A program made the translations under genes and the position numbers. Below, piece after piece: positions 1-64,000 of a DNA stretch of 64,000 nt. The stretch's first letter is position 1, and the number at the start of each line of letters is the position of its first letter. Origin of the DNA: Acidovorax sp. DW039 (GTDB lineage Bacteria; Pseudomonadota; Gammaproteobacteria; Burkholderiales; Burkholderiaceae_C); NCBI RefSeq assembly GCF_037101375.1, contig NZ_AP029019.1:4790772-4854771 (forward strand). The letters run 5' to 3'. The notes under the pieces are model-generated. The model made no database searches and was not told where the DNA came from. It saw only the letters and a program-made list of their open reading frames with translations.

Positions 1-443
1 GCGATGTGCAAGGCAGCGACCGGCTGCTGGCCGCCATCAAGACCATCATCGTGGCGGATCTGGTGATGAGCGTGGACAACGTGATCGCGATTGCAGGCGC
101 TGCCCAGAACTCGGGCGAACACTCCTTCCTGCTGGTGGTGCTGGGTCTGCTGATCTCCATCCCCATCATCGTCTGGGGCAGCCAGCTGGTCATCAAGCTG
201 ATGGAGCGCTTCCCGCTCATCATCACGCTCGGCGGCATGCTGCTGGGCTGGATTGCCGGTGGCATGCTGGTGTCCGACCCCGCACTGGCCAACCCCGACA
301 AGTGGCAGTGGATGCTGAAGCTGCCACAGTCTGACGTGGTGAAGTACGCAGCCAGCGCAGCCGGTGCTCTGATCGTGCTGGCAGTGGGCAAACTCATCCT
401 GGCCCGCCGTGCTGCGGCCGGTGGTGGCGCGGCCCACGGCTGA
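1..443 (+). CDS. TerC/YjbE-family integral membrane protein, 5'-truncated by the window edge
   Basis: The reading frame is already open at the first base (codons from base 3), so the true start lies upstream. About 147 C-terminal residues are visible and end at the TGA at 441-443. They hold several hydrophobic helices and a segment reading VADLVMSVDNVIAIAG, the acidic membrane motif typical of the TerC/YjbE (YkoY) family. This family is linked to tellurium resistance and, in better-studied members, to manganese export. The C-terminus is a short basic and Gly-rich tail. The substrate cannot be deduced here. The family is confident; the transport role is inference from the family. Confidence 0.85.
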   Translation, partial: DVQGSDRLLAAIKTIIVADLVMSVDNVIAIAGAAQNSGEHSFLLVVLGLLISIPIIVWGSQLVIKLMERFPLIITLGGMLLGWIAGGMLVSDPALANPDKWQWMLKLPQSDVVKYAASAAGALIVLAVGKLILARRAAAGGGAAHG

Positions 444-533
444 TCGGTTCTGCCCTGCCAACGGCGGGATGGGTGGGCCCGACAGAGGGCCTGCCCACCA
501 TTTCCTTCCAAACGCTTCGAGGTGGTTTGCAAC

Positions 534-1013
534 ATGGACAAAATCATTGTGTACGTGGACGACGCCGAGCATGCACAGCAGCTGCTCACCCCCCTCGTGG
601 CCCAGCAAGCTGCTGGCAGGCACTGGGTGCTGGTGGCCTGCGCCCCGCGGATGACCCACCGCATCAGCAAATGGGTAAGTCACAGCGCCCGTGAAAGCTG
701 GCGCGGCAAGTGGGCAGATCGGCTGTTTGACCAGCTGGTGCCCGCCGTAGGGCTGCGCTCAGGCCAGTTCACCACCGTGCTGGCCAAAACCCCTTTGCCC
801 GAGCTGACGGAAGAGCTGCAGGCCCAGATCCGCGCCACCGGGGCCCAACCCGCCCCCGTGGTGGACGCCCGCAAGCCACGCACGGATACCGCCAACACGG
901 CATCGCCCGCCAGCGTGCGCGCGGAGCACGCACCTCGCCTGTCTACATGGCCTCGGATGCTGGGGAGTGTGATTACAGGCTGCGGCACCCTCTGGGCCCT
1001 GGGCCTGGATTGA
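534..1013 (+). CDS. Hypothetical protein, 159 aa, with C-terminal hydrophobic segment
   Basis: I chose the ATG at 534 because GAGGTG lies about 8 bases upstream; an in-frame upstream GTG at 522 would add four residues but has no ribosome site. The protein starts MDKIIVYVDDAEHAQQ, which looks like a beta-alpha nucleotide or response-type fold entry. It has a basic stretch with several Arg and Trp (KWVSHSARESWRGKWADRLF), then a Pro/Ala-rich linker, and ends with a short hydrophobic helix (MLGSVITGCGTLWALGL). I recognise no catalytic motif. It follows the TerC-like gene on the same strand after 90 bases and may be cotranscribed. Function unknown. Confidence 0.6.
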   Translation: MDKIIVYVDDAEHAQQLLTPLVAQQAAGRHWVLVACAPRMTHRISKWVSHSARESWRGKWADRLFDQLVPAVGLRSGQFTTVLAKTPLPELTEELQAQIRATGAQPAPVVDARKPRTDTANTASPASVRAEHAPRLSTWPRMLGSVITGCGTLWALGLD

Positions 1014-1238
1014 ACGGTGCGGTCTCTGCAGTGCACTCCGCACAGCGGGGATACCGCCTGACCAAACGCTGCGGGGCAGGCTTGAAACCGAAACATCCGT
1101 TCCGGTTGAGCCTGTCGAAACCCTGCACGGCACTTCAGTAGGCTCAGCCTGAGCGGTTCGGCAGGCGAAAGCCGGATCACACACTCCCACCCTTGGCTGC
1201 GAAGCCCTGCTGACACCCTGCAGTGCTATCCTGTGCGG
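1014..1238. other. Intergenic region with a palindromic dispersed repeat
   Basis: This 225-base gap separates the hypothetical gene from the holin-like gene. Apart from the inverted repeat at 1097-1161 I see no gene. A minus-strand frame stays open here, but its composition shows no recognisable protein. Confidence 0.4.
1097..1161. repeat. Inverted repeat of the TTCGACAGGCTCA type
   Basis: The left arm reads CCGTTCCGGTTGAGCCTG and continues TCGAA. The right arm, read on the other strand, is CCGAACCGCTCAGGCTGAGC, so two copies of one motif face each other around a loop of about 20 bases. The motif resembles the dispersed GTTCAGGCTGAGCCTGTCGAA repeat common in many proteobacterial intergenic regions. 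It could fold into a hairpin in RNA. No other copy was seen in this window. Confidence 0.6.
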
Positions 1239-1592
1239 ATGAAACTCCTCCTGAAGTGGCTGCTCAGTGCCGCGGCGCTGTTGTTTGTGGCCTACGTCTA
1301 CAGCGGTGTGCAGGTGCAGAGCTTTGGTTCCGCACTGATTGCAGCCTTCGTCATCGGGCTTTTCAACGTGGTGCTACGCCCCGTGCTGGTCATCCTGACC
1401 TTGCCGGTAACCGTCGTCACCGTGGGCCTGTTCCTCTTTGTCATCAATGCGCTGATGTTCTGGGCCGCGGCCAGCGTGCTCGATGGTTTCCACGTCAACG
1501 GCTTCGGGGCTGCGCTGCTGGGCTCGCTGCTGTACTCCGCCGTCGGGCTGGTCATCGAATCAGCGCTCGGCGGTCTGTTCTCTCAGAAGTAA
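1239..1592 (+). CDS. Phage holin family (superfamily IV-like) small membrane protein
   Basis: This is a 117-residue, almost entirely hydrophobic protein with four predicted membrane helices, starting MKLLLKWLLSAAALLF. The pattern, with a conserved RPVL around residues 48-51 after the second helix (FNVVLRPVLVILTLPVT), fits the chromosomal four-helix membrane family annotated as mycobacterial phage holin superfamily IV (YvlD-like). Such proteins are usually not phage-derived. I start at the ATG at 1239; an in-frame GTG sits two codons upstream. Its last 33 bases overlap the convergent bepA-type gene. Function unknown beyond membrane location. Confidence 0.8.
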   Translation: MKLLLKWLLSAAALLFVAYVYSGVQVQSFGSALIAAFVIGLFNVVLRPVLVILTLPVTVVTVGLFLFVINALMFWAAASVLDGFHVNGFGAALLGSLLYSAVGLVIESALGGLFSQK

Positions 1593-3098
1593 CTGCACGT
1601 CGCGCAAGCGGGTGTCGATGATGGACGCCTCGAAATGGTCCTCTGCCGAGGTACTGCGCCGCGCCAGGTCCTGCCCCGCCTTGAAGCGATCCACCGCCGC
1701 AGCGTAGTCATAGCGAGCCACCTGCATTTCGGCCTCGGCACGCACGGCGCGCAAGGCTTGGCCCTGCGCATTCCACACCCCGGCCATGGCCTGCCATGCG
1801 CCAGCATCGCGCGGATGCACCGCCAGCCAGGTCTGCAGGGGTCCCGTCACCTCCTGCGCCTGCCCTGTGCGCAAGGCAATCTGCGTGTGCAACAGTAGCT
1901 CAGGGCGGCGGGTGTCGCCCGCAGGCAGGGCGGCCCGGGCAGCGGCTGCGTTGCCGTCCGCCAGCTCCACCTCTGCCAGCAGAAGTTGCGCCAAACGCGC
2001 GGCTGGCGCATCCCCCTTGACGACGCCCTGCAGTTGCTGTGCCAGGCGCCGGGCTCCTGCGGCATCGCGCAGCTGGCTGCTGGCCAGCGCTGCGGCATAC
2101 AGCACCCCGGCCTTGCGGGCGGAAGGCAGTGCCGCAAAACCCGTACCCTGCGGCTCCGCCATCCATTGCCGCAGCACATCCACACCGGGGTTGGAGAGCA
2201 CCCGGGCCCGCGCCGTCACCATGGCGTGCTCTGCCTGCAAGGGGGCCGGGGGGTGGGCAGCCAGACCGCCGGAAGGCAAGCGTGACTGCATGTCGGCAAT
2301 GCGCTGGGTGGTGAGGGGGTGGCTGCGCAGGTAGGGCCAGCTTCCGTTGTCGTTGATACGGTTGGCCTGCTGCAGCTTTTCAAACATGCCCACAAACCCC
2401 TGAGGCGCAAAGCCAGCGGGCTCCATCAGGCTCATGCCCACACGGTCAGCCTCGCGCTCCATGTCACGCGAGAAGTTGAGCTGGTTCTGCACCGCCAAAG
2501 CCTGGCCGCCCACCACCAGCGCCTGCGTGGCCCCGGGGTTCTTGCTGGCCGCCAATGCGCCCAGCACCATCGCCCCCAAGAGCAGCGGTGTCTGCCTGCT
2601 TTGCTGGGTCAGCAGGCGGGAAATGTGCCGCTGCGTGACGTGGCTGAGTTCGTGCGCTAGCACCGAAGCCAACTCATCCCGCGTTCCCACCACTCCCACC
2701 AGCCCCAGGTGCAGGCCCAGATAGCCCCCCGGCAGGGCAAAGGCATTGACCGTGCGGTCACGCCCGAGCAGCACCTCCCAGGCAAAGCGCTCATCCAGCT
2801 CAGCCGACAGCTCCCCGCGTGAACGCGATGCGGCAATCAAAGGCTGCCAGATGCCTTGGACGTATTCGGCAATCACCGGGTCGTCGATGTAATCCGGGTC
2901 CCGATACAGTTCGCGGATGATGCGGTCGCCCAAGCGCCGCTCTTGGCTGCTGGTCAGATCGCTGCCATCCCCCAGCGTGGGAAGGCTGGCTTGGGCTGCC
3001 ACGGGCAGAGGCAACACTGCGCCATTAGCTATCAAAAAAGTAGCTGCCAGCGCTTGAGCAACCTGCGCCAGAGGCTTTTTCTTCCAGAATCTAAGCAC
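1560..3098 (-). CDS. bepA: M48-family periplasmic metalloprotease/chaperone, BepA (YfgC)-like
   Basis: The 512-residue product has an N-terminal signal peptide (three Lys at 6-8, hydrophobic core about 14-30, cleavage near VAAQA). It then has an M48 peptidase domain with the zinc motif HELSH at 149-153 and EREAD at 214-218. The C-terminal 200 residues are Ala/Leu-rich and TPR-like. This is the layout of BepA, a periplasmic protease-chaperone that works on LptD and other outer-membrane proteins at the BAM complex. An lptD gene is present 40 kb away. A dispersed repeat lies over the signal-peptide codons (3028-3080). The 3' end overlaps the convergent holin-like gene by 33 bases. Confidence 0.88.
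3028..3080 (+). repeat. 52-bp dispersed palindromic repeat, copy 1 (inside bepA signal peptide)
   Basis: It matches the repeat family seen elsewhere in the window: GCTATC, A-rich spacer, AGCTGCCAGCGCTTGA, spacer, GCGCCAGAGGC, T-run. Read on the minus strand it encodes residues of the BepA leader (roughly K7 to A24). The right half-palindrome is degenerate compared with intergenic copies, as expected if coding constraint has altered it. Confidence 0.7.
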
Positions 3099-3228
3099 GT
3101 ATCATCTCCCGGCCAGAATGCCCGGCCCCGCAGCGCCACCCCGGCGCGCGCAGCCGTATGATGCCCTGACCCGCAGATTGTTTCGCACGGCTTGCATCAA
3201 AGCGTGCCAGACCACACCGAATTTCGCC

Positions 3229-3741
3229 ATGTCCGACACACCAGATCACCCCACCAGCCCCCTCACCCACTTCGACGCACAAGGCCAAGCCCACATGGTG
3301 GACGTAGGCGCCAAAGCCGCCACCCACCGTGTGGCCGTAGCCACAGGCCACATCGAAATGCAACCCGAAACCTTGGCACTGATCGAATCGGGCACAGCCA
3401 AGAAAGGCGACGTGCTGGGCATCGCCCGCATCGCAGGCATCATGGCCGCCAAAAAGACCAGCGATCTGATCCCGCTGTGCCACCCCCTGGCACTGACGCG
3501 CGTTGCTATCGAATTTGAAGCTGCCAGCGCCCATATCCCGGGCGCTACAGGCATATTTTGCTCAGCCACGGTAGAGACCGTAGGCCCCACCGGCGTGGAG
3601 ATGGAAGCCCTGACCGCAGTGCAGATCGCTTTGCTCACGATTTATGACATGTGCAAGGCGGCGGACAGGGGGATGGTGGTAAGGGATGTGAGGGTGAGGG
3701 AGAAGCGGGGGGGGAAGTCAGGAGATTACTCTATTGCTTAA
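3229..3741 (+). CDS. moaC: Cyclic pyranopterin monophosphate synthase MoaC
   Basis: MoaC makes cyclic pyranopterin monophosphate in the first stage of molybdenum cofactor synthesis, acting after MoaA in the cytoplasm. The 170-residue protein shows the family signature [19 protein letters not shown] near residues 22-40, the conserved LCHPL at 83-87, GVEMEALTA near 122, YDMCKA at 139-144 and the C-terminal GGKSGD. I start at the ATG at 3229, not the open frame that continues upstream to 3118. Residues 93-110 are encoded by a dispersed repeat and fall where the Escherichia coli protein has a shorter loop. The last 80 bases are unusually G-rich. Confidence 0.95.
3505..3559 (+). repeat. 52-bp dispersed palindromic repeat, copy 2 (inside moaC)
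   Basis: The DNA reads GCTATCGAATTTGA, then AGCTGCCAGCGC, a short spacer, GCGCTACAGGCATATTTT. These are the landmarks of the repeat family in the same order and spacing. It lies in frame within moaC and encodes residues 93-110. Confidence 0.7.
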
Positions 3742-3816
3742 AGCGCCAAATAGATTCTGCATGTACAGAAGTGAACCTAGGGATATTTTTGTACGCGTAA
3801 ATGTGTGTCGGTAGCA

Positions 3817-4260
3817 TCACCACCCATACCGCGATATCCAATCTATTGCTAGCGCAACGCACATTCCCACAAGCGCTCCTGCGGCGATTTCAATCTTGTG
3901 GTGTCCTACACGTTCGCGCAGGGGCTTGAGTTGGTGCTCGCGCGCGAGCTTGTTGATGGCTTCGGCATGCTTTCCTACCTGCCTACGCAGGCTCGCGGCG
4001 TCCAGCATGACAACAAATGCCAACGTCAGAGCCACCCCAAAGGCAGGATGGCCAATCCCTTCCCTCAAAGCCACTAAGAAAGCCATCGAGCTGACGATTG
4101 CGCTGTGTGTGCTTGGCATTCCTCCATAGCCAACCAAATCAATCGCCCAACGCTTGGCCTTGATGCTGTTCACCATAAATTTCAGGGAGCCTGCAACAAG
4201 CCAAGCCATCAATGGCGTTGCAGGATAACCAAAGTCCCAGTTAGTCATGGTTACGCTCAT
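3817..4260 (-). CDS. Divergent PAP2-family phosphatase, candidate lipid-linked ribose-phosphate phosphatase
   Basis: This 147-residue membrane protein belongs to the divergent PAP2 (DUF212, YuiD-like) group: it has GGMPSTHSAIVSS, the GxPSxHS phosphatase core, and HKIEIAAGALVG near the C-terminus. I start at the ATG at 4260, which overlaps the stop of the upstream UbiA-type gene by four bases (ATGA), indicating translational coupling. In Mycobacterium the same step next to the UbiA enzyme, removal of the 5-phosphate from polyprenyl-phosphoryl-ribose 5-phosphate, is assigned to a PAP2-type protein (Rv3807c). By position this gene fills that slot; the subfamily differs, so the assignment is inference. 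Confidence 0.8.
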   Translation of the reverse strand: MSVTMTNWDFGYPATPLMAWLVAGSLKFMVNSIKAKRWAIDLVGYGGMPSTHSAIVSSMAFLVALREGIGHPAFGVALTLAFVVMLDAASLRRQVGKHAEAINKLAREHQLKPLRERVGHHKIEIAAGALVGMCVALAIDWISRYGW

Positions 4261-5141
4261 GATGCTGCAGGCCACAAAACCCAAACGCACAGAGAGACCC
4301 AAGTAACCACCGTGACAAGCAAAGGAACATCTCCTAAAAGTACATCCGTTGGGGACTCGCCACCTTGCATTTTTTCCACTACGAACCAGTAGCGAAACAG
4401 ACCAAACAACACAACAGGGACAGTAATGACCAAATCCGGTTGCGCAGACATGACGAACATGCTGTAGAAAACCAACGCTCCCGTGGCAGCCATCTCTGCA
4501 TACCTGTCTATCAACTCCACCGTGTACCGTTGCAACACTTCACGGCTTTCGCTACCTCGTTGACTTAATTCTTGCCGGCGCTTGATTGCAGCCAAGTACA
4601 GGGCAAGACACAGGGTGGTTATGAACATCCACGACGAAACTGGCACCGCGAGTGCTTGCGCACCAGCATAAACACGCAGAACAAAACCGAAGGCAACCGT
4701 AAAAATATCGACCACTGGCTGGTGTTTCAAACCAAAGCTGTACGCTAAGTTCATTGCCAAGTACACGCAAATAACAGCGACTACTGAGGGGTGGAAGAAC
4801 CAGCTCCAAATCAGCACACCGTAAAGCAACGCTAACAACACCAGAGCTTGCGGCACAGACACGGCACCCGTGGCTAACGGACGCGTTCTAGATTTGGATG
4901 GATGGCTCCTGTCCCTATCAATGTCCTTGAGATCGTTGACGATATAAGCGGCAGAAGAGGCGATACAAAAAAGGATAGCAGCCACCAAGGCCTGCACCAC
5001 AGCATGCATGTCCTTGAATTGACCGGCAAATACCAAAGGTGCAATGACGAAACTGTTCTTGATCCATTGCCGGGGTCTCATGAGCCTCAGGAAGCCACCC
5101 AACTTGAAGAGAGCTGAGGAAGGCCAGGGGGTATCATCCAT
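4257..5141 (-). CDS. UbiA-type polyprenyl-phosphate phosphoribosyltransferase (DPPR synthase-like)
   Basis: The product is a 294-residue integral membrane protein of the UbiA prenyltransferase superfamily with about nine helices. The first Asp-rich motif NDLKDIDRD is at 69-77; a second region reads YSFGLKHQPVVDIFTVAFG. The opening LRLMRPRQWIKN is typical of the decaprenyl-phosphate phosphoribosyltransferase branch (Rv3806c), which joins PRPP to polyprenyl phosphate, the first committed step to lipid-linked arabinofuranose. Neighbouring PAP2-, GtrA-, DprE1- and DprE2-like genes support this over a ubiquinone or heme role. It is divergent from gtrA, with only 40 bases between start codons. Confidence 0.88.
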   Translation of the reverse strand: MDDTPWPSSALFKLGGFLRLMRPRQWIKNSFVIAPLVFAGQFKDMHAVVQALVAAILFCIASSAAYIVNDLKDIDRDRSHPSKSRTRPLATGAVSVPQALVLLALLYGVLIWSWFFHPSVVAVICVYLAMNLAYSFGLKHQPVVDIFTVAFGFVLRVYAGAQALAVPVSSWMFITTLCLALYLAAIKRRQELSQRGSESREVLQRYTVELIDRYAEMAATGALVFYSMFVMSAQPDLVITVPVVLFGLFRYWFVVEKMQGGESPTDVLLGDVPLLVTVVTWVSLCVWVLWPAAS

Positions 5142-5181
5142 ACCGTTTATTTAAAGACTATTGAAGTGTGAATTCTGCATC

Positions 5182-5583
5182 ATGAAGCTAGCTTTCATCT
5201 ACGCTTTGCTCGCGGCAGTAGCAACTATTGTCAATATCACCACACAGCATGTTTTTTTGGAGATTTACACTGATAAGTATGCAATTCAGGGTTCTGTGCT
5301 GTGCGGCACAATGGCTGGCTTGGTTGTTAAATACCTACTAGATAAAAATTATATTTTTAATTTCAAGACAAAATGTACTGCACACAACACCAAGACATTC
5401 GTGCTTTATTCCATGATGGGGGTGCTTACCACAGCCATTTTTTGGATGTTTGAATTTATTTTTCACAAAATTTCTGATGGATCTGCTGTATTCAGATATT
5501 TGGGAGGCACCTTGGGGCTCATAATCGGATACATTGCAAAATATCAACTAGATAAAAAATTTGTCTTCAAGGCCCGTCAATGA
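5182..5583 (+). CDS. GtrA-like membrane protein
   Basis: This 133-residue protein has four hydrophobic helices and the GtrA-type ends of each half (LDKNYIFNFK and LDKKFVFKARQ). GtrA proteins are proposed to help lipid-linked sugars cross, or be presented at, the inner membrane. In mycobacteria a GtrA protein (Rv3789) sits directly beside dprE1, exactly as here. I start at the ATG at 5182; a TTG at 5161 in the same frame is possible. Its TGA overlaps the next ATG by four bases, so it is coupled to the DprE1-like gene. AT-rich composition. Confidence 0.85.
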   Translation: MKLAFIYALLAAVATIVNITTQHVFLEIYTDKYAIQGSVLCGTMAGLVVKYLLDKNYIFNFKTKCTAHNTKTFVLYSMMGVLTTAIFWMFEFIFHKISDGSAVFRYLGGTLGLIIGYIAKYQLDKKFVFKARQ

Positions 5584-6878
5584 AGCTAGTTCAATCTTGG
5601 GGAAGACTGGATTCAAAGCTACATCAAGTAGTTTTATTAACCTCACCTCAACAATCAAAGATAGAAATTAAAGAAAAATTCCCGGGTCTAGCATTCGGTA
5701 ACGGTCGAAGCTATGGTGATATTTGTCTTAATCCAAACGGCTTTCTCTGGAATACTCAAGGGCTCAGTAACTTCTGCTCCTGGAATCCAGAGACAGGTCG
5801 CTTGACGACTGAGGCTGGCGTACTTTTAAAGGACGTTCAACAAACATTTTTATCGCGGGGGTGGATGCTCCCTGTTACTCCAGGAACTCAACTCGTCACT
5901 GTAGGTGGGGCAATTGCAAATGATGTTCATGGAAAGAATCATCATGCCTTTGGAACCTTTGGCGATCACATCATTCGCTTATGGCTACTCCGTACGAACG
6001 GGCAAGAGATTGAATGCAGCAGAAGTGTTAATTCCGAATGGTTTGAGGCGACCATAGGAGGAATGGGCCTTACAGGAGTCATCCTAAAAGCAGAGATTCA
6101 ACTCAAACAAGTCAGCGGCCCATGGCTGGAATCTGAAACCATTCCATTTCAAGGACTGGAAGATTTTTTCTCATTATCAGACTCAAGTGAGTCCAAATGG
6201 GAACACACTGTTTCTTGGATCGACTGCTTGGCTGGCATAAATACACGAGGCATTTTCATGCGAGCCAATCCCTCAAAACATATTGAAAGAGAAAAAACAG
6301 CATCAAAACCAAAAAAAATATTCTTCACTCCACCCATTTCCCCCGTAAATAAGTTCACTCTAAGTTTTTTTAACACTGCATATTATTGGATACAACGAGG
6401 CAGATCAGGAAAATCCATCGTCAACTACAAAGATTTCTTTTATCCTCTTGACGGAGTTTTAGAGTGGAACCGCTTGTATGGACCTAATGGATTTTATCAA
6501 TATCAAAGTGTGATACCTAGAGAGACAGGTCTTGATGCAACACGAGAAATGTTAAAAGAAATATCACGTGCCAGAGAGGGTTCTTTTCTTGCAGTACTTA
6601 AGACCTTTGGTAAACGCCCCTCATCTGGACTCTTGAGTTTTGCTCGGCCAGGAGTAACACTAGCGCTCGACTTTCCAAACCGAAACGTTAAAACTCTGGC
6701 GCTCTTTAAGCGATTGGACAGTATCGTAGAAGAAGCCGGAGGTGCGCTATATCTCGCAAAAGACAATCGCATGAGTAGCAAAATGTTCGTCAAAACTTAT
6801 CCTAGTCTTGAGAAATTTTTGCCCTTTAGAGATCCTGGAATTACATCTTCTATGTCACGTCGACTTTTCGGCAGCTAG
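5580..6878 (+). CDS. dprE1: DprE1-like FAD-dependent decaprenylphosphoryl-ribose 2-oxidase
   Basis: DprE1 oxidises polyprenylphosphoryl-ribose at C2 so that DprE2 can reduce it to the arabinose epimer. The 432-residue product has the FAD_binding_4 motif FGNGRSYGD at 39-47, GTQLVTVGGAIANDVHGKNHH near 101-121 and a C-terminal substrate domain. The Lys known to be essential in the Mycobacterium tuberculosis enzyme (K418) has an equivalent at K394 in YLAKDNR. The benzothiazinone-target Cys (C387) aligns with Ala362 in GVTLALDFP. Start ATG overlaps the gtrA stop. Clearly more AT-rich than flanking chromosomal genes, suggesting transfer. Other VAO-type oxidases are possible, but the context is decisive. 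Confidence 0.88.
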   Translation: MKLVQSWGRLDSKLHQVVLLTSPQQSKIEIKEKFPGLAFGNGRSYGDICLNPNGFLWNTQGLSNFCSWNPETGRLTTEAGVLLKDVQQTFLSRGWMLPVTPGTQLVTVGGAIANDVHGKNHHAFGTFGDHIIRLWLLRTNGQEIECSRSVNSEWFEATIGGMGLTGVILKAEIQLKQVSGPWLESETIPFQGLEDFFSLSDSSESKWEHTVSWIDCLAGINTRGIFMRANPSKHIEREKTASKPKKIFFTPPISPVNKFTLSFFNTAYYWIQRGRSGKSIVNYKDFFYPLDGVLEWNRLYGPNGFYQYQSVIPRETGLDATREMLKEISRAREGSFLAVLKTFGKRPSSGLLSFARPGVTLALDFPNRNVKTLALFKRLDSIVEEAGGALYLAKDNRMSSKMFVKTYPSLEKFLPFRDPGITSSMSRRLFGS

Positions 6879-6887
6879 TTTTTATTT

Positions 6888-7658
6888 ATGCTTGATACCC
6901 AACCGCTCTTTCGACGCATCATCATTGTCGGAGCCACATCCGCAATTGCAAACCAGTGCGCAAAAATATGGCTAACAGCTCAATCAGCAGAGCTTATTCT
7001 CATAGGTCGTGATGAGTTAAAGCTGAAACAGATAACATCAGATTTAAAAATTCGTTCGCCTCAATCTTCTATATCTAGCATTTTTGTAAACTTCCTAGAC
7101 GAAAAATCCATTCAAGAAACTACCCAACTAATTTGCGAAGAACGGCTACCAGACATCGTGCTCATTGCTCAAGGTGCGCTACCTAATCAAGAAGAATGCC
7201 AACACAATCTGAACGTCTGTCGTGCAGCACTCGAAATCAATGGAATTTCACCCATTCTATTTACTGAGGGTTTTGCAAAATTTATGGCGAAAGCAGATTT
7301 TGGTCGAATTATTGTCATCGGCTCAGTAGCTGGTGATCGCGGTCGTCAGTCTAACTACGTTTATGGGGCAGCAAAAGCCATGGTACATAGATACATAGAA
7401 GGACTTCAACATCGTATTGCAGGGCATTGTCATAATTTAAGCATTCTTTTAGTGAAACCCGGCCCAACCGCGACGCCCATGACCAGACATCTTCAGGCCG
7501 CAGGAGCTTCGCTAGCTAGCGCAGAAACGGTAGCACTAGAAATTGTTGAAGCATCAAATAAACACAAGACACAATTATATACCCCAAAAAAATGGGGGAT
7601 AATTATGTTTCTAATACGCCACCTCCCTTCTTTTATTTTTAACAAAATTCGCATATAA
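6888..7658 (+). CDS. dprE2: DprE2-like short-chain dehydrogenase (decaprenylphosphoryl-2-keto-pentose reductase)
   Basis: The 256-residue SDR has the cofactor loop GATSAIA at 15-21, a Ser in IGSVAGDRG near 145 and the catalytic Tyr159-Lys163 pair in YVYGAAK. GATSAIA with a 250-residue length is characteristic of DprE2, which reduces the 2-keto lipid intermediate to polyprenylphosphoryl-D-arabinose. It lies nine bases after dprE1 and closes the gtrA-dprE1-dprE2 operon. It converges on the pilin accessory gene, with 45 bases between the stops. Composition is AT-rich like dprE1. Confidence 0.87.
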   Translation: MLDTQPLFRRIIIVGATSAIANQCAKIWLTAQSAELILIGRDELKLKQITSDLKIRSPQSSISSIFVNFLDEKSIQETTQLICEERLPDIVLIAQGALPNQEECQHNLNVCRAALEINGISPILFTEGFAKFMAKADFGRIIVIGSVAGDRGRQSNYVYGAAKAMVHRYIEGLQHRIAGHCHNLSILLVKPGPTATPMTRHLQAAGASLASAETVALEIVEASNKHKTQLYTPKKWGIIMFLIRHLPSFIFNKIRI

Positions 7659-7703
7659 ATCATCAAATTACATAATCACAAAAAGAGCCGCTAGAAAAAT
7701 CAC

Positions 7704-8483
7704 TCATTGGCTCAAAAATCCATCCCCTGGAAGAAATCCAAGAATTCTGGCAGAACTATCCATTATTGCGATCCAATCTTGCCTATGAATGACGGGTAAA
7801 AACAATAACTCACTCACAGCCAAATTGCTTTGGTGCGCCATCTTTTTAATACTGACTTCCAAGTGAGGATACACGGCTAGGAGCGTCATTACACTCTTAG
7901 CACGTTCAAGAACCTTTTTTCTATAAACATCATCGTAGGGGATATAGAATTCAATACGTTGAGCATAATCAGCTCGCCCCATTAATGATTCAAAAAGCAC
8001 CTTTCCTCGCTCTTCTGGATTTAATGGAGAACGAATTCCAACTACAGAAGGTCCCCTCCAGAATACCGGCCGAAGTGATAAGGGCAACTTCCGAAAATCT
8101 CTTTCATCTTCCGAGGAAGATAGCTCACTCAGTGTAATTACTCGAAATCGATCAATCTCATGCACCAAAAATAATGGACGCGCCTGATAAGAAGTCCAAA
8201 ACCCCAAAAAAAGTGCAGACAATTGAATTACGGCTATCAACCCCATATCTACACGCAGGGCAACGCGCCTTTTATTTGGATTTGCAAGCAATAAAGTCAA
8301 GAGGGGCCCACAAATAATATCAATGAGTAACATTAATATAAATATACCCCTCCCCCCAGAAAGTAAGTCATAGGGTGCTGGATACCATATCACCAAGACA
8401 ATTAGTGCCGCACAACTAGCAAGAAAACAAGATATCAAAAAATGAATAGCCGCATAACGTGCAGCAAACTTAAAACGACTCAT
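7704..8483 (-). CDS. tfpZ: TfpX/TfpZ-family type IV pilin accessory protein
   Basis: The 259-residue protein begins with a short basic stretch (MSRFKFAARY), then about four membrane helices in the first 115 residues, followed by a soluble, presumably periplasmic, domain. The motif WYPAPYDLLSGGRGIFILML and the following DIICGPLLTLLL are hallmarks of the TfpX/TfpZ family, found immediately downstream of particular pilin alleles in Pseudomonas and needed for assembly of the cognate pilin. I chose the ATG at 8483, seven bases after the pilin stop, over a longer frame that would run back into the pilin gene. It is the last gene of the pilin operon. Confidence 0.85.
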   Translation of the reverse strand: MSRFKFAARYAAIHFLISCFLASCAALIVLVIWYPAPYDLLSGGRGIFILMLLIDIICGPLLTLLLANPNKRRVALRVDMGLIAVIQLSALFLGFWTSYQARPLFLVHEIDRFRVITLSELSSSEDERDFRKLPLSLRPVFWRGPSVVGIRSPLNPEERGKVLFESLMGRADYAQRIEFYIPYDDVYRKKVLERAKSVMTLLAVYPHLEVSIKKMAHQSNLAVSELLFLPVIHRQDWIAIMDSSARILGFLPGDGFLSQ

Positions 8484-8490
8484 AAAAAAA

Positions 8491-9051
8491 TTAGCGACAC
8501 TCAGAGGGTGCAATACTAGCTGGCAATGTGGCAGTCGCAACAGGAGCTGTAAATCCATATTGTTGAGCACGCGTACCTGCGCCCGCTCCAGCAGAAGATA
8601 AACAAAGCCAGTCTAGCGTAGCCTCCGCACTGGGACCTAGGAAATACGCAGGTAGAGAAATAGCTTTCGTCGCTCCGGTACGCATTTGGGGGCTTAACAA
8701 TAAAGTTTTTGACGATGCTCCACCACCGACATTCGATGTGAAAGTCACAGTCAATTCTCCAGTGATGGAATCCATCAGCGTGGATTGCACGTATTTGCTT
8801 TGATTACCTGTAGCGTTCATACGGGCATTCCACAACTCAGCTGTTGCCGCAAGGGCGGCCGCATTAGATATGCCATTAGCAGCGATTTCCTGCTTTGCCT
8901 CTGCAGTTAACAGCAATCCCTCTACAACGCGAGATCGCACAATATAAGATTGGTAGGCAGGAACTGCAATTGCTGCAAGCAACCCTATTATTGCAACCAC
9001 AACCATCAGTTCAATCAGGGTGAAACCTTTATTGGCTGCATTGCACTTCAT
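8491..9051 (-). CDS. Type IV pilin, second pilin of the locus
   Basis: This 186-residue prepilin has a nine-residue basic leader ending in Gly9. Mature Phe10 follows, then the invariant Glu at mature position 5 ([16 protein letters not shown]), so it is a PilD substrate. The C-terminal region has a Cys pair (DWLC and PSEC) that would close a long D-loop of about 34 residues, rich in Ala, Gly and Thr. AGAGGTGG lies directly upstream of the ATG at 9051, inside the end of the glycosyltransferase gene. It shares the N-terminus and overall plan with the pilin at 10999-11535 but differs in the exposed half. Major pilin, minor pilin or alternative subunit cannot be told apart here. Confidence 0.9.
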
Positions 9052-9061
9052 GACCACCTCT

Positions 9062-10933
9062 TTAAGGATAAAAGTGATTGATAGAATTTCGCGCTTTTTC
9101 TTGACAAAAAATATCATCTTCCTTGTGATGCCTTAAACAGTGCCTATAAACCACGTCAAAATAAGAGTGCATTAAATTTTTACCTCCAACGTTGGAAAAA
9201 TTTTTTATTTCCAAATAAAGCTTGCGCGCATTTTCAAGATCATCTAATGCATAAAAATATGCAAGTCGATGCCACAGCGCCTCATAGTTTGGAGAACTAT
9301 CCGCAGATTTCCAGGCATCAGCGGTCAAGCTAGCTTCTAAGGCAGACTTCACATCTCCATCGATAGTTGCCAAAGCAAGCGCCTTATCTATATATAAAAA
9401 ATAGAGCATGCCCGATGCAGCATTGATAGAACCCAGAACATTGTTCTTCTTCTCATTCAACTTTTTCTTTACCAAATCAATGGCAGTCTCAATGCTCTTA
9501 GCTGCCAAAGGGCTGCGTTGCTCCAAAAGATAAGTTGAATAGAACACCATTTGAGCAGGTGTTATATTATCTTTGTCTTCCAAAATTTTTTCGTATTCGC
9601 GTTCAAACTCTTCAAATCTTTTATCTTCCAGAAGAGCCAGAAAATACGCAGTGGAAACATAATCAATAGCGGGGGTTTTTTGGTACATCCACGCCCAAAG
9701 TGTGTAATTTGTTCTCCATATGGGAATCACGCTGCTTGTTGTAAATATCGAGCCTATTACAAAACTTCCGCCAAGAATAGTCAGAGCCACCTTTAAGAGA
9801 ATTTTTCCTGCAAGCAACCTCACCACAACACTAAAGGCGCAAACGATAAATATCAAAAAAAATAACAAAGGCGCAGCCAAAAATCGCTCATGACCAATGT
9901 TGCCACCTATAGTCATAGGAATAATATTAAGAACTGGAGATAAACTTATCATCCCCAGCAAGCCAACCCATGCCCATGACCTATTCTTGAGCGCTCCCAG
10001 AGCTAATACAATCAGATAAAAGCCTACAAAAAAATATGTGAAGTAGTTTTGATAGCCCTTTTCCAATTCGAGAGTTGCGTTGTGCTGGGGATTGATATCA
10101 AAAAAAGGAATCAACATTTGATGCAAATAAAAAGCCAAAGTATAAACAGGATAAAATAATCCATAACCCTGACTGGCTTCAGATGCCTCTTTGAAATGAT
10201 AGACCCCCCCCACCGAAGCGTATCGCAAAGAGAAGTAAAAAATAATTACACAGGCATAAAAACATATTAGCCTCTTATTATTTTTCGCAAAATTAATAAC
10301 AGCTTCCCAAAGACCAAAACCGGGATTGGAAATTAGATACAATATGACTATTAACAAAGGAACCGTGATAGCCATCTCTTTGCTAAGCAAACCCAAAAGC
10401 AAACTGAGCGCTAGGAAGAAGTCTCGCTTTATTGAAGCGTCCATCTTCAAATAGAGGTACAAAGACAGAAACATGAAGGTCGTAACCATCAAGTCAAAAC
10501 GGCCGGCCAACCATGCATTAGACTCAACGAGCACTGGATGAAAGGCATATAAAAGCACCACCATCCAATCAAGATTCACAATCCCTAGGCGCTTAAATAT
10601 CTCACCAGACAAAAAATAAGCCAAACATACATTTAATAAAAATATTATTAAATTGTTTAGATGGGCACTACCCGGATTAAGCCCAAAAAACTTAACCTCA
10701 TAAAAATAGGTTAAAAAAACCAAAGGTCGAAAGTAGGTAGTCTTTTCTAAAACGGGACGTGAAATCGCCCCCCACGTCAAATCTCCAGACTGCATCCTAG
10801 CGTCATTCAATATCAATAGCTTATCGTCCCAAACATACTGAAAACTTAGCGTCGGATAATAAATATACGAGACTGTCAAGACTACAAAAAAAAGTAGAAA
10901 GAAATGGCGTAGACGATAATCTTTGATAAACAT
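9062..10933 (-). CDS. GT-C superfamily membrane glycosyltransferase, candidate pilin arabinosyltransferase (TfpW-like)
   Basis: The product has 623 residues and about 11-12 hydrophobic helices up to residue 410, then a soluble tail of some 200 residues with helical TPR-like spacing. A GT-C style acidic pair D36-D37 sits in the first external loop (YVWDDKLL). Later motifs [26 protein letters not shown] and [12 protein letters not shown] match the PMT/TMTC-like GT-C pattern that uses polyprenyl-phosphate sugars. It lies between two pilin genes and beside a polyprenyl-phosphate-arabinose pathway, as TfpW does in arabinosylated group IV Pseudomonas pili. No Wzy_C (PilO/TfpO ligase) motif was seen. 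The start at 10933 lacks a good ribosome site. AT-rich. Confidence 0.75.
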
Positions 10934-10944
10934 AGCCAGTATTT

Positions 10945-10974
10945 AAAAAAAAAGGGGGCTAATGCCCCCTTTTT
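10945..10974 (-). terminator. Rho-independent terminator after the first pilin
   Basis: The stem GGGGGC/GCCCCC (10954-10959 and 10964-10969) has a TAAT loop and a nine-T run on the minus strand. It follows the pilin stop at 10999 and precedes the glycosyltransferase start at 10933. This would yield mostly monocistronic pilin mRNA with limited read-through. Confidence 0.85.
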
Positions 10975-10998
10975 GATCAACGAGTCATACAGTAATAA

Positions 10999-11535
10999 TT
11001 AGCGGCACTCGGCTGGAGCAAACTTGGCGGGCAGCGTGCCCGCTGTTGTACCAGTCATAGTGCGTTGAGTAGCTGCAGTTTGCGTCACAGAAGCGCATGC
11101 CCAGTCCACTGCACCAGAGTTACCAGCGGTGATCGCAGCGTCCAGTGTTTGGAACGTAGTTCCATTGGTCTTGATGAATGGCCTCAGGTTCAAGGTGGCG
11201 TTCGCAGGAATAGCACCAACTGTGGCGTTGTTGTAGGTGATGGTGATTTGTCCGGTAGTCGAACTGATTTGTACTGAATTAACGTACTTGGACGTGGCAC
11301 CTGTATTGCTTTGTTGAGCATTCCATGTGTTAGCCGCAACCACCAGATCGTTGGCAGTAGCAACTTCGTTAACCATGGACTTGGCTCCAGCAGCCAATGT
11401 CAAACCTTCGGTCACGCGCGTGCGAACGGTGTAATCTTGATAGGCAGGCAGAGCCACAGCCGCCAGAATACCAATGATGGCCACCACGATCATCAGTTCG
11501 ATCAGGGTAAAACCTTTTTGCAGAGAACGCTTCAT
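10999..11535 (-). CDS. pilA: Type IV pilin, probable major subunit (PilA/PilE)
   Basis: The 178-residue prepilin has leader MKRSLQKG and a processed N-terminus [20 protein letters not shown] with Glu5. An alpha-beta loop with TGATSKY follows, then a Cys-bounded D-region (DWACASV to APAEC) very rich in Thr, a plausible O-glycosylation target. A strong GGAG ribosome site precedes the ATG, a sigma-54-type promoter lies 75-85 bases upstream and a strong terminator follows immediately: the expression architecture of a major pilin. It heads the run pilin, GT-C enzyme, pilin, TfpZ-like protein. Confidence 0.93.
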
Positions 11536-11606
11536 AACTCACTCCTCAGGGTAAAAAAACTTGCAAATGAAAACCTGTCGATAAGTCTTCAGGCTGTGAT
11601 AGTAAG

Positions 11607-11622
11607 AGCAGGGATCGTGCCA
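11607..11622 (-). promoter_or_regulatory. Sigma-54 (-24/-12) promoter of the pilin operon
   Basis: Read on the minus strand the site is TGGCACGATCCCTGCT. It matches the consensus TGGCACG-N4-TTGCW at the whole -24 element and at the -12 GC with exact spacing. It lies about 72 bases upstream of the pilin ATG. Type IV pilin genes are commonly RpoN/PilSR-dependent. Confidence 0.75.
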
Positions 11623-11760
11623 GCCTGCTTTTGGATCCGACTGCCCTCTACTGGTAACAATCTGCGCCCTTGGTGTTAACAATTGAACCCCATTTGTGTC
11701 CTCGAACCCAAGGAGATGACATTTTTGTTCTGCCATCCTTGTCACAGGCGACACGCGAGG

Positions 11761-12555
11761 TTACAGGTGGAAGGTTTGGCCTGCCCTGAGCCATCGGATG
11801 TCGTATGGCTGACCTTCTAAACCAGCCGTGATCTCTTCCAAGATACGCTCCGACTCCGACGGTTTGGTGTGAGTAATGTAGACGGGATAACTATGGCCTG
11901 AGGGCATGGTGGCAAGCTCTCGCGCCAGGGAGGCAGGCGAGAAATGCAGACTACGGCGCGCGAGGCTGCTTTCACGGTTGCTGAAGGCGGTTTCGATCAC
12001 CAGCATGCCAATGGGTTTGGCGGCAGGGCCCGTACGTAGAGCTTCCAACTGGGGCCACAAGGCAGGGTTGTGCTCCGTGTCACCTGTGAATACCCACCAC
12101 GCGTCCTCCCCTTGCACAGCGTAGCCTACAGCGGGCACGGTGTGGACGGCTGACAGCACTTGAATGGGGGTGTCATTCACACAAACCTGGACACCTTCCG
12201 CCAATGGAGCGAACTGCAAGAGCGGTGATTGCGCCGAAGGAATGCGGGAAAAGTCAGGCCATATGGTGTTGTTGAACACATGGGCCTGTAGCGCGGCGAC
12301 GGTGGCAGGCAGGGCATGCACCTGAACAGGCTGGTTGCGCAGCGATGAGACCGAATCCAGCATCAAGGGCAGGGCGGCGATATGGTCCAGATGCGAATGG
12401 GTGAGAAAAACATGGTCGATGCGGCGCATCTCTTCCAGCGTCAGATCACCCACCCCTGTGCCTGCGTCGATCAGGATGTTGTGATTGATCAGAAAGGACG
12501 TGGTACGGCAGCCCTGGGCAATGGCACCGGAGCAGCCCAGCACGCGCACTTTCAT
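11761..12555 (-). CDS. MBL-fold hydrolase, class II cyclic-nucleotide phosphodiesterase-like
   Basis: The 264-residue protein carries the metallo-beta-lactamase metal motif HSHLDH at 53-58, with a downstream FTGDTE Asp and a C-terminal YITHTKP His. The opening VRVLGCSGAIAQGCRTTSFL and the sequence around FLTHSHLDHIAALPLMLD resemble class II 3',5'-cyclic nucleotide phosphodiesterases. A cAMP-degrading role is attractive because the next gene encodes an adenylate cyclase on the same strand, 74 bases away. Other MBL enzymes such as RNase Z-like proteins remain possible. Confidence 0.75.
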   Translation of the reverse strand: MKVRVLGCSGAIAQGCRTTSFLINHNILIDAGTGVGDLTLEEMRRIDHVFLTHSHLDHIAALPLMLDSVSSLRNQPVQVHALPATVAALQAHVFNNTIWPDFSRIPSAQSPLLQFAPLAEGVQVCVNDTPIQVLSAVHTVPAVGYAVQGEDAWWVFTGDTEHNPALWPQLEALRTGPAAKPIGMLVIETAFSNRESSLARRSLHFSPASLARELATMPSGHSYPVYITHTKPSESERILEEITAGLEGQPYDIRWLRAGQTFHL

Positions 12556-12628
12556 GGCATCTCCACCATGGAGGTGAGCGCACAGCCTGTTTTAGCGCGA
12601 CTCCATATGGGCGAGCAGGGTTTTCGTG

Positions 12629-14869
12629 TCATTTGGTCTCAAAGGCTGTAGCGCCATCCCAGTCAGCTTGAAGCGGCAGGGATGACAGGTGTTGCACCCT
12701 GCTTTCATACAGAGCGTAGAGCACCGATTGGGGCTGTAACTGGAGTAGGGCTTTCAGTTGCGACCTACATTGTTCCCAGTTTTGACTGCGGTAGTGTGTG
12801 AGAAATTGCACCCATTTCGCCAACTCTGCCTGTTGCTGAACTGTAGCGTGCTGCTCTTTAACCATCGGGGTATAGATAGTTACCGCTTGGGCCTTGCCTT
12901 TGACGCGGACGCAATCTAACTCCTGCCACAAGAATCCGGAGCTTTGGGCTTGTGTGAATTCACTGGCCACGATCTGCACGCCATAGGTTTTGCACAGACC
13001 TTCCAGGCGTGAGCCTAGGTTGACAGCGTCGCCAATCACGGTGTAGCTCAGGCGCAGGTCAGAGCCCATGTCACCCACGCACATGGAACCCGTGTTAAGG
13101 CCTATGCCCACACCAATTTCGGGCAGCCCTTGCGCCTTGTGCTGTTCATTCAGTTCCTGCACAGCCTTGACCATGCCCAGAGCAGCATGGACGGAGCGTT
13201 GCGCGTGATCTTGGGCGGGCACGGGTGCACCCCAGAAGGCCATCACGCAGTCGCCCATGTATTTGTCAATGGTGCCGCGCTCTGCCTGGATCACGCGGGT
13301 GAGGCGCGTAAAGACGTTATTGAGCAGACTCTGCAACTGCACGGGCGGCATGCATTCAGACAGGGCCGTGAAGCCACGCATGTCACAAAACATCACCGTC
13401 AGCTCTCGGCTGTCGGCCTGCATGCTGTAGTGCTCAGGCTGCTTGAGCATTTCGTCCACCAACTCTGGGGGAACGTAGGAGCGGAAACGCGTTGCGAGAG
13501 CACGCTTGGTGCGACTCTCGAAAAAATAGCCATGCGACATGCTCACCACCGATGAGGTGATCACCAGAAGGCCAACAGTAGCCAGGGGCATTACCAAGCC
13601 ATGCTCACGGTAAAGCCAAAAGTTCAGCCCCAGGATAGCCATGAATACGCCAAGGCTCAGGCACATGGCTGGGCCCACAGAAAGCATCGACAGACCGAAT
13701 GCCAGCAATAGCCCGACCACCAGCAATTGAAGTATGTCGAAGCCGGGGGCGTAATCCGGCACCACCAAAGAAGTGCCATCCATCAAGGCAGAAAGTATGT
13801 TGGCATGCACCTCGACCCCTGGATATACGGCCCCCATCGGGGTCACGCGAACATCCTGCAAACCCGGAGCGGAGGTGCCGACGAACACTGCCTTGTCAGC
13901 AAGGCTCCCCTCTGCAAGTCTGCCTTCGATGACATCACTGGCAGAGATGTACTGGTAAGAACCGCCATCAGGTCCTCCAAGCCCCCGATAAGGAACCAGC
14001 ATGGCCAAGCTTTTGTCCACAGGCACTTGCATGCGGCGTGAGCCATCGACTAGGTCCAAAGCCTCCAAGGTATCGTGCGTCCCAAGCGACGGGGTGACAG
14101 GGAAGCCGGGCTCGACTTTTGGCCCCCCCATCATCACCCGGAACATGGCCAGCGAGAGGGACTCGTAGTACCGTCCCCGATATTCCGCCAGCAGGGGCAC
14201 ACTTCGTATCACGCCATCCGAATCACCAATGGTGTTGAAGAACCCTGATGCCGCAGCTGCCTGGCTGAATTCATCCAGGTTGGCACCGTACCCTGACCAA
14301 GTAGTTGCAGCCAGAGGCCGACCGCGCAATTGGTCCGGCTGAAGGACCGGTGCGGGCAGGGCGCCCTGAACATGGCCCTGGCGATCGCTGGTGAAATAGA
14401 AGCCCAACACAGCCGCTTGCCCGCGCAGGCTTTGTGCAAAGAGCGCGTCGTGGTCTAAGGCCGGGGCAAGACGTGCAAGCTGATCCGAAAAGCCGGGCGT
14501 TTTGGAAAGAGGTCCACGTTCCAGGGAACGCAAGGTGTCGAGGCCCGAGCTACGGTCATGCTCGGCAAAGACAACATCGAACCCAACCACTGCAGCGCGC
14601 TGCCTGCCCAGCAGTTCCTGGGTCAAGGTGGCCACCTTATCTCTGCCCCAGGGCCAGCGTCCTATCCGCTCAATGCTCTTTTCATCAATGTCAATGATGA
14701 CAATGCGCTCATCCAGCTGGGCTGGGCTTGCCCAGCGAAGGCGGGTGTCATAAAAAATGCGATCCAGCCGCTCAACCAGCGGCAGGGTGAGAACCCCACT
14801 GACATGCAAAAGGGCCAGCAGCAGCGGAACCAGCGTGACGAGAATGCGGTGCCAGCGACGAAACACCAA
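12629..14869 (-). CDS. CHASE2-domain class III adenylate/guanylate cyclase
   Basis: The 746-residue product has an N-terminal membrane anchor (about 8-30), an extracytoplasmic CHASE2 sensor with DERIVIIDIDEKSI and GRWPWGRD near 50-80, and three closely spaced membrane helices around 375-445. A class III cyclase domain follows at about 485-660. Metal-binding Asp residues are in VMFCDMRGF and YMGDCVMAFWG. The purine-recognition Lys is in GTIDKYMGD, and YTVIGDAVNLGSRLE is intact, favouring adenylate cyclase activity. The open frame starts at TTG 14869; GTG at 14866 with GGAA upstream is an equally good start. It sits between a phosphodiesterase-like gene and an FHA gene. Confidence 0.88.
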   Translation of the reverse strand: MVFRRWHRILVTLVPLLLALLHVSGVLTLPLVERLDRIFYDTRLRWASPAQLDERIVIIDIDEKSIERIGRWPWGRDKVATLTQELLGRQRAAVVGFDVVFAEHDRSSGLDTLRSLERGPLSKTPGFSDQLARLAPALDHDALFAQSLRGQAAVLGFYFTSDRQGHVQGALPAPVLQPDQLRGRPLAATTWSGYGANLDEFSQAAAASGFFNTIGDSDGVIRSVPLLAEYRGRYYESLSLAMFRVMMGGPKVEPGFPVTPSLGTHDTLEALDLVDGSRRMQVPVDKSLAMLVPYRGLGGPDGGSYQYISASDVIEGRLAEGSLADKAVFVGTSAPGLQDVRVTPMGAVYPGVEVHANILSALMDGTSLVVPDYAPGFDILQLLVVGLLLAFGLSMLSVGPAMCLSLGVFMAILGLNFWLYREHGLVMPLATVGLLVITSSVVSMSHGYFFESRTKRALATRFRSYVPPELVDEMLKQPEHYSMQADSRELTVMFCDMRGFTALSECMPPVQLQSLLNNVFTRLTRVIQAERGTIDKYMGDCVMAFWGAPVPAQDHAQRSVHAALGMVKAVQELNEQHKAQGLPEIGVGIGLNTGSMCVGDMGSDLRLSYTVIGDAVNLGSRLEGLCKTYGVQIVASEFTQAQSSGFLWQELDCVRVKGKAQAVTIYTPMVKEQHATVQQQAELAKWVQFLTHYRSQNWEQCRSQLKALLQLQPQSVLYALYESRVQHLSSLPLQADWDGATAFETK

Positions 14870-14932
14870 TAAGTTCCGTAGAAAAACAGCTTAGCCGCCA
14901 GTGCAAGACCTTGTGAGCCAAGCCTGCAGACG

Positions 14933-15583
14933 TCAGCTTTGCTCGAATTGCATCTCGGTGCCAGCCAACTCCAGCTTGTCACCGCTCTTGAGCAGCACTG
15001 GCGTGGGGCCAATGGCGGCGCCATTGAGCATGGGCATTTCCGGCCCTTCGACATGGGCCAGCACAAAGCCCTGGATGCGTTTGGTGATGGAGGCAACCGC
15101 GACACCGGGTTTGCCGATGGTGGTCACCACTTTTTGCAGGGAAACCTCACGCCCTGCAGCAGCACCAGAGAGAACACGAATCACCGCATTCATGGGGACC
15201 GGAGTAGGCGTAAGCCCGGCGGGGCGGGAGACTGCACCCAAGGCCGGCATCATGCCCGGCTTGAAAATCATGGTTTTCTCAAAATTCTCGGCGTCTGCGT
15301 CTTGCAAGAACCGGATCTTGTACTTGCCGACCTCGACCGTGTCGCCATTGCGCAGTTCCTGTCGCTTGACGGCTTTGGCGTTCACATAAGTACCGTTGGT
15401 ACTCCCAAGGTCTTCAATCTCGACCCCCTCGGGGGTCATGTGAATGGCAGCGTGCTCGCCGCTCACTGCCAGGTTATCAATAACGATATCGTTATAAGGA
15501 CGACGGCCAAGCGTGGTGCGCTCTTTTGTCAGCTGCACTTCTTTAATGACAACACCGTCGATTGAAACGATCATTCTGGGCAT
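14933..15583 (-). CDS. FHA-domain protein (two FHA-like repeats)
   Basis: The 216-residue cytoplasmic protein has a canonical N-terminal forkhead-associated domain with GRRPYNDI, SGEHA and STNGTYVN, which bind phosphothreonine peptides. Its C-terminal half has the outline of a second, degenerate FHA fold (TTIGKPGVAVASI, then LNGAAIGPTPVLLKSGDKLEL). The ATG at 15583 has GGAG upstream. It follows the PP2C phosphatase gene by 32 bases and is likely the phospho-reader of the adjacent kinase/phosphatase pair. Confidence 0.9.
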   Translation of the reverse strand: MPRMIVSIDGVVIKEVQLTKERTTLGRRPYNDIVIDNLAVSGEHAAIHMTPEGVEIEDLGSTNGTYVNAKAVKRQELRNGDTVEVGKYKIRFLQDADAENFEKTMIFKPGMMPALGAVSRPAGLTPTPVPMNAVIRVLSGAAAGREVSLQKVVTTIGKPGVAVASITKRIQGFVLAHVEGPEMPMLNGAAIGPTPVLLKSGDKLELAGTEMQFEQS

Positions 15584-15626
15584 GATGATCTACTCCTGAT
15601 TTGGTAATTTATTCTGTTGCCACCCG

Positions 15627-16415
15627 TCAGGCGGTACCCAAAAGACGGGACATGAGACCGCGCTTTTTCCCTCCCGCGGCGGCCTGCACTAGCAATACGC
15701 TTACGTTATCACGCCCCCCATGGGCGTTGGCTGTATCAATTAGCAACGCAGCCTTCTCTTCCAGTGAAGCGGGTGTGCGTACCAGTTGCGCCAATACGTC
15801 ATCGCTGACCATATCGGTCAAACCGTCAGAGCACATGATGAAAAGATCGTTCGGTGCCACCTGGAATTCGTTGACTTCCATCTGCACATTCGGCTCGACT
15901 CCCAAGGCGCGGGTCACCAGATTGCGGCTGGAGGAGGCTGCGGCCTGTTCCTTCGTCAATATGCCCGCATCCATCTGTTCCTGCAACCAAGAATGATCTC
16001 GCGTGATCTGCTGCAAGACTCCGCTGCGGAGCCTGTAGCAACGGGAGTCGCCGATATGGCCCAGGATGAGACGATCCTGCTGAAAGACCCCCACCACCAG
16101 CGTCGTGCCCATGCCTGCGTATTGAGGGTTGGACAGAGACGCACCCAAAATGGCATGGTTCGCGTTTTCCACGCACAACTCCAAGGCCCGACGCACATCA
16201 GTCGCCGAAGGTTCCGGCCCTGCCTGGCTGAGCCAACGGCCCATTTCTGTGCGGATGAAGGTGATGGCCATACCGCTGGCCACCTCTCCAGCGTTGTATC
16301 CGCCCATGCCATCGGCCAAGACCACCACTTGGGTGTCCCGATCAACAGTCACAGCATCTTCGTTATTAGCGCGTACGCGCCCACGGTCTGTCTGGGCGAA
16401 AAATTCGTAGGTCAT
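15627..16415 (-). CDS. PP2C-family Ser/Thr protein phosphatase
   Basis: The 262-residue PP2C phosphatase shows all expected metal motifs: RVRANNEDA, VVLADGMGGYNAGEVAS, GHIGDSRCYRL, ITRDHSW, CSDGLTDMV and GGRDNVSVLL. It should reverse phosphorylation by the Ser/Thr kinase encoded immediately upstream. I start at the ATG 16415 giving MTYEFFAQTDRG. A GTG at 16430, just after the kinase stop, has a better-spaced GGGA and may be the real start. Confidence 0.92.
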   Translation of the reverse strand: MTYEFFAQTDRGRVRANNEDAVTVDRDTQVVVLADGMGGYNAGEVASGMAITFIRTEMGRWLSQAGPEPSATDVRRALELCVENANHAILGASLSNPQYAGMGTTLVVGVFQQDRLILGHIGDSRCYRLRSGVLQQITRDHSWLQEQMDAGILTKEQAAASSSRNLVTRALGVEPNVQMEVNEFQVAPNDLFIMCSDGLTDMVSDDVLAQLVRTPASLEEKAALLIDTANAHGGRDNVSVLLVQAAAGGKKRGLMSRLLGTA

Positions 16416-16431
16416 GGATTTTGGATGCACT

Positions 16432-18222
16432 TCATCCCACAGGGGCCATAGACCTCTGCACTGGCGCCCGTTCCTTCGGGTGTTCCAGCACTGTTTTTTC
16501 CAGATCCATCATATTTTGCCCGGCCGGGGTGCGCCCCGAATCATAGACGACTGTCGCCCCGGGGCTTCCGCCCTGTTTCCGCACAGTCTCTATGGCATGA
16601 GCCAAATCACGCGCCATCTGCATGCCGGTCTGGTACCGATCACCGGGTTGTTTGCGCAAGGCTTTGGCGAGCAACTGGGCAATAACTTGGGGCAGAGAAG
16701 GGTTCAGCGTACGCACATCCGGGGCATCGACCTGCATGATGGTGCGCATCAACTCCGGCATGGAATCGGCACGTAACGGCAGGGATCCGGTCAGGAGCTG
16801 AAACAGGGTCACCCCCAGTGCATAAAGGTCAGCGCGCCCATCGACCTTGGCACCCGAGAGTTGCTCGGGCGACATGAAGCTGGGTGTGCCGAGCACAATG
16901 CCAGTGCGGGTCTTGCTGGCATCCGTGATGCGAGCCACCCCAAAGTCCATCACCTTCACCGTGTCCGTAGCCGTATCAAACATGATGTTGGCAGGCTTGA
17001 TGTCTCGATGGACCACATGTTGTGCGTGGGCGTAGTCCAGCGCCAGGGCCACGCGGCGCCCAATCTCCAGCACTTGATCCACCGGCAGCAGGTAGGGCGA
17101 CCGCGCAAACGATGTCAAATCCGTTCCTGCAAGCAGCTCCATGGCGATATAGGCCAATCCTTTTTCCTCGCCCGCGCCGTAAATGCCCACGATGTGGGGG
17201 TGTTGCAAGCGGCCGGCCGCCTCAGCCTCTTTGAAAAAGCGTTCCTTGGCATCGATCAGGGCAGCCCCCTCAAACTCCTGTTGCAAGGCCAGAGTCTTGA
17301 CGGCAACGCTCTGGCCTGAGCGCAAGTCCCGGCCCTGGTACACCACGCCCATGGCTCCTTTGCCCAGTTCGCGCTTGAGCTGGTAACACCCCAGCTGACC
17401 TTCCGATGTCTGGCGGGGCAGCGTCTCCTGCACGGAAGAGGGTAGCGATGAGGCAGCACCCATGGATATATGGCTGACAGAAGAGTCCGCAGCCAACCCC
17501 GCCTGGGCCTGCAAGTGGGCTTTGGCATGCCGGTAGCGGGCACGCGCATCCTTGTACTGCATGTCACGGCGCAGCAGGTGTTTGAAGACTCTCTTGGCGT
17601 TCGCGTAATCCTTCAGCCGCTCGAAGTCCTTGCCAAGGTGATAGAGGTTGTCCTTGAGCGCATCGGTCGTGGGCAAAGGCCGGAACTTTGCATAAGCTGC
17701 CAGAAGGTCCCCGCGCCCGTGAAAGGCGATGCCCATCATGCGTTCAGCATCTGCCGTGTCGGGTGCAGCAACTGTCGGGGTTGAGGGGCGCTTGGGTAAA
17801 AAAGATCGACCCGCCCATATCAACGTACCGAAGAGGGCGAGCGCACTGGCCGGAGTGAGAGGTACCGCCACCGAAAACTGCTGCTGCAGCACCCACTGCG
17901 CAGCGACCAAGGCAAGCCCCACACCGAATCCAATACCCACGGCAGAAAACAGGGGTAGCAGCGGCAGGAAGCCCACCATCAGCAACACGCCTGCCGTGGC
18001 CACTGTCGCAACGTACAGGCTCCATACTGGGCTGGACAACGCGCCAGAAGCTCCTGCAGGCGCTGGGCCCAGAGCAGCCTCATACAAGGCGTTTTGCAGG
18101 CCGGGGAGCACCCCTGAAAACCACAGAGCCCCCGTCAGGGCCAGTGCGACCATGGCACATGCCCAGCCGTCCCACCGCCCTGTCTTTGGCTTTTGCTCCC
18201 TTGTCTTCCTGGCCACGTGCAA
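16432..18222 (-). CDS. Membrane-anchored eukaryotic-type Ser/Thr protein kinase
   Basis: The 596-residue product has an N-terminal region with three or four membrane helices (about 22-145) and a helical TPR-like linker with ERLKDYANAKRVFKHLL. A kinase domain at roughly 275-535 has the Gly loop LGKGAMGVVYQGRD, VAVKTL, HRDIKPANIMFD, DFGVARI and GTPSFMSPEQ: all catalytic residues are present. The C-terminus is a short Pro/Ala-rich tail. The first codon of the open frame is TTG; an internal ATG at 18153 is an alternative that would shorten the first helix. It begins a kinase-phosphatase-FHA-cyclase run on one strand. Confidence 0.9.
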   Translation of the reverse strand: MHVARKTREQKPKTGRWDGWACAMVALALTGALWFSGVLPGLQNALYEAALGPAPAGASGALSSPVWSLYVATVATAGVLLMVGFLPLLPLFSAVGIGFGVGLALVAAQWVLQQQFSVAVPLTPASALALFGTLIWAGRSFLPKRPSTPTVAAPDTADAERMMGIAFHGRGDLLAAYAKFRPLPTTDALKDNLYHLGKDFERLKDYANAKRVFKHLLRRDMQYKDARARYRHAKAHLQAQAGLAADSSVSHISMGAASSLPSSVQETLPRQTSEGQLGCYQLKRELGKGAMGVVYQGRDLRSGQSVAVKTLALQQEFEGAALIDAKERFFKEAEAAGRLQHPHIVGIYGAGEEKGLAYIAMELLAGTDLTSFARSPYLLPVDQVLEIGRRVALALDYAHAQHVVHRDIKPANIMFDTATDTVKVMDFGVARITDASKTRTGIVLGTPSFMSPEQLSGAKVDGRADLYALGVTLFQLLTGSLPLRADSMPELMRTIMQVDAPDVRTLNPSLPQVIAQLLAKALRKQPGDRYQTGMQMARDLAHAIETVRKQGGSPGATVVYDSGRTPAGQNMMDLEKTVLEHPKERAPVQRSMAPVG

Positions 18223-18424
18223 TCAATACGTATTTGTGTATGAATGTAAAGGCAGCAAGTTTCGCGCCCGAGCTTCTCAACCCTTCCCAAGAGCGGAGAA
18301 AGCTGCTTTCAAGGCCAGACAGTCCACGGGGTGCACAAAACTGCCATGTGCAGCATGCCAAACCGCGCAATACGACAAATTTGTCAGCCACTTGCGTCAG
18401 GTTTCTGTGAGCGGAGAGGACAGC

Positions 18425-18454
18425 AAAAAAGCCCGTGACCTTGCGATCACGGGC
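18425..18454 (-). terminator. Rho-independent terminator downstream of sucD
   Basis: The stem GCCCGTGA/TCACGGGC (18431-18438 with 18447-18454) is followed on the minus strand by six T. It lies 52 bases after the sucD stop. Confidence 0.85.
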
Positions 18455-18505
18455 TTCGAGCCTTGGCACAACCCGTAAGGCGGGCTGTGGACTAAAAGGT
18501 CCGAT

Positions 18506-19402
18506 TTACTTGAGCTGAGCCTTCAGCAGCTTGCCCAGTTCGGAGGGGTTGCGTGTCACCACGAAACCGCACTCTTCCATGATGGCCAGCTTGGCGTCAG
18601 CCGTGTCAGCACCGCCGGAGATCAGCGCGCCAGCGTGACCCATGCGCTTGCCGGGAGGGGCTGTCACGCCCGCGATGAAGCCCACCACGGGCTTCTTCAT
18701 GTTGGCCTTGCACCATTGGGCGGCTTCGGCTTCGTCAGGACCACCGATTTCACCGATCATGATCACAGCGTCAGTGTCTGGATCGTCGTTGAAAGCCTTC
18801 ATCACATCGATGTGCTTGAGGCCGTTGATCGGGTCACCACCGATACCGACGGCGCTGGACTGGCCCAGACCTACTTCGGTCAGCATGGCCACAGCTTCGT
18901 ATGTCAGCGTGCCCGAACGGGACACCACGCCGATACGGCCCTTGCGGTGGATGTGACCGGGCATGATGCCGATCTTGATTTCGTCGGGCGTGATCAGGCC
19001 AGGGCAGTTGGGGCCCAGCAGCAGGGTCTTCTTGCCGCCAGCCGCTTCCTTGGCCTTCATCTTGTTGCGCACTTCCAGCATGTCGCGCACTGGAATGCCT
19101 TCAGTAATGCAGATGGCCATGTCCAGGTCGGCTTCCACCGCTTCCCAGATGGCTGCAGCAGCACCTGCTGGAGGCACGTAGATCACGGACACGGTAGCGC
19201 CCGTTTGCTGGGCTGCTTCCTTGACGGTGGCGTAGATCGGGATGTTGAAGATCGACTCGCCCGCCTTCTTGGGGTTCACGCCCGCCACGAAGCAGTTCTT
19301 GCCGTTCGCGTATTCCTGGCACTTTTCGGTGTGGAACTGGCCAGTCTTGCCCGTGATGCCCTGGGTGATGACCTTGGTGTCTTTGTTGATGTAAATCGAC
19401 AT
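18506..19402 (-). CDS. sucD: Succinyl-CoA synthetase alpha subunit
   Basis: The 298-residue alpha subunit forms the CoA-binding and phosphohistidine half of succinate-CoA ligase in the TCA cycle. It begins [21 protein letters not shown], has the CoA-binding Rossmann domain, the [13 protein letters not shown] segment at [14 protein letters not shown], and the active-site His within [17 protein letters not shown] lies upstream of the ATG. It is 15 bases downstream of sucC and the pair is ended by the terminator at 18425-18454. Confidence 0.97.
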
Positions 19403-19417
19403 GAATGTTCTCCGGGC

Positions 19418-20578
<1,161 letters not shown>

Positions 20579-20771
20579 GAGGTCTCTCTCAGGGAAGGGT
20601 GGTAGTTACCCGTTTGCCATGAACAAATTGTCTGGCCGCGGGCTTGGGACATGGCAACCTGCGACTGTATCATGCTGCAACGCACCATCCTTGTGAGGAA
20701 CTTACGTACTTCGTAAAGCCAAGCAGGGCCAGAACACCTCGCTGAACCCCCTTTTTCGCAGGAGCACCACC

Positions 20772-21704
20772 ATGTCCAAAGTCTTTATCGATGGCGAAGC
20801 CGGCACCACGGGCCTGCAGATCCGTGAGCGTCTGCAGGCCTTGCCTCAGATCGAAGTGGTGAGCATTGCCCCCGAACTGCGCAAAGACCCTGCCGCCAAG
20901 CGCGACCTGATTGCGGGTGTGGACCTGGTCGTGCTGTGCCTGCACGACGATGCAGCGCGCGAAACCGTGGCGATGGTGGACGACATTGAGCGCACCACCG
21001 GCCGCAAGGTGAAGGTGATTGACGCCAGCACGGCGCACCGCACGGCTGCTGGCTGGGTGTATGGCTTTCCCGAGCTGGATGCCGCGCAAACCCAGGCCGT
21101 GCGCGAGGCCACCCGCGTCTCCAACCCAGGCTGCTACGCCACGGGGGCGATTGCACTGCTGCGCCCCCTGGTAGATGCAGGCCTCATTCCTGCAGACGCA
21201 GCTTTGAGCCTGCCTTCCGTGTCCGGCTACTCGGGAGGAGGCCGCACGATGATCGAGGCCTACGAGGCAGGCACTGCAGCACCTTATGAGGCGTATGCCC
21301 TGGGCCTGGCCCACAAGCACATTCCAGAAATCCTGCGCTACACCGGCCTGACACGTCGCCCGGTGTTCATCCCAGCCGTAGGCAACTTCCGCCAGGGCAT
21401 GCTGGTGCAATTGCCATTGCATCTGGACTTGCTGCCCGGCGCACCCAAAGCCAGCGACCTGCACGATGCACTGGCGAGCCACTACGCCAAGACCAATACC
21501 CCCGAGCAATGGGTCAGCGTGCTACCCCCGACGGATGACCTGAAGCTGGCTGCAGACACCCTGGCCGACACCAACAAATTGGAGCTGCGCGTGTTTGCCA
21601 ACGAGCAATACCGCCAGGCGGTAGTGATTGCCCGGTTGGACAACCTGGGCAAAGGCGCCAGCGGAGCCGCCGTGCAGAACATGCGGCTGATGCTGGGCGT
21701 TTGA
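20772..21704 (+). CDS. argC: N-acetyl-gamma-glutamyl-phosphate reductase (short type)
   Basis: The 310-residue enzyme reduces N-acetylglutamyl phosphate in arginine biosynthesis. The start [17 protein letters not shown] gives the NADP-binding loop. The catalytic Cys is in [10 protein letters not shown], followed by [10 protein letters not shown] and [14 protein letters not shown]. The length fits the short AGPR type 2 rather than the roughly 340-residue type. AGGAG lies upstream of the ATG. It is monocistronic, with a clear terminator at 21784-21815. Confidence 0.95.
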
Positions 21705-21783
21705 GGGGCAAGAGCCCGGAACGGATGAGGTGTTGATCTCCTTCGATCCCGTCCAGCCACTTCAGCCAAAGAAATCCAAGAGA

Positions 21784-21815
21784 GGGAAGGAGCAGCAATG
21801 CACCTTCCCTTTTTT
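21784..21815 (+). terminator. Rho-independent terminator of argC
   Basis: The stem GGGAAGG/CCTTCCC (21784-21790 and 21803-21809) has a 12-base loop and six T, 80 bases after the argC stop. Confidence 0.8.
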
Positions 21816-21973
21816 GCATCCGCCTCTGCGTGCATCGCTGCACGGCGGCCTGACTTGATTGCTGCCTCACCTGGCTACGTGGATGCACGCTCTCGTCTGA
21901 CAAAGGGCGCCACCCCTACCTCTTAACTTGAACTGGTCTGTTTTCAAGTTTTCAAGCTATCAAGAGGTACCCC

Positions 21974-22531
21974 ATGACGCCCCCCCCCGCCCACCACCCT
22001 CCACGCCCTGCTGGCAGCCACGGAGAGGGAGGCCTGCCCCAGCCCACCAGCGGGCGAGAGAACTCGGGTCTGATGTACTTCTTTATCGGTGCTGCGGCAC
22101 TGGCGCTGCTCATTGTGCTGGGCTTCAACACCTTGGGGCCGGAAGGGGCTGCACGGTCAGGCATCGGGGATGGCCCGGCCACGTCGCCAGCAGGGGCCAC
22201 CACGGGTGGCCCCGACCCCGGAGCGACCCGAAGCGAGATGGGCATACCGGACGGCAAGGCAGCCGGGGGTGCTGCAAACCGTAGCACGGGGCAACCCCAT
22301 TCAGGTGCCGCCACTCCACCCGCCCCGCAAGCCGCAGATACGCCCGCAGCGCCGGGCCGAGAAAGCCTGGGAGCGCCTTTGGGCGGATCGCCCCAAAGCC
22401 GCCCTGGCATGCCTCAAGGCTCCCCCCAAGGCACGAGCGGAAAGCCATCGACAGGTGGCACGAGCATCCCACACGGTGTGTCACCGGACGCACCACAGGC
22501 ATTGCCTGCGATTCCGCCCGCGTCCCGCTAG
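21974..22531 (+). CDS. Hypothetical single-pass membrane protein, Pro/Gly/Ala-rich
   Basis: The 185-residue product has a Pro/His-rich N-terminus of about 30 residues, one membrane helix near 35-52 (MYFFIGAAALALLIVLGF) and a low-complexity extracytoplasmic tail dominated by Gly, Ala, Pro and Thr. AAGAGG lies upstream of the ATG. It converges on recX with the two stop codons interlocked in one CTAG. I recognise no family; the low-complexity tail offers no functional clue. Confidence 0.6.
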   Translation: MTPPPAHHPPRPAGSHGEGGLPQPTSGRENSGLMYFFIGAAALALLIVLGFNTLGPEGAARSGIGDGPATSPAGATTGGPDPGATRSEMGIPDGKAAGGAANRSTGQPHSGAATPPAPQAADTPAAPGRESLGAPLGGSPQSRPGMPQGSPQGTSGKPSTGGTSIPHGVSPDAPQALPAIPPASR

Positions 22532-22998
22532 GCATTCAGATCTGCGTCCCCCTCGGGGCGGTGCCCCTTGAGCACGCGCTGCACCACATCGCCCGCAAAC
22601 CCTCGGGCCATCAGGAAGCGCATTTGCCGGGCCTTTTCCTGCGCATCGGCGGGCAGTTCGCCAAACCGGCGCTGCCAAAGTGCATAGGCCCGCTCAAACT
22701 CCGAGCTTTGCAGGGTCACCAGGGCCTGGTGCACCAGCTCGGGCGCAAGGCCTTTGGCCTGCAATTCCTGGCGGATGCGGGCCGAACCCAGGCGACTGGC
22801 ACGGCGGTACAGAGTGGACTCGACCACACGGGTTTCGCTGATGAAGTCCTTTGACTGCAAATCGTCCAGCACCGCCTCCAGATCGTCCCCCTCTTCCACA
22901 TGCCGCTGCAGCTTGCGCCGCAGTTCATCGCGCGAATGCTCGCGCTGGCTCAGCAAGCGCAACGCACGGCCTTTGAGGGATAACGTGGCAAAACCCAT
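22528..22998 (-). CDS. recX: RecA regulatory protein RecX
   Basis: RecX binds RecA filaments and limits their extension. The 156-residue protein has the three-helix repeats of the family: SLKGRALRLLSQREHSRDEL, then LEAVLDDLQSKDFISETR and LGSARIRQELQAKGLAPELV. I start at the ATG at 22998 (MGFATLSLKGRAL); a longer open frame to 23052 would run through a dispersed repeat and is unlikely to be translated. It lies 200 bases downstream of recA on the same strand, the usual arrangement. Confidence 0.92.
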   Translation of the reverse strand: MGFATLSLKGRALRLLSQREHSRDELRRKLQRHVEEGDDLEAVLDDLQSKDFISETRVVESTLYRRASRLGSARIRQELQAKGLAPELVHQALVTLQSSEFERAYALWQRRFGELPADAQEKARQMRFLMARGFAGDVVQRVLKGHRPEGDADLNA

Positions 22999-23001
22999 TT
23001 T

Positions 23002-23050
23002 GCTATGCTTTTGGTAGCTACTTACGCTTGATGGACGTGCGCTAGATGGC
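23002..23050 (+). repeat. 52-bp dispersed palindromic repeat, copy 3 (upstream of recX)
   Basis: It reads GCTATGCTTTTGGTAGCTAC, then TTACGCTTGATGGACGTGCG and CTAGATGGC: a diverged copy of the family lacking the final T-run. It fills the space just upstream of the recX start and probably forms part of the recA-recX intercistronic RNA. Confidence 0.6.
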
Positions 23051-23197
23051 ATTCAGCCCTGAAGCTTTACGGCGACAGGGCTGTGTTATGGCTTGGGCCT
23101 CGCTGGCTGTTGCTTCCTGCGTGGGCAGCAGCGCAAGTCAACGCAATCGCAAGCGATTCCCGCACCTTGTTTTTGCGAACCTGCGGTGCCGCTCGGC

Positions 23198-24259
<1,062 letters not shown>

Positions 24260-24351
24260 GGATGACTCCTGAATAAATCGATGACCTGTGAAATGGCTTG
24301 CAATCTCTGCAGCATCTGCCGCCTCTGCGGAGAGGCTGTTATTAAAAACAG

Positions 24352-24371
24352 TACTGGCTGCTTGACCAGTA
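24352..24371 (-). promoter_or_regulatory. LexA (SOS) box upstream of recA
   Basis: TACTGGCTGCTTGACCAGTA is a perfect TACTG-N10-CAGTA palindrome, the enterobacterial/beta-proteobacterial SOS box form. It is located 93 bases upstream of the recA ATG, as expected for LexA control. Confidence 0.85.
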
Positions 24372-24469
24372 ATGTAGATGGCCATGCAGACCAAGTAAAC
24401 AGTTTTTTAGTCAGTTTGCCTTACCATTTGTGCACCCCAGTTTTCCGCCCGCACAGGTGCTGAAACTCC

Positions 24470-24970
24470 ATGAAAAATCCCGCCCCTCCTGCACTTGCAC
24501 CTTCGGACGATGCCTGGCGCCAGACCCACCTGGGCAGGCTGCTGGGGCACGCCATGCGGCGCTTTGATGCGCGGGTGCTGCAGCTCATGGCGCGCAGCGT
24601 GGATGTGCCTCTGGCCCTGTCCAACCTGGCCGCGCGTGACCAGGTCAGTGCCGCGCACATCCACCTGACGCGGCACCTGGCGCTGGGTGGAGACCGGTTG
24701 ACGGACCTGGCGCAGCGCGCAGGCATGACCAAGCAGTCCATGGCGCAACTGGTGGACCAATGTGAGGCGTGGGGATTGGTGACGCGGGAGGCAGACCCGC
24801 ACGATGCGCGCGCGCGGCGGGTGCGGTTCACCCCTACGGGGCTGGCGTGGCTGCAGGGCTTTCGTGAAGCCGTTGCGCAGGCAGAGGCGGAGTTTCGCGC
24901 CGAGGTGGGCGATGAGGTGGCCACCGTGGTGGCCATCGGGCTGGAGGCTTATGCCAGCGGGGGAGAGTGA
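24470..24970 (+). CDS. MarR-family transcriptional regulator
   Basis: The 166-residue protein has the winged-helix architecture of MarR: N-terminal dimer helices, recognition region GDRLTDLAQRAGMTKQSMAQL near 76-96 and wing DPHDARARRVRFTPTGLAWL near 109-128, with DxRxxR present. It is divergent from recA across 210 bases. No obvious target gene is adjacent, and the ligand is unknown. Confidence 0.9.
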   Translation: MKNPAPPALAPSDDAWRQTHLGRLLGHAMRRFDARVLQLMARSVDVPLALSNLAARDQVSAAHIHLTRHLALGGDRLTDLAQRAGMTKQSMAQLVDQCEAWGLVTREADPHDARARRVRFTPTGLAWLQGFREAVAQAEAEFRAEVGDEVATVVAIGLEAYASGGE

Positions 24971-25048
24971 GGACCCGGTCAACGCGCCTGCAAAGACAGG
25001 GTCAGCAGGCCCGTTCGTTCCAACAGGCAAGTCGAGTTGCCAACGCAA

Positions 25049-25090
25049 CCTCAAAGGCCGGGCGGTTAACGGCCCCCAGCCTTTGAGGTA
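25049..25090. repeat. Hairpin-forming inverted repeat between marR and the DUF4148-like gene
   Basis: CTCAAAGGC and GCCTTTGAG flank an inner GGGC/GCCC pairing around GGTTAAC. It could fold into a stable hairpin and lies 30 bases beyond the convergent DUF4148-like stop and about 80 beyond the marR stop. No T-run follows, so a terminator role is uncertain. Confidence 0.45.
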
Positions 25091-25119
25091 GCTGCTTCGG
25101 CGGGGCCGTATCCCGTATA

Positions 25120-25470
25120 TCAGTGGGCGCTGGCAGCGGCCCCCTTGCCGGCCACCTGGCTCACTTCGCCGCCCAGGCGGCGCACTTCGGCCACAAACTC
25201 GGGGCCGCTGCGCAGGCGGCGGTACTCGGCCAGGCGGGCTTCGTAGGTGGGGTCTGCGTCGGGGGTGCGATCGCTGTAGTTGGCTTGGCCCAGGCCAGCG
25301 CGGTTCCACAGGTTCAGGTCGGCTTGCACTTCGGCGCGGCTCAGTGCGGGGCCTTGGGCCACGGGCTCGTCACCACCCCATTGTTCGTTGATGGGAGTGG
25401 CAGATGCAGCACCAGCAAATGTGGCAGCGGCCAGGGTGGCAATGGCGATCAGGGTCTTGGCGTTGGTCAT
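25120..25470 (-). CDS. DUF4148-type small exported protein
   Basis: The 116-residue product has a clear signal peptide (MTNAKTLIAIATLAAATFAG with cleavage near ASA). The mature part, LSRAEVQADLNLWNRAGLGQ and EYRRLRSGPEFVAEV, resembles the DUF4148 family of small periplasmic proteins abundant in Burkholderiales. I start at the ATG at 25470 with AAGGAAG upstream. Function unknown; a stand-alone gene. Confidence 0.8.
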   Translation of the reverse strand: MTNAKTLIAIATLAAATFAGAASATPINEQWGGDEPVAQGPALSRAEVQADLNLWNRAGLGQANYSDRTPDADPTYEARLAEYRRLRSGPEFVAEVRRLGGEVSQVAGKGAAASAH

Positions 25471-25629
25471 GGCAGTTCTTCCTTTGGAGTGAGATGTGCA
25501 GGGCGTGATTGCTTGCTGCATGGGAAGAAGTTTCTGCTTTTGCGCCTCTGGCGTATGTGCGTAAACGCACAGGTTTTGCGAGCTGCCAGGGACTCCAGGT
25601 CTACCCTTCGCGCCCGCCCCTACGCAGCC

Positions 25630-27300
25630 CTATGCCCAATGCTGCGAAGGGTGCCGCACATGCAGCACCTGCAGCGGCTGCGAACGCCCGCGCACCTGCA
25701 CCTCTTCAGGCGTGCCCAGGGCATCGGCCACTCCGGCCCAGCGGGCTGATTCGAGCGACAGCACCAGCCGCGCACCCACCACCTTGGAATGGTCTTGCAG
25801 GCGGCTGGCCGTGTTCACCACCTCGCCCACGGCGCTGAAGGTGGTGGTGTCCTCGTAGCCCACCTGCCCCAGCGCCACGCGGCCAGCGTGCAGGCCCATG
25901 CCAAAGTCCAGCGGCTGGCCGAACTGGTCGCGGAAGGTTTCGCCCCACGCTTCCATGCGCTGCTCGATCAGCGCAGCCGCCTGCAGTGCCTGATGGCACG
26001 CGGTAGGCAGGTCGCACTGCAGACCGAAGATGGCCATCACGCTGTCGCCGATGAACTGGTTGGCCAGGCCCCCGCGTTCCTGCACGGCCGCCCCCACCCG
26101 CGCAAAGTACTGGTCCAGCACCCAGGCCAGGTCATGCGGCCATTGGCGCTCGGCCAGACCGGACCAGCGCCGCAAGTCCACAAACAGAATGGCCACCTGC
26201 CGCTCCTGTCCCATGCGCACCGGCAACTGGGGCTGGGCGGGCTGGAACAGGGGCGTGACCTGAATATCTCCGAGAGGCCGCAACTGGCAGGCCAGCCGTA
26301 CCCCCGGCGGGGCCTGCACGCGGGCCAGCGTGGCGCGCTCATCGGCCCCCGGCTCTGGCAGATGCGCGGCAGGCCCCTGCACCCGCACCCGGCAGGTGGA
26401 GCAGCGTGCCCGCCCACCGCACAGCGAAAGGTGCTCAATGCCATGCGCCCGGCTGGCCTCCAGTACCGAATGGCCGCGTGGCACCTGCACCGTGCGGTCG
26501 GGGTAGCGCAGCTGGATGGGGCTGCCTGCACGCTGGCGTTGCCACTTTTGCCAGGCCCAGCGCACACCCAGCAGCGCGGCCAGCGCCACCAGCCAGCCCC
26601 AGCGCAGCGCGTCTTCCAGCGCATCGGCCACCGCCAGTTGTTGCGGGGTGCGCCGCACGGCAGGCAAGGGCGGCAGGCTGGATGCAGCACCCAATGCTGC
26701 GTTCCACGCCACCTCGCGGGCCATGGACAAGAGCCCCAGCAGGGCCAGCACCGGCAGCAATACCGCCGCCGTCAACAGCAGGGGTTGCCAGCGTTGCCAG
26801 CCAGGGGCACGCCCCCGCAGGGCCAGGTGCAGGCCCAGGCAACCATGCCACCAGGCCCCTGTCAGCAGCAACATCAGGGGCACCAGGTTCTCGGGCCGGG
26901 CCAGCGCCTGCACCATGCGTGCGTAGGGGGGCGATGCACCCAGGGTTTCATAAGTCCAGCGGGTGCCCACAAAATGCGCTGCCAGCAACACCGGCAGGCT
27001 CAGGCCCAGCAGCAGGCGCAACGCCTCCACCCAGGGCATGCGCAGGCTGCGGCGCTGCCACAAGGCCACGCATGCCAGCAGCCAATGTGTGAGCAGCGCG
27101 CCGTACAGCACCACGGTGCCCGGCACCGAATGCCACAACGCCGCCCAGCCGCGCAGCCCAGCCTCTGCCACGCCCAGCGACACCAGCCCCAGCGCATGGT
27201 TGCTCAGGTGCAGGGCCACATAGCACCACAGCACCAGGCCGCTGACCCAGCGCAGTGAGCGCTGTGAAGGCAGAAGCGGGCGGGTGGCAAAAAAGGACAT
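25630..27300 (-). CDS. Membrane adenylate/guanylate cyclase with 2Fe-2S ferredoxin domain
   Basis: The 556-residue protein has an N-terminal half with about seven membrane helices and several His residues that could bind heme. A plant-type ferredoxin domain follows (CGGRARCSTCRV, then a fourth Cys in LACQLRP), and a C-terminal class III cyclase domain has metal Asp residues in FVDLRRW and IGDSVMAIFG. The usual purine-selecting Lys is replaced (GGLANQFIGD) and GDAVN is GEVVN, so nucleotide preference is unclear. I start at the ATG at 27300; the open frame upstream runs through a MITE-like repeat. A Crp-like regulator is divergently encoded beyond that element, suggesting a redox-responsive cyclic-nucleotide circuit. 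Confidence 0.85.
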   Translation of the reverse strand: MSFFATRPLLPSQRSLRWVSGLVLWCYVALHLSNHALGLVSLGVAEAGLRGWAALWHSVPGTVVLYGALLTHWLLACVALWQRRSLRMPWVEALRLLLGLSLPVLLAAHFVGTRWTYETLGASPPYARMVQALARPENLVPLMLLLTGAWWHGCLGLHLALRGRAPGWQRWQPLLLTAAVLLPVLALLGLLSMAREVAWNAALGAASSLPPLPAVRRTPQQLAVADALEDALRWGWLVALAALLGVRWAWQKWQRQRAGSPIQLRYPDRTVQVPRGHSVLEASRAHGIEHLSLCGGRARCSTCRVRVQGPAAHLPEPGADERATLARVQAPPGVRLACQLRPLGDIQVTPLFQPAQPQLPVRMGQERQVAILFVDLRRWSGLAERQWPHDLAWVLDQYFARVGAAVQERGGLANQFIGDSVMAIFGLQCDLPTACHQALQAAALIEQRMEAWGETFRDQFGQPLDFGMGLHAGRVALGQVGYEDTTTFSAVGEVVNTASRLQDHSKVVGARLVLSLESARWAGVADALGTPEEVQVRGRSQPLQVLHVRHPSQHWA

Positions 27301-27805
27301 GGGGATGAGGGTGTTGAACCAAAAGACAGTAGGCCGGCTGAGGCGACAGGCTCTCAGAACCTGTTCAAGATCTTTTTGGGGTCGCACAAGTGTCATGCCG
27401 GGATGGGCTGCTAGGCGCAGCGCGCGGCCAATAGCCCGTGCTATTGGCAAGCGGTGCAACAACGCAGACCGCCCCTGGTCGGGCACCCGGCAAAGCCACT
27501 TGCCCGCAGGGTTGGAGTGAAATCGGGCCAATGAACTGGAGCTTTGACGCCCCGGCTGCTTACATGGGCACGAGCCCATGCGGCGCATCCGAGGCATCCA
27601 CTCATCCCGATTGCACTCCAATGCGATCCCCAAAAAGATCTTGAACAGGTTCTCAGAACAACCCTTGTGAGCATAATCCGCCCACCCGGCACCACGGCCG
27701 GGCGCCCTCGAGAACTCTCTGCCCGAACCACCGCGCCATGCGCCTCTGCGGTCTCGGGCGGCGAGGTTCCTTGGGGCCTTCGTATGGCTTTTGGTTCCAC
27801 AGCCC
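27301..27805. other. Non-coding gap between ferredoxin-cyclase and Crp-like genes
   Basis: This 505-base divergent intergenic region is mostly occupied by the MITE-like element (27352-27657). The remaining 150 bases before the Crp-like start contain no recognisable gene; no convincing -35/-10 pair or Crp site was found. Confidence 0.5.
27352..27657. mobile_element. MITE-like non-coding element with 35-bp terminal inverted repeats
   Basis: The left end (27352-27386) reads TCTCAGAACCTGTTCAAGAT then CTTTTTGGGGTCGCA. The right end (27622-27657) is its near-perfect inverse with one substitution and one extra base. Between them lie 235 bases with further symmetry: a nested TTGGAGTG-N-AATCGGG pair and small palindromes CAATAGCCCGTGCTATTG and CATGGGCACGAGCCCATG. 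No transposase is encoded. Size, terminal repeats and lack of coding fit a miniature inverted-repeat element; a target duplication could not be confirmed. Confidence 0.7.
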
Positions 27806-28522
27806 ATGAACGCACCCACACCCCACCGATCCAGTCTGGCCCTGCGCCGCATTGCGCTGTTTGAAGGCCTGGGCGACGCCTGCCTGGACCGGATCGCCGC
27901 AGAGTGCGACTGGCGCCATGTGGATGCCCGCACCCCCCTGTTCACCCGTGCGTCTGAAGGGGGCGAGGTGTACTTTCTGTGCTCGGGCCGCGTGCGCATC
28001 ACCACCTATTCGGCCACCGGGCGGGAGGTAACTTTTCGCGACAGCGAGGCAGGCGAGCACTTTGGCGACCTGTCGGCCATTGACGGGCAGCCCCGCTCTG
28101 CCGATGTGGTCACGCTGGAGCCTTCGGTGCTGGCCAGCCTGTCAGCCCCGGCCTTCATGGCCATGCTGGAGCGCGAGCCCCTGGTCGCCACCCGCATGAT
28201 GCGCAACCTCACGGCCCTGGTGCGCCGCCTGACGGAGCGTGTGATCGAGCTGAGCACCCTGGGCGTGCAAACCCGCCTGCATGCCGAGCTGCTGCGCCTG
28301 GCGCACACCGCAGGCGTGCAGGGCGACAACACGGCCCGCATCGACCCGGCCCCCGCCCACGCCGCACTGGCCAGCAAGATCAGCACCAACCGTGAACAGG
28401 TCACCCGCGAAATCAGCGCCCTGACCAAGCGCGGGCTGCTGCGCAAGGAGGGGCTGCACACGCTGGTGGTGACGGACGTGCAGGCCCTGGCCAATCTGGT
28501 GGCAGAGGTGCGTGGCGACTGA
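27806..28522 (+). CDS. Crp/Fnr-family transcriptional regulator
   Basis: The 238-residue protein has a cyclic-nucleotide-binding beta-barrel at about 20-120 (FTRASEGGEVYFLCSGRVRI; FGDLSAIDGQPRSADV, close to the cAMP-binding FGE-RSA phosphate cassette) and a C-terminal winged helix with ASKISTNREQVTREIS and LTKRGLLRKEG. No Fe-S Cys cluster is seen, so it is more Crp-like than Fnr-like. I start at the ATG at 27806. It is divergent from the ferredoxin-cyclase gene, its likely signal source. A repeat with a T-run lies just downstream and may terminate transcription. Confidence 0.9.
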   Translation: MNAPTPHRSSLALRRIALFEGLGDACLDRIAAECDWRHVDARTPLFTRASEGGEVYFLCSGRVRITTYSATGREVTFRDSEAGEHFGDLSAIDGQPRSADVVTLEPSVLASLSAPAFMAMLEREPLVATRMMRNLTALVRRLTERVIELSTLGVQTRLHAELLRLAHTAGVQGDNTARIDPAPAHAALASKISTNREQVTREISALTKRGLLRKEGLHTLVVTDVQALANLVAEVRGD

Positions 28523-28562
28523 AATCCATCGCTCCATCGCCACACCCCATGTCAAACAACCC

Positions 28563-28620
28563 ACTATCACTTTGATAGCTGCCTGCGCTTGATTTACAAG
28601 CGCCAGAAGGCTTTTTTTCC
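28563..28620 (+). repeat. 52-bp dispersed palindromic repeat, copy 4
   Basis: CTATCACTTTGATAGCTGCC, then TGCGCTTGATTTACAAGCGC, CAGAAGGC and a seven-T run. It lies 40 bases after the Crp-like stop and abuts the stop of the convergent LysR gene. The CGCTTG/CAAGCG stem plus T-run could act as a terminator on the plus strand. Confidence 0.8.
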
Positions 28621-29586
28621 TTATCCCAAATACCCCTCGGGCTTGCCCACGGCGGGCGCGGGCGCTGGGGCACCGGGCTCTGCACAGCGCAGCAGCCACT
28701 GCCTGAAGCACTGCAGCGCATGCAGCTGGGTGCGTCCCTCGGGGTAGCAAAACCAGTAGCCCACATCGCCCTGGTAACCGCCTGCCTGGGCCAGTGGTGC
28801 CAACGGCTCGCGCACCAGGCCTGAGGTGATCTCGTCCTGCACCAGGCAACGCGGCACCAGCGCCAGCCCCATGCCCGCCATCACGGCACGAATCATGGTC
28901 TGGAACTGGTCAAACTGCGGCCCGGCCAGCGGGTCGATGGCGCCCTCCACACCGTGCGTCTCGCTCCAGCGCAGCCACGCCTCCGGCACCGTCACATGCC
29001 GCAGCAAGGTATAGCGCGCCACATCGCGCGGGGTGTGGATGGGCCAATCCGCCACCTTGGCGCGCGGCGCAATCAGGGCCACATCCTTGCCCGTAAGGTA
29101 GTGGGCATGCGCCCCCGGCCAATGGCCGTCGCCAAACAGGATGGAGCAGTCCAGCTCAGGCCGCTCAAAGTCATAGCTGTGCACATAGGGCACAAAGTGC
29201 AGAGTGACCTGGGGATGCAGCTGCTGGAACTGCGGCAGGCGCGGAATCAGCCACTTCGCCGCAAAAGTAGGCAGGCTGGACAGGTGCAGCGCGCCCCCTC
29301 CGTCGTCGCTGGTGATCAGCTCCAGCGTGGCGGCCTCCAGCTGGGCCAGCACGCCCCGCACCGCCTTCTCGTACCGCTCGCCTGCAGGGGTGAGCGCCAG
29401 GCGCTTGCGGCTGCGCTCAAACAGGGGCACGCCCACCCACGCCTCCAGTTCTTTGACCTGTTTGCTCACCGCACTCTGGGTAAGGTGCAGCGCCTCGGCA
29501 GCGCGCGACACTCCCCCAAAACGGGTGACGGTGGAGAACGCCCGCAGCAGGTGCAAGGGCGGGGACAGGCGGCGCAAAGAGGACAT
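28621..29586 (-). CDS. LysR-family transcriptional regulator
   Basis: The 321-residue LysR protein has the N-terminal winged helix (LLRAFSTVTRFGGVSRAAEA, then LTQSAVSKQVKELE) followed by a two-lobe effector-binding domain. It resembles the GcvA-type branch. It is divergent from the Bug receptor and N-formylglutamate amidohydrolase genes, which are probable targets. The C-terminal 15 residues are Pro/Ala-rich. Confidence 0.9.
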   Translation of the reverse strand: MSSLRRLSPPLHLLRAFSTVTRFGGVSRAAEALHLTQSAVSKQVKELEAWVGVPLFERSRKRLALTPAGERYEKAVRGVLAQLEAATLELITSDDGGGALHLSSLPTFAAKWLIPRLPQFQQLHPQVTLHFVPYVHSYDFERPELDCSILFGDGHWPGAHAHYLTGKDVALIAPRAKVADWPIHTPRDVARYTLLRHVTVPEAWLRWSETHGVEGAIDPLAGPQFDQFQTMIRAVMAGMGLALVPRCLVQDEITSGLVREPLAPLAQAGGYQGDVGYWFCYPEGRTQLHALQCFRQWLLRCAEPGAPAPAPAVGKPEGYLG

Positions 29587-29694
29587 CGGCAGGTTCTCAA
29601 ATTATTCCATATTGGAATGTTATCAGGCACATCCGTTGCTTGGTAGGTGGCACCCAATCCATTAATCTCTGAATACCTCAAAGGAAAACAAGCC

Positions 29695-30660
29695 ATGCAA
29701 CGCCGTCATCTGCTTTCTGCCCTGGCCGCTACAACTGTCGCTCCTGGAATATCCTGGGGCCAGGAATCCAAACCTTTGCGCGTCCTCATCCCCTTCCCGC
29801 CGGGGGGCGCGACCGACATCACTGCCCGCAGCCTGCAAGAGCCGCTGGCCCGCATCCTCAAGCAGCCCGTGGTGCTGGAAAACCGCGGTGGCGCGGGTGG
29901 CTCCATTGGCATGGCCGAGGTGGCGCGCGCCCCGGCAGACGGCCTCACCATCGGCGTGGCCACCCTGTCCACGCACGGCGTCAACCCTGCCGTCTACAGC
30001 AAGCTGCCCTACCACCCCACCAAAGACTTTGTCGGCGTGACCGAGATCGTGAAGGCACCGGGCGTCATCGTCATCAACCCTTCGGTGCTACCCGTCAAGG
30101 ACTTTGGCGAACTCGTCAAATACCTCAAGGCCAAGCCGGGCCAGGTCTCTTACGCCACCCCTGGCAATGGCACCATCGGCCACATGTGGGGCGAGCTGTT
30201 CAAGAGCAGCACGGGCACCTCCATGGTGCACATCCCCTACCGTGGTGCAGGCCCCGCCATCAACGACGTGCTCGCAGGGCAGGTCGCGGTCTACTTTGAC
30301 CAGGTGGCCTCCTCACTGCCCCACATCAAGTCGGGCAAACTCAAGGCCATGGCCGTGTCGTGGCCCGGCCGACTGGACGTGCTGCCCGACGTACCCACCT
30401 ATGCAGAGCTGGGCTACAAGCAGGCCAACGAGCCCTCATGGTTTGGCCTGGTGGCCCCGGCGGGCACGCCTGCTGCCGCGGTAGACCGCATCCAGCACGC
30501 CGTGGCCCAGGCCTTGAAAGAGCCCGCCGTGGCAGAACGCCTGGCCGCGCAGGGCCTGTACCCTTCGGGCACCACTTCCAAGGAATTCACGGCGCAGATC
30601 GCCCGCGAGATCGACAAGATGAAACGCGTGGCGGACTTTGCCAAGGTGAAGCTGGACTGA
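29695..30660 (+). CDS. Bug-family tripartite tricarboxylate-type solute receptor
   Basis: The 321-residue periplasmic binding protein has a Tat-like leader (MQRRHLLSALAATTVAPG) and the Bug signature LRVLIPFPPGGATDITARSL, then VVLENRGGAGGSIGM and YATPGNGTIGHMWGEL. These proteins capture carboxylates for TctAB transport or signalling. I start at the ATG at 29695 with AAAGGA upstream. No TctAB genes are adjacent, so it may be an orphan receptor; the LysR gene is divergent, and a TctDE-like system lies 2.5 kb away. Confidence 0.92.
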   Translation: MQRRHLLSALAATTVAPGISWGQESKPLRVLIPFPPGGATDITARSLQEPLARILKQPVVLENRGGAGGSIGMAEVARAPADGLTIGVATLSTHGVNPAVYSKLPYHPTKDFVGVTEIVKAPGVIVINPSVLPVKDFGELVKYLKAKPGQVSYATPGNGTIGHMWGELFKSSTGTSMVHIPYRGAGPAINDVLAGQVAVYFDQVASSLPHIKSGKLKAMAVSWPGRLDVLPDVPTYAELGYKQANEPSWFGLVAPAGTPAAAVDRIQHAVAQALKEPAVAERLAAQGLYPSGTTSKEFTAQIAREIDKMKRVADFAKVKLD

Positions 30661-30783
30661 CGCCACCCCGCGTTAGCCCCATTCACCTCCGCGGCCACAA
30701 GCCGGCATACTGGGCGCAGTGTTCCTGCTCCCGTGCCGGTCCGGGCGGCCAGGCCAGCCGCCCCCACCCACTGAGCCTTGCCT

Positions 30784-31728
30784 ATGCATGCAGCCTTGAA
30801 ACTGATCCACCATCGATTCCAGCAATCCCAGCCCGGCGCGCCGGGCAGCCCCGGGCGTGCCACTGCAACGCCCGAACCCGTCGCCATGGTCACCGCCGTG
30901 CCTGGCAGCACCCCACTCGTCTACGACTCGCCCCACAGCGGCACCCATTACCCCGCAGACTTCCGCTCCGCCTGCAGCCTGCCCACGCTGCGCCGCGCTG
31001 AAGACACGCACGTTGAAAAAATCTACGCCTTCGCCCCAGCTTTGGGCGTGGCCTGGGTGGAAGCCCACTTCCCCCGCATCTACCTGGACGCCAACCGCGA
31101 CACCCTGGAGCTGGACACCACCCTGCTCGACGCCCCCTGGCCCGACCCCGTGGCCACAGACCCCAAGGTGCTGAACAAAGTACGCCTGGGCAAGGGCCTG
31201 ATCTGGAAATTCACCGACGAAGGCGAGGCCATCTACAACCGCCTGCTGACTGTGGACGAGGTGCGCGCCCGCATCGACCGCTGCTGGCGCCCCTACCACG
31301 CCGCCGTGGCCCAGGCCATTGACGCCGCCCACGCCCGCCACGGCTACAGCATCCACATCAACTGCCACTCCATGCCCGCCATCTCGGCAAGCCACGCCAC
31401 CGATTTTCCGGGCCTGGTGCACGCCGACTTTGTGGTGGGCGACCGCGACGGCACCACCGCCAGCCCCGCCCTGTCAGCCCTGGTGTGCGAACATCTGCGC
31501 GCCTGCGGCTACAGCGTGGAATACAACCACCCCTACAAAGGCGTGGAACTGGTGCGCCGCTACAGCGCCCCAGCCCAGCACCGCCACAGCATCCAGTTGG
31601 AGATCAACCGCAAGCTGTACATGGACGAAAGCACGCTGGCAGAGAACCCTGAAGGCATGGCACGGCTGCAGGGGGATTTGAAGGCGTTGACGGAGAAGTT
31701 GCTGGGGACGGATCCGCGCGGGATGTAA
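30784..31728 (+). CDS. N-formylglutamate amidohydrolase family protein
   Basis: The 314-residue protein belongs to the FGase family: TPLVYDSPHSGTHYPADF supplies the first metal His. HINCHSMP near the middle and the C-terminal IQLEINRKLYMDE are further family motifs. HutG-type members release glutamate from N-formylglutamate in histidine degradation. There is no hut operon here, so the substrate is open. The start is uncertain: ATG at 30784 gives a nonconserved 35-residue lead, and an ATG at 30886 is closer to the conserved core. Confidence 0.85.
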   Translation: MHAALKLIHHRFQQSQPGAPGSPGRATATPEPVAMVTAVPGSTPLVYDSPHSGTHYPADFRSACSLPTLRRAEDTHVEKIYAFAPALGVAWVEAHFPRIYLDANRDTLELDTTLLDAPWPDPVATDPKVLNKVRLGKGLIWKFTDEGEAIYNRLLTVDEVRARIDRCWRPYHAAVAQAIDAAHARHGYSIHINCHSMPAISASHATDFPGLVHADFVVGDRDGTTASPALSALVCEHLRACGYSVEYNHPYKGVELVRRYSAPAQHRHSIQLEINRKLYMDESTLAENPEGMARLQGDLKALTEKLLGTDPRGM

Positions 31729-31794
31729 CGCGCAGGGGGCCCTTGGGGGCTTATACCTGCAGCGTCACTCCAGGTAACGCCAAGTCGCGACCAC

Positions 31795-32964
31795 TCAGTC
31801 AGGCATGACTTCAAAGACGATGAACTGATTGGCCTGGGTATTGGCCGTGAAGTTGTTGTCTGCCGCCAGCACAATGGTGCGGTGCCCATTGGGCAGGGTT
31901 TTGCCCCAGGTGATGGCCTCAATGTTGTCGAGCTTTACCCCTTGGTAGTCGATAGGCATTTCCAGCAGCAGCTTGCGGGTCATGGGCGTGTAAGCCGCAG
32001 TGCCTGAGAGGCTGGCCATGCTGGCTACGTTGGTGGTGCCATCGTTGAATTCTGTGAGCACCAGGCGGATGGTGTTGCCGATACCTGAAGCAAAGGCGCG
32101 CTCCACGGCGATAAACCGCTGGTTGCCAATCGCCAGGAAGTCCGAGAGTCCATTGTCCGGGCCGAAGGGTGCTCCAGCGGGTGCATCCACCGGAATCTTC
32201 GGCAACTGGTACGCGTACTGCGCCTTGGCCGTGCCTGTTGCCGGGTCCAGCGCCGTCACCCGCACGACGCTACCGGCCTGCAAGGTGGTGATGGGGCCGT
32301 CTTGAATCAGCGCATCTTCATTGGCCACAAAGACGGTGCCATTGGGAGCCACAGTCAACGCCTCAAACAGCTTGTTGCTGCGCCCACCTGTCGTGGTGTT
32401 GTCCACGTAGTTGTAGATCACAGGCATCTTGAACTCGCGAACAAACTTGCCCGAGGTGGTCATCTCCCGCACGAACGGCTGGAACAGGGTGGAAGCTGTC
32501 GTGCCCCAATTGCCCTCGGACGACCAGTACAGGTTGCCATTGGGGGCCTGGCGGATGGCTTCCGGGTCAACCGTGCGTGCATTTGCCGGGAAAGAAGAGC
32601 CATCCTCTCTCTGCATATAGGTCTGGCGGTTGATCTTGACGTTGACGGGACCAACATCGGAGTAGTCAATGCTCAGGTTGTAAAAGCGCGGCGTGCCACG
32701 CTCACCTCCCCGGTCATCAGAGATAGCCCAATAGCTGCCATCCGTGGCCCGGTCCAGCCCGGAGATACCGCCAAATTCCACTCCCTCGAACAGGGTGCCT
32801 GTGGGAATGGACGCTGTGCCGATCAGCTTGAGAGAGGCGACGCGGGACTCGTTGCCGTCGTTGGCATCGTCACCGCCGCCGCAGGCGACCAGCACGGACA
32901 CAACGGCTGCGATTGTGGAAATAACGGCCCATCGGCCCCCAAAGAAATTGCGTGAAGAGCCCAT
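31795..32964 (-). CDS. Esterase-like (phytase-associated) lipoprotein
   Basis: The 389-residue product has a lipoprotein signal (hydrophobic ISTIAAVVSVLVAC with Cys as lipidation site, followed by a Gly/Asp-rich linker). The mature domain GGISGLDRATDGSYWAISDD and DPEAIRQAPNGNLYWSSEGN fit the esterase-like activity of phytase family (DUF4394/beta-propeller type). Substrate unknown. It stands alone between convergent and divergent neighbours. Confidence 0.8.
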   Translation of the reverse strand: MGSSRNFFGGRWAVISTIAAVVSVLVACGGGDDANDGNESRVASLKLIGTASIPTGTLFEGVEFGGISGLDRATDGSYWAISDDRGGERGTPRFYNLSIDYSDVGPVNVKINRQTYMQREDGSSFPANARTVDPEAIRQAPNGNLYWSSEGNWGTTASTLFQPFVREMTTSGKFVREFKMPVIYNYVDNTTTGGRSNKLFEALTVAPNGTVFVANEDALIQDGPITTLQAGSVVRVTALDPATGTAKAQYAYQLPKIPVDAPAGAPFGPDNGLSDFLAIGNQRFIAVERAFASGIGNTIRLVLTEFNDGTTNVASMASLSGTAAYTPMTRKLLLEMPIDYQGVKLDNIEAITWGKTLPNGHRTIVLAADNNFTANTQANQFIVFEVMPD

Positions 32965-33192
32965 GCCAAGTGTCTCTGTGCGTTAATGAACAAGGCACCG
33001 GAGTGTGGGTGGGCAGTGCGTCAACCATGTGACATGTACCCGTCAAGAAGGGCGGTTGCGGTGAGGGCCTGCGAACTTCAAGCCATCGCCTGAGGACCTC
33101 GGCATCGTCCTAGAATCCATAGAAAACAATGCCGTTGCAGCCCCTACGCCCCGTCGGCGGCGCTGCCCCAGACACCCCCCAGGAGACCTTTC

Positions 33193-33867
<675 letters not shown>

Positions 33868-33890
33868 CCGTATCCATTCGCGGCGCGTCC

Positions 33891-33945
33891 ACTATGAAAA
33901 TAATAGCTGCCTGCGCTTATCCTATAAGCGCTAGAGCATTTTTTC
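33891..33945 (+). repeat. 52-bp dispersed palindromic repeat, copy 5 (between regulator and kinase genes)
   Basis: ACTATGAAAATAATAGCTGC, CTGCGCTTATCCTATAAGCG, CTAGAGCATTTTTTC. A near-perfect AGCGCTTAT/ATAAGCGCT palindrome. Located inside an apparent operon, it could reduce expression of the downstream kinase. Confidence 0.85.
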
Positions 33946-33964
33946 ATTGTGAATCGGGGGCGCG

Positions 33965-35425
33965 ATGAAGATTTTCCAGCGCGAGCAGCGCTCCCTGTTC
34001 GGCGAGATTCTGGACTGGATGCTGACGCCGCTGCTGCTGCTGTGGCCGGTGAGCCTGGCGCTGACCTGGCTGGTGGCACAGGGCCTGGCCAACAAGCCGT
34101 TTGACCGCGCGCTGGAGTACAACGCCCATGCCCTGGCGCAACTGGTCAGCGTACAAAAAACGGGCGACAAGAACGAGGTGCAGTTCAACCTGCCCCAGCC
34201 TGCCAGCGAGATCTTGCGGGCGGACGACTCGGACATCGTTTACTACCAGGTGATGGGGCCGGGGGGCGAGTTTTTGTCGGGTGAGCGGGAGCTGCCCGAG
34301 CCCCCGGCCGATGAAACGCCCGCAGCCGGTGAGGTGCGCCTGCGTGATGGCGAGCTGCGCGGGGTGGAAATCCGCGTGGCTTACATCTGGGTGCGGCTGC
34401 CGCTGCAGGGCGGCCCGCTGGCACTGGTGCAGGTGGCCGAGACGCGCGAAAAGCGCAGCGTGCTGGCCACCGAAATCATCAAGGGCGTGATGCTGCCGCA
34501 GTTCGTCATCTTGCCGCTGGCGGTGCTGCTGGTGTGGCTGGCGCTGGCGCGGGGCATCCAGCCGCTGAACCAGCTGGAGCAGCGCATCCGCGCCCGCAGC
34601 CCCGATGACCTCTCGCCGCTGGACGACCACGCCGTGCCGCTGGAGGTGGCTCCGCTGGTGTCCTCCGTCAACGACCTGCTCACGCGGCTGAACGAGTCGC
34701 TGGCCACGCAAAAGCGCTTTCTGGCCGATGCGGCGCACCAGCTCAAGACGCCGCTGGCGGGCCTGCGCATGCAGGCCGACCTGGCGCAGCGCGAGGGCAC
34801 GAGCACCGAGGAACTCAAGCGCTCGCTGCAGCAGATTGGCCGCTCCAGCATCCGCGCCACCCACACCGTCAACCAGCTGCTGGCGCTGGCGCGGGCCGAG
34901 GGCAGCGGCGTGGGCATTGCGCGCCAGGCGTGCGATCTGGCCGAGCTGACGATCGAGGTGGTGCGCGATTCGGTGCCCCGCGCCATGGACAAGCACATCG
35001 ACCTGGGCTACGACGGGGCCGAGCCCGGCAGCCGCGGGGTGTGGGTGGATGGCAACCCCACGCTGCTCAAGGAACTGGTGCGCAACCTGGTGGACAACGC
35101 GATCAACTACACGCCATCCACCCCCGACAAGCCCGGCGTGGTGACGGCCCGCGTGCTGGCCGACACCTTTGGCCATGTGCTGATGCTGCAGGTGGAAGAC
35201 TCCGGCCCCGGCGTGCCCGAGGCCGAGCGCGAGCTGATCTTCCAGCCCTTCTACCGGGCCCTGGGCAGCGAGGCAGACGGCTCAGGCCTGGGCCTGCCCA
35301 TCGTGATGGAAATTGCCGCCAAGCACCACGCCGAGGTGCTACTGGAAGACGCCCACCCCGGCCAGACACCGCCCGGAGCACGGTTCAGCGTGCGGTTTCC
35401 GGCGCGTGCGGATGAGGCGGGCTGA
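33965..35425 (+). CDS. Sensor histidine kinase (TctE-like)
   Basis: The 486-residue kinase has two membrane helices (about 18-40 and 175-200) bracketing a periplasmic 2CSK_N-type sensor, a HAMP-like linker, and the phospho-acceptor His in FLADAAHQLKTPLAGLRMQA. The ATPase domain has NLVDNAINYTP, EDSGPGVPE and GSGLGLPIV. It should phosphorylate the response regulator encoded just upstream. A TctE-type sensor for carboxylates is likely but unproven. Confidence 0.93.
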   Translation: MKIFQREQRSLFGEILDWMLTPLLLLWPVSLALTWLVAQGLANKPFDRALEYNAHALAQLVSVQKTGDKNEVQFNLPQPASEILRADDSDIVYYQVMGPGGEFLSGERELPEPPADETPAAGEVRLRDGELRGVEIRVAYIWVRLPLQGGPLALVQVAETREKRSVLATEIIKGVMLPQFVILPLAVLLVWLALARGIQPLNQLEQRIRARSPDDLSPLDDHAVPLEVAPLVSSVNDLLTRLNESLATQKRFLADAAHQLKTPLAGLRMQADLAQREGTSTEELKRSLQQIGRSSIRATHTVNQLLALARAEGSGVGIARQACDLAELTIEVVRDSVPRAMDKHIDLGYDGAEPGSRGVWVDGNPTLLKELVRNLVDNAINYTPSTPDKPGVVTARVLADTFGHVLMLQVEDSGPGVPEAERELIFQPFYRALGSEADGSGLGLPIVMEIAAKHHAEVLLEDAHPGQTPPGARFSVRFPARADEAG

Positions 35426-35552
35426 AGGGCCAAGACCGAGCCCCGGCGGGTGCGTCCAGCCGATCTTTCGACGTTGCACGCCGCTGGCTGCTGTGGCGTG
35501 AACCGTTTGCAAGGGTTGGACCGGTGGAGCCTTCAGATGCAAGCAGTCCGCA

Positions 35553-36326
35553 TCAAGACCCGCCTGACGGAGTGACCTTGCGAATGCCCATGATGGCCAT
35601 GAACAGATAGCCGTTATCGGTGGGCGCGCGGTACACCCCCTGGGCGTGCAACACATAGGCGGCCACGCCCGCCTGCTCCCAGCCGTCCACCACATCGGCC
35701 TTCCACTGCGGCACCACCAGCGGGGCAAAACCGTTGTCCAGCCCGTACTGCCGCACTGCGCTGATGCGGCCCACCACCTGCGGATGCAGGCTGAAATTGG
35801 CCCACGACCAGCGCCAGGTGCCGCTGGTTTTGGAGATGGAGCCAATGAACTCCACATCAGCCACCACTGCGGGCACGCCGCCGTTCGAGAAGGTGAGGGT
35901 GCCGCTGCCCTGGTCGTAATCCCAGCGCTCGTGGGCAGAGAGGCCATAGTCGGCCGTCAGCCGGGCCTGGCTCTCGGCCAGCATGCCGTGGCACGCGGCC
36001 ACGGTGTCTATCCAGGCATTGCGGGTGCGCTCGTCCATCGCCTGCACGCTGGCAGCGCGGGCATCGTCATAGCAGTGCTGGCACACCAGGCGGATGTCTG
36101 CCTGCCCCTCGTTCTTCTCGTTCCACTCGCCTTGCTGTTGAAAGACTTGCTCACACGCAGCACACCAGGCATCGGGGCAGGGCTCCTCGGCAGTGGGCGG
36201 GTTGCAGAACCAGGTCTGCACCGGTTGCTGCAGCAGGTGGGCGCACAGATAGGCCCCACCAGCGGAGCCATGGGTGGCGCATTCCAGTGAAGCAGGTGCA
36301 GAGGGGGTGGGAGAGGGATGGGTCAT
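35553..36326 (-). CDS. Hypothetical protein with Cys-rich N-terminus and DUF6882-like C-terminus
   Basis: The 257-residue soluble protein starts with a Cys-rich stretch (LECATHG, YLCAH, WFCNPP, CPDAWCAACEQ, VCQHCYDD) that looks like a zinc-binding module. The C-terminal half, IGSISKTSGTWRWSWANFSL and a later AYVLHAQGVYRAP, resembles what I recall as the DUF6882 family. Function unknown. It is convergent with the kinase gene, 127 bases apart, with nothing recognisable between. Confidence 0.65.
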   Translation of the reverse strand: MTHPSPTPSAPASLECATHGSAGGAYLCAHLLQQPVQTWFCNPPTAEEPCPDAWCAACEQVFQQQGEWNEKNEGQADIRLVCQHCYDDARAASVQAMDERTRNAWIDTVAACHGMLAESQARLTADYGLSAHERWDYDQGSGTLTFSNGGVPAVVADVEFIGSISKTSGTWRWSWANFSLHPQVVGRISAVRQYGLDNGFAPLVVPQWKADVVDGWEQAGVAAYVLHAQGVYRAPTDNGYLFMAIMGIRKVTPSGGS

Positions 36327-36408
36327 GGAGCTAAAGCCAAAGCCGCCCGCAGGGGCCGGTGTCTGGTTCGCATTGTGACCGACCCTCCTTTCCCAGGCAC
36401 TGGCGATT

Positions 36409-36463
36409 GCTATTTATTTGATAGCTTGTAGCGCTTTATTCACAAGCGCAAGAAGCATTTTTT
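36409..36463 (+). repeat. 52-bp dispersed palindromic repeat, copy 6
   Basis: GCTATTTATTTGATAGCTTG, TAGCGCTTTATTCACAAGCG, CAAGAAGCATTTTTT. It lies in the 272-base gap upstream of the Cys-rich hypothetical gene and downstream of the pirin gene. No other feature was seen in that gap. Confidence 0.8.
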
Positions 36464-36598
36464 CTCTGAGAGCGGCGAACACAACCCAGCGAAGCGGCCT
36501 TAAAGGTGAAACAGTGTCAACTGCCGCCTTGTCCGTGAATCAGCCGATGACCCGCTGTGGAAGCGCATAAAGCCAGAGGCGCCCGTGCAGGGTCACCC

Positions 36599-37438
36599 TC
36601 ACAGCAAGGGCGCAAGCTGCCCCATCTGCCCGGTTTCGTACCGCCCGATGGCGTCGGCCAGTTGCGCACGCGTATTCATGATGAAGGGACCATGGGAAAC
36701 GACAGGTTCATGGATCGCCGCCCCCTCCAGGTAAAGCACCCGCGCCCGTGATGCCACGGTGAGATGCAACTTGCCCGAGCCCCGCACCGCGGCGGCCTGC
36801 CCGGGCTCCAGCAAGGTGGCGGCTCCGGGTGTAGCCACCCGCACATGGCCTGACCGGGCATACACCAGACCCCGCTGTGGGGGCCGCACTTCCAGCTCCA
36901 GCTGCGAGTGCAGGTCTACATCCAGCAGGGTGAAGGGCTCTACTGGCTGCAGGCTGGAGGCCTGACCACCATGCGTGCCCACCACCACGCGCACGCTGTT
37001 GCCCTCGTCGTCGCTCCATACGGGGACCTGCGCTGCGTCCAGCCACAGGGTCTGGGGGGCGCTCAGCTTGTGCGCGCTGCTGAGGTTCACAAAGAACTGC
37101 ACGCCGAGCAACTCACGCCCCGATACGGCGGGGGCTTCCTGGTGCAGCACACCACGGCCTGCCTGGGTCCAGACGATGCCACCGGGCCCCACCTGCACGT
37201 CATGGCCCAACGAGTCCACCGAGCGCAGGCCGGTGGCCGAGTCTTCCCACACGTAGGTGACCGCCGAAAATCCGGCATGGGGGTGGGGTGGAAAGGGGCG
37301 GCCGCTGACGCGAAAGTCGTCCAGCATGACCAGGGGCGAGGTGGATTCGCCCATGGCGTGCAATGGCAGGCTGTTCACGCTGAACAGCGGGCTGGAATGG
37401 ACGCGCCCATGCAGCGGCGCGGAGATCTGCAAGGCCAT
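36599..37438 (-). CDS. Pirin-family protein (bicupin)
   Basis: The 279-residue protein has the pirin N-terminal cupin metal motif FPPHPHAGFSAVTYV and later LHQE, plus the C-terminal cupin with GPFIMNTRAQLADAIGRYETGQMG. Pirins are iron-binding proteins, some with quercetinase activity. I start at the ATG at 37438 with GAGG upstream. It follows azoR by 36 bases, so the two are probably one operon under the divergent LysR regulator. Confidence 0.92.
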   Translation of the reverse strand: MALQISAPLHGRVHSSPLFSVNSLPLHAMGESTSPLVMLDDFRVSGRPFPPHPHAGFSAVTYVWEDSATGLRSVDSLGHDVQVGPGGIVWTQAGRGVLHQEAPAVSGRELLGVQFFVNLSSAHKLSAPQTLWLDAAQVPVWSDDEGNSVRVVVGTHGGQASSLQPVEPFTLLDVDLHSQLELEVRPPQRGLVYARSGHVRVATPGAATLLEPGQAAAVRGSGKLHLTVASRARVLYLEGAAIHEPVVSHGPFIMNTRAQLADAIGRYETGQMGQLAPLL

Positions 37439-37474
37439 GGAATACCTCGGGGCAGCCATCTGCGATGAACGCAA

Positions 37475-38074
37475 TCAGGCTGCAGGGCTTGCCAACGCAG
37501 CAATGTGCTGGCGGGCCACTTCCAGCGCACGGGCACGCGCTTCCGGCCCCATGGCCAGGCCCTCGGCGCGCACCACCGTGATGTCCTGAATGCCCAGAAA
37601 GCCGAAGAACGCGCGCAGATGGGCCTCCTGGTGGTCCATGGAGGCCAGGGGAGAACCTTCGCTGAACACGCCACCGCGCGACGAAGCAACGATGATCTTT
37701 TTGCCGCCACACAGGCCCACAGGGCCCTGCTCGCCATAGCGGAAGGTTTTGCCTGCCACGGCCAGACGGTCGAGCCACGCCTTGAGCTGCGAAGGCACGC
37801 CAAAGTTGTACATGGGTGCGCCCACCACCACTGTGTCTGCGGCCAGGAAGCTATCCAGCGCACGCTGGCTTGCAGCGATGTCGGCCTCGGCACCTGCCGG
37901 GGCAGGTGCGCCCTGGGCCGCAGCCAGGTGCTGCTGCGTGAGGTGCCCCAACGGCGCGCTGGCCAGATCCAGGTCGGGCTGGCCGTCTTGCAGGGTGGCA
38001 ACGATGTGGGCGGTGAGGGTACGGCTCACCGAGTCCGCGTTCAGGATGCTTGAGTCCACATGCAGCAGTTTCAT
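37475..38074 (-). CDS. azoR: FMN-dependent NADH-azoreductase
   Basis: The 199-residue flavodoxin-fold enzyme starts [18 protein letters not shown]. It has the FMN-contacting [18 protein letters not shown] and [19 protein letters not shown], and the FFGFLGI region typical of AzoR quinone/azo reductases. I start at the ATG at 38074. It is divergent from a LysR gene and followed by pirin: the standard quinone/electrophile-response arrangement. Confidence 0.93.
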
Positions 38075-38188
38075 GGTGTTTTCTCCAGGTTGATTGGGGC
38101 CGAAGCGGCCTACAGGCTGAAGATAGGGTGCGCCGTAAAATCTGCGTAGCCTATATTTTTCGATGCCAACCATCCAAGGAGCCGATAG

Positions 38189-39100
38189 ATGCTGGATGCC
38201 GTCACGCTGGATCAGTTACGCACCTTCATCGCAGCGGCGGATTGCGGCAGCTTCTCTGCGGCAGGGCGTCGGCTGGGGCGCGCGCAGTCTGTGGTGAGCC
38301 AGACATTGGCCAACCTGGAAAACCAGTTGGGTGTGCAGCTGTTTGACCGGTCCACTCGCCGGCCACAGCTCACTGCCATAGGGCGCGAATTGCTGGCCGA
38401 TGCGCGGCAGGTGGCCAGTGACATGGACCGCTTCAAGGCACGGGCCAAAGGCATGGCGGGTGGGCTGGAGCCCGAGCTGACCGTGGTGACCCATGTCTTT
38501 TTGCCCACGTCTGTGCTCACCCAGGCCGTGGCTGCTTTTCAGGGGCAGTTTCCGCGCACGCCCTTGCGCCTGTCGGTGGAGGGCATGGGGGCAGTCATGG
38601 AGCCGGTGCTGGAAGGCACCTGCTCTTTCGGGGTGCGAGCCCCCCTGTTCACAGACCAGCCCGAGCTGACCAGCGAACACCTGATGAGCGTGCCCTACCT
38701 GATGGTGGCCGCGCCCACGCATCCGCTGGCCCAGTGGGGCCGACCTGTGCCGCAGCATGTGTTGCGCCAGCATGTGCAGCTGGTGCTGAGCGACCGCTCT
38801 CGCTTGACCAGCACCATGGACATGGGCGTGGTCTCGCCCAAGACATGGCGCCTGTCGGACCTGGGCGCCAAGCATGCTTTTCTGAAAGCCGGGCTGGGTT
38901 GGGGCGGCATGCCCCAGCACATGGTGCAGGCCGATCTGGATCAGGGCTCACTGGTGGCGCTGGAGTTTGAAGAGGGGCGGGCCAACGTGAGCATGGCGCT
39001 GGCGGCCATCCACCGCACCGATATGCCCCCCGGCCCTGCGGGCCGCTGGCTGCTGGAAGAACTCAAGCGCGTGGCCGCGCAGGAGGCCGCCGGGGCCTGA
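38189..39100 (+). CDS. LysR-family regulator of the azoR-pirin operon
   Basis: The 303-residue LysR protein has [20 protein letters not shown] and [18 protein letters not shown] as its helix-turn-helix, with an effector domain behind. AAGGAG lies upstream of the ATG at 38189. It is divergent from azoR across 114 bases, the likely target promoter. Effector unknown. Confidence 0.9.
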
Positions 39101-39136
39101 ACTGTAATCCCCTGCCAGCGGCTGTGCGCCAGCGCG

Positions 39137-39865
39137 TCATTGCGGCAAGGGCGGGTACACCAGCTCGGGCACCTGGCGGGTTTGGGCAGCGTTGTGCAGC
39201 ATGTCCGCCAAGGCATCGGGTGAGACCTCGGGAATCTGGAAACCGGGGGGCAGGTTCAGCGGAATGGCCCCCGACTGAATGCCTGTATGCCAACCGCTGT
39301 GCTGGATGACGGCCGAGAGCGTGAGCATGCCGACATAAATGCCCTCAGGCGCTAGTTCACCGTGCAGGGAATACAGGTAGTTGCGCGCCCCCGCCAATGC
39401 AGGCCCCGGGCCGCTCATGAAAGGCAGACCCACTGCGGCAGAGCCCCCCAACCCCACAAGGATGGAGCCCTGCTGCCTTGCACGCATGCCGGGCAGCACT
39501 GCCCCCACGGCCACCACCAGGCCGTAGAGGAACAGTTCGACCTTGTCCCTGACGGCCTCCACACTGACCGTGGCGGCAGGCACAAAGACTTCGGGCGCAT
39601 TCGGTCCGTAGTAGATCGTATCGACCGCGCCCCAGTCACTCTGGATGGCTGCCAGCGCATTAGCTACCGCCTGCGGGTCACGCAGATCGGCTGTGTAGGC
39701 CTGGGCGGCGATGCCCTCTGCGGCCAGCTGCTCCGCGAGGGCTTGCAAGGGCTCCATGCGCCGTGCCACCAGGGCCACGGCATAGCCTTCTTTACCGTAC
39801 TTGCGGGCCAGGCCGCGTCCCAGGCCGGGGCCTGCACCCAGAATGGCGATGCATTTCTTGGTCAT
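39137..39865 (-). CDS. Atypical SDR-family protein
   Basis: The 242-residue protein has an SDR Rossmann core (AILGAGPGLGRGLARKYG; ADLRDPQAVANAL). However, NNAG is replaced by YYGPNA and the YxxxK catalytic pair is missing at the expected place (SGPGPALAGARNYLYSLHGE). It is therefore either inactive as a classical dehydrogenase or uses another mechanism. It stands alone; 39866-40149 upstream holds nothing recognisable. Confidence 0.8.
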   Translation of the reverse strand: MTKKCIAILGAGPGLGRGLARKYGKEGYAVALVARRMEPLQALAEQLAAEGIAAQAYTADLRDPQAVANALAAIQSDWGAVDTIYYGPNAPEVFVPAATVSVEAVRDKVELFLYGLVVAVGAVLPGMRARQQGSILVGLGGSAAVGLPFMSGPGPALAGARNYLYSLHGELAPEGIYVGMLTLSAVIQHSGWHTGIQSGAIPLNLPPGFQIPEVSPDALADMLHNAAQTRQVPELVYPPLPQ

Positions 39866-40149
39866 GTCGAGTCGTTCTCAAAAAGTTGCGGGAAGTGCGC
39901 ATGCCCCGGCGGCTGGAGCACCAGCCCTGCAGCTCACTGTCAAAAGCCAGCCCAGTTGTGCAGAGACTTTGCGCGCAGGTCTGCATTCCAGCACCGCAGC
40001 AAGTATTTTTGAAGCCGATATTTCTCGATGGATTTCATCGATTCAGCAGATAGATAAGCCTTTTTCAGCGCTACCAATCCCCGCTGTGGGCAGCGGAAAG
40101 ACTTATGACGCAGGCAGCGTCAGGGACAGAGCGTCAGGAGGCACAGAGG

Positions 40150-41277
40150 TCAGGGGTCGAGATGCGCCACCAGGCGGTTGCGCCCCTGGGCCTTGGCGGC
40201 GTAGAGCGCGCGGTCGGCGCACTCCAGGGTGTGCTCCAGCGGCTCCCCGGCGCGGTGGCAGGCCAGGCCTGCGGAGACGGTGACGGCCAGCGGCTCGGGG
40301 CTGCGCGAGTCGTGCACCTGCATGGCCTCTACCGCGCGGCGCACACGCTCGAGCAGGGCGCAGGCTTCTTCGGCGGGGGTATCGCACAGCATCAGCACAA
40401 ACTCCTCGCCACCCCAGCGCGCCAGCAGATCGGTTTCGCGCACGCTGTAGCGCACGGTGTTGGCAAAAGCCTGCAGCACCCGGTCGCCCACGGCGTGCCC
40501 ATGGGTGTCGTTGACGACCTTGAAGTGGTCAATGTCCAGCTGGGCAATGAGCAGGGGGTGGCCTGTGCGCTGGCTGCGCCGCTGCTCCTGGTGCATGCGC
40601 TCGAGCATGGCGCGGCGGTTGAGCAGGCCGGTGAGGTCGTCGTGCGTGGCCAGTTCGCGGATCTGCTCCAGCGCCCGCGCCAGCTCGGCCTTTTGCCTGC
40701 GCAGGTGTTCACGGGTGCTCTGCACGCGAGTGGTCAGGAAAGTGCTGCTGAGCAGCACCACCACCACCATGCCCACATAGGCCCCGGCCACCACGGGCGG
40801 ATAGCCGGGCTCGTCGCGCCAGGCCACAGCCACCGAGGCGGTGCCAAACACCACCAGGCCATACAGCAGGATGCCCAGCATCTGCCGCGTGGTGAGGCCG
40901 AAAATGCCGAACATGAGGATGATGGCCAGGATGGGTAAAGTCACCCCACGGGCTGGCCCCGCAATCACAAAGGCCACGGCGCAGCAGGCAATGGAGTACA
41001 GAATTTGCGGCAGGGTGAGGGAAGGGTCTTTGAAGCGGCGCGACCAGCCGCTGCGGATGGCCACATAGACCAGGATGAGGCCGATGACCGAGCACACCGT
41101 CCACACCCGCACATGGCCTGCATCGGTAAGCCCGGCAGCCGCTACGGCGTTCATCACCACCAGGCAGCACACCATCAACAAGGCCGCCAGCCCCGCCATG
41201 GCCAGACGGATGCGCTGGCGCTTGTCGGTGGTCAGCACCCAGTCTGTCCATCGCCGCCAGTACGCGCCCAGATCCAA
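40150..41277 (-). CDS. Membrane-bound diguanylate cyclase (GGDEF)
   Basis: The 375-residue product has about six membrane helices in the first 190 residues (resembling the MASE-type sensor of PleD-like cyclases), a short coiled linker, and a GGDEF domain with RWGGEEFVLML at the active site, HDDLTGLLNRRAMLE at its entry and DIDHFKVVNDTHGHAVGD. No RxxD inhibitory site is obvious before GGEEF. It should make cyclic di-GMP. It begins with TTG at 41277, supported by an AGGGAG ribosome site eight bases upstream. Confidence 0.9.
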   Translation of the reverse strand: MDLGAYWRRWTDWVLTTDKRQRIRLAMAGLAALLMVCCLVVMNAVAAAGLTDAGHVRVWTVCSVIGLILVYVAIRSGWSRRFKDPSLTLPQILYSIACCAVAFVIAGPARGVTLPILAIILMFGIFGLTTRQMLGILLYGLVVFGTASVAVAWRDEPGYPPVVAGAYVGMVVVVLLSSTFLTTRVQSTREHLRRQKAELARALEQIRELATHDDLTGLLNRRAMLERMHQEQRRSQRTGHPLLIAQLDIDHFKVVNDTHGHAVGDRVLQAFANTVRYSVRETDLLARWGGEEFVLMLCDTPAEEACALLERVRRAVEAMQVHDSRSPEPLAVTVSAGLACHRAGEPLEHTLECADRALYAAKAQGRNRLVAHLDP

Positions 41278-41523
41278 GTTGGCTCCCTGCTATGTGTAAT
41301 GAACAGCTGCGCGTGGGTGCGCCTCTGTGCAGGGCCTGGAGCCAACGGGGTTGCCGCCGGATCAGGGGGCCTGCGAAGGGCCGGAGCGCGGGTATTGCTG
41401 TCGTTTACAAATTCTACGGTGCAGGGCCCGAAGGGCAAGCAGGGATTGCGCGGACGGGATGTAAGCGGAGTAAAGGAAAGAAGCCGACCCTCCGGGTCCT
41501 CAACACCCGCTCAAAGGCGGCCG

Positions 41524-42267
41524 CTAGACCAGTGTCAGGGCCGCCAGCGCAGCCAGGGGGGCGGTCTCTGCCCGCAGCACGCGGCTGCCCAGGGTGGTGG
41601 GTGCAAAGCCGTGCTGCACGGCCAGGGCCTCTTCAGCGGCGCTCAAACCGCCTTCGGGGCCCGACAGGAACCACACGGGCGTATCGCCCAGCGCCACCTC
41701 CTGCAGGGGGCGTGTGCCGTCGCGCAGGGACAGCAGCAGGTGCAGGGCTTCAGCGCTGCCGCCGGGCGCGGCCGAGTGAGCGCGCACCCACCCAGCCAGA
41801 TCGACCGCATCGTGCACCACGGGCACGCGGTTGCGCCCGCACTGCTCGCAGGCAGCCACGGCCACGGCCTGCCAGTGGGCGAGCTTTTTGTCGGCCCGTT
41901 CGCCCTTGAGCTTGAGCACGCTGCGCTCGGCCATCAGCGGGGTGATGCTGGCCACGCCCAGCTCGGTGGCTTTTTCAATGAGCCAGTCCATGCGCTCGTT
42001 GGCGGTGATGCCCGCCAGCAGGTGGATGGCGCGGGGTGCTTCGCGCTCGACGGCGTGGTGCGTGCCGACCTGCACGCGCACGTCGCTGCGGCCCATGCGC
42101 AAGACGGTGGCCTCGAACTCTCCACCAGGGCCCTCTGCCCCGCCGTGAAACAGCGTGATGCCGTCGCCCGGCTGCAGGCGCAGCACCTGCACATGGCGCG
42201 CCGCGCCGGGGGGCAGGTCGATTTCAGCACCGGGGGCCAGGTCAACAGGGCAGTGGAAGCGGGGCAT
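41524..42267 (-). CDS. rsmE: 16S rRNA (uracil-1498-N3)-methyltransferase
   Basis: The 247-residue RsmE has an N-terminal PUA-like domain (MPRFHCPVDL; HVQVLRLQPGDGITLFHGG) and a SPOUT methyltransferase domain with LIEKATELGVASITPL, ACEQCGRNRVP, FLSGPEGGLS and LGSRVLRAETAPLAAL, which form the SAM knot. Its 5' untranslated region is a dispersed repeat copy; no good ribosome site is visible. The 246 bases between it and the cyclase gene hold nothing I recognise. Confidence 0.95.
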   Translation of the reverse strand: MPRFHCPVDLAPGAEIDLPPGAARHVQVLRLQPGDGITLFHGGAEGPGGEFEATVLRMGRSDVRVQVGTHHAVEREAPRAIHLLAGITANERMDWLIEKATELGVASITPLMAERSVLKLKGERADKKLAHWQAVAVAACEQCGRNRVPVVHDAVDLAGWVRAHSAAPGGSAEALHLLLSLRDGTRPLQEVALGDTPVWFLSGPEGGLSAAEEALAVQHGFAPTTLGSRVLRAETAPLAALAALTLV

Positions 42268-42269
42268 CT

Positions 42270-42323
42270 ACTATTACTTTCATAGCTGCCACCGCTTGAT
42301 TCATAAGCGCTGGAGGCCAATTT
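42270..42323 (+). repeat. 52-bp dispersed palindromic repeat, copy 7 (between amgK and rsmE)
   Basis: CTATTACTTTCATAGCTGCC, ACCGCTTGATTCATAAGCGC, TGGAGGCCAATTT. It begins three bases upstream of the rsmE start codon and therefore replaces the normal leader of rsmE. Confidence 0.85.
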
Positions 42324-42355
42324 GACTCAAATTCGAACTCTCGGACCTGCGGAGG

Positions 42356-43591
42356 CTACATGCGGCCGTAAGCAAACCCCGTGATGGGCGTGGTGCCTTC
42401 GATCTCGTCCACCAGTTGCAGCAGCGGGCCCAGCTGGCGGTAGCGGTTGGCGGTGGAGCGGATGTAGTGCAAAAAGCGCGGCGCATCGGCCAGGTACTTG
42501 GGCTTGCCGTCGCGCAGGGTGAGGCGGGCAAAGATGCCAGCCACCTTGAGGTGGCGCTGCAGGCCCATCCATTCCACCGCACGGTAGAACTCGCCAAAGT
42601 CTGCCCCCCAGCCGCTGGCGCTGTTCGCGCCCAGCAGCCCGGCCTTGCGGGCCTTCTCCCAGTAACGCACGGTCACATCAATGACAAATTCTTCTTCCCA
42701 GCTGATGAACGCATCGCGCAGCAGGCTGGCGATGTCATAGGTGATGGGGCCGTAGACGGCGTCCTGGAAGTCGAGCACCCCCAGAGCGTTGGATGAACCA
42801 GCCCCCGAGCCGCCGCCGGGCCGCCCCAAGGCGGCGAGCGCCCCCTCGGGGGGCAGCGAACCACGCGCAGCGGGGAGCGTGGGGGCCATCAAATTGCGGG
42901 TCATAAAGTCGCGGTGCACGAACACGCTGGGCACGGCCAGGTTGTGCGCCACGATCAGATTGAAGGCGTTGTCCAGCGTGGCCTGCTGCTTGGCCGTCAG
43001 CGTCACGCCCCGGTGGCGGGCCAGGTACCAGTCTGGGAACAGCGACAGCTCCCGGCGCAGCAAGGCTTCGTCGTACACGGGCAGCACGCCGGGGCGAGAA
43101 GCCTTTTGCCACTGCAGCAGCACGTCGGTAGCCTGCTGGTACCACGCCAGTGCGGCCTGGGGGTTTTCGGGCTGCAGCAGCTCGATCAGGGTTTGCTTGC
43201 CCAAGTCAGACAGCAGCATGAAGCCACCCGCTTCGTCCCACGCCAGGATGTGCGGCACGTTCAGCCCGGCCTCGGCCATCAGGGCCTGCACCTGCACGAA
43301 GGGGCGGCAGTTTTCCTTGTCGGGCGGGGCGTCCATGACGATGCAGCTGGCGCCCGAGGCGGTGTCGATGCGCAGGTAGCGGCGAAAGCTCGCGTCGGCT
43401 GACGCTGGCCGCAGCGTGCCGGGCAGCAACTGGTGGCTGGCCACCAGCGGGGCGAGCCAGGCCTCAAAAGCCTGCTGGCGGGCGGGGTCGGCCCAGGTCA
43501 CCTGGCTGGGCATGGCAACGCTGGCTGCACTGGATGGAACTGCAGACGAATCGGCAGATGAAGGGGAAAAGAAGGAGGAGGGGTGGCTCAT
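42356..43591 (-). CDS. amgK: AmgK-like anomeric sugar kinase (aminoglycoside phosphotransferase fold)
   Basis: AmgK phosphorylates N-acetylmuramate/N-acetylglucosamine at C1 in peptidoglycan recycling. The 411-residue product has the APH-fold catalytic loop VHRDFMTRNLM and metal site GVLDFQDAVYGPITYD, and ends ITGFAYGRM. Divergence from lptD is the same as in Pseudomonas; murU does not follow here. Between RNLM and GVLDFQD it carries about 28-35 extra residues rich in Pro, Gly and Ala, encoded by a dispersed repeat (42811-42887). Its ATG (43591) overlaps the lptD ATG within one CATG. Confidence 0.85.
   Translation of the reverse strand: MSHPSSFFSPSSADSSAVPSSAASVAMPSQVTWADPARQQAFEAWLAPLVASHQLLPGTLRPASADASFRRYLRIDTASGASCIVMDAPPDKENCRPFVQVQALMAEAGLNVPHILAWDEAGGFMLLSDLGKQTLIELLQPENPQAALAWYQQATDVLLQWQKASRPGVLPVYDEALLRRELSLFPDWYLARHRGVTLTAKQQATLDNAFNLIVAHNLAVPSVFVHRDFMTRNLMAPTLPAARGSLPPEGALAALGRPGGGSGAGSSNALGVLDFQDAVYGPITYDIASLLRDAFISWEEEFVIDVTVRYWEKARKAGLLGANSASGWGADFGEFYRAVEWMGLQRHLKVAGIFARLTLRDGKPKYLADAPRFLHYIRSTANRYRQLGPLLQLVDEIEGTTPITGFAYGRM
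42811..42887 (-). repeat. GC-rich dispersed repeat inserted in frame within amgK
   Basis: On the minus strand it reads GGCCCCCACGCTCCCCGCTG, then GTTCGCTGCCCCCCGAGGGG, GCGCTCGCCGCCTTGGGGCG, GCCCGGC. I recognise this motif as a dispersed intergenic repeat of Comamonadaceae. Here it sits in the coding sequence without breaking the frame. Only one copy was seen in this window. Confidence 0.7.
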
Positions 43592-46112
43592 GGATAATCG
43601 GATTTTACAAACCCGTTCCCGTGCCGCCCCGTCGGCGTGGGCTGCTCCATCCGCCCTCGTCCCAACGCCCCACGTGCCACGTCGCCAGCCCATCACCGTG
43701 CAGACACCTTCCCCCCGGACCCGGCCCGCAGTGGCATCCGCCTCGTCGCGCGTGCACCGGCCTGCGCCCAAGGCCCTGGCGTACTGCGTTGCGCTGGCCT
43801 GGTGCGGTCTGCCGCTGGTATCGCTGGCACAGGATGCCCCGCCCGCTGCACCGGAAACGCCGATGACGCTGCGCACGTCCCCGCAGCTGCAGGAAACCAT
43901 TCCGGAGTCGGTGCGCAACCAGTTGCCCGTGTTTGTGCGGGGCGACCGCATCACCGGCCAGACGGATCTGAACGCCACCATTGAGGGCAATGCAGAGTTG
44001 CGCCGCGGTGACACGGTCATCCGTGCGGACCGGCTGGAGTACATCGCGCCGGACGACCTGGCCAAGGCCCGGGACAACGTGCGCATCAACCGTGCAGGCA
44101 ACACCTATGAGGGCTCCGCGCTCGACCTGAAGGTGGAGGCGTTCGAAGGCTTCTTTACGGACGCACGCTACCGCTTTCTGGCCACCCAGGCCCATGGCGA
44201 AGCCAACCGCATCGACTTCATCGACCGCGACCGCGCCACGGTGCACAGCGCCACCTACACCACCTGCCAGCGCGAAAACGAAGACAGCTGGCGCCCCGCC
44301 TGGATTTTGCGAGCCGACGCCATCCACATCGACAACAAGGAAGAAGTGGGCTCCGCCGAAGGGGCGGTGCTGGAGTTTCAGGGTGTGCCCATCCTGCCCA
44401 TTCCGCACATCACTTTTCCCCTGTCGGACAAGCGCAAATCCGGTCTGTTGCCGCCCACGGTGGCCCTGGACAGCCGCGACGGGCTCTCCTATATCCAGCC
44501 CTATTACTGGAACATCGCCCCCAACCGGGATGCCACGCTGCGCTCTGCTGTCATGGCCAAACGGGGGGCGAACCTGGGGGGGGAATTCCGCTATCTGGAG
44601 CCCACCTATTACGGGGAAATCAGCGGCGACTACATGCCTTCAGACCGCCTGCGTGAGCGTGACCGGTGGAGCGTGACAGCCAAGCACCAGGGCACGATTG
44701 ACTCCAGCATCGGTGGGCTGGGACTGAACCTGAACCTCAACCGGGTGAGCGACGACAACTACTGGCGTGATTTCGGGCGCGCATCGGTGCAGCTGCGCCA
44801 GCGCCTACTGCCCAACGATGCATCGCTGAGCTGGGGGTCGGGCGACTACTCGGCGCAGATCCGTGCCTTGAAGTGGCAAACGCTGCAGGACGTGAGTGCC
44901 CCCATCGTGCCGCCTTATGACCGCATGCCGCAGCTGAACTGGCGCTACACGCCCTCAGCCCTGCCAGGCGGGTTGGACGCCAGCGTGGAGCTGGACACCA
45001 CGCGCTTTGAGGCAGCCCGGGCTCTGACGGGTCAGCCCAACGCAGACCGCTCCTACGCCCTCGCCCAGATCAGCAGGCCTTTTCTCTCGCCAGGGGGCTT
45101 TGTCACCCCCAAGCTGCAACTGCACGCAACGCAGTACCAGTTTGACGGCGCGCTGTCCAACGGGTCCCGCTCCGCCAGCCGCACCGTGCCCACATTCAGT
45201 GTGGACAGTGGCCTGGTCTTTGAACGCGATGCATCCTTGCTGGGTCGCTCGTTCACGCAGACGCTGGAGCCGCGTGCCTTCTACACCTACACGCCGTTCC
45301 GCAACCAGAGCGCGCTGCCGGTGTATGACACCGCCGCCACGGACTTCAACTTTGCCACGGCGTTTACCGAGAACCCCTACGTAGGCAACGACCGCATCGC
45401 AGACAACAACCTGCTGACGCTGGGGGTGACCACCCGGCTGCTGGACCCGAACACGGGCGCAGAGAGCGTGCGACTGGGCATTGCCCAACGGGTGCGGTTC
45501 TCTGACCAGAACGTGACCCTGCCCGGCGCAACACCGGTGAGTGAACGCCTGTCGGACGTGCTGCTGGGTGCCGGGCTCAACTGGACGCAGCAGTGGGCTT
45601 TTGACTCCACCGTGCAGTACAACCCCAAGACGGGCCGCTCCATCCGCTCCACCATGAGCGCCCGCTACAGCCCCGGCAACTACCGCACCATCAGTGCCGC
45701 CTATCGCCTGCAGCGCGGCACGAGTGAGCAGATCGACGTGGGCTGGCAATGGCCGCTGAACGACCTGTGGGGCGACAAGGGCCAGGACCTGGGGCCTGGG
45801 CGCGGCCTGGGCGGCGGCCGCTGGTACAGCGTGGCGCGCCTGAACTACAGCATCCAGGACCGCAAGATGGTGGACACGGTGATCGGACTGGAATACGACA
45901 GCTGCTGCTGGATTGGCCGTGTGGTGCTTGAACGCCTGCAAAACAGCACCTCCACCTCCAATACCCGGCTGCTGTTCCAGATTGAATTCGTGGGCTTCTC
46001 CCGCCTGAGCCTGGGCTCCAGCCCTCTTGAAACCTTCAAGCGGCTGGTGCCGCGCTACCAATACCTGCGCGAACAGGTGGGAGCGCCCAGCCGTTTCAGC
46101 AACTACGACTAA
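43590..46112 (+). CDS. lptD: LPS-assembly outer-membrane protein LptD
   Basis: The 840-residue LptD inserts LPS into the outer leaflet with LptE. It has an unusually long lead of about 60 residues before the hydrophobic signal core (ALAYCVALAWCGLPLVSLAQ). An N-terminal OstA/LptA beta-jellyroll follows (GDRITGQTDLNATIEGNAEL; RADRLEYIAPDDLAKARDNV), then a large beta-barrel rich in alternating aromatic strands ending FSNYD. GGAGGAGG lies upstream of the ATG at 43590, supporting the long form. A Cys pair for disulfides is visible (TTCQREN; DSCCWIG). It is followed closely by surA and ksgA. Confidence 0.95.
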   Translation: MDNRILQTRSRAAPSAWAAPSALVPTPHVPRRQPITVQTPSPRTRPAVASASSRVHRPAPKALAYCVALAWCGLPLVSLAQDAPPAAPETPMTLRTSPQLQETIPESVRNQLPVFVRGDRITGQTDLNATIEGNAELRRGDTVIRADRLEYIAPDDLAKARDNVRINRAGNTYEGSALDLKVEAFEGFFTDARYRFLATQAHGEANRIDFIDRDRATVHSATYTTCQRENEDSWRPAWILRADAIHIDNKEEVGSAEGAVLEFQGVPILPIPHITFPLSDKRKSGLLPPTVALDSRDGLSYIQPYYWNIAPNRDATLRSAVMAKRGANLGGEFRYLEPTYYGEISGDYMPSDRLRERDRWSVTAKHQGTIDSSIGGLGLNLNLNRVSDDNYWRDFGRASVQLRQRLLPNDASLSWGSGDYSAQIRALKWQTLQDVSAPIVPPYDRMPQLNWRYTPSALPGGLDASVELDTTRFEAARALTGQPNADRSYALAQISRPFLSPGGFVTPKLQLHATQYQFDGALSNGSRSASRTVPTFSVDSGLVFERDASLLGRSFTQTLEPRAFYTYTPFRNQSALPVYDTAATDFNFATAFTENPYVGNDRIADNNLLTLGVTTRLLDPNTGAESVRLGIAQRVRFSDQNVTLPGATPVSERLSDVLLGAGLNWTQQWAFDSTVQYNPKTGRSIRSTMSARYSPGNYRTISAAYRLQRGTSEQIDVGWQWPLNDLWGDKGQDLGPGRGLGGGRWYSVARLNYSIQDRKMVDTVIGLEYDSCCWIGRVVLERLQNSTSTSNTRLLFQIEFVGFSRLSLGSSPLETFKRLVPRYQYLREQVGAPSRFSNYD

Positions 46113-46124
46113 ACCGACACTGCC

Positions 46125-47543
46125 ATGAACCACCGCGTGATGACATGGGCCCTGACAGCCAGCCTGGCCTGCCTGGTCTCCCAAGGCGCTGCAGCCCAAG
46201 GGCTGCGCCCCGCAGGCAATGCCAGCCAGGGCCTGGCGCGCCAGCCCGCCGCCAACACAGGCGCCGCCCCGGCGCTGAGCCTGCCCACGCCCTCAGCGGC
46301 AGACAAAGGCCCGCGCTCTGCCGACTACATCGTGGCCATCGTCAACTCCGAGCCCGTGACCAACCATGAGGTGAGTTCGCGGGTCGCCCGGATCGAGCAG
46401 CAGCTGGCCCAGCAGGGCGGCAGTACGCCTGCTCCGCCCCGTGAAGTGATTGCCCGCGAAGTGCTGGAGCGACTGATTCTGGAAAAGGCCCAGCTCCAGC
46501 TGGCGCGGGAGATGTCGCTCAAGGTGGACGACTACTCCGTCAACCAGGCAGAAGCGAGCGTGGCCCAGCAAAACGGCCTGACGGTGGACGAGTTGCAGCG
46601 CCGCCTGGTGCGCGAAGGTCTCAGCCGCGACCGCTTCCGTGAAGAGCTGCGCAACCAGTTGCTGCTTCAACGCGTGCGTGAACGCGAAGTGGACTCCAAG
46701 GTGCGGGTCACCGATCTGGACATTGACCAGTTCATCCGCGAACAGCAAGCCAACCCCGAGGGCGTGGAGATCAACCTCGCCCACGTGCTGGTGCGCGTGC
46801 CCGAAAACGCCAGCCCCGAAGTCGTGGCCGAACGCCAGGCCCGCGCCCAGCAAGCGGCAGACAAGGTACGTGCCGGTGAAGAGTTTGCCAAAGTGGCGCG
46901 TGAGTACTCTGATGCAGCGGAAGGCGCACGCGACGGCGGCCTGCTGGGTCTGCGCCCCACCGACCGCTACCCCGAGCTGTTCGTCACCTCCACCCAGTCG
47001 CTGCCCGTGGGTGGCATCGTGGGCCCCATCCGCTCTCCAGCAGGGTTTCACATCCTGAAGGTGGTGGAACGCACGTCCGCAGGCTCTGGCATGGTGGTGA
47101 CACAGACCAACGCCCGCCACATCCTGCTGCGCACCGGCCCCCAGCTTTCTGAAGCCGCCGCCGCAGCTCGCCTGAACGACTACCGCCGCCGCATCCAGGT
47201 AGGGCAGGCAGAATTTGCCAGCCTGGCACGCGAACATTCGCAGGACGGCAGCGCCAAGCAAGGCGGCGACTTGGGATGGGCCAACCCTGGCCGCTATGTG
47301 CCCGAATTTGAGCAGGTACTGAACACCCTGCGCCCCGGCGAAATCAGCGAACCCGTGGTCACACGGTTTGGCGTGCACCTGATCCAGCTGGTAGACCGGC
47401 GTGAGGCCAAGCTGAACCAGCGCGAACAGCGCGACATGATGCGTGACGCCGTGCGCGAGAAAAAGCTGGATGAAGCCTACGCCACCTGGGCGCAGGAACT
47501 GCGTGGCCGTGCTTACGTGGAATATCGCGAGCCCCCCCAATGA
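46125..47543 (+). CDS. surA: Periplasmic chaperone/peptidyl-prolyl isomerase SurA
   Basis: The 472-residue periplasmic chaperone has a signal peptide ([20 protein letters not shown]), a SurA_N domain ([20 protein letters not shown]) and two parvulin domains ([17 protein letters not shown] near 220 and [20 protein letters not shown] near 325). A C-terminal helix completes the chaperone core. It escorts outer-membrane proteins, including LptD encoded 12 bases upstream. Its stop overlaps the ksgA start (ATGA). Confidence 0.95.
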
Positions 47544-48328
47544 AGGGCATGAAGCACATTCCCCGCAAGCGTTTCGGACAGCACTTTCTGTCGGACCAGG
47601 GAATCATTGACGGCATCGTCCATGAAATTGCGCCCCAGCCCGGTGACCCCATGGTGGAAATTGGTCCGGGCTTGGCTGCCCTGACGCAGCCGCTGGTAGA
47701 ACGCCTGGGCCGTCTCACCGTCATCGAGCTGGACCGGGACCTGGCGGCGCGGCTGCGCGCCCACGGGCAACTCGACGTGATCGAGTCCGATGTGCTGAAG
47801 GTGGATTTCACCGCCCTGGCCGAAACCTTCCGCAGCAAGCTGAACAGGCCTGACTTGCGCCTGCGCGTGGTGGGCAATCTGCCCTACAACATATCCACGC
47901 CCATCCTGTTCCATCTGCTGGAGCATGTGCAGTCCATTCAGGATCAGCACTTCATGCTGCAAAAGGAAGTGATCGACCGCATGGTGGCAGCCCCCGCCAC
48001 AGGCGACTACGGTCGCCTGTCGGTCATGCTGCAATGGCGCTACGCCATGGAAAACGTGCTGTTCGTGCCCCCAGAAAGCTTTGACCCACCACCCCGGGTG
48101 GACAGCGCCGTGGTGCGGATGGTGCCTTACGCCGAGCCTGCTGCGGTGTCGGTGCCGCTGCTGGAAGAGCTGGTGCAGGTGGCCTTCAGCCAGCGCCGCA
48201 AGCTGCTGCGCCACACCCTGGGCCGCTGGCTGGAGGAGCGCCAGTTCGCTGGTGCATTCGACACCCAGCGTCGTGCAGAAGAAGTGCCCGTGGCTGAGTA
48301 CGTGGCGCTGGCGCAGGCTTGCTCTTGA
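47540..48328 (+). CDS. ksgA: 16S rRNA dimethyladenosine transferase KsgA/RsmA
   Basis: The 262-residue enzyme dimethylates A1518 and A1519 of 16S rRNA. It shows [11 protein letters not shown], the SAM motif [17 protein letters not shown] and the catalytic NLPYNIS, plus [12 protein letters not shown] and [13 protein letters not shown] in the C-terminal domain. The start ATG overlaps the surA stop by four bases. pdxA, often between surA and ksgA, is absent. Its stop codon lies at the edge of repeat copy 8. Confidence 0.97.
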
Positions 48329-48375
48329 ATTGATAGCTGCCAGCGCTTGATGGGCAAGCGCAAAGTGCTATTTTG
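48326..48375 (+). repeat. 52-bp dispersed palindromic repeat, copy 8 (overlaps ksgA stop)
   Basis: TGAATTGATAGCTGCCAGCG, CTTGATGGGCAAGCGCAAAG, TGCTATTTTGA. The first three bases are the ksgA stop codon. Confidence 0.8.
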
Positions 48376-48742
48376 ATTATGGATGCTATGGTGTCGCGCA
48401 AGCAGCTTCAGTGCCGTATTTCGCCGCTGCCCTGGTAGGCAAGCAGAGCCCCCATCAGCGACACCGCGCAATGGCCGCTCTCTTTCCCGAGTTGCGCAGC
48501 AGTTCGGGAGAAGAGGCGGGAAGGCGCAAAGCGCCTCAGGGAGCTATACCGGATTCAAGCTGCCGAAAGCCAGTATCCCGCATTGAAAGGGCTGCTCATG
48601 CGCAGCGCCAGTGGGGACACATCGACCAGCTTGTCGGTGGGCATTTTTTCTTCGGGCTCTGCCGCAATCTCGATCCGCTGGACTTTCGGTGCTTCATTAG
48701 CCTCATTCGCCCGTTCTGCCTGGCTGTTGGATGCAGAACGGG
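48376..48742. other. Gene-poor region with a possible frameshifted barstar tail
   Basis: About 370 bases separate ksgA/repeat from barstar. On the minus strand a frame offset by -1 from barstar stays open to a stop at 48555-48557 and reads like a protein (NEANEAPKVQRIEIAAEPEE, then KMPTDKLVDVSPLALRMSSP). A small GGCGC-AAA-GCGCC hairpin lies near 48520. I recognise nothing else between 48376 and 48554. Confidence 0.4.
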
Positions 48743-49168
48743 CTACAGAAAAGAATAGAAACAGCGGAAGGGAATCTTCCGGTCGCTCCAGTAGTCCGCC
48801 GCATCGCGGAAGATGTCGAGCAGTTGCTCGCGTGCTTCCTTGTCGAACTTAGCCGTGGCGGGAATCTGCTCCAGCACCACGATAAAGCCGGGCTGCGGGC
48901 CCGACTTGTGCAGTGGATCTGTCATGCAGTCGTACAACGCATCAAAGTTCTTGCCAAAGTGGGCAGGAAATGTGAATTGCGCAGCAATCAGGTCCAGCAC
49001 ATCCTGCTTGGACTGCGCGTGGGCCAGATTGGCATACAGAAAATGGTGACCCATCGAACTGGCCGCCTCTTGCAGATCCTGCACACGGAAGGCACGGATG
49101 GACTGCACGATATTGGGACGGACGCCGCGCAACGGCGTATCCAGGTCTTTACGAAGTGGCGTCTGCAT
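48743..49168 (-). CDS. Barstar-family ribonuclease inhibitor
   Basis: The 141-residue cytoplasmic protein has the barstar fold core: FPAHFGKNFDALYDCMTDPL, EQIPATAKFDKEAREQLLDI and a C-terminal PFRCFYSF strand. Barstar proteins block guanyl-specific RNases by inserting acidic side chains into the active site. The secreted RNase gene lies immediately upstream on the same strand, making a cognate pair. The stop follows a TTTT run; a -1 shift there would extend the product by about 63 protein-like residues. Confidence 0.88.
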   Translation of the reverse strand: MQTPLRKDLDTPLRGVRPNIVQSIRAFRVQDLQEAASSMGHHFLYANLAHAQSKQDVLDLIAAQFTFPAHFGKNFDALYDCMTDPLHKSGPQPGFIVVLEQIPATAKFDKEAREQLLDIFRDAADYWSDRKIPFRCFYSFL

Positions 49169-49173
49169 CTCCG

Positions 49174-49290
49174 CTACTCTTTCTTAATAAAGTCCACAAA
49201 CTTCTGGCATTCCGCAAGCCGGGCATGCACCTTGCGGGTGGGAGGATTCAAAAAGTCACGCCATGTGCCACCATGACATGGCAGGCACAT
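49174..49290 (-). CDS. Possible small protein with a CxxCH motif between RNase and barstar genes
   Basis: A 38-residue frame from the ATG at 49290 reads MCLPCHGGTWRDFLNPP and ends AECQKFVDFIKKE. It fills the gap between RNase and barstar on the same strand and carries a CxxCH sequence. There is no ribosome site and no recognisable family. It could be a real small protein, a remnant, or chance. Confidence 0.3.
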   Translation of the reverse strand: MCLPCHGGTWRDFLNPPTRKVHARLAECQKFVDFIKKE

Positions 49291-49306
49291 ACCGCTATGG
49301 GGGAGT

Positions 49307-49726
49307 TCACTCGACGATCTCGCGGAAACTGGCGTAGTGGTCGCTGGTGTAGTAGCAAGCATCCGGGGTTCGGGGCTGTAAGCCACCGCATACGATGCGA
49401 CGCGCCCCCCGGTTGCTGGCCCCCGGCGTTCTGACGGTGTACTCGCGGTAATAGCCACGCTTTTGTGCTGGCAGGATCCGCTCGCGGTTGCCGAAAACAG
49501 TACCGTCCTTCTCGTAAGGGAACGGCCCACCTTCACGGATGAGCACATAGGTTGCTCGCCCCTGAGCGGGCAGATCGGCCAACGCTATGGAAGGAAGCGA
49601 ACTTACGGCAGACGGAGCTTGGCGGGCATGACCCACCCCCGGAGCCAACACAAACGCAACACCCAAAGTACCCCAGACAACAACTCTGCGAACTTGGGCG
49701 GCTAAAGCCTTCAGCATCAACGACAC
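49307..49726 (-). CDS. Secreted guanyl-specific ribonuclease (RNase Sa/N1-like)
   Basis: The 139-residue product has a signal peptide (WGTLGVAFVLAPGVGHA) and a barnase-superfamily catalytic domain: GPFPYEKDGTVFGNRE, the general-base Glu in GYYREYTVRTPG, Arg in GARRIVCGG and the His in YTSDHYASF near the C-terminus. These are the triad of guanyl-specific RNases. Paired with the downstream barstar gene, it may act against competitors or scavenge RNA. The inner start ATG at 49717 is also possible. Confidence 0.9.
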   Translation of the reverse strand: MSLMLKALAAQVRRVVVWGTLGVAFVLAPGVGHARQAPSAVSSLPSIALADLPAQGRATYVLIREGGPFPYEKDGTVFGNRERILPAQKRGYYREYTVRTPGASNRGARRIVCGGLQPRTPDACYYTSDHYASFREIVE

Positions 49727-49792
49727 CTTTCAGAAACCACGGGTTAACCCGAAAATTTCGAGGCTGTAGTGTGACGTAATACCCCCCAAAAA

Positions 49793-49827
49793 GCAAGCGC
49801 CTGCCCAAATAATGGGCAGGCGCTTGC
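49793..49827 (-). terminator. Rho-independent terminator of the malic enzyme gene
   Basis: A perfect 14-bp stem GCAAGCGCCTGCCC/GGGCAGGCGCTTGC around AAATAAT, followed on the minus strand by TTTTT. It lies 45 bases beyond the stop of maeB. Confidence 0.88.
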
Positions 49828-49872
49828 AATGAAAAAGTACAAAAATCAGCCCTGTTACGGGCTGTTAACGCA

Positions 49873-52188
49873 TTAACGGGATGCGTTGGCGTCAGCTACC
49901 GTCAAAGCCGTCATGTTCACGATGCGGCGCACGGTGGTGCTGGCAGTGAGGATATGCACAGGCTGTGCTGCGCCCAGCAGCACGGGGCCGATGGCGATAT
50001 TGCCGCCTGCCGCTGTCTTGAGCAGGTTGTAGGAGATATTGGCTGCGTCGATATTGGGCAGCACCAAGAGGTTGGCGTCACCGATCAGGTCGCTGTGGGG
50101 CATGAGGGCTGCCCGGGCCTTGCTGTCCAGCGCCACGTCACCGTGCATTTCGCCGTCCACTTCCAGCCACGGGGCTTGCACCCGCAGCAACTCCAGTGTC
50201 TGGCGCATCTTGATGGCGCTGGGCTGGTTGCTGGAGCCAAAGTTGGAATGGGACAGCAGCGCAGCGCGGGGCTTGATGCCAAATCGCATCATTTCCTCGG
50301 CCGCCATCACGGTGATTTCCGCCAGTTGTTCGGCGGTGGGGTCGTAGTTGACGTGCGTATCGACCAGGAACACCTGGCGATCGGGCAGCAAAAGCCCGTT
50401 CATGCACGCAAATGTGGTCACACCAGCGCGCTTGCCAATCACCTGGTCAATATAGTTCAGGTGCAGATTGGTGTGGCCCCAGGTGCCGGCAATCAGGCCG
50501 TCTACCTCGCCCTTGTGCAGCAGCATGGCTCCGATGAGTGCCAGGCGGCGACGCATCTCGATCTTGGCGATGGGCACCGTCACGCCCTTGCGCTCGGTCA
50601 TGCGATGGTAGGTCTGCCAGAAGTCGCGGTAGCGGTGGTCGTTCTCCACATTGACCACGTCGTAGTCGCGCCCTTCCTGCAGGCGCAAGCCGAACTTCTC
50701 GATACGCTGGGCAATGATGGCGGGGCGACCGATGAGCGTGGGCCGCGCTATCTTCTCATCCACCACGATCTGCGCCGCACGCAGCACGCGTTCTTCCTCA
50801 CCCTCGGCGTAGGCCACGCGCTTCTTGGTAGCGGTCTTTGCGGCCGTGAAGATGGGCTTCATCATCGTGCCCGAGGCGTAGACAAAGCTCTGCAGCTGCT
50901 CGCGGTAGGCATCCATGTCGGCGATGGGGCGCAGCGCCACGCCACTGTCTGCAGCCGCTTGTGCCACAGCGGGGGCAATCATCATCATCAGCCGGGGGTC
51001 GAACGGCTTGGGGATGAGGTACTCCGGCCCAAAGGCCAGTTGTTCGCCCACATAGGCGGCAGCAACGACTTCGCTTTGCTCGGCCTGCGCCAGCTCGGCA
51101 ATGGCGTGCACTGCGGCAATTTCCATCTCCAGGGTGATGGTGGTGGCACCGCTATCGAGAGCCCCGCGGAAGATGTAGGGGAAGCACAGGACGTTGTTGA
51201 CCTGGTTGGGGTAGTCGGTACGACCCGTGGCGATGATGGCGTCATCGCGCACCGCCTTCACGTCTTCGGGCTGGATTTCGGGATTGGGGTTGGCCAAGGC
51301 GAAGATCAGAGGGCGGTCAGCCATGCGCTTGACCATGTCCTGCTTGAGCACACCACCCGCCGACAGGCCCAGGAACACGTCGGCACCTTCGATCACTTGG
51401 CTCAGGGTGCGCAGGTCGGTCTTCTGGGCAAACTGGATCTTGTCCTCGTCCATCAGCTCAGTGCGGCCTTCATAGACCACGCCAGCCAGGTCGGTGACCC
51501 AGATGTTTTCGCGGCGGATGCCCAGCTTGACCAGCAAACCCAGGCAGGCCAGCGCGGCAGCGCCTGCGCCCGACGTCACCAGCTTCACATCCTCAGGCTT
51601 CTTGCCCGCCACCTTCAGGCCGTTGAGAATGGCGGCGCCCACCACGATGGCCGTACCGTGCTGGTCATCGTGGAAGACCGGAATCTTCATGCGTTCGCGC
51701 AGCTTGCGCTCGATGTAGAAGCAGTCGGGGGCCTTGATGTCTTCGAGGTTGATGCCGCCGAAGGTGGGCTCCAGGCTGGCAATGATCTCTACCAGCTTTT
51801 CAGGGTCCTTTTCGTTGATTTCGATGTCAAACACATCGATGCCCGAGAACTTCTTGAACAGGACGCCCTTGCCCTCCATCACAGGCTTGCCAGCCAGGGG
51901 GCCGATGTCTCCCAGGCCCAGCACGGCCGTGCCGTTGGTCACCACGCCCACCAGGTTACCCCGGCTGGTGTAGCGGAAAGCGGCGTTGGGGTCCTTGACG
52001 ATTTCTTCGCAGGGCGCTGCCACACCGGGGGAATAGGCCAAGGCCAGATCGTGCTGGTTGACCATCTGCTTAGTGGCCGCAATGGCGACCTTGCCGGGCT
52101 TGGGAAACTCGTGGTATTCGAGCGCAGCGCGGCGCAGCTGGGCACGCTTGTCTGGGTTGTTGTTCTGGGCCGTGGTGTTCTCGGGCAT
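49873..52188 (-). CDS. maeB: NADP-dependent malic enzyme with phosphotransacetylase-like domain
   Basis: The 771-residue multidomain malic enzyme decarboxylates malate to pyruvate. The N-terminal malic domain has [14 protein letters not shown] and [20 protein letters not shown], the NAD(P) domain [16 protein letters not shown], and residues 440-771 form a PTA-like regulatory domain ([36 protein letters not shown]). I start at the ATG at 52188 with GGAGA upstream. It is monocistronic with a strong terminator. Confidence 0.95.
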
Positions 52189-52496
52189 GCAGTGTCTCCA
52201 GCGTGAGAGGTAGCGAAAAGATCGCCGGGGCAAGGCCCGGCCAAGGCTGTCAGCTTTGTAAGGGTCTGCGATTGTAGGCGTCGTTACGTAAAAACCCTAG
52301 TAAGCGTATCTGCTTACAGGGAAAGACAGGGCCCGCATTGTGCTCCTGCCCAGTCCTTGTCTTACACCCGAGTCAATGCATAAAAGCTATGGCTCGGCGC
52401 AAGCAACGCATAGGCCCGTCCACCAGCCTGCGGGGCAGGGCGCAAAAAAACGGCCCCACGGGGCCGTTCATCAGGCATCAGGCACTACAGCACCGC
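52189..52496. other. Intergenic region between maeB and mmsA
   Basis: These 308 bases hold the maeB leader and the mmsA terminator (52446-52469). No gene or RNA is recognisable; no confident promoter was assigned. Confidence 0.4.
52446..52469 (-). terminator. Rho-independent terminator of mmsA
   Basis: The stem ACGGCCCC/GGGGCCGT around AC is followed on the minus strand by seven T. It lies 28 bases after the mmsA stop. Confidence 0.85.
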
Positions 52497-54014
52497 TCAG
52501 CGGCTGCTGGGGAAGCTGAACACCGCGCCTTCGCGCACACCGGCCGAGGGCCAGCGCTGGGTGATGGTCTTGCGCTTGGTGTAGAAGCGCACGGCATCAG
52601 GCCCGTAGGCGTGCAGGTCGCCAAACAGACTGCGCTTCCAGCCGCCGAACGAGTGGTAGGCCACGGGCACGGGCAGTGGCACGTTCACGCCCACCATGCC
52701 AACCTGGATGTGGTCGGTGAAGTAGCGGGCGGCCTCACCGTCGCGCGTGAAGATGCAGGTGCCGTTGCCGTATTCATGGTCGTCAATGAGCTTCATGGCT
52801 TCTTGCAGATTCTTCACCCGCACCACGCCCAGCACGGGGCCGAAGATTTCTTCCTGGTAGATCTTCATGCCGGGCTTGACGTTGTCAAACAGGCAAGCGC
52901 CCAGGAAGTAGCCTTCCTCATGGCCCTGCACCTTCACCGTACGGCCGTCCACCACCAGCGTGGCGCCTTCGGCCACACCGCTGTCCACATAGGCCTTCAC
53001 CTTCTCGAAGTGCTGTTTGGTCACCAGCGGGCCCATGTCGTTGCTGTTGTCAGTGCCTGGGCCGACCTTCATCTTGGCGATTTCAGCCTTGAGGCCTGCA
53101 ATCACGGCCTCGGCAGTGTCATCGCCCACGGCCACCACCAGCGGAATGGCCATGCAGCGCTCGCCGCACGAGCCGTAGGCTGCACCCATCAGCGCGCTCA
53201 CTGCGTTGCCGATATCGGCATCGGGCATGACGATGGCGTGGTTCTTGGCGCCGCCCAGGGCCTGCACGCGCTTGCCGTGCTTGCAGCCTTCGGCGTAGAT
53301 GTACTCGGCAATAGGCGTGGAGCCCACGAAGCTCACAGCCTTGACGCGCGGGTCTTGCAGCAGCGTGTCCACCGCCAGCTTGTCGCCGTTGACCACGTTG
53401 AGCACGCCGGGCGGCAAGCCCGCTTCCAGCGCCAGCTGGGCAATGAACAAGGCGCTGGTGGGGTCGCGCTCCGACGGCTTGAGCACAAAGGTGTTGCCGC
53501 AGGCCACGGCCATGGGCCACATCCACAGCGGCACCATGGCCGGGAAGTTGAACGGGGTGATGCCCGCCGTCACGCCCAGCGCCTGGAACTCGCTCCAGCT
53601 GTCGATACCAGGGCCCACGTTGCGGCTGTGCTCGCCCTTGAGCAGCTCGGGGGCGTAGCTGGCGTATTCCACGTTCTCGATACCGCGCTGCAGCTCGCCG
53701 TGCGCATCGGCCAGCACCTTGCCGTGTTCGGCGGTGATCAGGGCGGCGATCTTGTCGGCGTTTTCTTCGAGCAGCACCTTCAGTTTGCTCATCACCCGCG
53801 CGCGCTTGAGCGGCGGCGTGTTGCGCCAGGCAGGGAAGGCGGCCTCGGCCGAGGCGATGGCGGCTTCGACCGTGGCCTTGCTGGCCAGCGCCACGCTGGT
53901 GGTCGATTGGCCGGTGGCGGGGTTGAACACCGGTTGCGTGCGCTCGGTGTCGGCAACGATCTTGCCGTCAATCAGGTGGCCAATGGTGTGGGTGACGTTC
54001 TTGTCGTGGTTCAT
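52497..54014 (-). CDS. mmsA: CoA-acylating methylmalonate-semialdehyde dehydrogenase
   Basis: The 505-residue aldehyde dehydrogenase converts methylmalonate or malonate semialdehyde to propionyl- or acetyl-CoA. It has GITPFNFPAMVPLWMWPMAV, the NAD region FVLKPSERDPTSA, FVGSTPIAEYIY, the family-specific GGAKNHAIVMPDAD and catalytic Cys in GSCGERCMAIP. The N-terminus HLIDGKIVAD is typical. Transcribed with the aminotransferase and DJ-1 genes upstream, it would handle malonate semialdehyde from beta-alanine. Confidence 0.95.
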   Translation of the reverse strand: MNHDKNVTHTIGHLIDGKIVADTERTQPVFNPATGQSTTSVALASKATVEAAIASAEAAFPAWRNTPPLKRARVMSKLKVLLEENADKIAALITAEHGKVLADAHGELQRGIENVEYASYAPELLKGEHSRNVGPGIDSWSEFQALGVTAGITPFNFPAMVPLWMWPMAVACGNTFVLKPSERDPTSALFIAQLALEAGLPPGVLNVVNGDKLAVDTLLQDPRVKAVSFVGSTPIAEYIYAEGCKHGKRVQALGGAKNHAIVMPDADIGNAVSALMGAAYGSCGERCMAIPLVVAVGDDTAEAVIAGLKAEIAKMKVGPGTDNSNDMGPLVTKQHFEKVKAYVDSGVAEGATLVVDGRTVKVQGHEEGYFLGACLFDNVKPGMKIYQEEIFGPVLGVVRVKNLQEAMKLIDDHEYGNGTCIFTRDGEAARYFTDHIQVGMVGVNVPLPVPVAYHSFGGWKRSLFGDLHAYGPDAVRFYTKRKTITQRWPSAGVREGAVFSFPSSR

Positions 54015-54027
54015 GGTGATCTCAAGT

Positions 54028-54081
54028 AAAAAGTGCTTCTAGCGCTTATTCAATAAGCGCTAGAAGCTATCAAAATCATAG
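54028..54081 (-). repeat. 52-bp dispersed palindromic repeat, copy 9 (between DJ-1-like gene and mmsA)
   Basis: On the minus strand: CTATGATTTTGATAGCTTCT, AGCGCTTATTGAATAAGCGC, TAGAAGCACTTTTT. The central palindrome is perfect (GCTTCTAGCGCTTATT and its inverse), the best-conserved copy in the window. Confidence 0.9.
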
Positions 54082-54084
54082 TAT

Positions 54085-54714
54085 TCAGGCGGCAACGGCT
54101 TGCTCTTGCAATGTGGGCAGAACATGGGCCAGCGCGCGGTCGATGAACTCCTGCTTTTCGCCCACCGGGGCAAAGTAGTGCAGCACCTCGCGCGCGGCGT
54201 CCAGCCCTTTGAGGCGGGCCAGCAGCCAGGTCACGAGGTATTGCGACGACAGGCAGCCACCCGCCGTGGCCACATTGCCTCGCGCGGTAAAGGCGCGCGG
54301 CACGACGTCCACGCCAGACTCCACCACCCACGGTTTGCTGGTGAGGTCGGTGCAGGCGGGCGTGCCGCCCAGCAAGCCCAGGCGGCCCAGCAGAAAGGTG
54401 CCGGAGCACTGTGCCGCGAGCAACTGGCGCTCGGGGTTGAGCACGCGCAACTGCTCCATCAGCGCGGGGGTGTTGGCCACCTCGCGCGTCTTCATGCCGC
54501 TGCCCACCAGCACCGCGTCGGCCTGAGCCAGCTGGCTCAGGTCTTCGTGCGCGTCAATGGTGAGGCCGTTCATGGACGTGACACGCGGCGTGGGGCTGGC
54601 GATGCGCACCTGCCAGTCTTTATCGCCCAGCAGCGCAATGCGGCTGAGCATGCCGAACGCGACCAGCGAATCGAGGTCGTTGAAGGCGTCGAAGGTAAGG
54701 ATGGAAATACGCAT
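54085..54714 (-). CDS. DJ-1/PfpI-family protein
   Basis: The 209-residue protein has the DJ-1/PfpI fold with nucleophile Cys in LLAAQCSGTFLLG and an N-terminal acidic elbow (FDAFNDLDSL). It resembles isonitrile-hydratase or ThiJ-like members. It lies between the aminotransferase (42 bases upstream) and mmsA, so it probably belongs to the operon. Its role in beta-alanine metabolism is unclear. Confidence 0.87.
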   Translation of the reverse strand: MRISILTFDAFNDLDSLVAFGMLSRIALLGDKDWQVRIASPTPRVTSMNGLTIDAHEDLSQLAQADAVLVGSGMKTREVANTPALMEQLRVLNPERQLLAAQCSGTFLLGRLGLLGGTPACTDLTSKPWVVESGVDVVPRAFTARGNVATAGGCLSSQYLVTWLLARLKGLDAAREVLHYFAPVGEKQEFIDRALAHVLPTLQEQAVAA

Positions 54715-54756
54715 GAGCGGGCCGCGTCGGTGGCTGAAAGAGACTCAGGCAGACAC

Positions 54757-56115
54757 TCAGGCCGTTTCGTGCAGCGCGTCGCCGACTGCACTGACCAGGC
54801 GATCAATCTCGGCCTCGGTGCTGATGAAAGGAGGCGCAAGCTGGATGGTGTCGCCACCGTAGCGCACGTAAAAGCCCTTGTCCCAGCACTTCATCGCGAT
54901 CTCGTAGGGGCGCTTGGCAGGCTCGCCGGGCACAGCGGCAATGGTGATGCCAGCAGCCAGCCCGTAGTTGCGAATGTCGGCCACATGCTTGGCTCCCTTG
55001 AGGCCGTGCACCGCATTTTCAAAGTACGGGGCCAGCGCCTTCACGCGGGCGGGCATGGCTTCTTTTTGCAGGATGTCGAGCACCGCATTGCCCGCCGCGC
55101 AGGCCACGGGGTGGGCCGAGTAGGTGTAGCCGTGTGGAAACTCCAGCATGTACTCGGGCCCGCCTGCAGCCATGAAGGTGTCGTAAATCTCCTTGGATGC
55201 GATCACGCCACCCAGGGGCTGTGCGCCGTTGGTCACCTGCTTGGCAAAGTTCAGGATGTCAGGCGTCACGCCAAAGGCTTCGGCACCGGTCCACGCACCG
55301 CAGCGGCCAAAGCCGGTGATGACCTCATCAAAAATCAGCAGGATGTTGTTCTGCGTGCAGATCTCGCGGATGCGCTCGAGGTAACCCTTGGGCGGAATCA
55401 CCACACCGGCAGAACCCGAGAAGGGCTCGACGATCACGGCGGCGATGTTGCTCGCATCGTGCAGGGCAATCACATCGAGCAGGCGGTCGGCCAGCGCGCG
55501 GCCACCGTCCTCGGCCATGCCCTTCTGGAAGGTGCCTGCAGGGGGTTGGGTGTGGGGAATGTGGTCAGCCTCCACGCCCTGGCCGAACAGCTTGCGGTTG
55601 CCCACAATGCCGCCCACCGAGATGCCGCCGTAGTTCACGCCGTGGTAGCCCTTTTCGCGGCCGATCAGGCGCGTCTTGGTGCCCTGGCCCTTGGCACGCC
55701 AGTAGGCACGGGCCATCTTGAGCGAGGTGTCGGCCGACTCGGAGCCCGAACCGGTGAAGAACACATAGTCCAGACCCGCAGGGGTCAGGTCCTTGAGCTT
55801 GTTGGCCAGCTCGAACGAGGCAGGGTGGCCGAACTGGAAGGCCGGTGCGTAGTCCAGCGTGGCTGCGGCCCGGCCAATGGCTTCGGCCACATCCTTGCGG
55901 CCATGGCCCAGGCCCGCGCACCACAGGCCCGAGAGGCCGTCAAAAATCTTGCGCCCTTCGGCATCGGTGTAATAGGCCCCCTGGCCGCTCACGATCATGC
56001 GGGGCTTGGCCTTGAAGTTGCGGTTGCCGGTGAAAGGCATCCAGTGGGCTTCGAGCCACGCGGCGTCGGTGCGCACGGCGGCTGCAGGGGTGGGGTCAAT
56101 GACGGCGAAGCTCAT
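54757..56115 (-). CDS. Omega-amino acid (beta-alanine)-pyruvate aminotransferase
   Basis: The 452-residue class III PLP enzyme begins AWLEAHWMPFTGNRNFKA, typical of beta-alanine:pyruvate transaminase. It has FFTGSGSESADTSLKMARAY, the PLP-binding FDEVITGFGRCGAW and catalytic Lys in FAKQVTNGAQPLGG. It would convert beta-alanine plus pyruvate to malonate semialdehyde plus alanine, feeding MmsA. I start at the ATG at 56115 with GGAG upstream; the longer frame upstream overlaps the divergent LysR gene. Confidence 0.92.
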   Translation of the reverse strand: MSFAVIDPTPAAAVRTDAAWLEAHWMPFTGNRNFKAKPRMIVSGQGAYYTDAEGRKIFDGLSGLWCAGLGHGRKDVAEAIGRAAATLDYAPAFQFGHPASFELANKLKDLTPAGLDYVFFTGSGSESADTSLKMARAYWRAKGQGTKTRLIGREKGYHGVNYGGISVGGIVGNRKLFGQGVEADHIPHTQPPAGTFQKGMAEDGGRALADRLLDVIALHDASNIAAVIVEPFSGSAGVVIPPKGYLERIREICTQNNILLIFDEVITGFGRCGAWTGAEAFGVTPDILNFAKQVTNGAQPLGGVIASKEIYDTFMAAGGPEYMLEFPHGYTYSAHPVACAAGNAVLDILQKEAMPARVKALAPYFENAVHGLKGAKHVADIRNYGLAAGITIAAVPGEPAKRPYEIAMKCWDKGFYVRYGGDTIQLAPPFISTEAEIDRLVSAVGDALHETA

Positions 56116-56224
56116 GGCTTTCTCCTGGCAATAAAAACGATCGACACAGCGAACACGAAGCGCCATTGTTGGGGGCGGTGTTAATCTCTCAAATGAAGCA
56201 ATATCCATGTTTACTTGAGGATTT

Positions 56225-57190
56225 ATGCAAGTAAAACCCCCTGCCACACTGCCTGTGGCCGCCACCGCAAAACACCGCGCCGTTCTGGGCCAGCTCAGCG
56301 ATATGGACCTGCGCCTGCTGCAGGTCTTCAAGGCTGTGGTGGAGTGCGGTGGCATGTCGGCCGCCGAGCTGGAGCTGAATATCGGCACCAGCACCGTCAG
56401 TCGGCACATGAAGGATCTGGAAACCCGCCTGGGCCTGACGCTATGCCGCCGGGGCCGTGCAGGCTTTGCGCTGACGGCCGAGGGACAGCGGGTGTATGAC
56501 GAAACACTCCGATTGCTCAGCGCCGTGGACGCGTTTCGCAGCAGCATTGACGACATCCACTCGCGCATGGGCGGACAGCTGGCCCTGGCTGTATTTGACA
56601 AGACGGCCAGCAACCCGGCCGCGCGCATCAGCGAAGCCATTGCCGCCTTTGCCCGGCAGGCACCCGATGTGAACCTGCAATTGCACGTGGGCTCCATCAA
56701 CACCATCGAACGCGGCGTGATGGACGGGAGCTACCACGTAGGCATCATCCCCGCGCACCGCAGCTCCCAGAGCCTCATCTACACCGACCTGTTCACGGAA
56801 ACCATGCTGCTGTATTGCGGCCAGGGGCACCCCCTGTTTCACCCCGCCCGGCCGCAGCTGGACTGGGACACCGTGCGCAAATACCCTTTTGCGGGTCTCG
56901 GCTACCACTCGCCGAACATGGAGTTGAGCCACAGGGCTGAGCTGACGCGGGCTGCGACAGGTTTTGACCAGGAATCCATCGCCACACTCATTCTGTCGGG
57001 CGAATTTCTGGGCTTTTTGCCGGACCACTATGCCGAGCCCTTTGAAAGGGCTGGACGCATGCGCGCAGTGCAGCCGGACCGCTTTCACTACGAGTGCCGC
57101 TTCGTCAGCCTGATTCGCCGCTCGCCCACACCCTCACGCGCAACCCAGGCGTTTCAGGAATGCCTGGCACGGGCACATGGCAGGCCGTAA
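56225..57190 (+). CDS. LysR-family regulator of the beta-alanine cluster
   Basis: The 321-residue LysR protein has DMDLRLLQVFKAVVECGGMS and IGTSTVSRHMKDLETRLG as DNA-binding domain, plus a C-terminal effector domain. It is divergent from the aminotransferase gene with 109 bases between starts, the expected regulatory intergenic region. Effector probably an amino acid or semialdehyde, by context only. Confidence 0.9.
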   Translation: MQVKPPATLPVAATAKHRAVLGQLSDMDLRLLQVFKAVVECGGMSAAELELNIGTSTVSRHMKDLETRLGLTLCRRGRAGFALTAEGQRVYDETLRLLSAVDAFRSSIDDIHSRMGGQLALAVFDKTASNPAARISEAIAAFARQAPDVNLQLHVGSINTIERGVMDGSYHVGIIPAHRSSQSLIYTDLFTETMLLYCGQGHPLFHPARPQLDWDTVRKYPFAGLGYHSPNMELSHRAELTRAATGFDQESIATLILSGEFLGFLPDHYAEPFERAGRMRAVQPDRFHYECRFVSLIRRSPTPSRATQAFQECLARAHGRP

Positions 57191-57263
57191 TTCAATAGTC
57201 GCTTGCAGCGGCTAGCGTGGCGCGAGACAATCTCTCAGCCCGCAACAATTTGTAAGCACACCT

Positions 57264-57566
57264 ATGGCAAGCGTTTCATCCATCGGCAATTCTGGTCTGC
57301 AAGCCGCCCAGCTGCGACTGGACTCGGCGGCGCACAACGTCGCCAACCTGAACACACCCGGCTTCCGGCGCCAGACGGTGGAACAGACTGAAGCACCGGG
57401 CGGGGCGGGCGTGCAGGCTTCAGTGCGGCGGGAGTCTGTGGAAGGCCCCGCCCTGGAAAAAGACGTGGTGGAGCAGATGTCGGCCACCTATGCATTCAAG
57501 GCGAACATCCAGGTCATCAAGACTGAAGACCAGATGATGGGCAGCTTGCTGAATACCAAGGCTTAA
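57264..57566 (+). CDS. Orphan short flagellar rod/hook-like protein
   Basis: The 100-residue protein has the N-terminal flagellar rod signature LRLDSAAHNVANLNTPGFRR. Its C-terminal helix ATYAFKANIQVIKTEDQMMG matches the heptad tail of FlgB/C/G axial proteins, so both coiled-coil ends are present but the middle domain is almost absent. No flagellar genes are nearby. Such stand-alone short proteins exist in Burkholderiales; function unknown. Confidence 0.75.
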   Translation: MASVSSIGNSGLQAAQLRLDSAAHNVANLNTPGFRRQTVEQTEAPGGAGVQASVRRESVEGPALEKDVVEQMSATYAFKANIQVIKTEDQMMGSLLNTKA

Positions 57567-57621
57567 GACGCAGTATTTCCCCGCAATATCGTGTCTGGGC
57601 CGATCCAGCGCGCTATCCATG

Positions 57622-57655
57622 AAAAAGGCCCCGGGTTCGCACCCGGGGCCTTTTT
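57622..57655. terminator. Bidirectional terminator
   Basis: A 15-bp stem AAAAAGGCCCCGGGT/ACCCGGGGCCTTTTT around TCGC, giving T-runs in both directions. It lies between the flagellar-rod-like gene and the convergent hypothetical gene. Confidence 0.88.
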
Positions 57656-57676
57656 CATTGTGGTCTTGTAAATCTG

Positions 57677-58624
57677 TCAGTTCAGTTCGCCATATTGCGT
57701 GCTGCTCAGGTCCGAACTGGGGCCATCGGAGCCAGGCATTTCGGTATCGGCAAAGCCCGTGTGGGTAGAGGGCGGCAGCAGTGGCCCTGAGCGCACGGGC
57801 ACACCCGGGCGGGTGGCAGCCGAGGGTGCCGCCGTGGGGCTGCTGGCGGCATCTGCCAGGGCACGCTTGAAAGCAGCCACCTCATCGGCCTCGATGGGTT
57901 CGTAGCGCGCGGGCGGTGCAACGCGGGTCAGCGGTGCGGGCCCTGTGTTGGATGCGGGCAGCAAAGGCGCTGGAGCCGTAGCGCCGGTAGGTGTACGCGC
58001 TGCCGTCGGTGCAGAAGGGAAGCGGGCCTGTGGCTCTGCAGGAAACAGCAGAGAAGATGCACTGCTGGGTGCAGGCGCCGGTGCGGCAGTCGCCACAGGT
58101 GCGACGGGCTTGCGCACGGGCTGGGGAGCTATCGAGCTCACAGGTGTGTTGGGTGCAATTCCCTTTTGTGGCAAGCCCACCGCCACATGGTCGTTGATGC
58201 GCCAGTAAACGGCAGTCACCACAATGTCGTAACGGGTCTTGGCGGTCTGGGCAATCAGGGCCTCGATCTCACTGAGGCGAGTGGTTTCGCCACCGTACTC
58301 GCGAGCCAAATCCATCATCACCAGGAATTGCCGTCCACGCTGGTCCAGCGACAGCACCTTGAACTTGTAGCTGGCAGACAGCACCCCAGCGCGCACCATG
58401 GCGTCGCGCACCACGGTGTACAGCAACTCGCGCCGCTCCATGCGTTCATTCTTGCGGTTGACCGCGTGCTCAGGAGGATGGGGTTCCAGCAAGGGCTGGC
58501 CAGGCTTGCCTGCCCCGAGGGGGACGGTGGCATCGGCATTCATCAGCCCGGAAGGGTCCATCGCATTGCGTGGCTTGGCCTTGGGCGGTGCGGGTTTGCG
58601 GCTGAACCAGCTGAACAGAGACAT
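57677..58624 (-). CDS. Hypothetical cytoplasmic protein, 315 aa
   Basis: The protein begins MSLFSWFSRKPAPPKAKPRN and has a folded-looking region around 60-160 (NRKNERMERRELLYTVVRDA; GRQFLVMMDLAREYGGETTR; ETTRLSEIEALIAQTAKTRY). A long Pro/Ala/Thr-rich disordered C-terminus follows. I recognise no family. I start at the ATG at 58624. It shares its direction with the cyclic-nucleotide-binding gene upstream. Confidence 0.7.
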   Translation of the reverse strand: MSLFSWFSRKPAPPKAKPRNAMDPSGLMNADATVPLGAGKPGQPLLEPHPPEHAVNRKNERMERRELLYTVVRDAMVRAGVLSASYKFKVLSLDQRGRQFLVMMDLAREYGGETTRLSEIEALIAQTAKTRYDIVVTAVYWRINDHVAVGLPQKGIAPNTPVSSIAPQPVRKPVAPVATAAPAPAPSSASSLLFPAEPQARFPSAPTAARTPTGATAPAPLLPASNTGPAPLTRVAPPARYEPIEADEVAAFKRALADAASSPTAAPSAATRPGVPVRSGPLLPPSTHTGFADTEMPGSDGPSSDLSSTQYGELN

Positions 58625-58733
58625 GGCTTGCTTTCTTCGGAAATGCGCCGTAATAAATCCGAATTGAGTGTAACGTGGGGTGCGACGCCGCGAGTCCGTA
58701 GTCACCGCATACGCACCCAAACAGTGCGCAGTG

Positions 58734-59225
58734 TCAGGTGGCAGCAACGCGGCGTTTGCGGTTACCCAGTCGCTTGGCCAGAACGGAGCCAGCAGCCATG
58801 GAGAGGGCCAGCGCTACCGCGGGCTGGCGGTTGGCCAGTTCTGTAAAGCGCAACGCATGCAATGCCCAGAGTTTGGACGGTGCGCTGGTCTGCACTGTGG
58901 CCGTACGGGGCCGATGTGAGAAGAAGGCACCTTCACCCACCACCGAGCCAGGTCCTACCACGGCGAGGCGCAAACGCTCTTTCTCATCCTGATAGTGCAC
59001 GCTGAGGCTGCCGCTTTCCACCAAATACAGGGTGCGGTCATTGGTGCCCTGCGTGAATACGGTATGGCTGGCGGGGAACACCATGGGCTGGAGATAAGGA
59101 CCCACCACTTCCCACTGAGCGGGAGACAAGGGGTTGGTCATGGCATCGTCGGCATTGGCCTGGGCGATGGCCTCGATCAGGCCGCGAAGATCAACACGTG
59201 GGGCTGTGGGCGTTATGGCATTCAT
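58734..59225 (-). CDS. Cyclic-nucleotide-binding domain protein without a DNA-binding domain
   Basis: The 163-residue protein has a single cNMP-binding beta-barrel (FTQGTNDRTLYLVESGSLSV; GPGSVVGEGAFFSHRPRTAT) followed only by one helix and a basic tail NRKRRVAAT. The usual Crp winged helix is missing. The phosphate cassette has GEGAFF with RTATV, so nucleotide binding is plausible. It may act by protein contact, not on DNA. Confidence 0.8.
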   Translation of the reverse strand: MNAITPTAPRVDLRGLIEAIAQANADDAMTNPLSPAQWEVVGPYLQPMVFPASHTVFTQGTNDRTLYLVESGSLSVHYQDEKERLRLAVVGPGSVVGEGAFFSHRPRTATVQTSAPSKLWALHALRFTELANRQPAVALALSMAAGSVLAKRLGNRKRRVAAT

Positions 59226-59330
59226 GGTGGTGCTGAAAGTACCTGCGTTACAGCATGGACACAAGCACTGCTTACGTCCGTTTACAACAAAGAAGAGCTA
59301 CGTTGGCAGGGGAAAGCCCCCTCCAACGCG

Positions 59331-60785
59331 CTATTTGCCGATGCAGAAACTGGAGAAGATCACACCCAGAAGATCATCGGATGAAAACTCTCCGGTGATG
59401 GCTCCCAGCGCGTTCTGGGCCAGACGCAACTCCTCAGCCAACAAATCCAAGGCGGGAGAAGGTACATGCAACTGCATGGAGGCCTGTTCCAGATGGCTGT
59501 GGACTTTCTCCAGCGCCTGCACATGGCGGGCACGGGCGATGTAGACGCCATCGGGAGCAGACTGCCAACCGGCAATTTCCAGAAGTATCCGTCGCAGCAC
59601 GTCCAGCCCATAGCCCGTACGCGCAGAAATCCGGACCGAACATCGGGGCGCCGTACCTTGCCCACTGGCGTCCGATTCCTCACTCTGCACGTCCGGCAAC
59701 GCCACTTCAGCATCTGTCTTGTTCCACACGTCAATCACTGGGACCGATGCCGGTATCTTGTGCTGCATGGACGCAGCCACCATCGCATCGGCAGCCTGGT
59801 ATTCGGGCAGATGCCTGCGGGAGAGATCGTGCAGAAAGAGGACTGCATCGGCTCCTTCGATTTCGTCCCAGGCGCGGGCGATGCCTATGCGCTCCACCTC
59901 ATCCTCGCTCTCGCGCAAACCGGCCGTATCCACCACATGCAGGGGCACGCCCTCGATCTGTATGGTTTGCTGAACCTTGTCGCGGGTGGTGCCCGCAATG
60001 GGAGTGACGATGGCCAGCTCCGCCCCCGCCAGTGCGTTGAGCAGCGAGCTTTTGCCCGCATTGGGTTGACCGGCAATCACCACCTTGATGCCCTCGCGCA
60101 GCAAAGCACCTTGCTGCGCACGCTGACGGACTTGGGCCAAGGTGTGGTGCAAATGGTCCAGCTGCCCCTTGGCATCGGCTTTCTCCAGGAAATCGATGTC
60201 TTCTTCAGGAAAGTCCAGCGTGGCTTCCACCAGCATGCGCAAATGGATCAGCGCATCACGCAAACCATGGATTTCCTGCGAGAACGCACCGGTCAAAGAG
60301 CGGCTCGCACTGCGGGCGGCCGCTTCGGTACTCGCATCGATCAGGTCCGCAATGGCCTCAGCCTGGGCCAGATCTATCTTGTCATTCAGAAATGCACGCT
60401 CGGTAAATTCACCAGGCTGCGCAACGCGCAAACCAGGCAAACACACGGATGATGGATCGGCAGGCTGCGGGCTGGCCGCTGCCTGCAGGCACCTTGCCAG
60501 CAAAAGTTGCAACACCACCGGGCCGCCATGGGCCTGCAGTTCCAGCACGTCCTCGCCCGTGTAGGAGTGGGGGGCTGGAAAGTACAGCGCCAGCCCTTGG
60601 TCGATAGCTTGGCCCGCAGCATCGCGAAACGGCAGATAGGTCGCCTCACGGGGTCGCAGATCCCGACCACACAGGGCATGAACCAGCGGGCCCAGCCCCT
60701 TGCCCGAGACGCGGACTATCCCCACGGCGCCCCGGCCTGGGGCAGTGGCAATCGCAACGACGGGGTCTGTATGGCGGGCAAGCAT
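59331..60785 (-). CDS. mnmE: tRNA uridine-5-carboxymethylaminomethyl modification GTPase MnmE
   Basis: The 484-residue GTPase acts with MnmG to modify U34 of tRNAs. It has the N-terminal formyl-THF domain ([20 protein letters not shown]), the G1 motif [15 protein letters not shown]3 DTAGLRES, G4 NKTD and the invariant C-terminal CIGK. It sits in the conserved origin-proximal order after yidC on the same strand. Confidence 0.97.
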
Positions 60786-60845
60786 GGCAGGACTTTACAT
60801 GGGGTGAGGGTGAAAACGGGCTCTCAGAGAACCTGTTCAAAAACA

Positions 60846-60871
60846 CCAAAGGCCGCTTGCGCGGCCTTTGG
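60846..60871 (-). terminator. Rho-independent terminator of the rpmH-rnpA-yidD-yidC run
   Basis: The stem CCAAAGGCCGC/GCGGCCTTTGG around TTGC is followed on the minus strand by GTTTTTG. It lies 27 bases after the yidC stop. Confidence 0.85.
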
Positions 60872-60897
60872 AAGGTTCATCAAACGTCAAAACACGT

Positions 60898-62610
60898 TTA
60901 CTTGAACTTCGGCAGATTGAACTGCGGTGGCACACCCATGCGGGTATTGATGATCCACTGCTGAGCGATCGACAGCAGGTTGTTCGTGAGCCAGTACAGC
61001 ACCAGACCTGCAGGGAAGAAGAAGAACATCACGCTGAAAATCAACGGCATGATCCACATCATCTTGGCTTGCATTGGATCTGGAGGTGCGGGGTTCAGCG
61101 CAGTCTGCAGCAGAGAACTCGCAGTCATCAGCAAAGGCAGGATGAAGAAGGGATCGGGCGTGGACAGGTCGCGGATCCAGCCAATCCAGGGAGCGTTGCG
61201 CATTTCCACGCTGGACAGCAGCACCCAGTACAGTGCAATGAACACCGGAATCTGGATCATGATGGGGAAGCAGCCGCCCATCGGGTTGACCTTCTCCTCC
61301 CGGTAGATGCGCATCATCTCCTGCTGCATCTGCTGCGGCTTGTCCTTCAGGCGCTCACGCAATTCCATGATGCGGGGATTGATGGCCTTCATCTTGGCCA
61401 TGCTGGCGTAGGCCTTGGCGTTGAGCCAGTAGAAGGCGATCTTGAGCAGCAGCACCAGACCCACAATCGACCAGCCCCAGTTGTTGAGCAGCTTATGCAA
61501 CTGGTCCAGCAGCCAGTAAAGAGGCTTGGCCAGAATAGCCAGCCAGCCGTAGTCCTTGACCAGTTCCAGACCGGTGGACAGCTTCTCCAGCATGGTTTCC
61601 ACCTGCGGACCTGCAAACAGGCGCGCATCCAGCACCTTGCTGGCACCGGGCTCCAGATTGCCCAGCGGCGCAATCATGCCAACCGAGTAAAGGTTGTCGC
61701 TGACTTTGCGGGTGAAGAGCTGGCGCTCCACGCCATCGGCCAACAGCCAAGCACTGGCAAAGTAGTGCTGCACCATGGCGACGTAGCCGTTGGGAGATTC
61801 CTTGGGAATATCCACCTTGCCGTTTTCGATGTCCTTGAACTCGATCTTCTGGTACTTCTTGGCGTCCGTGTACACGGCTGGGCCCGTGAAGGTGGAGTAG
61901 AACGAAGACTCTCCTGGTGGCTTGTTGCCGTCACGAACCAGTTGCATGTACAGCTGTGGAGCGACAGCCGCGGTGCCTGCGTTCACCACTTCGTGCTTGA
62001 CGGCAATGTCATAGGCACCACGCTTGAGTGTCCAGGTCTTGATCAGCTTGACGCCACCCTGCTCGGGCGATTCGAAGCGGATGTTCAACTCGTTCTCACC
62101 GTCCTTGAGGGCGCGAGGACCAGGGACCGCAGTCATCACGGTCTTGTGGGTGGGGAAGTTGCCACCGATCAGACCTGTCTGGGCTGCATAAACGCGTTGG
62201 GCGCTCTCGTCGAAGAGGACAAAGTTCTTGGCCTTGTCGGTCATGTCCGCATGCTGCAGCAGCTCTGCATGGACCAGCGAACCACCCTCCCCATCAAAGG
62301 TCAGGCGATAGACATCGGTGGTGACCTCGATCTTTTCGCGGGCCACTGCGGCGGCAGCGGGTGCAGGTTGGGCTGCGGCAGACGATGCAGGCGCACCGAT
62401 GGCGGCTGCAGCAGGTGCGCTGGAGCCGGGCACGCTGGCTGCACTGGCCTGTGGCGCAGAAGCTCCTGCCGCGGGGGCAGGGGCGCTCACTGCTGCGGGG
62501 CTGGGGAAGAACGTGGCCTTCTTCCCGTTATGCAGTTGCCATTTGTCCCACAGCAAAACCATGGAAAAGCCAAAAATCACCCACAAGATGGTGCGGCGAA
62601 TGTCGTTCAT
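60898..62610 (-). CDS. yidC: Membrane protein insertase YidC
   Basis: The 570-residue insertase has an N-terminal membrane helix (TILWVIFGFSMVLLWDKW), a large periplasmic beta-domain and the C-terminal five-helix core. The core starts at YGWLAILAKPLYWLLDQLHK and includes MGGCFPIMIQIPVFIALYWV and FFFPAGLVLYWLTNNLLSIA. The Ala/Pro-rich linker near 40-80 is low-complexity. The start overlaps the yidD stop by four bases. Confidence 0.97.
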   Translation of the reverse strand: MNDIRRTILWVIFGFSMVLLWDKWQLHNGKKATFFPSPAAVSAPAPAAGASAPQASAASVPGSSAPAAAAIGAPASSAAAQPAPAAAAVAREKIEVTTDVYRLTFDGEGGSLVHAELLQHADMTDKAKNFVLFDESAQRVYAAQTGLIGGNFPTHKTVMTAVPGPRALKDGENELNIRFESPEQGGVKLIKTWTLKRGAYDIAVKHEVVNAGTAAVAPQLYMQLVRDGNKPPGESSFYSTFTGPAVYTDAKKYQKIEFKDIENGKVDIPKESPNGYVAMVQHYFASAWLLADGVERQLFTRKVSDNLYSVGMIAPLGNLEPGASKVLDARLFAGPQVETMLEKLSTGLELVKDYGWLAILAKPLYWLLDQLHKLLNNWGWSIVGLVLLLKIAFYWLNAKAYASMAKMKAINPRIMELRERLKDKPQQMQQEMMRIYREEKVNPMGGCFPIMIQIPVFIALYWVLLSSVEMRNAPWIGWIRDLSTPDPFFILPLLMTASSLLQTALNPAPPDPMQAKMMWIMPLIFSVMFFFFPAGLVLYWLTNNLLSIAQQWIINTRMGVPPQFNLPKFK

Positions 62611-62900
62611 GAAGACTTCTTTGGTGAGGATGGTTGGGTGTTGGAAGGATGAAGTCGCGAAAACAGCCGCATACCACGCGGGAGTTCTTGCGGGACGGGA
62701 TCATGGCCCCCGTCACACCAGGGGTGGCAGCGTACCAGCCTGCGCAACGTGAGATAACTGCCTGCAGCAGCACCATGCTGCTCCAAAGCCTGCAGAGAAT
62801 ACGCTGAACAGGTCGGCTCAAACCGGCAAGCCGATCCCAGCCAGGGGCTGAGTATCAACCGATAGCCTTTGACCACACCCATCAGCAAAGTTCGCATCAT
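62607..62900 (-). CDS. yidD: Membrane protein insertion efficiency factor YidD
   Basis: The 97-residue protein has the YidD core YRLILSPWLGSACRFEPTCS, AYSLQALEQHG and HPWCDGGHDPVP. It helps YidC-mediated insertion at the inner membrane. Both ends overlap neighbours by ATGA (rnpA upstream, yidC downstream), so the three genes are translationally coupled. Confidence 0.95.
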   Translation of the reverse strand: MMRTLLMGVVKGYRLILSPWLGSACRFEPTCSAYSLQALEQHGAAAGSYLTLRRLVRCHPWCDGGHDPVPQELPRGMRLFSRLHPSNTQPSSPKKSS

Positions 62901-63376
62901 GGCGCAACCTCAGCCGCGCTTTTGGTGCGCTCTGTTTCGGCGCTGCGCCGGACAGCATACGCAAAGAGCTGCACCAGCTCGGTACGCACGGCTTGCCGGA
63001 GCTGATCGGAGGTGGCACTCACAAACTGCTTGCGGTCAAACGCAGTACGCAGGCGCACCACATGGGCCGCTTGGGGCAACCGGTCTTCAAAGGTCGCACC
63101 CACTGCATAGATCTGACGCTTGATGGTGTTGCGCGTCACCGCCCGCCGGGCCCAGCGTTTGGGCACCATGGCCCCCAGCCAGACATCAGGCATGACAAAC
63201 AGGGCCTGCGGTCTTTGCTCTGAAGGCAAAGGACCGGGCCCTGAGGGTGGCTGAGATTCAGCCGACTGGCTTTGCGCACCCAGCACCAAGCGATGCAGCG
63301 CAAAATGCGCTGTGCGGGAGACAGTGCCTCCCGCCATGGTGGCCTGGAACTGCGGACGGGTTTTTAACCGCTGCAT
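62897..63376 (-). CDS. rnpA: Ribonuclease P protein component
   Basis: The 159-residue basic protein has the RNR signature RRAVTRNTIKRQIY, which contacts the RNase P RNA. The N-terminus starts MQRLKTRPQFQATMAGG, and a Ser/Pro-rich insertion near 37-57 makes it longer than typical rnpA (about 120). It lies 62 bases downstream of rpmH in the usual order. Confidence 0.94.
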   Translation of the reverse strand: MQRLKTRPQFQATMAGGTVSRTAHFALHRLVLGAQSQSAESQPPSGPGPLPSEQRPQALFVMPDVWLGAMVPKRWARRAVTRNTIKRQIYAVGATFEDRLPQAAHVVRLRTAFDRKQFVSATSDQLRQAVRTELVQLFAYAVRRSAETERTKSAAEVAP

Positions 63377-63438
63377 GGGCGCACCCCGCTTGATGCCTGA
63401 CGGAACAGACCGGGGAGCAGGCCAGAGAGGATTTGGCC

Positions 63439-63573
63439 TTAGACGGCCAGGCGCTTGCGGCCCTTGGCGCGACGAGCGTTGATCACAGCGCGGCCACCGC
63501 GGGTCTTCATGCGAACGAGGAAGCCGTGGGTGCGGGCGCGACGGGTCTTGGAAGGTTGGTAAGTACGTTTCAT
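63439..63573 (-). CDS. rpmH: 50S ribosomal protein L34
   Basis: The 44-residue L34 begins [20 protein letters not shown] and ends [16 protein letters not shown] lies eight bases upstream of the ATG at 63573. It is the first gene of the rpmH-rnpA-yidD-yidC run and marks the origin region. Confidence 0.98.
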
Positions 63574-63729
63574 GGTGCTATTCCTTGAGGTTCAGTTCCG
63601 GACTGCTGCTCTTGAACCCCATTTACCGCTCCAGCAAGCTGCACATGCAGCCGTCAGAGTCGGGTTTTCGGGGCAGAAATAACGGCGCGCCGGGTCAAAT
63701 CACCCTGAACACATTCAGGGAAACCCAAA

Positions 63730-63758
63730 ATTATCGCAGGCTCCTTGCTTTCTGGCAA
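63730..63758 (-). promoter_or_regulatory. Sigma-70 promoter of rpmH
   Basis: On the minus strand: -35 TTGCCA (63753-63758), 17-base spacer, -10 GATAAT (63730-63735). It lies about 157 bases upstream of the rpmH start. Confidence 0.6.
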
Positions 63759-63922
63759 TGCCCGATGTTTTTGCCCAAAATTCAGGCACCTCGGCAAAAG
63801 CGCTTGCGGGCGTCAGAACACCTTGCAGAGCCCCTTGGCAAACCTCAAAAAGAGGGCCGCAAACCCCACTCGAAAGAGCCAGACAAGGCGGTCCGCACAA
63901 GCCCTTCCACAAGCCCCTCAAA

Positions 63923-63951
63923 TTGTGGATAACACCTTGACAAGCTACAAT
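63923..63951 (+). promoter_or_regulatory. Probable dnaA promoter overlapping a DnaA box
   Basis: -35 TTGTGG (63923-63928), 17-base spacer, -10 TACAAT (63946-63951). A perfect DnaA box (TTATCCACA on the minus strand, 63924-63932) covers the -35 element, which suggests DnaA autorepression. Confidence 0.6.
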
Positions 63952-63973
63952 CCGCAGCCTTGCATCGTTCCTC

Positions 63974-63982
63974 CTATCCACA
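63974..63982 (+). promoter_or_regulatory. DnaA box (one mismatch)
   Basis: CTATCCACA differs from the consensus TTATCCACA at the first base. It lies 41 bases beyond the perfect inverse-oriented box at 63924-63932, in the expected dnaA leader. Confidence 0.6.
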
Positions 63983-64000
63983 ATAAAAATACCTCTTGCA

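What the first reader, a model, noticed from the sequence alone, without database searches (positions are those of the whole stretch)
3817..11622. Complete pilin arabinosylation locus: lipid-linked arabinose pathway joined to a type IV pilin operon
Seen: adjacent genes for a PAP2-like phosphatase, a UbiA-type phosphoribosyltransferase, GtrA, DprE1-like and DprE2-like enzymes. They directly abut an operon of pilin, GT-C glycosyltransferase, pilin and TfpX/TfpZ-family protein. Known: in mycobacteria these five activities make and handle decaprenyl-phosphate-arabinose. In P. aeruginosa group IV strains, homologues supply D-arabinofuranose for pilin glycosylation by the GT-C enzyme TfpW, with TfpZ as accessory. 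Inference: this beta-proteobacterium decorates its pili with arabinofuranose, and all parts are in 8 kb. It could shield pili from phage or alter adhesion.
Basis: partly seen in the sequence, partly recalled or inferred. Interest (0 to 1): 0.92.

Follow-up and report, generated by a model that had tools for sequence, protein, structure and literature searches.

The report
Acidovorax pilin arabinosylation gene cassette
An Acidovorax bacterium appears to carry, side by side, the genes for its hair-like pili and the genes that make and attach an unusual sugar (D-arabinose, best known from tuberculosis bacteria) to them; it is a new example of a known pilus-coating system, and related genomes suggest that it is passed around as a swappable cassette.

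Summary
At 3817-11535 nine genes lie together: DUF212, UbiA/DPPRS, GtrA, DprE1-like and DprE2-like, then a convergent operon pilin-[terminator]-GT-C-pilin-TfpX/Z. The island is GC-poor, lies in an Acidovorax genome, and holds its only two PF00114 pilins. The key link is Pseudomonas paraeruginosa PA7, whose pili belong to the published D-arabinofuranose system. PA7's TfpW is in the same GT-C family (profile E 2e-196; 26 of 27 invariant residues), and its D-Araf island has the same genes and layout, 1.15 Mb from its pilin. In a sample of 348 genomes of the Pseudomonas indica family, the 8 with this GT-C all fall among the 44 with DprE1. Pilin arabinosylation is the best reading; the sugar itself is unproven. 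Linkage is not unique: 14 of 66 GT-C loci carry DprE1 within about 10 kb, from Acinetobacter to Kangiella, with repeated gain or loss. In 19 other Acidovorax genomes the same slot holds other pilin cassettes, 8 with PglL-type ligases. Verdict: new member of a known kind; the modular cassette biology is the interesting part.

The parts
3817..4260 (-). DUF212 / divergent PAP2 protein, candidate 5'-phosphoribosyl phosphatase; start overlaps the UbiA stop
   Evidence: PF02681 E 2.9e-35; 65% id to the DUF212 of PA7's D-Araf island; GGxPSxHSA and LRxRxGH motifs kept in the 8 aligned; not found together with the HAD phosphatase in any of 69 UbiA modules
4257..5141 (-). UbiA-family polyprenyl-phosphate phosphoribosyltransferase (Rv3806c/DPPRS type)
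   Evidence: NF008978 214.3 bits, cut-off 207; PDB 8j8j DPPRS E 1.3e-38, NDxxDxxxD motif aligned; 65% id to PA7
5182..5583 (+). GtrA-family protein, candidate flippase for the lipid-linked pentose
   Evidence: NF037976 158.4 bits, cut-off 50; 55% id to PA7; GtrA in 20 of 20 DUF212-type modules
5580..6878 (+). DprE1-like FAD oxidase
   Evidence: NF053785 305.8 bits, below cut-off 500; M. tuberculosis DprE1 structures E about 1e-60; next best in the genome scores 66 bits
6888..7658 (+). DprE2-like SDR reductase
   Evidence: only PDB hit at E<=1e-12 is mycobacterial DprE2, E 8e-22; NF053786 124 bits, below cut-off 250
7704..8483 (-). TfpX/TfpZ-family pilin accessory membrane protein
   Evidence: NF041437 179.5 bits, below cut-off 200
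8491..9051 (-). second type IV pilin
   Evidence: PF00114 and N_methyl; 46% id to pilin 1
9062..10933 (-). TfpW-family GT-C transferase, candidate pilin arabinosyltransferase
   Evidence: PA7 TfpW matches the family profile at E 2.2e-196; 31% id by BLAST, 28% in the profile alignment; 26 of 27 invariant residues kept, incl. the acidic pair D36-D37
10949..10974 (-). Rho-independent terminator between pilin 1 and the GT-C
   Evidence: 11-bp stem + T tract, though the scan as a whole found no more sites than shuffles, 10 against 9.0; MFE -20.1, z -3.2, 0 of 200 shuffles as stable; such a terminator is described as a common feature of pilin-accessory cassettes (PMC11841053, passages)
10999..11535 (-). 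first type IV pilin (PilA-type), leads the operon
   Evidence: PF00114 50.6 bits; with pilin 2 the only PF00114 matches at E<=0.01 in the genome

Best explanation
A complete pilin-arabinosylation cassette. Inferred route: UbiA/DPPRS moves phosphoribose from PRPP to a polyprenyl phosphate; DUF212 removes the 5'-phosphate; DprE1 oxidises and DprE2 reduces C2, giving polyprenyl-phosphate-D-arabinofuranose; GtrA helps flip it to the periplasm; the TfpW-family GT-C puts D-Araf on Ser/Thr of the co-encoded pilin(s); TfpX/Z aids pilus assembly. A terminator between pilin 1 and the GT-C would keep pilin in excess. The cassette is the genome's sole PF00114 pilin locus, at a slot that the other Acidovorax genomes examined fill with other pilin cassettes. 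Shown here: gene families, layout, kinship to PA7's system, co-occurrence, recurrence, slot exchange. Inferred: every biochemical step, the sugar on the pilin, and protection from pilus phages.
For: G411 is PA7: its contig is 6,588,339 bp, the size in the PA7 genome abstract (PMC2809737, start of abstract in listings). PA7 TfpW is a full-length match to the GT-C profile and keeps 26 of 27 residues invariant in A1. PA7's D-Araf island, reported as PSPA7_6245-6251 (PMC12369383, passages), holds DUF212 65%, UbiA 65%, GtrA 55%, DprE1 42% and DprE2 39% identical to the window's. PDB kin: DPPRS, DprE1, DprE2. Co-occurrence: in 348 genomes of the family of G004 (P. indica), the 8 with the GT-C are all among the 44 with DprE1, none among the other 304 (Fisher 3.6e-8). 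35 of 40 genomes reached through GT-C loci have DprE1, against 28 of 250 in the window's order (a different set of taxa). 29 of 66 GT-C loci have a pilin motif within 2 kb upstream on the same strand. Sole PF00114 pilins; a PilB over its cut-off. Terminator after pilin 1. In five sibling loci an AftB-like protein lies near the GT-C (two tested against NCBIfam; one against the PDB).
Against: DprE1 and DprE2 fall below NCBIfam's cut-offs, though PA7's own do too (385 of 500 and 172 of 250). 36 of the 44 DprE1+ genomes have no GT-C of this family at E<=1e-40, so the pathway also serves other products. 5 of 40 GT-C genomes lack a DprE1 hit; all five are MAGs by title. The GT-C is only 28-31% identical to TfpW; its transferase part has no Pfam, NCBIfam or PDB match, and no structure could be predicted. 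In one search at most 3 first-look candidates per genome were scored, so absences there are not exhaustive (the 44 DprE1+ genomes were scored in full, with the same 8). The Fisher tests are not corrected for kinship. No glycan data.
Confidence: 0.85

Rival explanations
1. The D-Araf module supplies another envelope glycan (LPS or capsule side chains), and the pilin operon only happens to lie beside it.
For: 36 of 44 DprE1+ genomes in the 348 lack this GT-C; three-component pentofuranose systems decorate O-antigens (PMC11127046, passages).
Against: 14 of 66 GT-C loci carry DprE1 in the fetched stretch, and on the DprE1 tree the joined state needs 12 changes, at least 11 forced by starred branches, so the two come together again and again; the 8 GT-C genomes in the 348 all have DprE1.
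Confidence: 0.08
2. The GT-C transfers a different pentofuranose or a preassembled oligosaccharide, so the pilin glycan is not simple D-Araf.
For: The GT-C is a distant branch (28-31% id to TfpW); front-end genes differ between DprE1 clade-mates.
Against: DprE1 and DprE2 together make the arabino epimer in mycobacteria (established knowledge; also PMC11127046, passages); invariant residues shared with TfpW.
Confidence: 0.12
3. Silent or decaying low-GC import, not expressed.
For: GC 38-54% in the seven non-pilin genes against 61% for the window; absent from the same slot in the 19 other Acidovorax genomes examined.
Against: All nine reading frames are open; motifs of UbiA, DprE1, GT-C and DUF212 are kept; it holds the only PF00114 pilins of the genome.
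Confidence: 0.04

Closest known systems
Group IV pilin arabinosylation of Pseudomonas paraeruginosa (PA7, Pa5196): pilA-tfpW-tfpX plus the D-Araf genes PSPA7_6245-6251
   Same: Pilin + TfpW-family GT-C + TfpX/Z-type protein; DUF212-UbiA / GtrA-DprE1-DprE2 in the same divergent layout
   Different: In PA7 the halves lie 1.15 Mb apart; here they touch. Two pilins here; GT-C only 31% identical; the slot is MBL-moaC, whereas PA7's pilin lies beside genes that look like pilB-pilC-pilD (named by eye)
Homologous systems reported in Pseudomonas syringae B728a and 1448A
   Same: Reported as homologous D-Araf systems (PMC12369383, passages) and, for B728a, predicted to put Araf on pilin (PMC11127046, passages)
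   Different: Not compared here; the B728a PPPRS is said to carry a PRP (HAD) domain, which the window's UbiA lacks
Mycobacterial decaprenyl-phosphoryl-arabinose pathway (Rv3806c, Rv3807c, DprE1, DprE2)
   Same: DPPRS, DprE1 and DprE2 homologues
   Different: Phosphatase candidate is DUF212, flippase candidate is GtrA; inferred target is a pilin
Three-component pentofuranose systems of Citrobacter (PMC11127046)
   Same: PRPP-derived polyprenyl-phosphate pentose used by a periplasmic GT-C
   Different: No HAD PRP domain here; DprE1/E2-like pair instead of their epimerase; inferred protein target
PglL/TfpO-type pilin glycosylation cassettes
   Same: Found in the same Acidovorax slot in 8 of 19 genomes
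   Different: Wzy_C/PglL ligase, not a TfpW-family GT-C

Membership tests
Group IV (TfpW) pilin arabinosylation | Pilin gene directly upstream of a GT-C of the TfpW family | tested here: met
   on the quick GT-C tree TfpW of PA7 and the window GT-C share a 27-row starred set (SH-aLRT 99)
Group IV (TfpW) pilin arabinosylation | Rho-independent terminator between pilin and accessory genes | tested here: met
   feature described in PMC11841053 (passages)
Group IV (TfpW) pilin arabinosylation | D-Araf supply module (UbiA, phosphatase, GtrA, DprE1, DprE2) | tested here: met
   five proteins align to PA7's island at 39-65% identity
Group IV (TfpW) pilin arabinosylation | TfpX-type accessory protein | tested here: inconclusive
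   TfpX/TfpZ superfamily 179.5 bits, cut-off 200; 30% id to PA7 TfpX over 110 aa; X and Z not separated; reported as not required
Group IV (TfpW) pilin arabinosylation | Pilin carries alpha-1,5-D-Araf | not testable with these tools
   needs MS/NMR
NCBIfam DprE1 equivalog NF053785 | score over the curated cut-off 500 | tested here: not met
   305.8 bits; PA7's own 385; none of 348 genomes over the cut-off. Filed as DprE1-like only
NCBIfam DprE2 equivalog NF053786 | score over the curated cut-off 250 | tested here: not met
   124.4 bits; PA7's own 172. Filed as DprE2-like only
Decaprenyl-phosphate phosphoribosyltransferase NF008978 | score over the curated cut-off 207 | tested here: met
   214.3 bits; the sister models NF008977 and NF008976 are not met (218.5 of 234; 163.7 of 474)
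AftB terminal arabinofuranosyltransferase | AftB-like gene in the cassette | tested here: not met
   no hit in the window or within its first 14 kb; found in sibling loci only

The most novel reading that the evidence does not exclude
D-Araf pilin coating is a modular, horizontally exchanged armour across Gammaproteobacteria in the wide sense. A slower-changing D-Araf supply module (in DUF212+GtrA or HAD+PF03706 versions) is repeatedly docked beside a fast-swapping pilin+TfpW front end at a dedicated pilin-cassette slot. Some cassettes add an AftB-like enzyme that would cap the arabinan, giving serotype-like pilus glycans shaped by pilus phages. DUF212 would be the phosphoribosyl phosphatase of one module type.
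Probability: 0.45. Interest if true: 0.72.

Novelty: new member of a known kind. Interest (0 to 1): 0.52.

Why it matters
In the papers seen, pilin D-arabinosylation is shown by experiment in P. paraeruginosa strains, where supply and target are unlinked. The linked cassettes in Acidovorax, Hydrogenophaga, Acinetobacter venetianus, Psychrobacter, Microbulbifer, Kangiella and others make the association direct, give small self-contained test systems, and predict roles for DUF212 (phosphatase), GtrA/PF03706 (flippase) and an AftB-like enzyme outside mycobacteria. They also show that pilin glycosylation type is swapped at one chromosomal slot within a genus, as one would expect if pilus phages were the pressure.

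Tried and rejected
Structure of the GT-C: structure prediction with A1 was tried 26 times; the machine was busy each time, so there is no model and no fold search. The PDB search with the GT-C profile (best 60 of 155 seen) showed TPR-like and other repeat proteins matched by the C-terminal part, no transferase domain. The sigma-70 scan found fewer sites than shuffles (7 against 14.6) and was not used. Paper searches (some lists capped) showed no report of the linked locus outside Pseudomonas; Kus 2008 and Harvey 2011 are not held, so prior mention there cannot be excluded.

Considered and dropped: 'unique to this genome'. 'The whole cassette was inherited as one block': holding together nine GT-Cs (window, P0002-P0005, L018, L038, L021, L029) is rejected, p-AU 7e-39, with the caveats that it is a quick tree and that the group was named after the tree was seen; two further clade tests in that call did not finish. 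Whether an integrase or transposase lies nearby was not searched for.
Full report
What is there. Profiles identify DUF212, UbiA/DPPRS, GtrA, DprE1-like, DprE2-like, a TfpX/TfpZ-type protein and two type IV pilins. The 623-aa GT-C gene matches no Pfam, NCBIfam or PDB entry on its own. Three units are apparent: UbiA-DUF212 with an ATGA overlap (-), GtrA-DprE1-DprE2 (+), and pilin1-GTC-pilin2-TfpX/Z (-). Between pilin 1 and the GT-C is a strong terminator hairpin (10949-10974), a common feature of pilin-accessory cassettes according to PMC11841053 (passages). GC is 38-54% in the seven non-pilin genes against 61% for the window.

The organism. The window lies in a 5.22-Mb genome. Genomes that the tool places in the same genus have contig lengths (4,966,379; 5,196,935; 249,687) equal to those listed for Acidovorax sp. 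69, KKS102 and sif1233, so the genus is taken to be Acidovorax. The only PF00114 matches at E<=0.01 in the genome are the two pilins here. A PilB over the curated cut-off is present elsewhere. DprE1 has one strong match (305 bits); the next scores 66 bits.

The enzymes. UbiA aligns to the DPPRS structure 8j8j with the NDxxDxxxD motif. The DprE1-like protein aligns to M. tuberculosis DprE1 with the HGKNHH and AKD segments kept. The DprE2-like protein has DprE2 as its only PDB match at E<=1e-12. Neither Dpr protein reaches NCBIfam's cut-off, but neither do PA7's, so that test does not separate them. DUF212 keeps GGxPSxHSA and LRxRxGH in the 8 sequences aligned.

Link to the known system. G411 has a contig of exactly 6,588,339 bp, the PA7 genome size in the abstract of PMC2809737 (start of abstract in listings). 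PMC12369383 (passages) reports the D-Araf genes as PSPA7_6245-6251 in RGP80 and the pilin operon as PSPA7_5161-5159, and names homologous systems in P. syringae. In G411 the family profile A1 finds TfpW at 5,306,860-5,308,719 with E 2.2e-196, between a pilin and a 245-aa TfpX. TfpW keeps 26 of the 27 residues invariant in A1. The island at 6.46 Mb carries DUF212-UbiA and GtrA-DprE1-DprE2 in the same divergent layout, at 65, 65, 55, 42 and 39% identity.

Co-occurrence. In 348 genomes drawn from the family of G004, the P. indica genome (Pseudomonadaceae by inference), 44 have DprE1 (E<=1e-30) and 8 have the GT-C (E<=1e-40). All 8 are among the 44 (Fisher 3.6e-8; not corrected for kinship). One search scored at most 3 first-look candidates per genome; the 44 were scored in full and gave the same 8. 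Four of the 8 are linked within about 10 kb (G004, G007, G347, G621); PA7 and G362 are not, and in G013 and G014 the genes lie on different contigs. I gave 43 loci (L007-L049); L026 was not held; the other 42 lie in 40 genomes, of which 35 have DprE1. In the window's order 28 of 250 do. The 5 without are MAGs by title. Against the simple story: 36 of the 44 DprE1+ genomes lack the GT-C, so the pathway alone does not predict pilin arabinosylation.

Recurrence. Of 66 loci found with A1 in genome contigs (L051-L072 are weak or partial matches), 29 have a pilin motif within 2 kb upstream on the same strand, 14 have DprE1 in the fetched stretch, and 12 have both. The 14 include Acinetobacter venetianus, Psychrobacter, Pseudomonas indica and duriflava, two Microbulbifer, Kangiella, two Acidovorax, Hydrogenophaga, Pelomonas and Comamonas. 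On a DprE1 tree of 78 modules, 17 labelled joined (picked through GT-C loci or the 348-genome sample, so no random draw), the label needs 12 changes, at least 11 forced by starred branches; shuffled labels need 15.8 on average, so it is also somewhat clustered. The window falls in a starred set of four, all joined (with Acidovorax Root219, Pelomonas and Hydrogenophaga; 100/96).

Mosaic. The GT-Cs of those four genomes are scattered on the quick GT-C tree, and holding them together with their nearest kin (nine rows) is rejected (p-AU 7e-39; set named after the tree was seen). So the pilin/GT-C front end seems to have been exchanged against a more stable supply module. For the slot, searched 23 other genomes of the genus with the MBL gene; 20 matched and I fetched stretches from 19 of them (20 stretches; G652 left out). 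One stretch (L232) is a second MBL copy without pilin. The other 19 each carry at least one pilin motif next to MBL, 18 with moaC in the stretch. By blastp none of them has DprE1, UbiA, DUF212 or GtrA; one 25% DprE2 match (L231) lies outside the slot. Against the GT-C profile there are three weak hits of 16.5-45.6 bits, two of them inside the slot in TPR proteins (L233, L237). Eight carry a PglL/Wzy_C ligase; one carries an unassigned 682-aa protein with a GT2. This parallels the P. aeruginosa pilin groups described in PMC11841053.

Functional displacement. I fetched 79 DprE1 modules (the window, the 14 linked loci, PA7 and three others, 27 from the order and 33 from the 348; five of the 44 genomes were not fetched). 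Ten have no UbiA within 9 kb and were set aside. Of the 69 left, DUF212 alone occurs in 20, a HAD phosphatase alone in 44, both in 0, neither in 5 (one of these cut by the end of its stretch). GtrA occurs with all 20 DUF212 modules. Of 55 modules with GtrA or the PF03706 flippase-like protein, 53 have only one; 14 have neither. This supports DUF212 as the phosphatase and GtrA as the flippase of this module type; the modules are kin to each other, so the counts are not independent.

Mechanism. Shown: gene content, layout, kinship to PA7's system, co-occurrence, slot exchange. Inferred: PRPP to polyprenyl-phosphate-phosphoribose, dephosphorylation, C2 epimerisation, flipping, transfer to pilin Ser/Thr, phage protection. 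The title of a 2020 preprint calls TfpW both D-Araf glycosyltransferase and oligosaccharyltransferase (seen in a reference list only), so a separate polymerase may not be needed.

Verdict. It is a member of a known kind. What a specialist may not expect is the linked, repeatedly assembled and slot-exchanged cassette, and the AftB-like protein in sibling loci.

Noticed in passing
L010:11796-13484, L047:11742-13313, L045:12171-13868, L191:5892-7910, L192:6315-8123: A second membrane protein near the TfpW-like GT-C, the five 33-50% identical to each other. The two tested have AftB (NF041481) as their only NCBIfam match, far under its cut-off (39.5 and 52 of 1050); L047's only PDB hit is AftB 9dlf, E 3e-14. 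Weak kin (99 bits) also in PA7's stretch L189; none in the window.
   Followed up: partly
L008, L013, L023, L191, L192 and many DprE1 modules among L245-L304: A second version of the supply module with a HAD phosphatase (separate or fused to UbiA), often with a PF03706 flippase-like protein, in place of DUF212 and GtrA.
   Followed up: partly
[not shown]
   Followed up: partly
L233:4500-6788 and the like-sized ORFs in L237 and L241: 762-764-aa proteins beside PglL in the slot; the one tested (L233) has TPR repeats and a weak C-terminal match to protein N-glucosyltransferase (NF049992, 48.7 of 1000 bits).
   Followed up: no
L243:2944-5867: Pilin cassette with a 682-aa protein of no Pfam or NCBIfam family followed by a GT2 glycosyltransferase and further genes; possibly another self-contained pilin glycosylation cassette.
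   Followed up: no
L026:7939-11935; L017, L030, L034 (Zoogloeaceae MAG Im510_bin101): Two tandem TfpW-like GT-Cs beside a D-Araf module in L026; three separate GT-C loci in one Zoogloeaceae MAG with no DprE1 hit and no pilin motif in the stretches.
   Followed up: no
window 5580-6878: The residue aligned to Cys387 of M. tuberculosis DprE1 (found by counting along the alignment; its importance is recalled) is Ala here, while the HGKNHH and AKD segments are kept.
   Followed up: no
P0006 and P0242: A GT-C fragment 68% and a DprE1 71% identical to the window's list the same longest contig length (62,883), which suggests a second close relative with the linked locus.
   Followed up: no
window 8491-9051 and 10999-11535: Two different pilins (46% identical) flank the GT-C; a second pilin close to the GT-C also occurs in L011, L016, L018, L029 and L035. 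Its role is unknown.
   Followed up: partly
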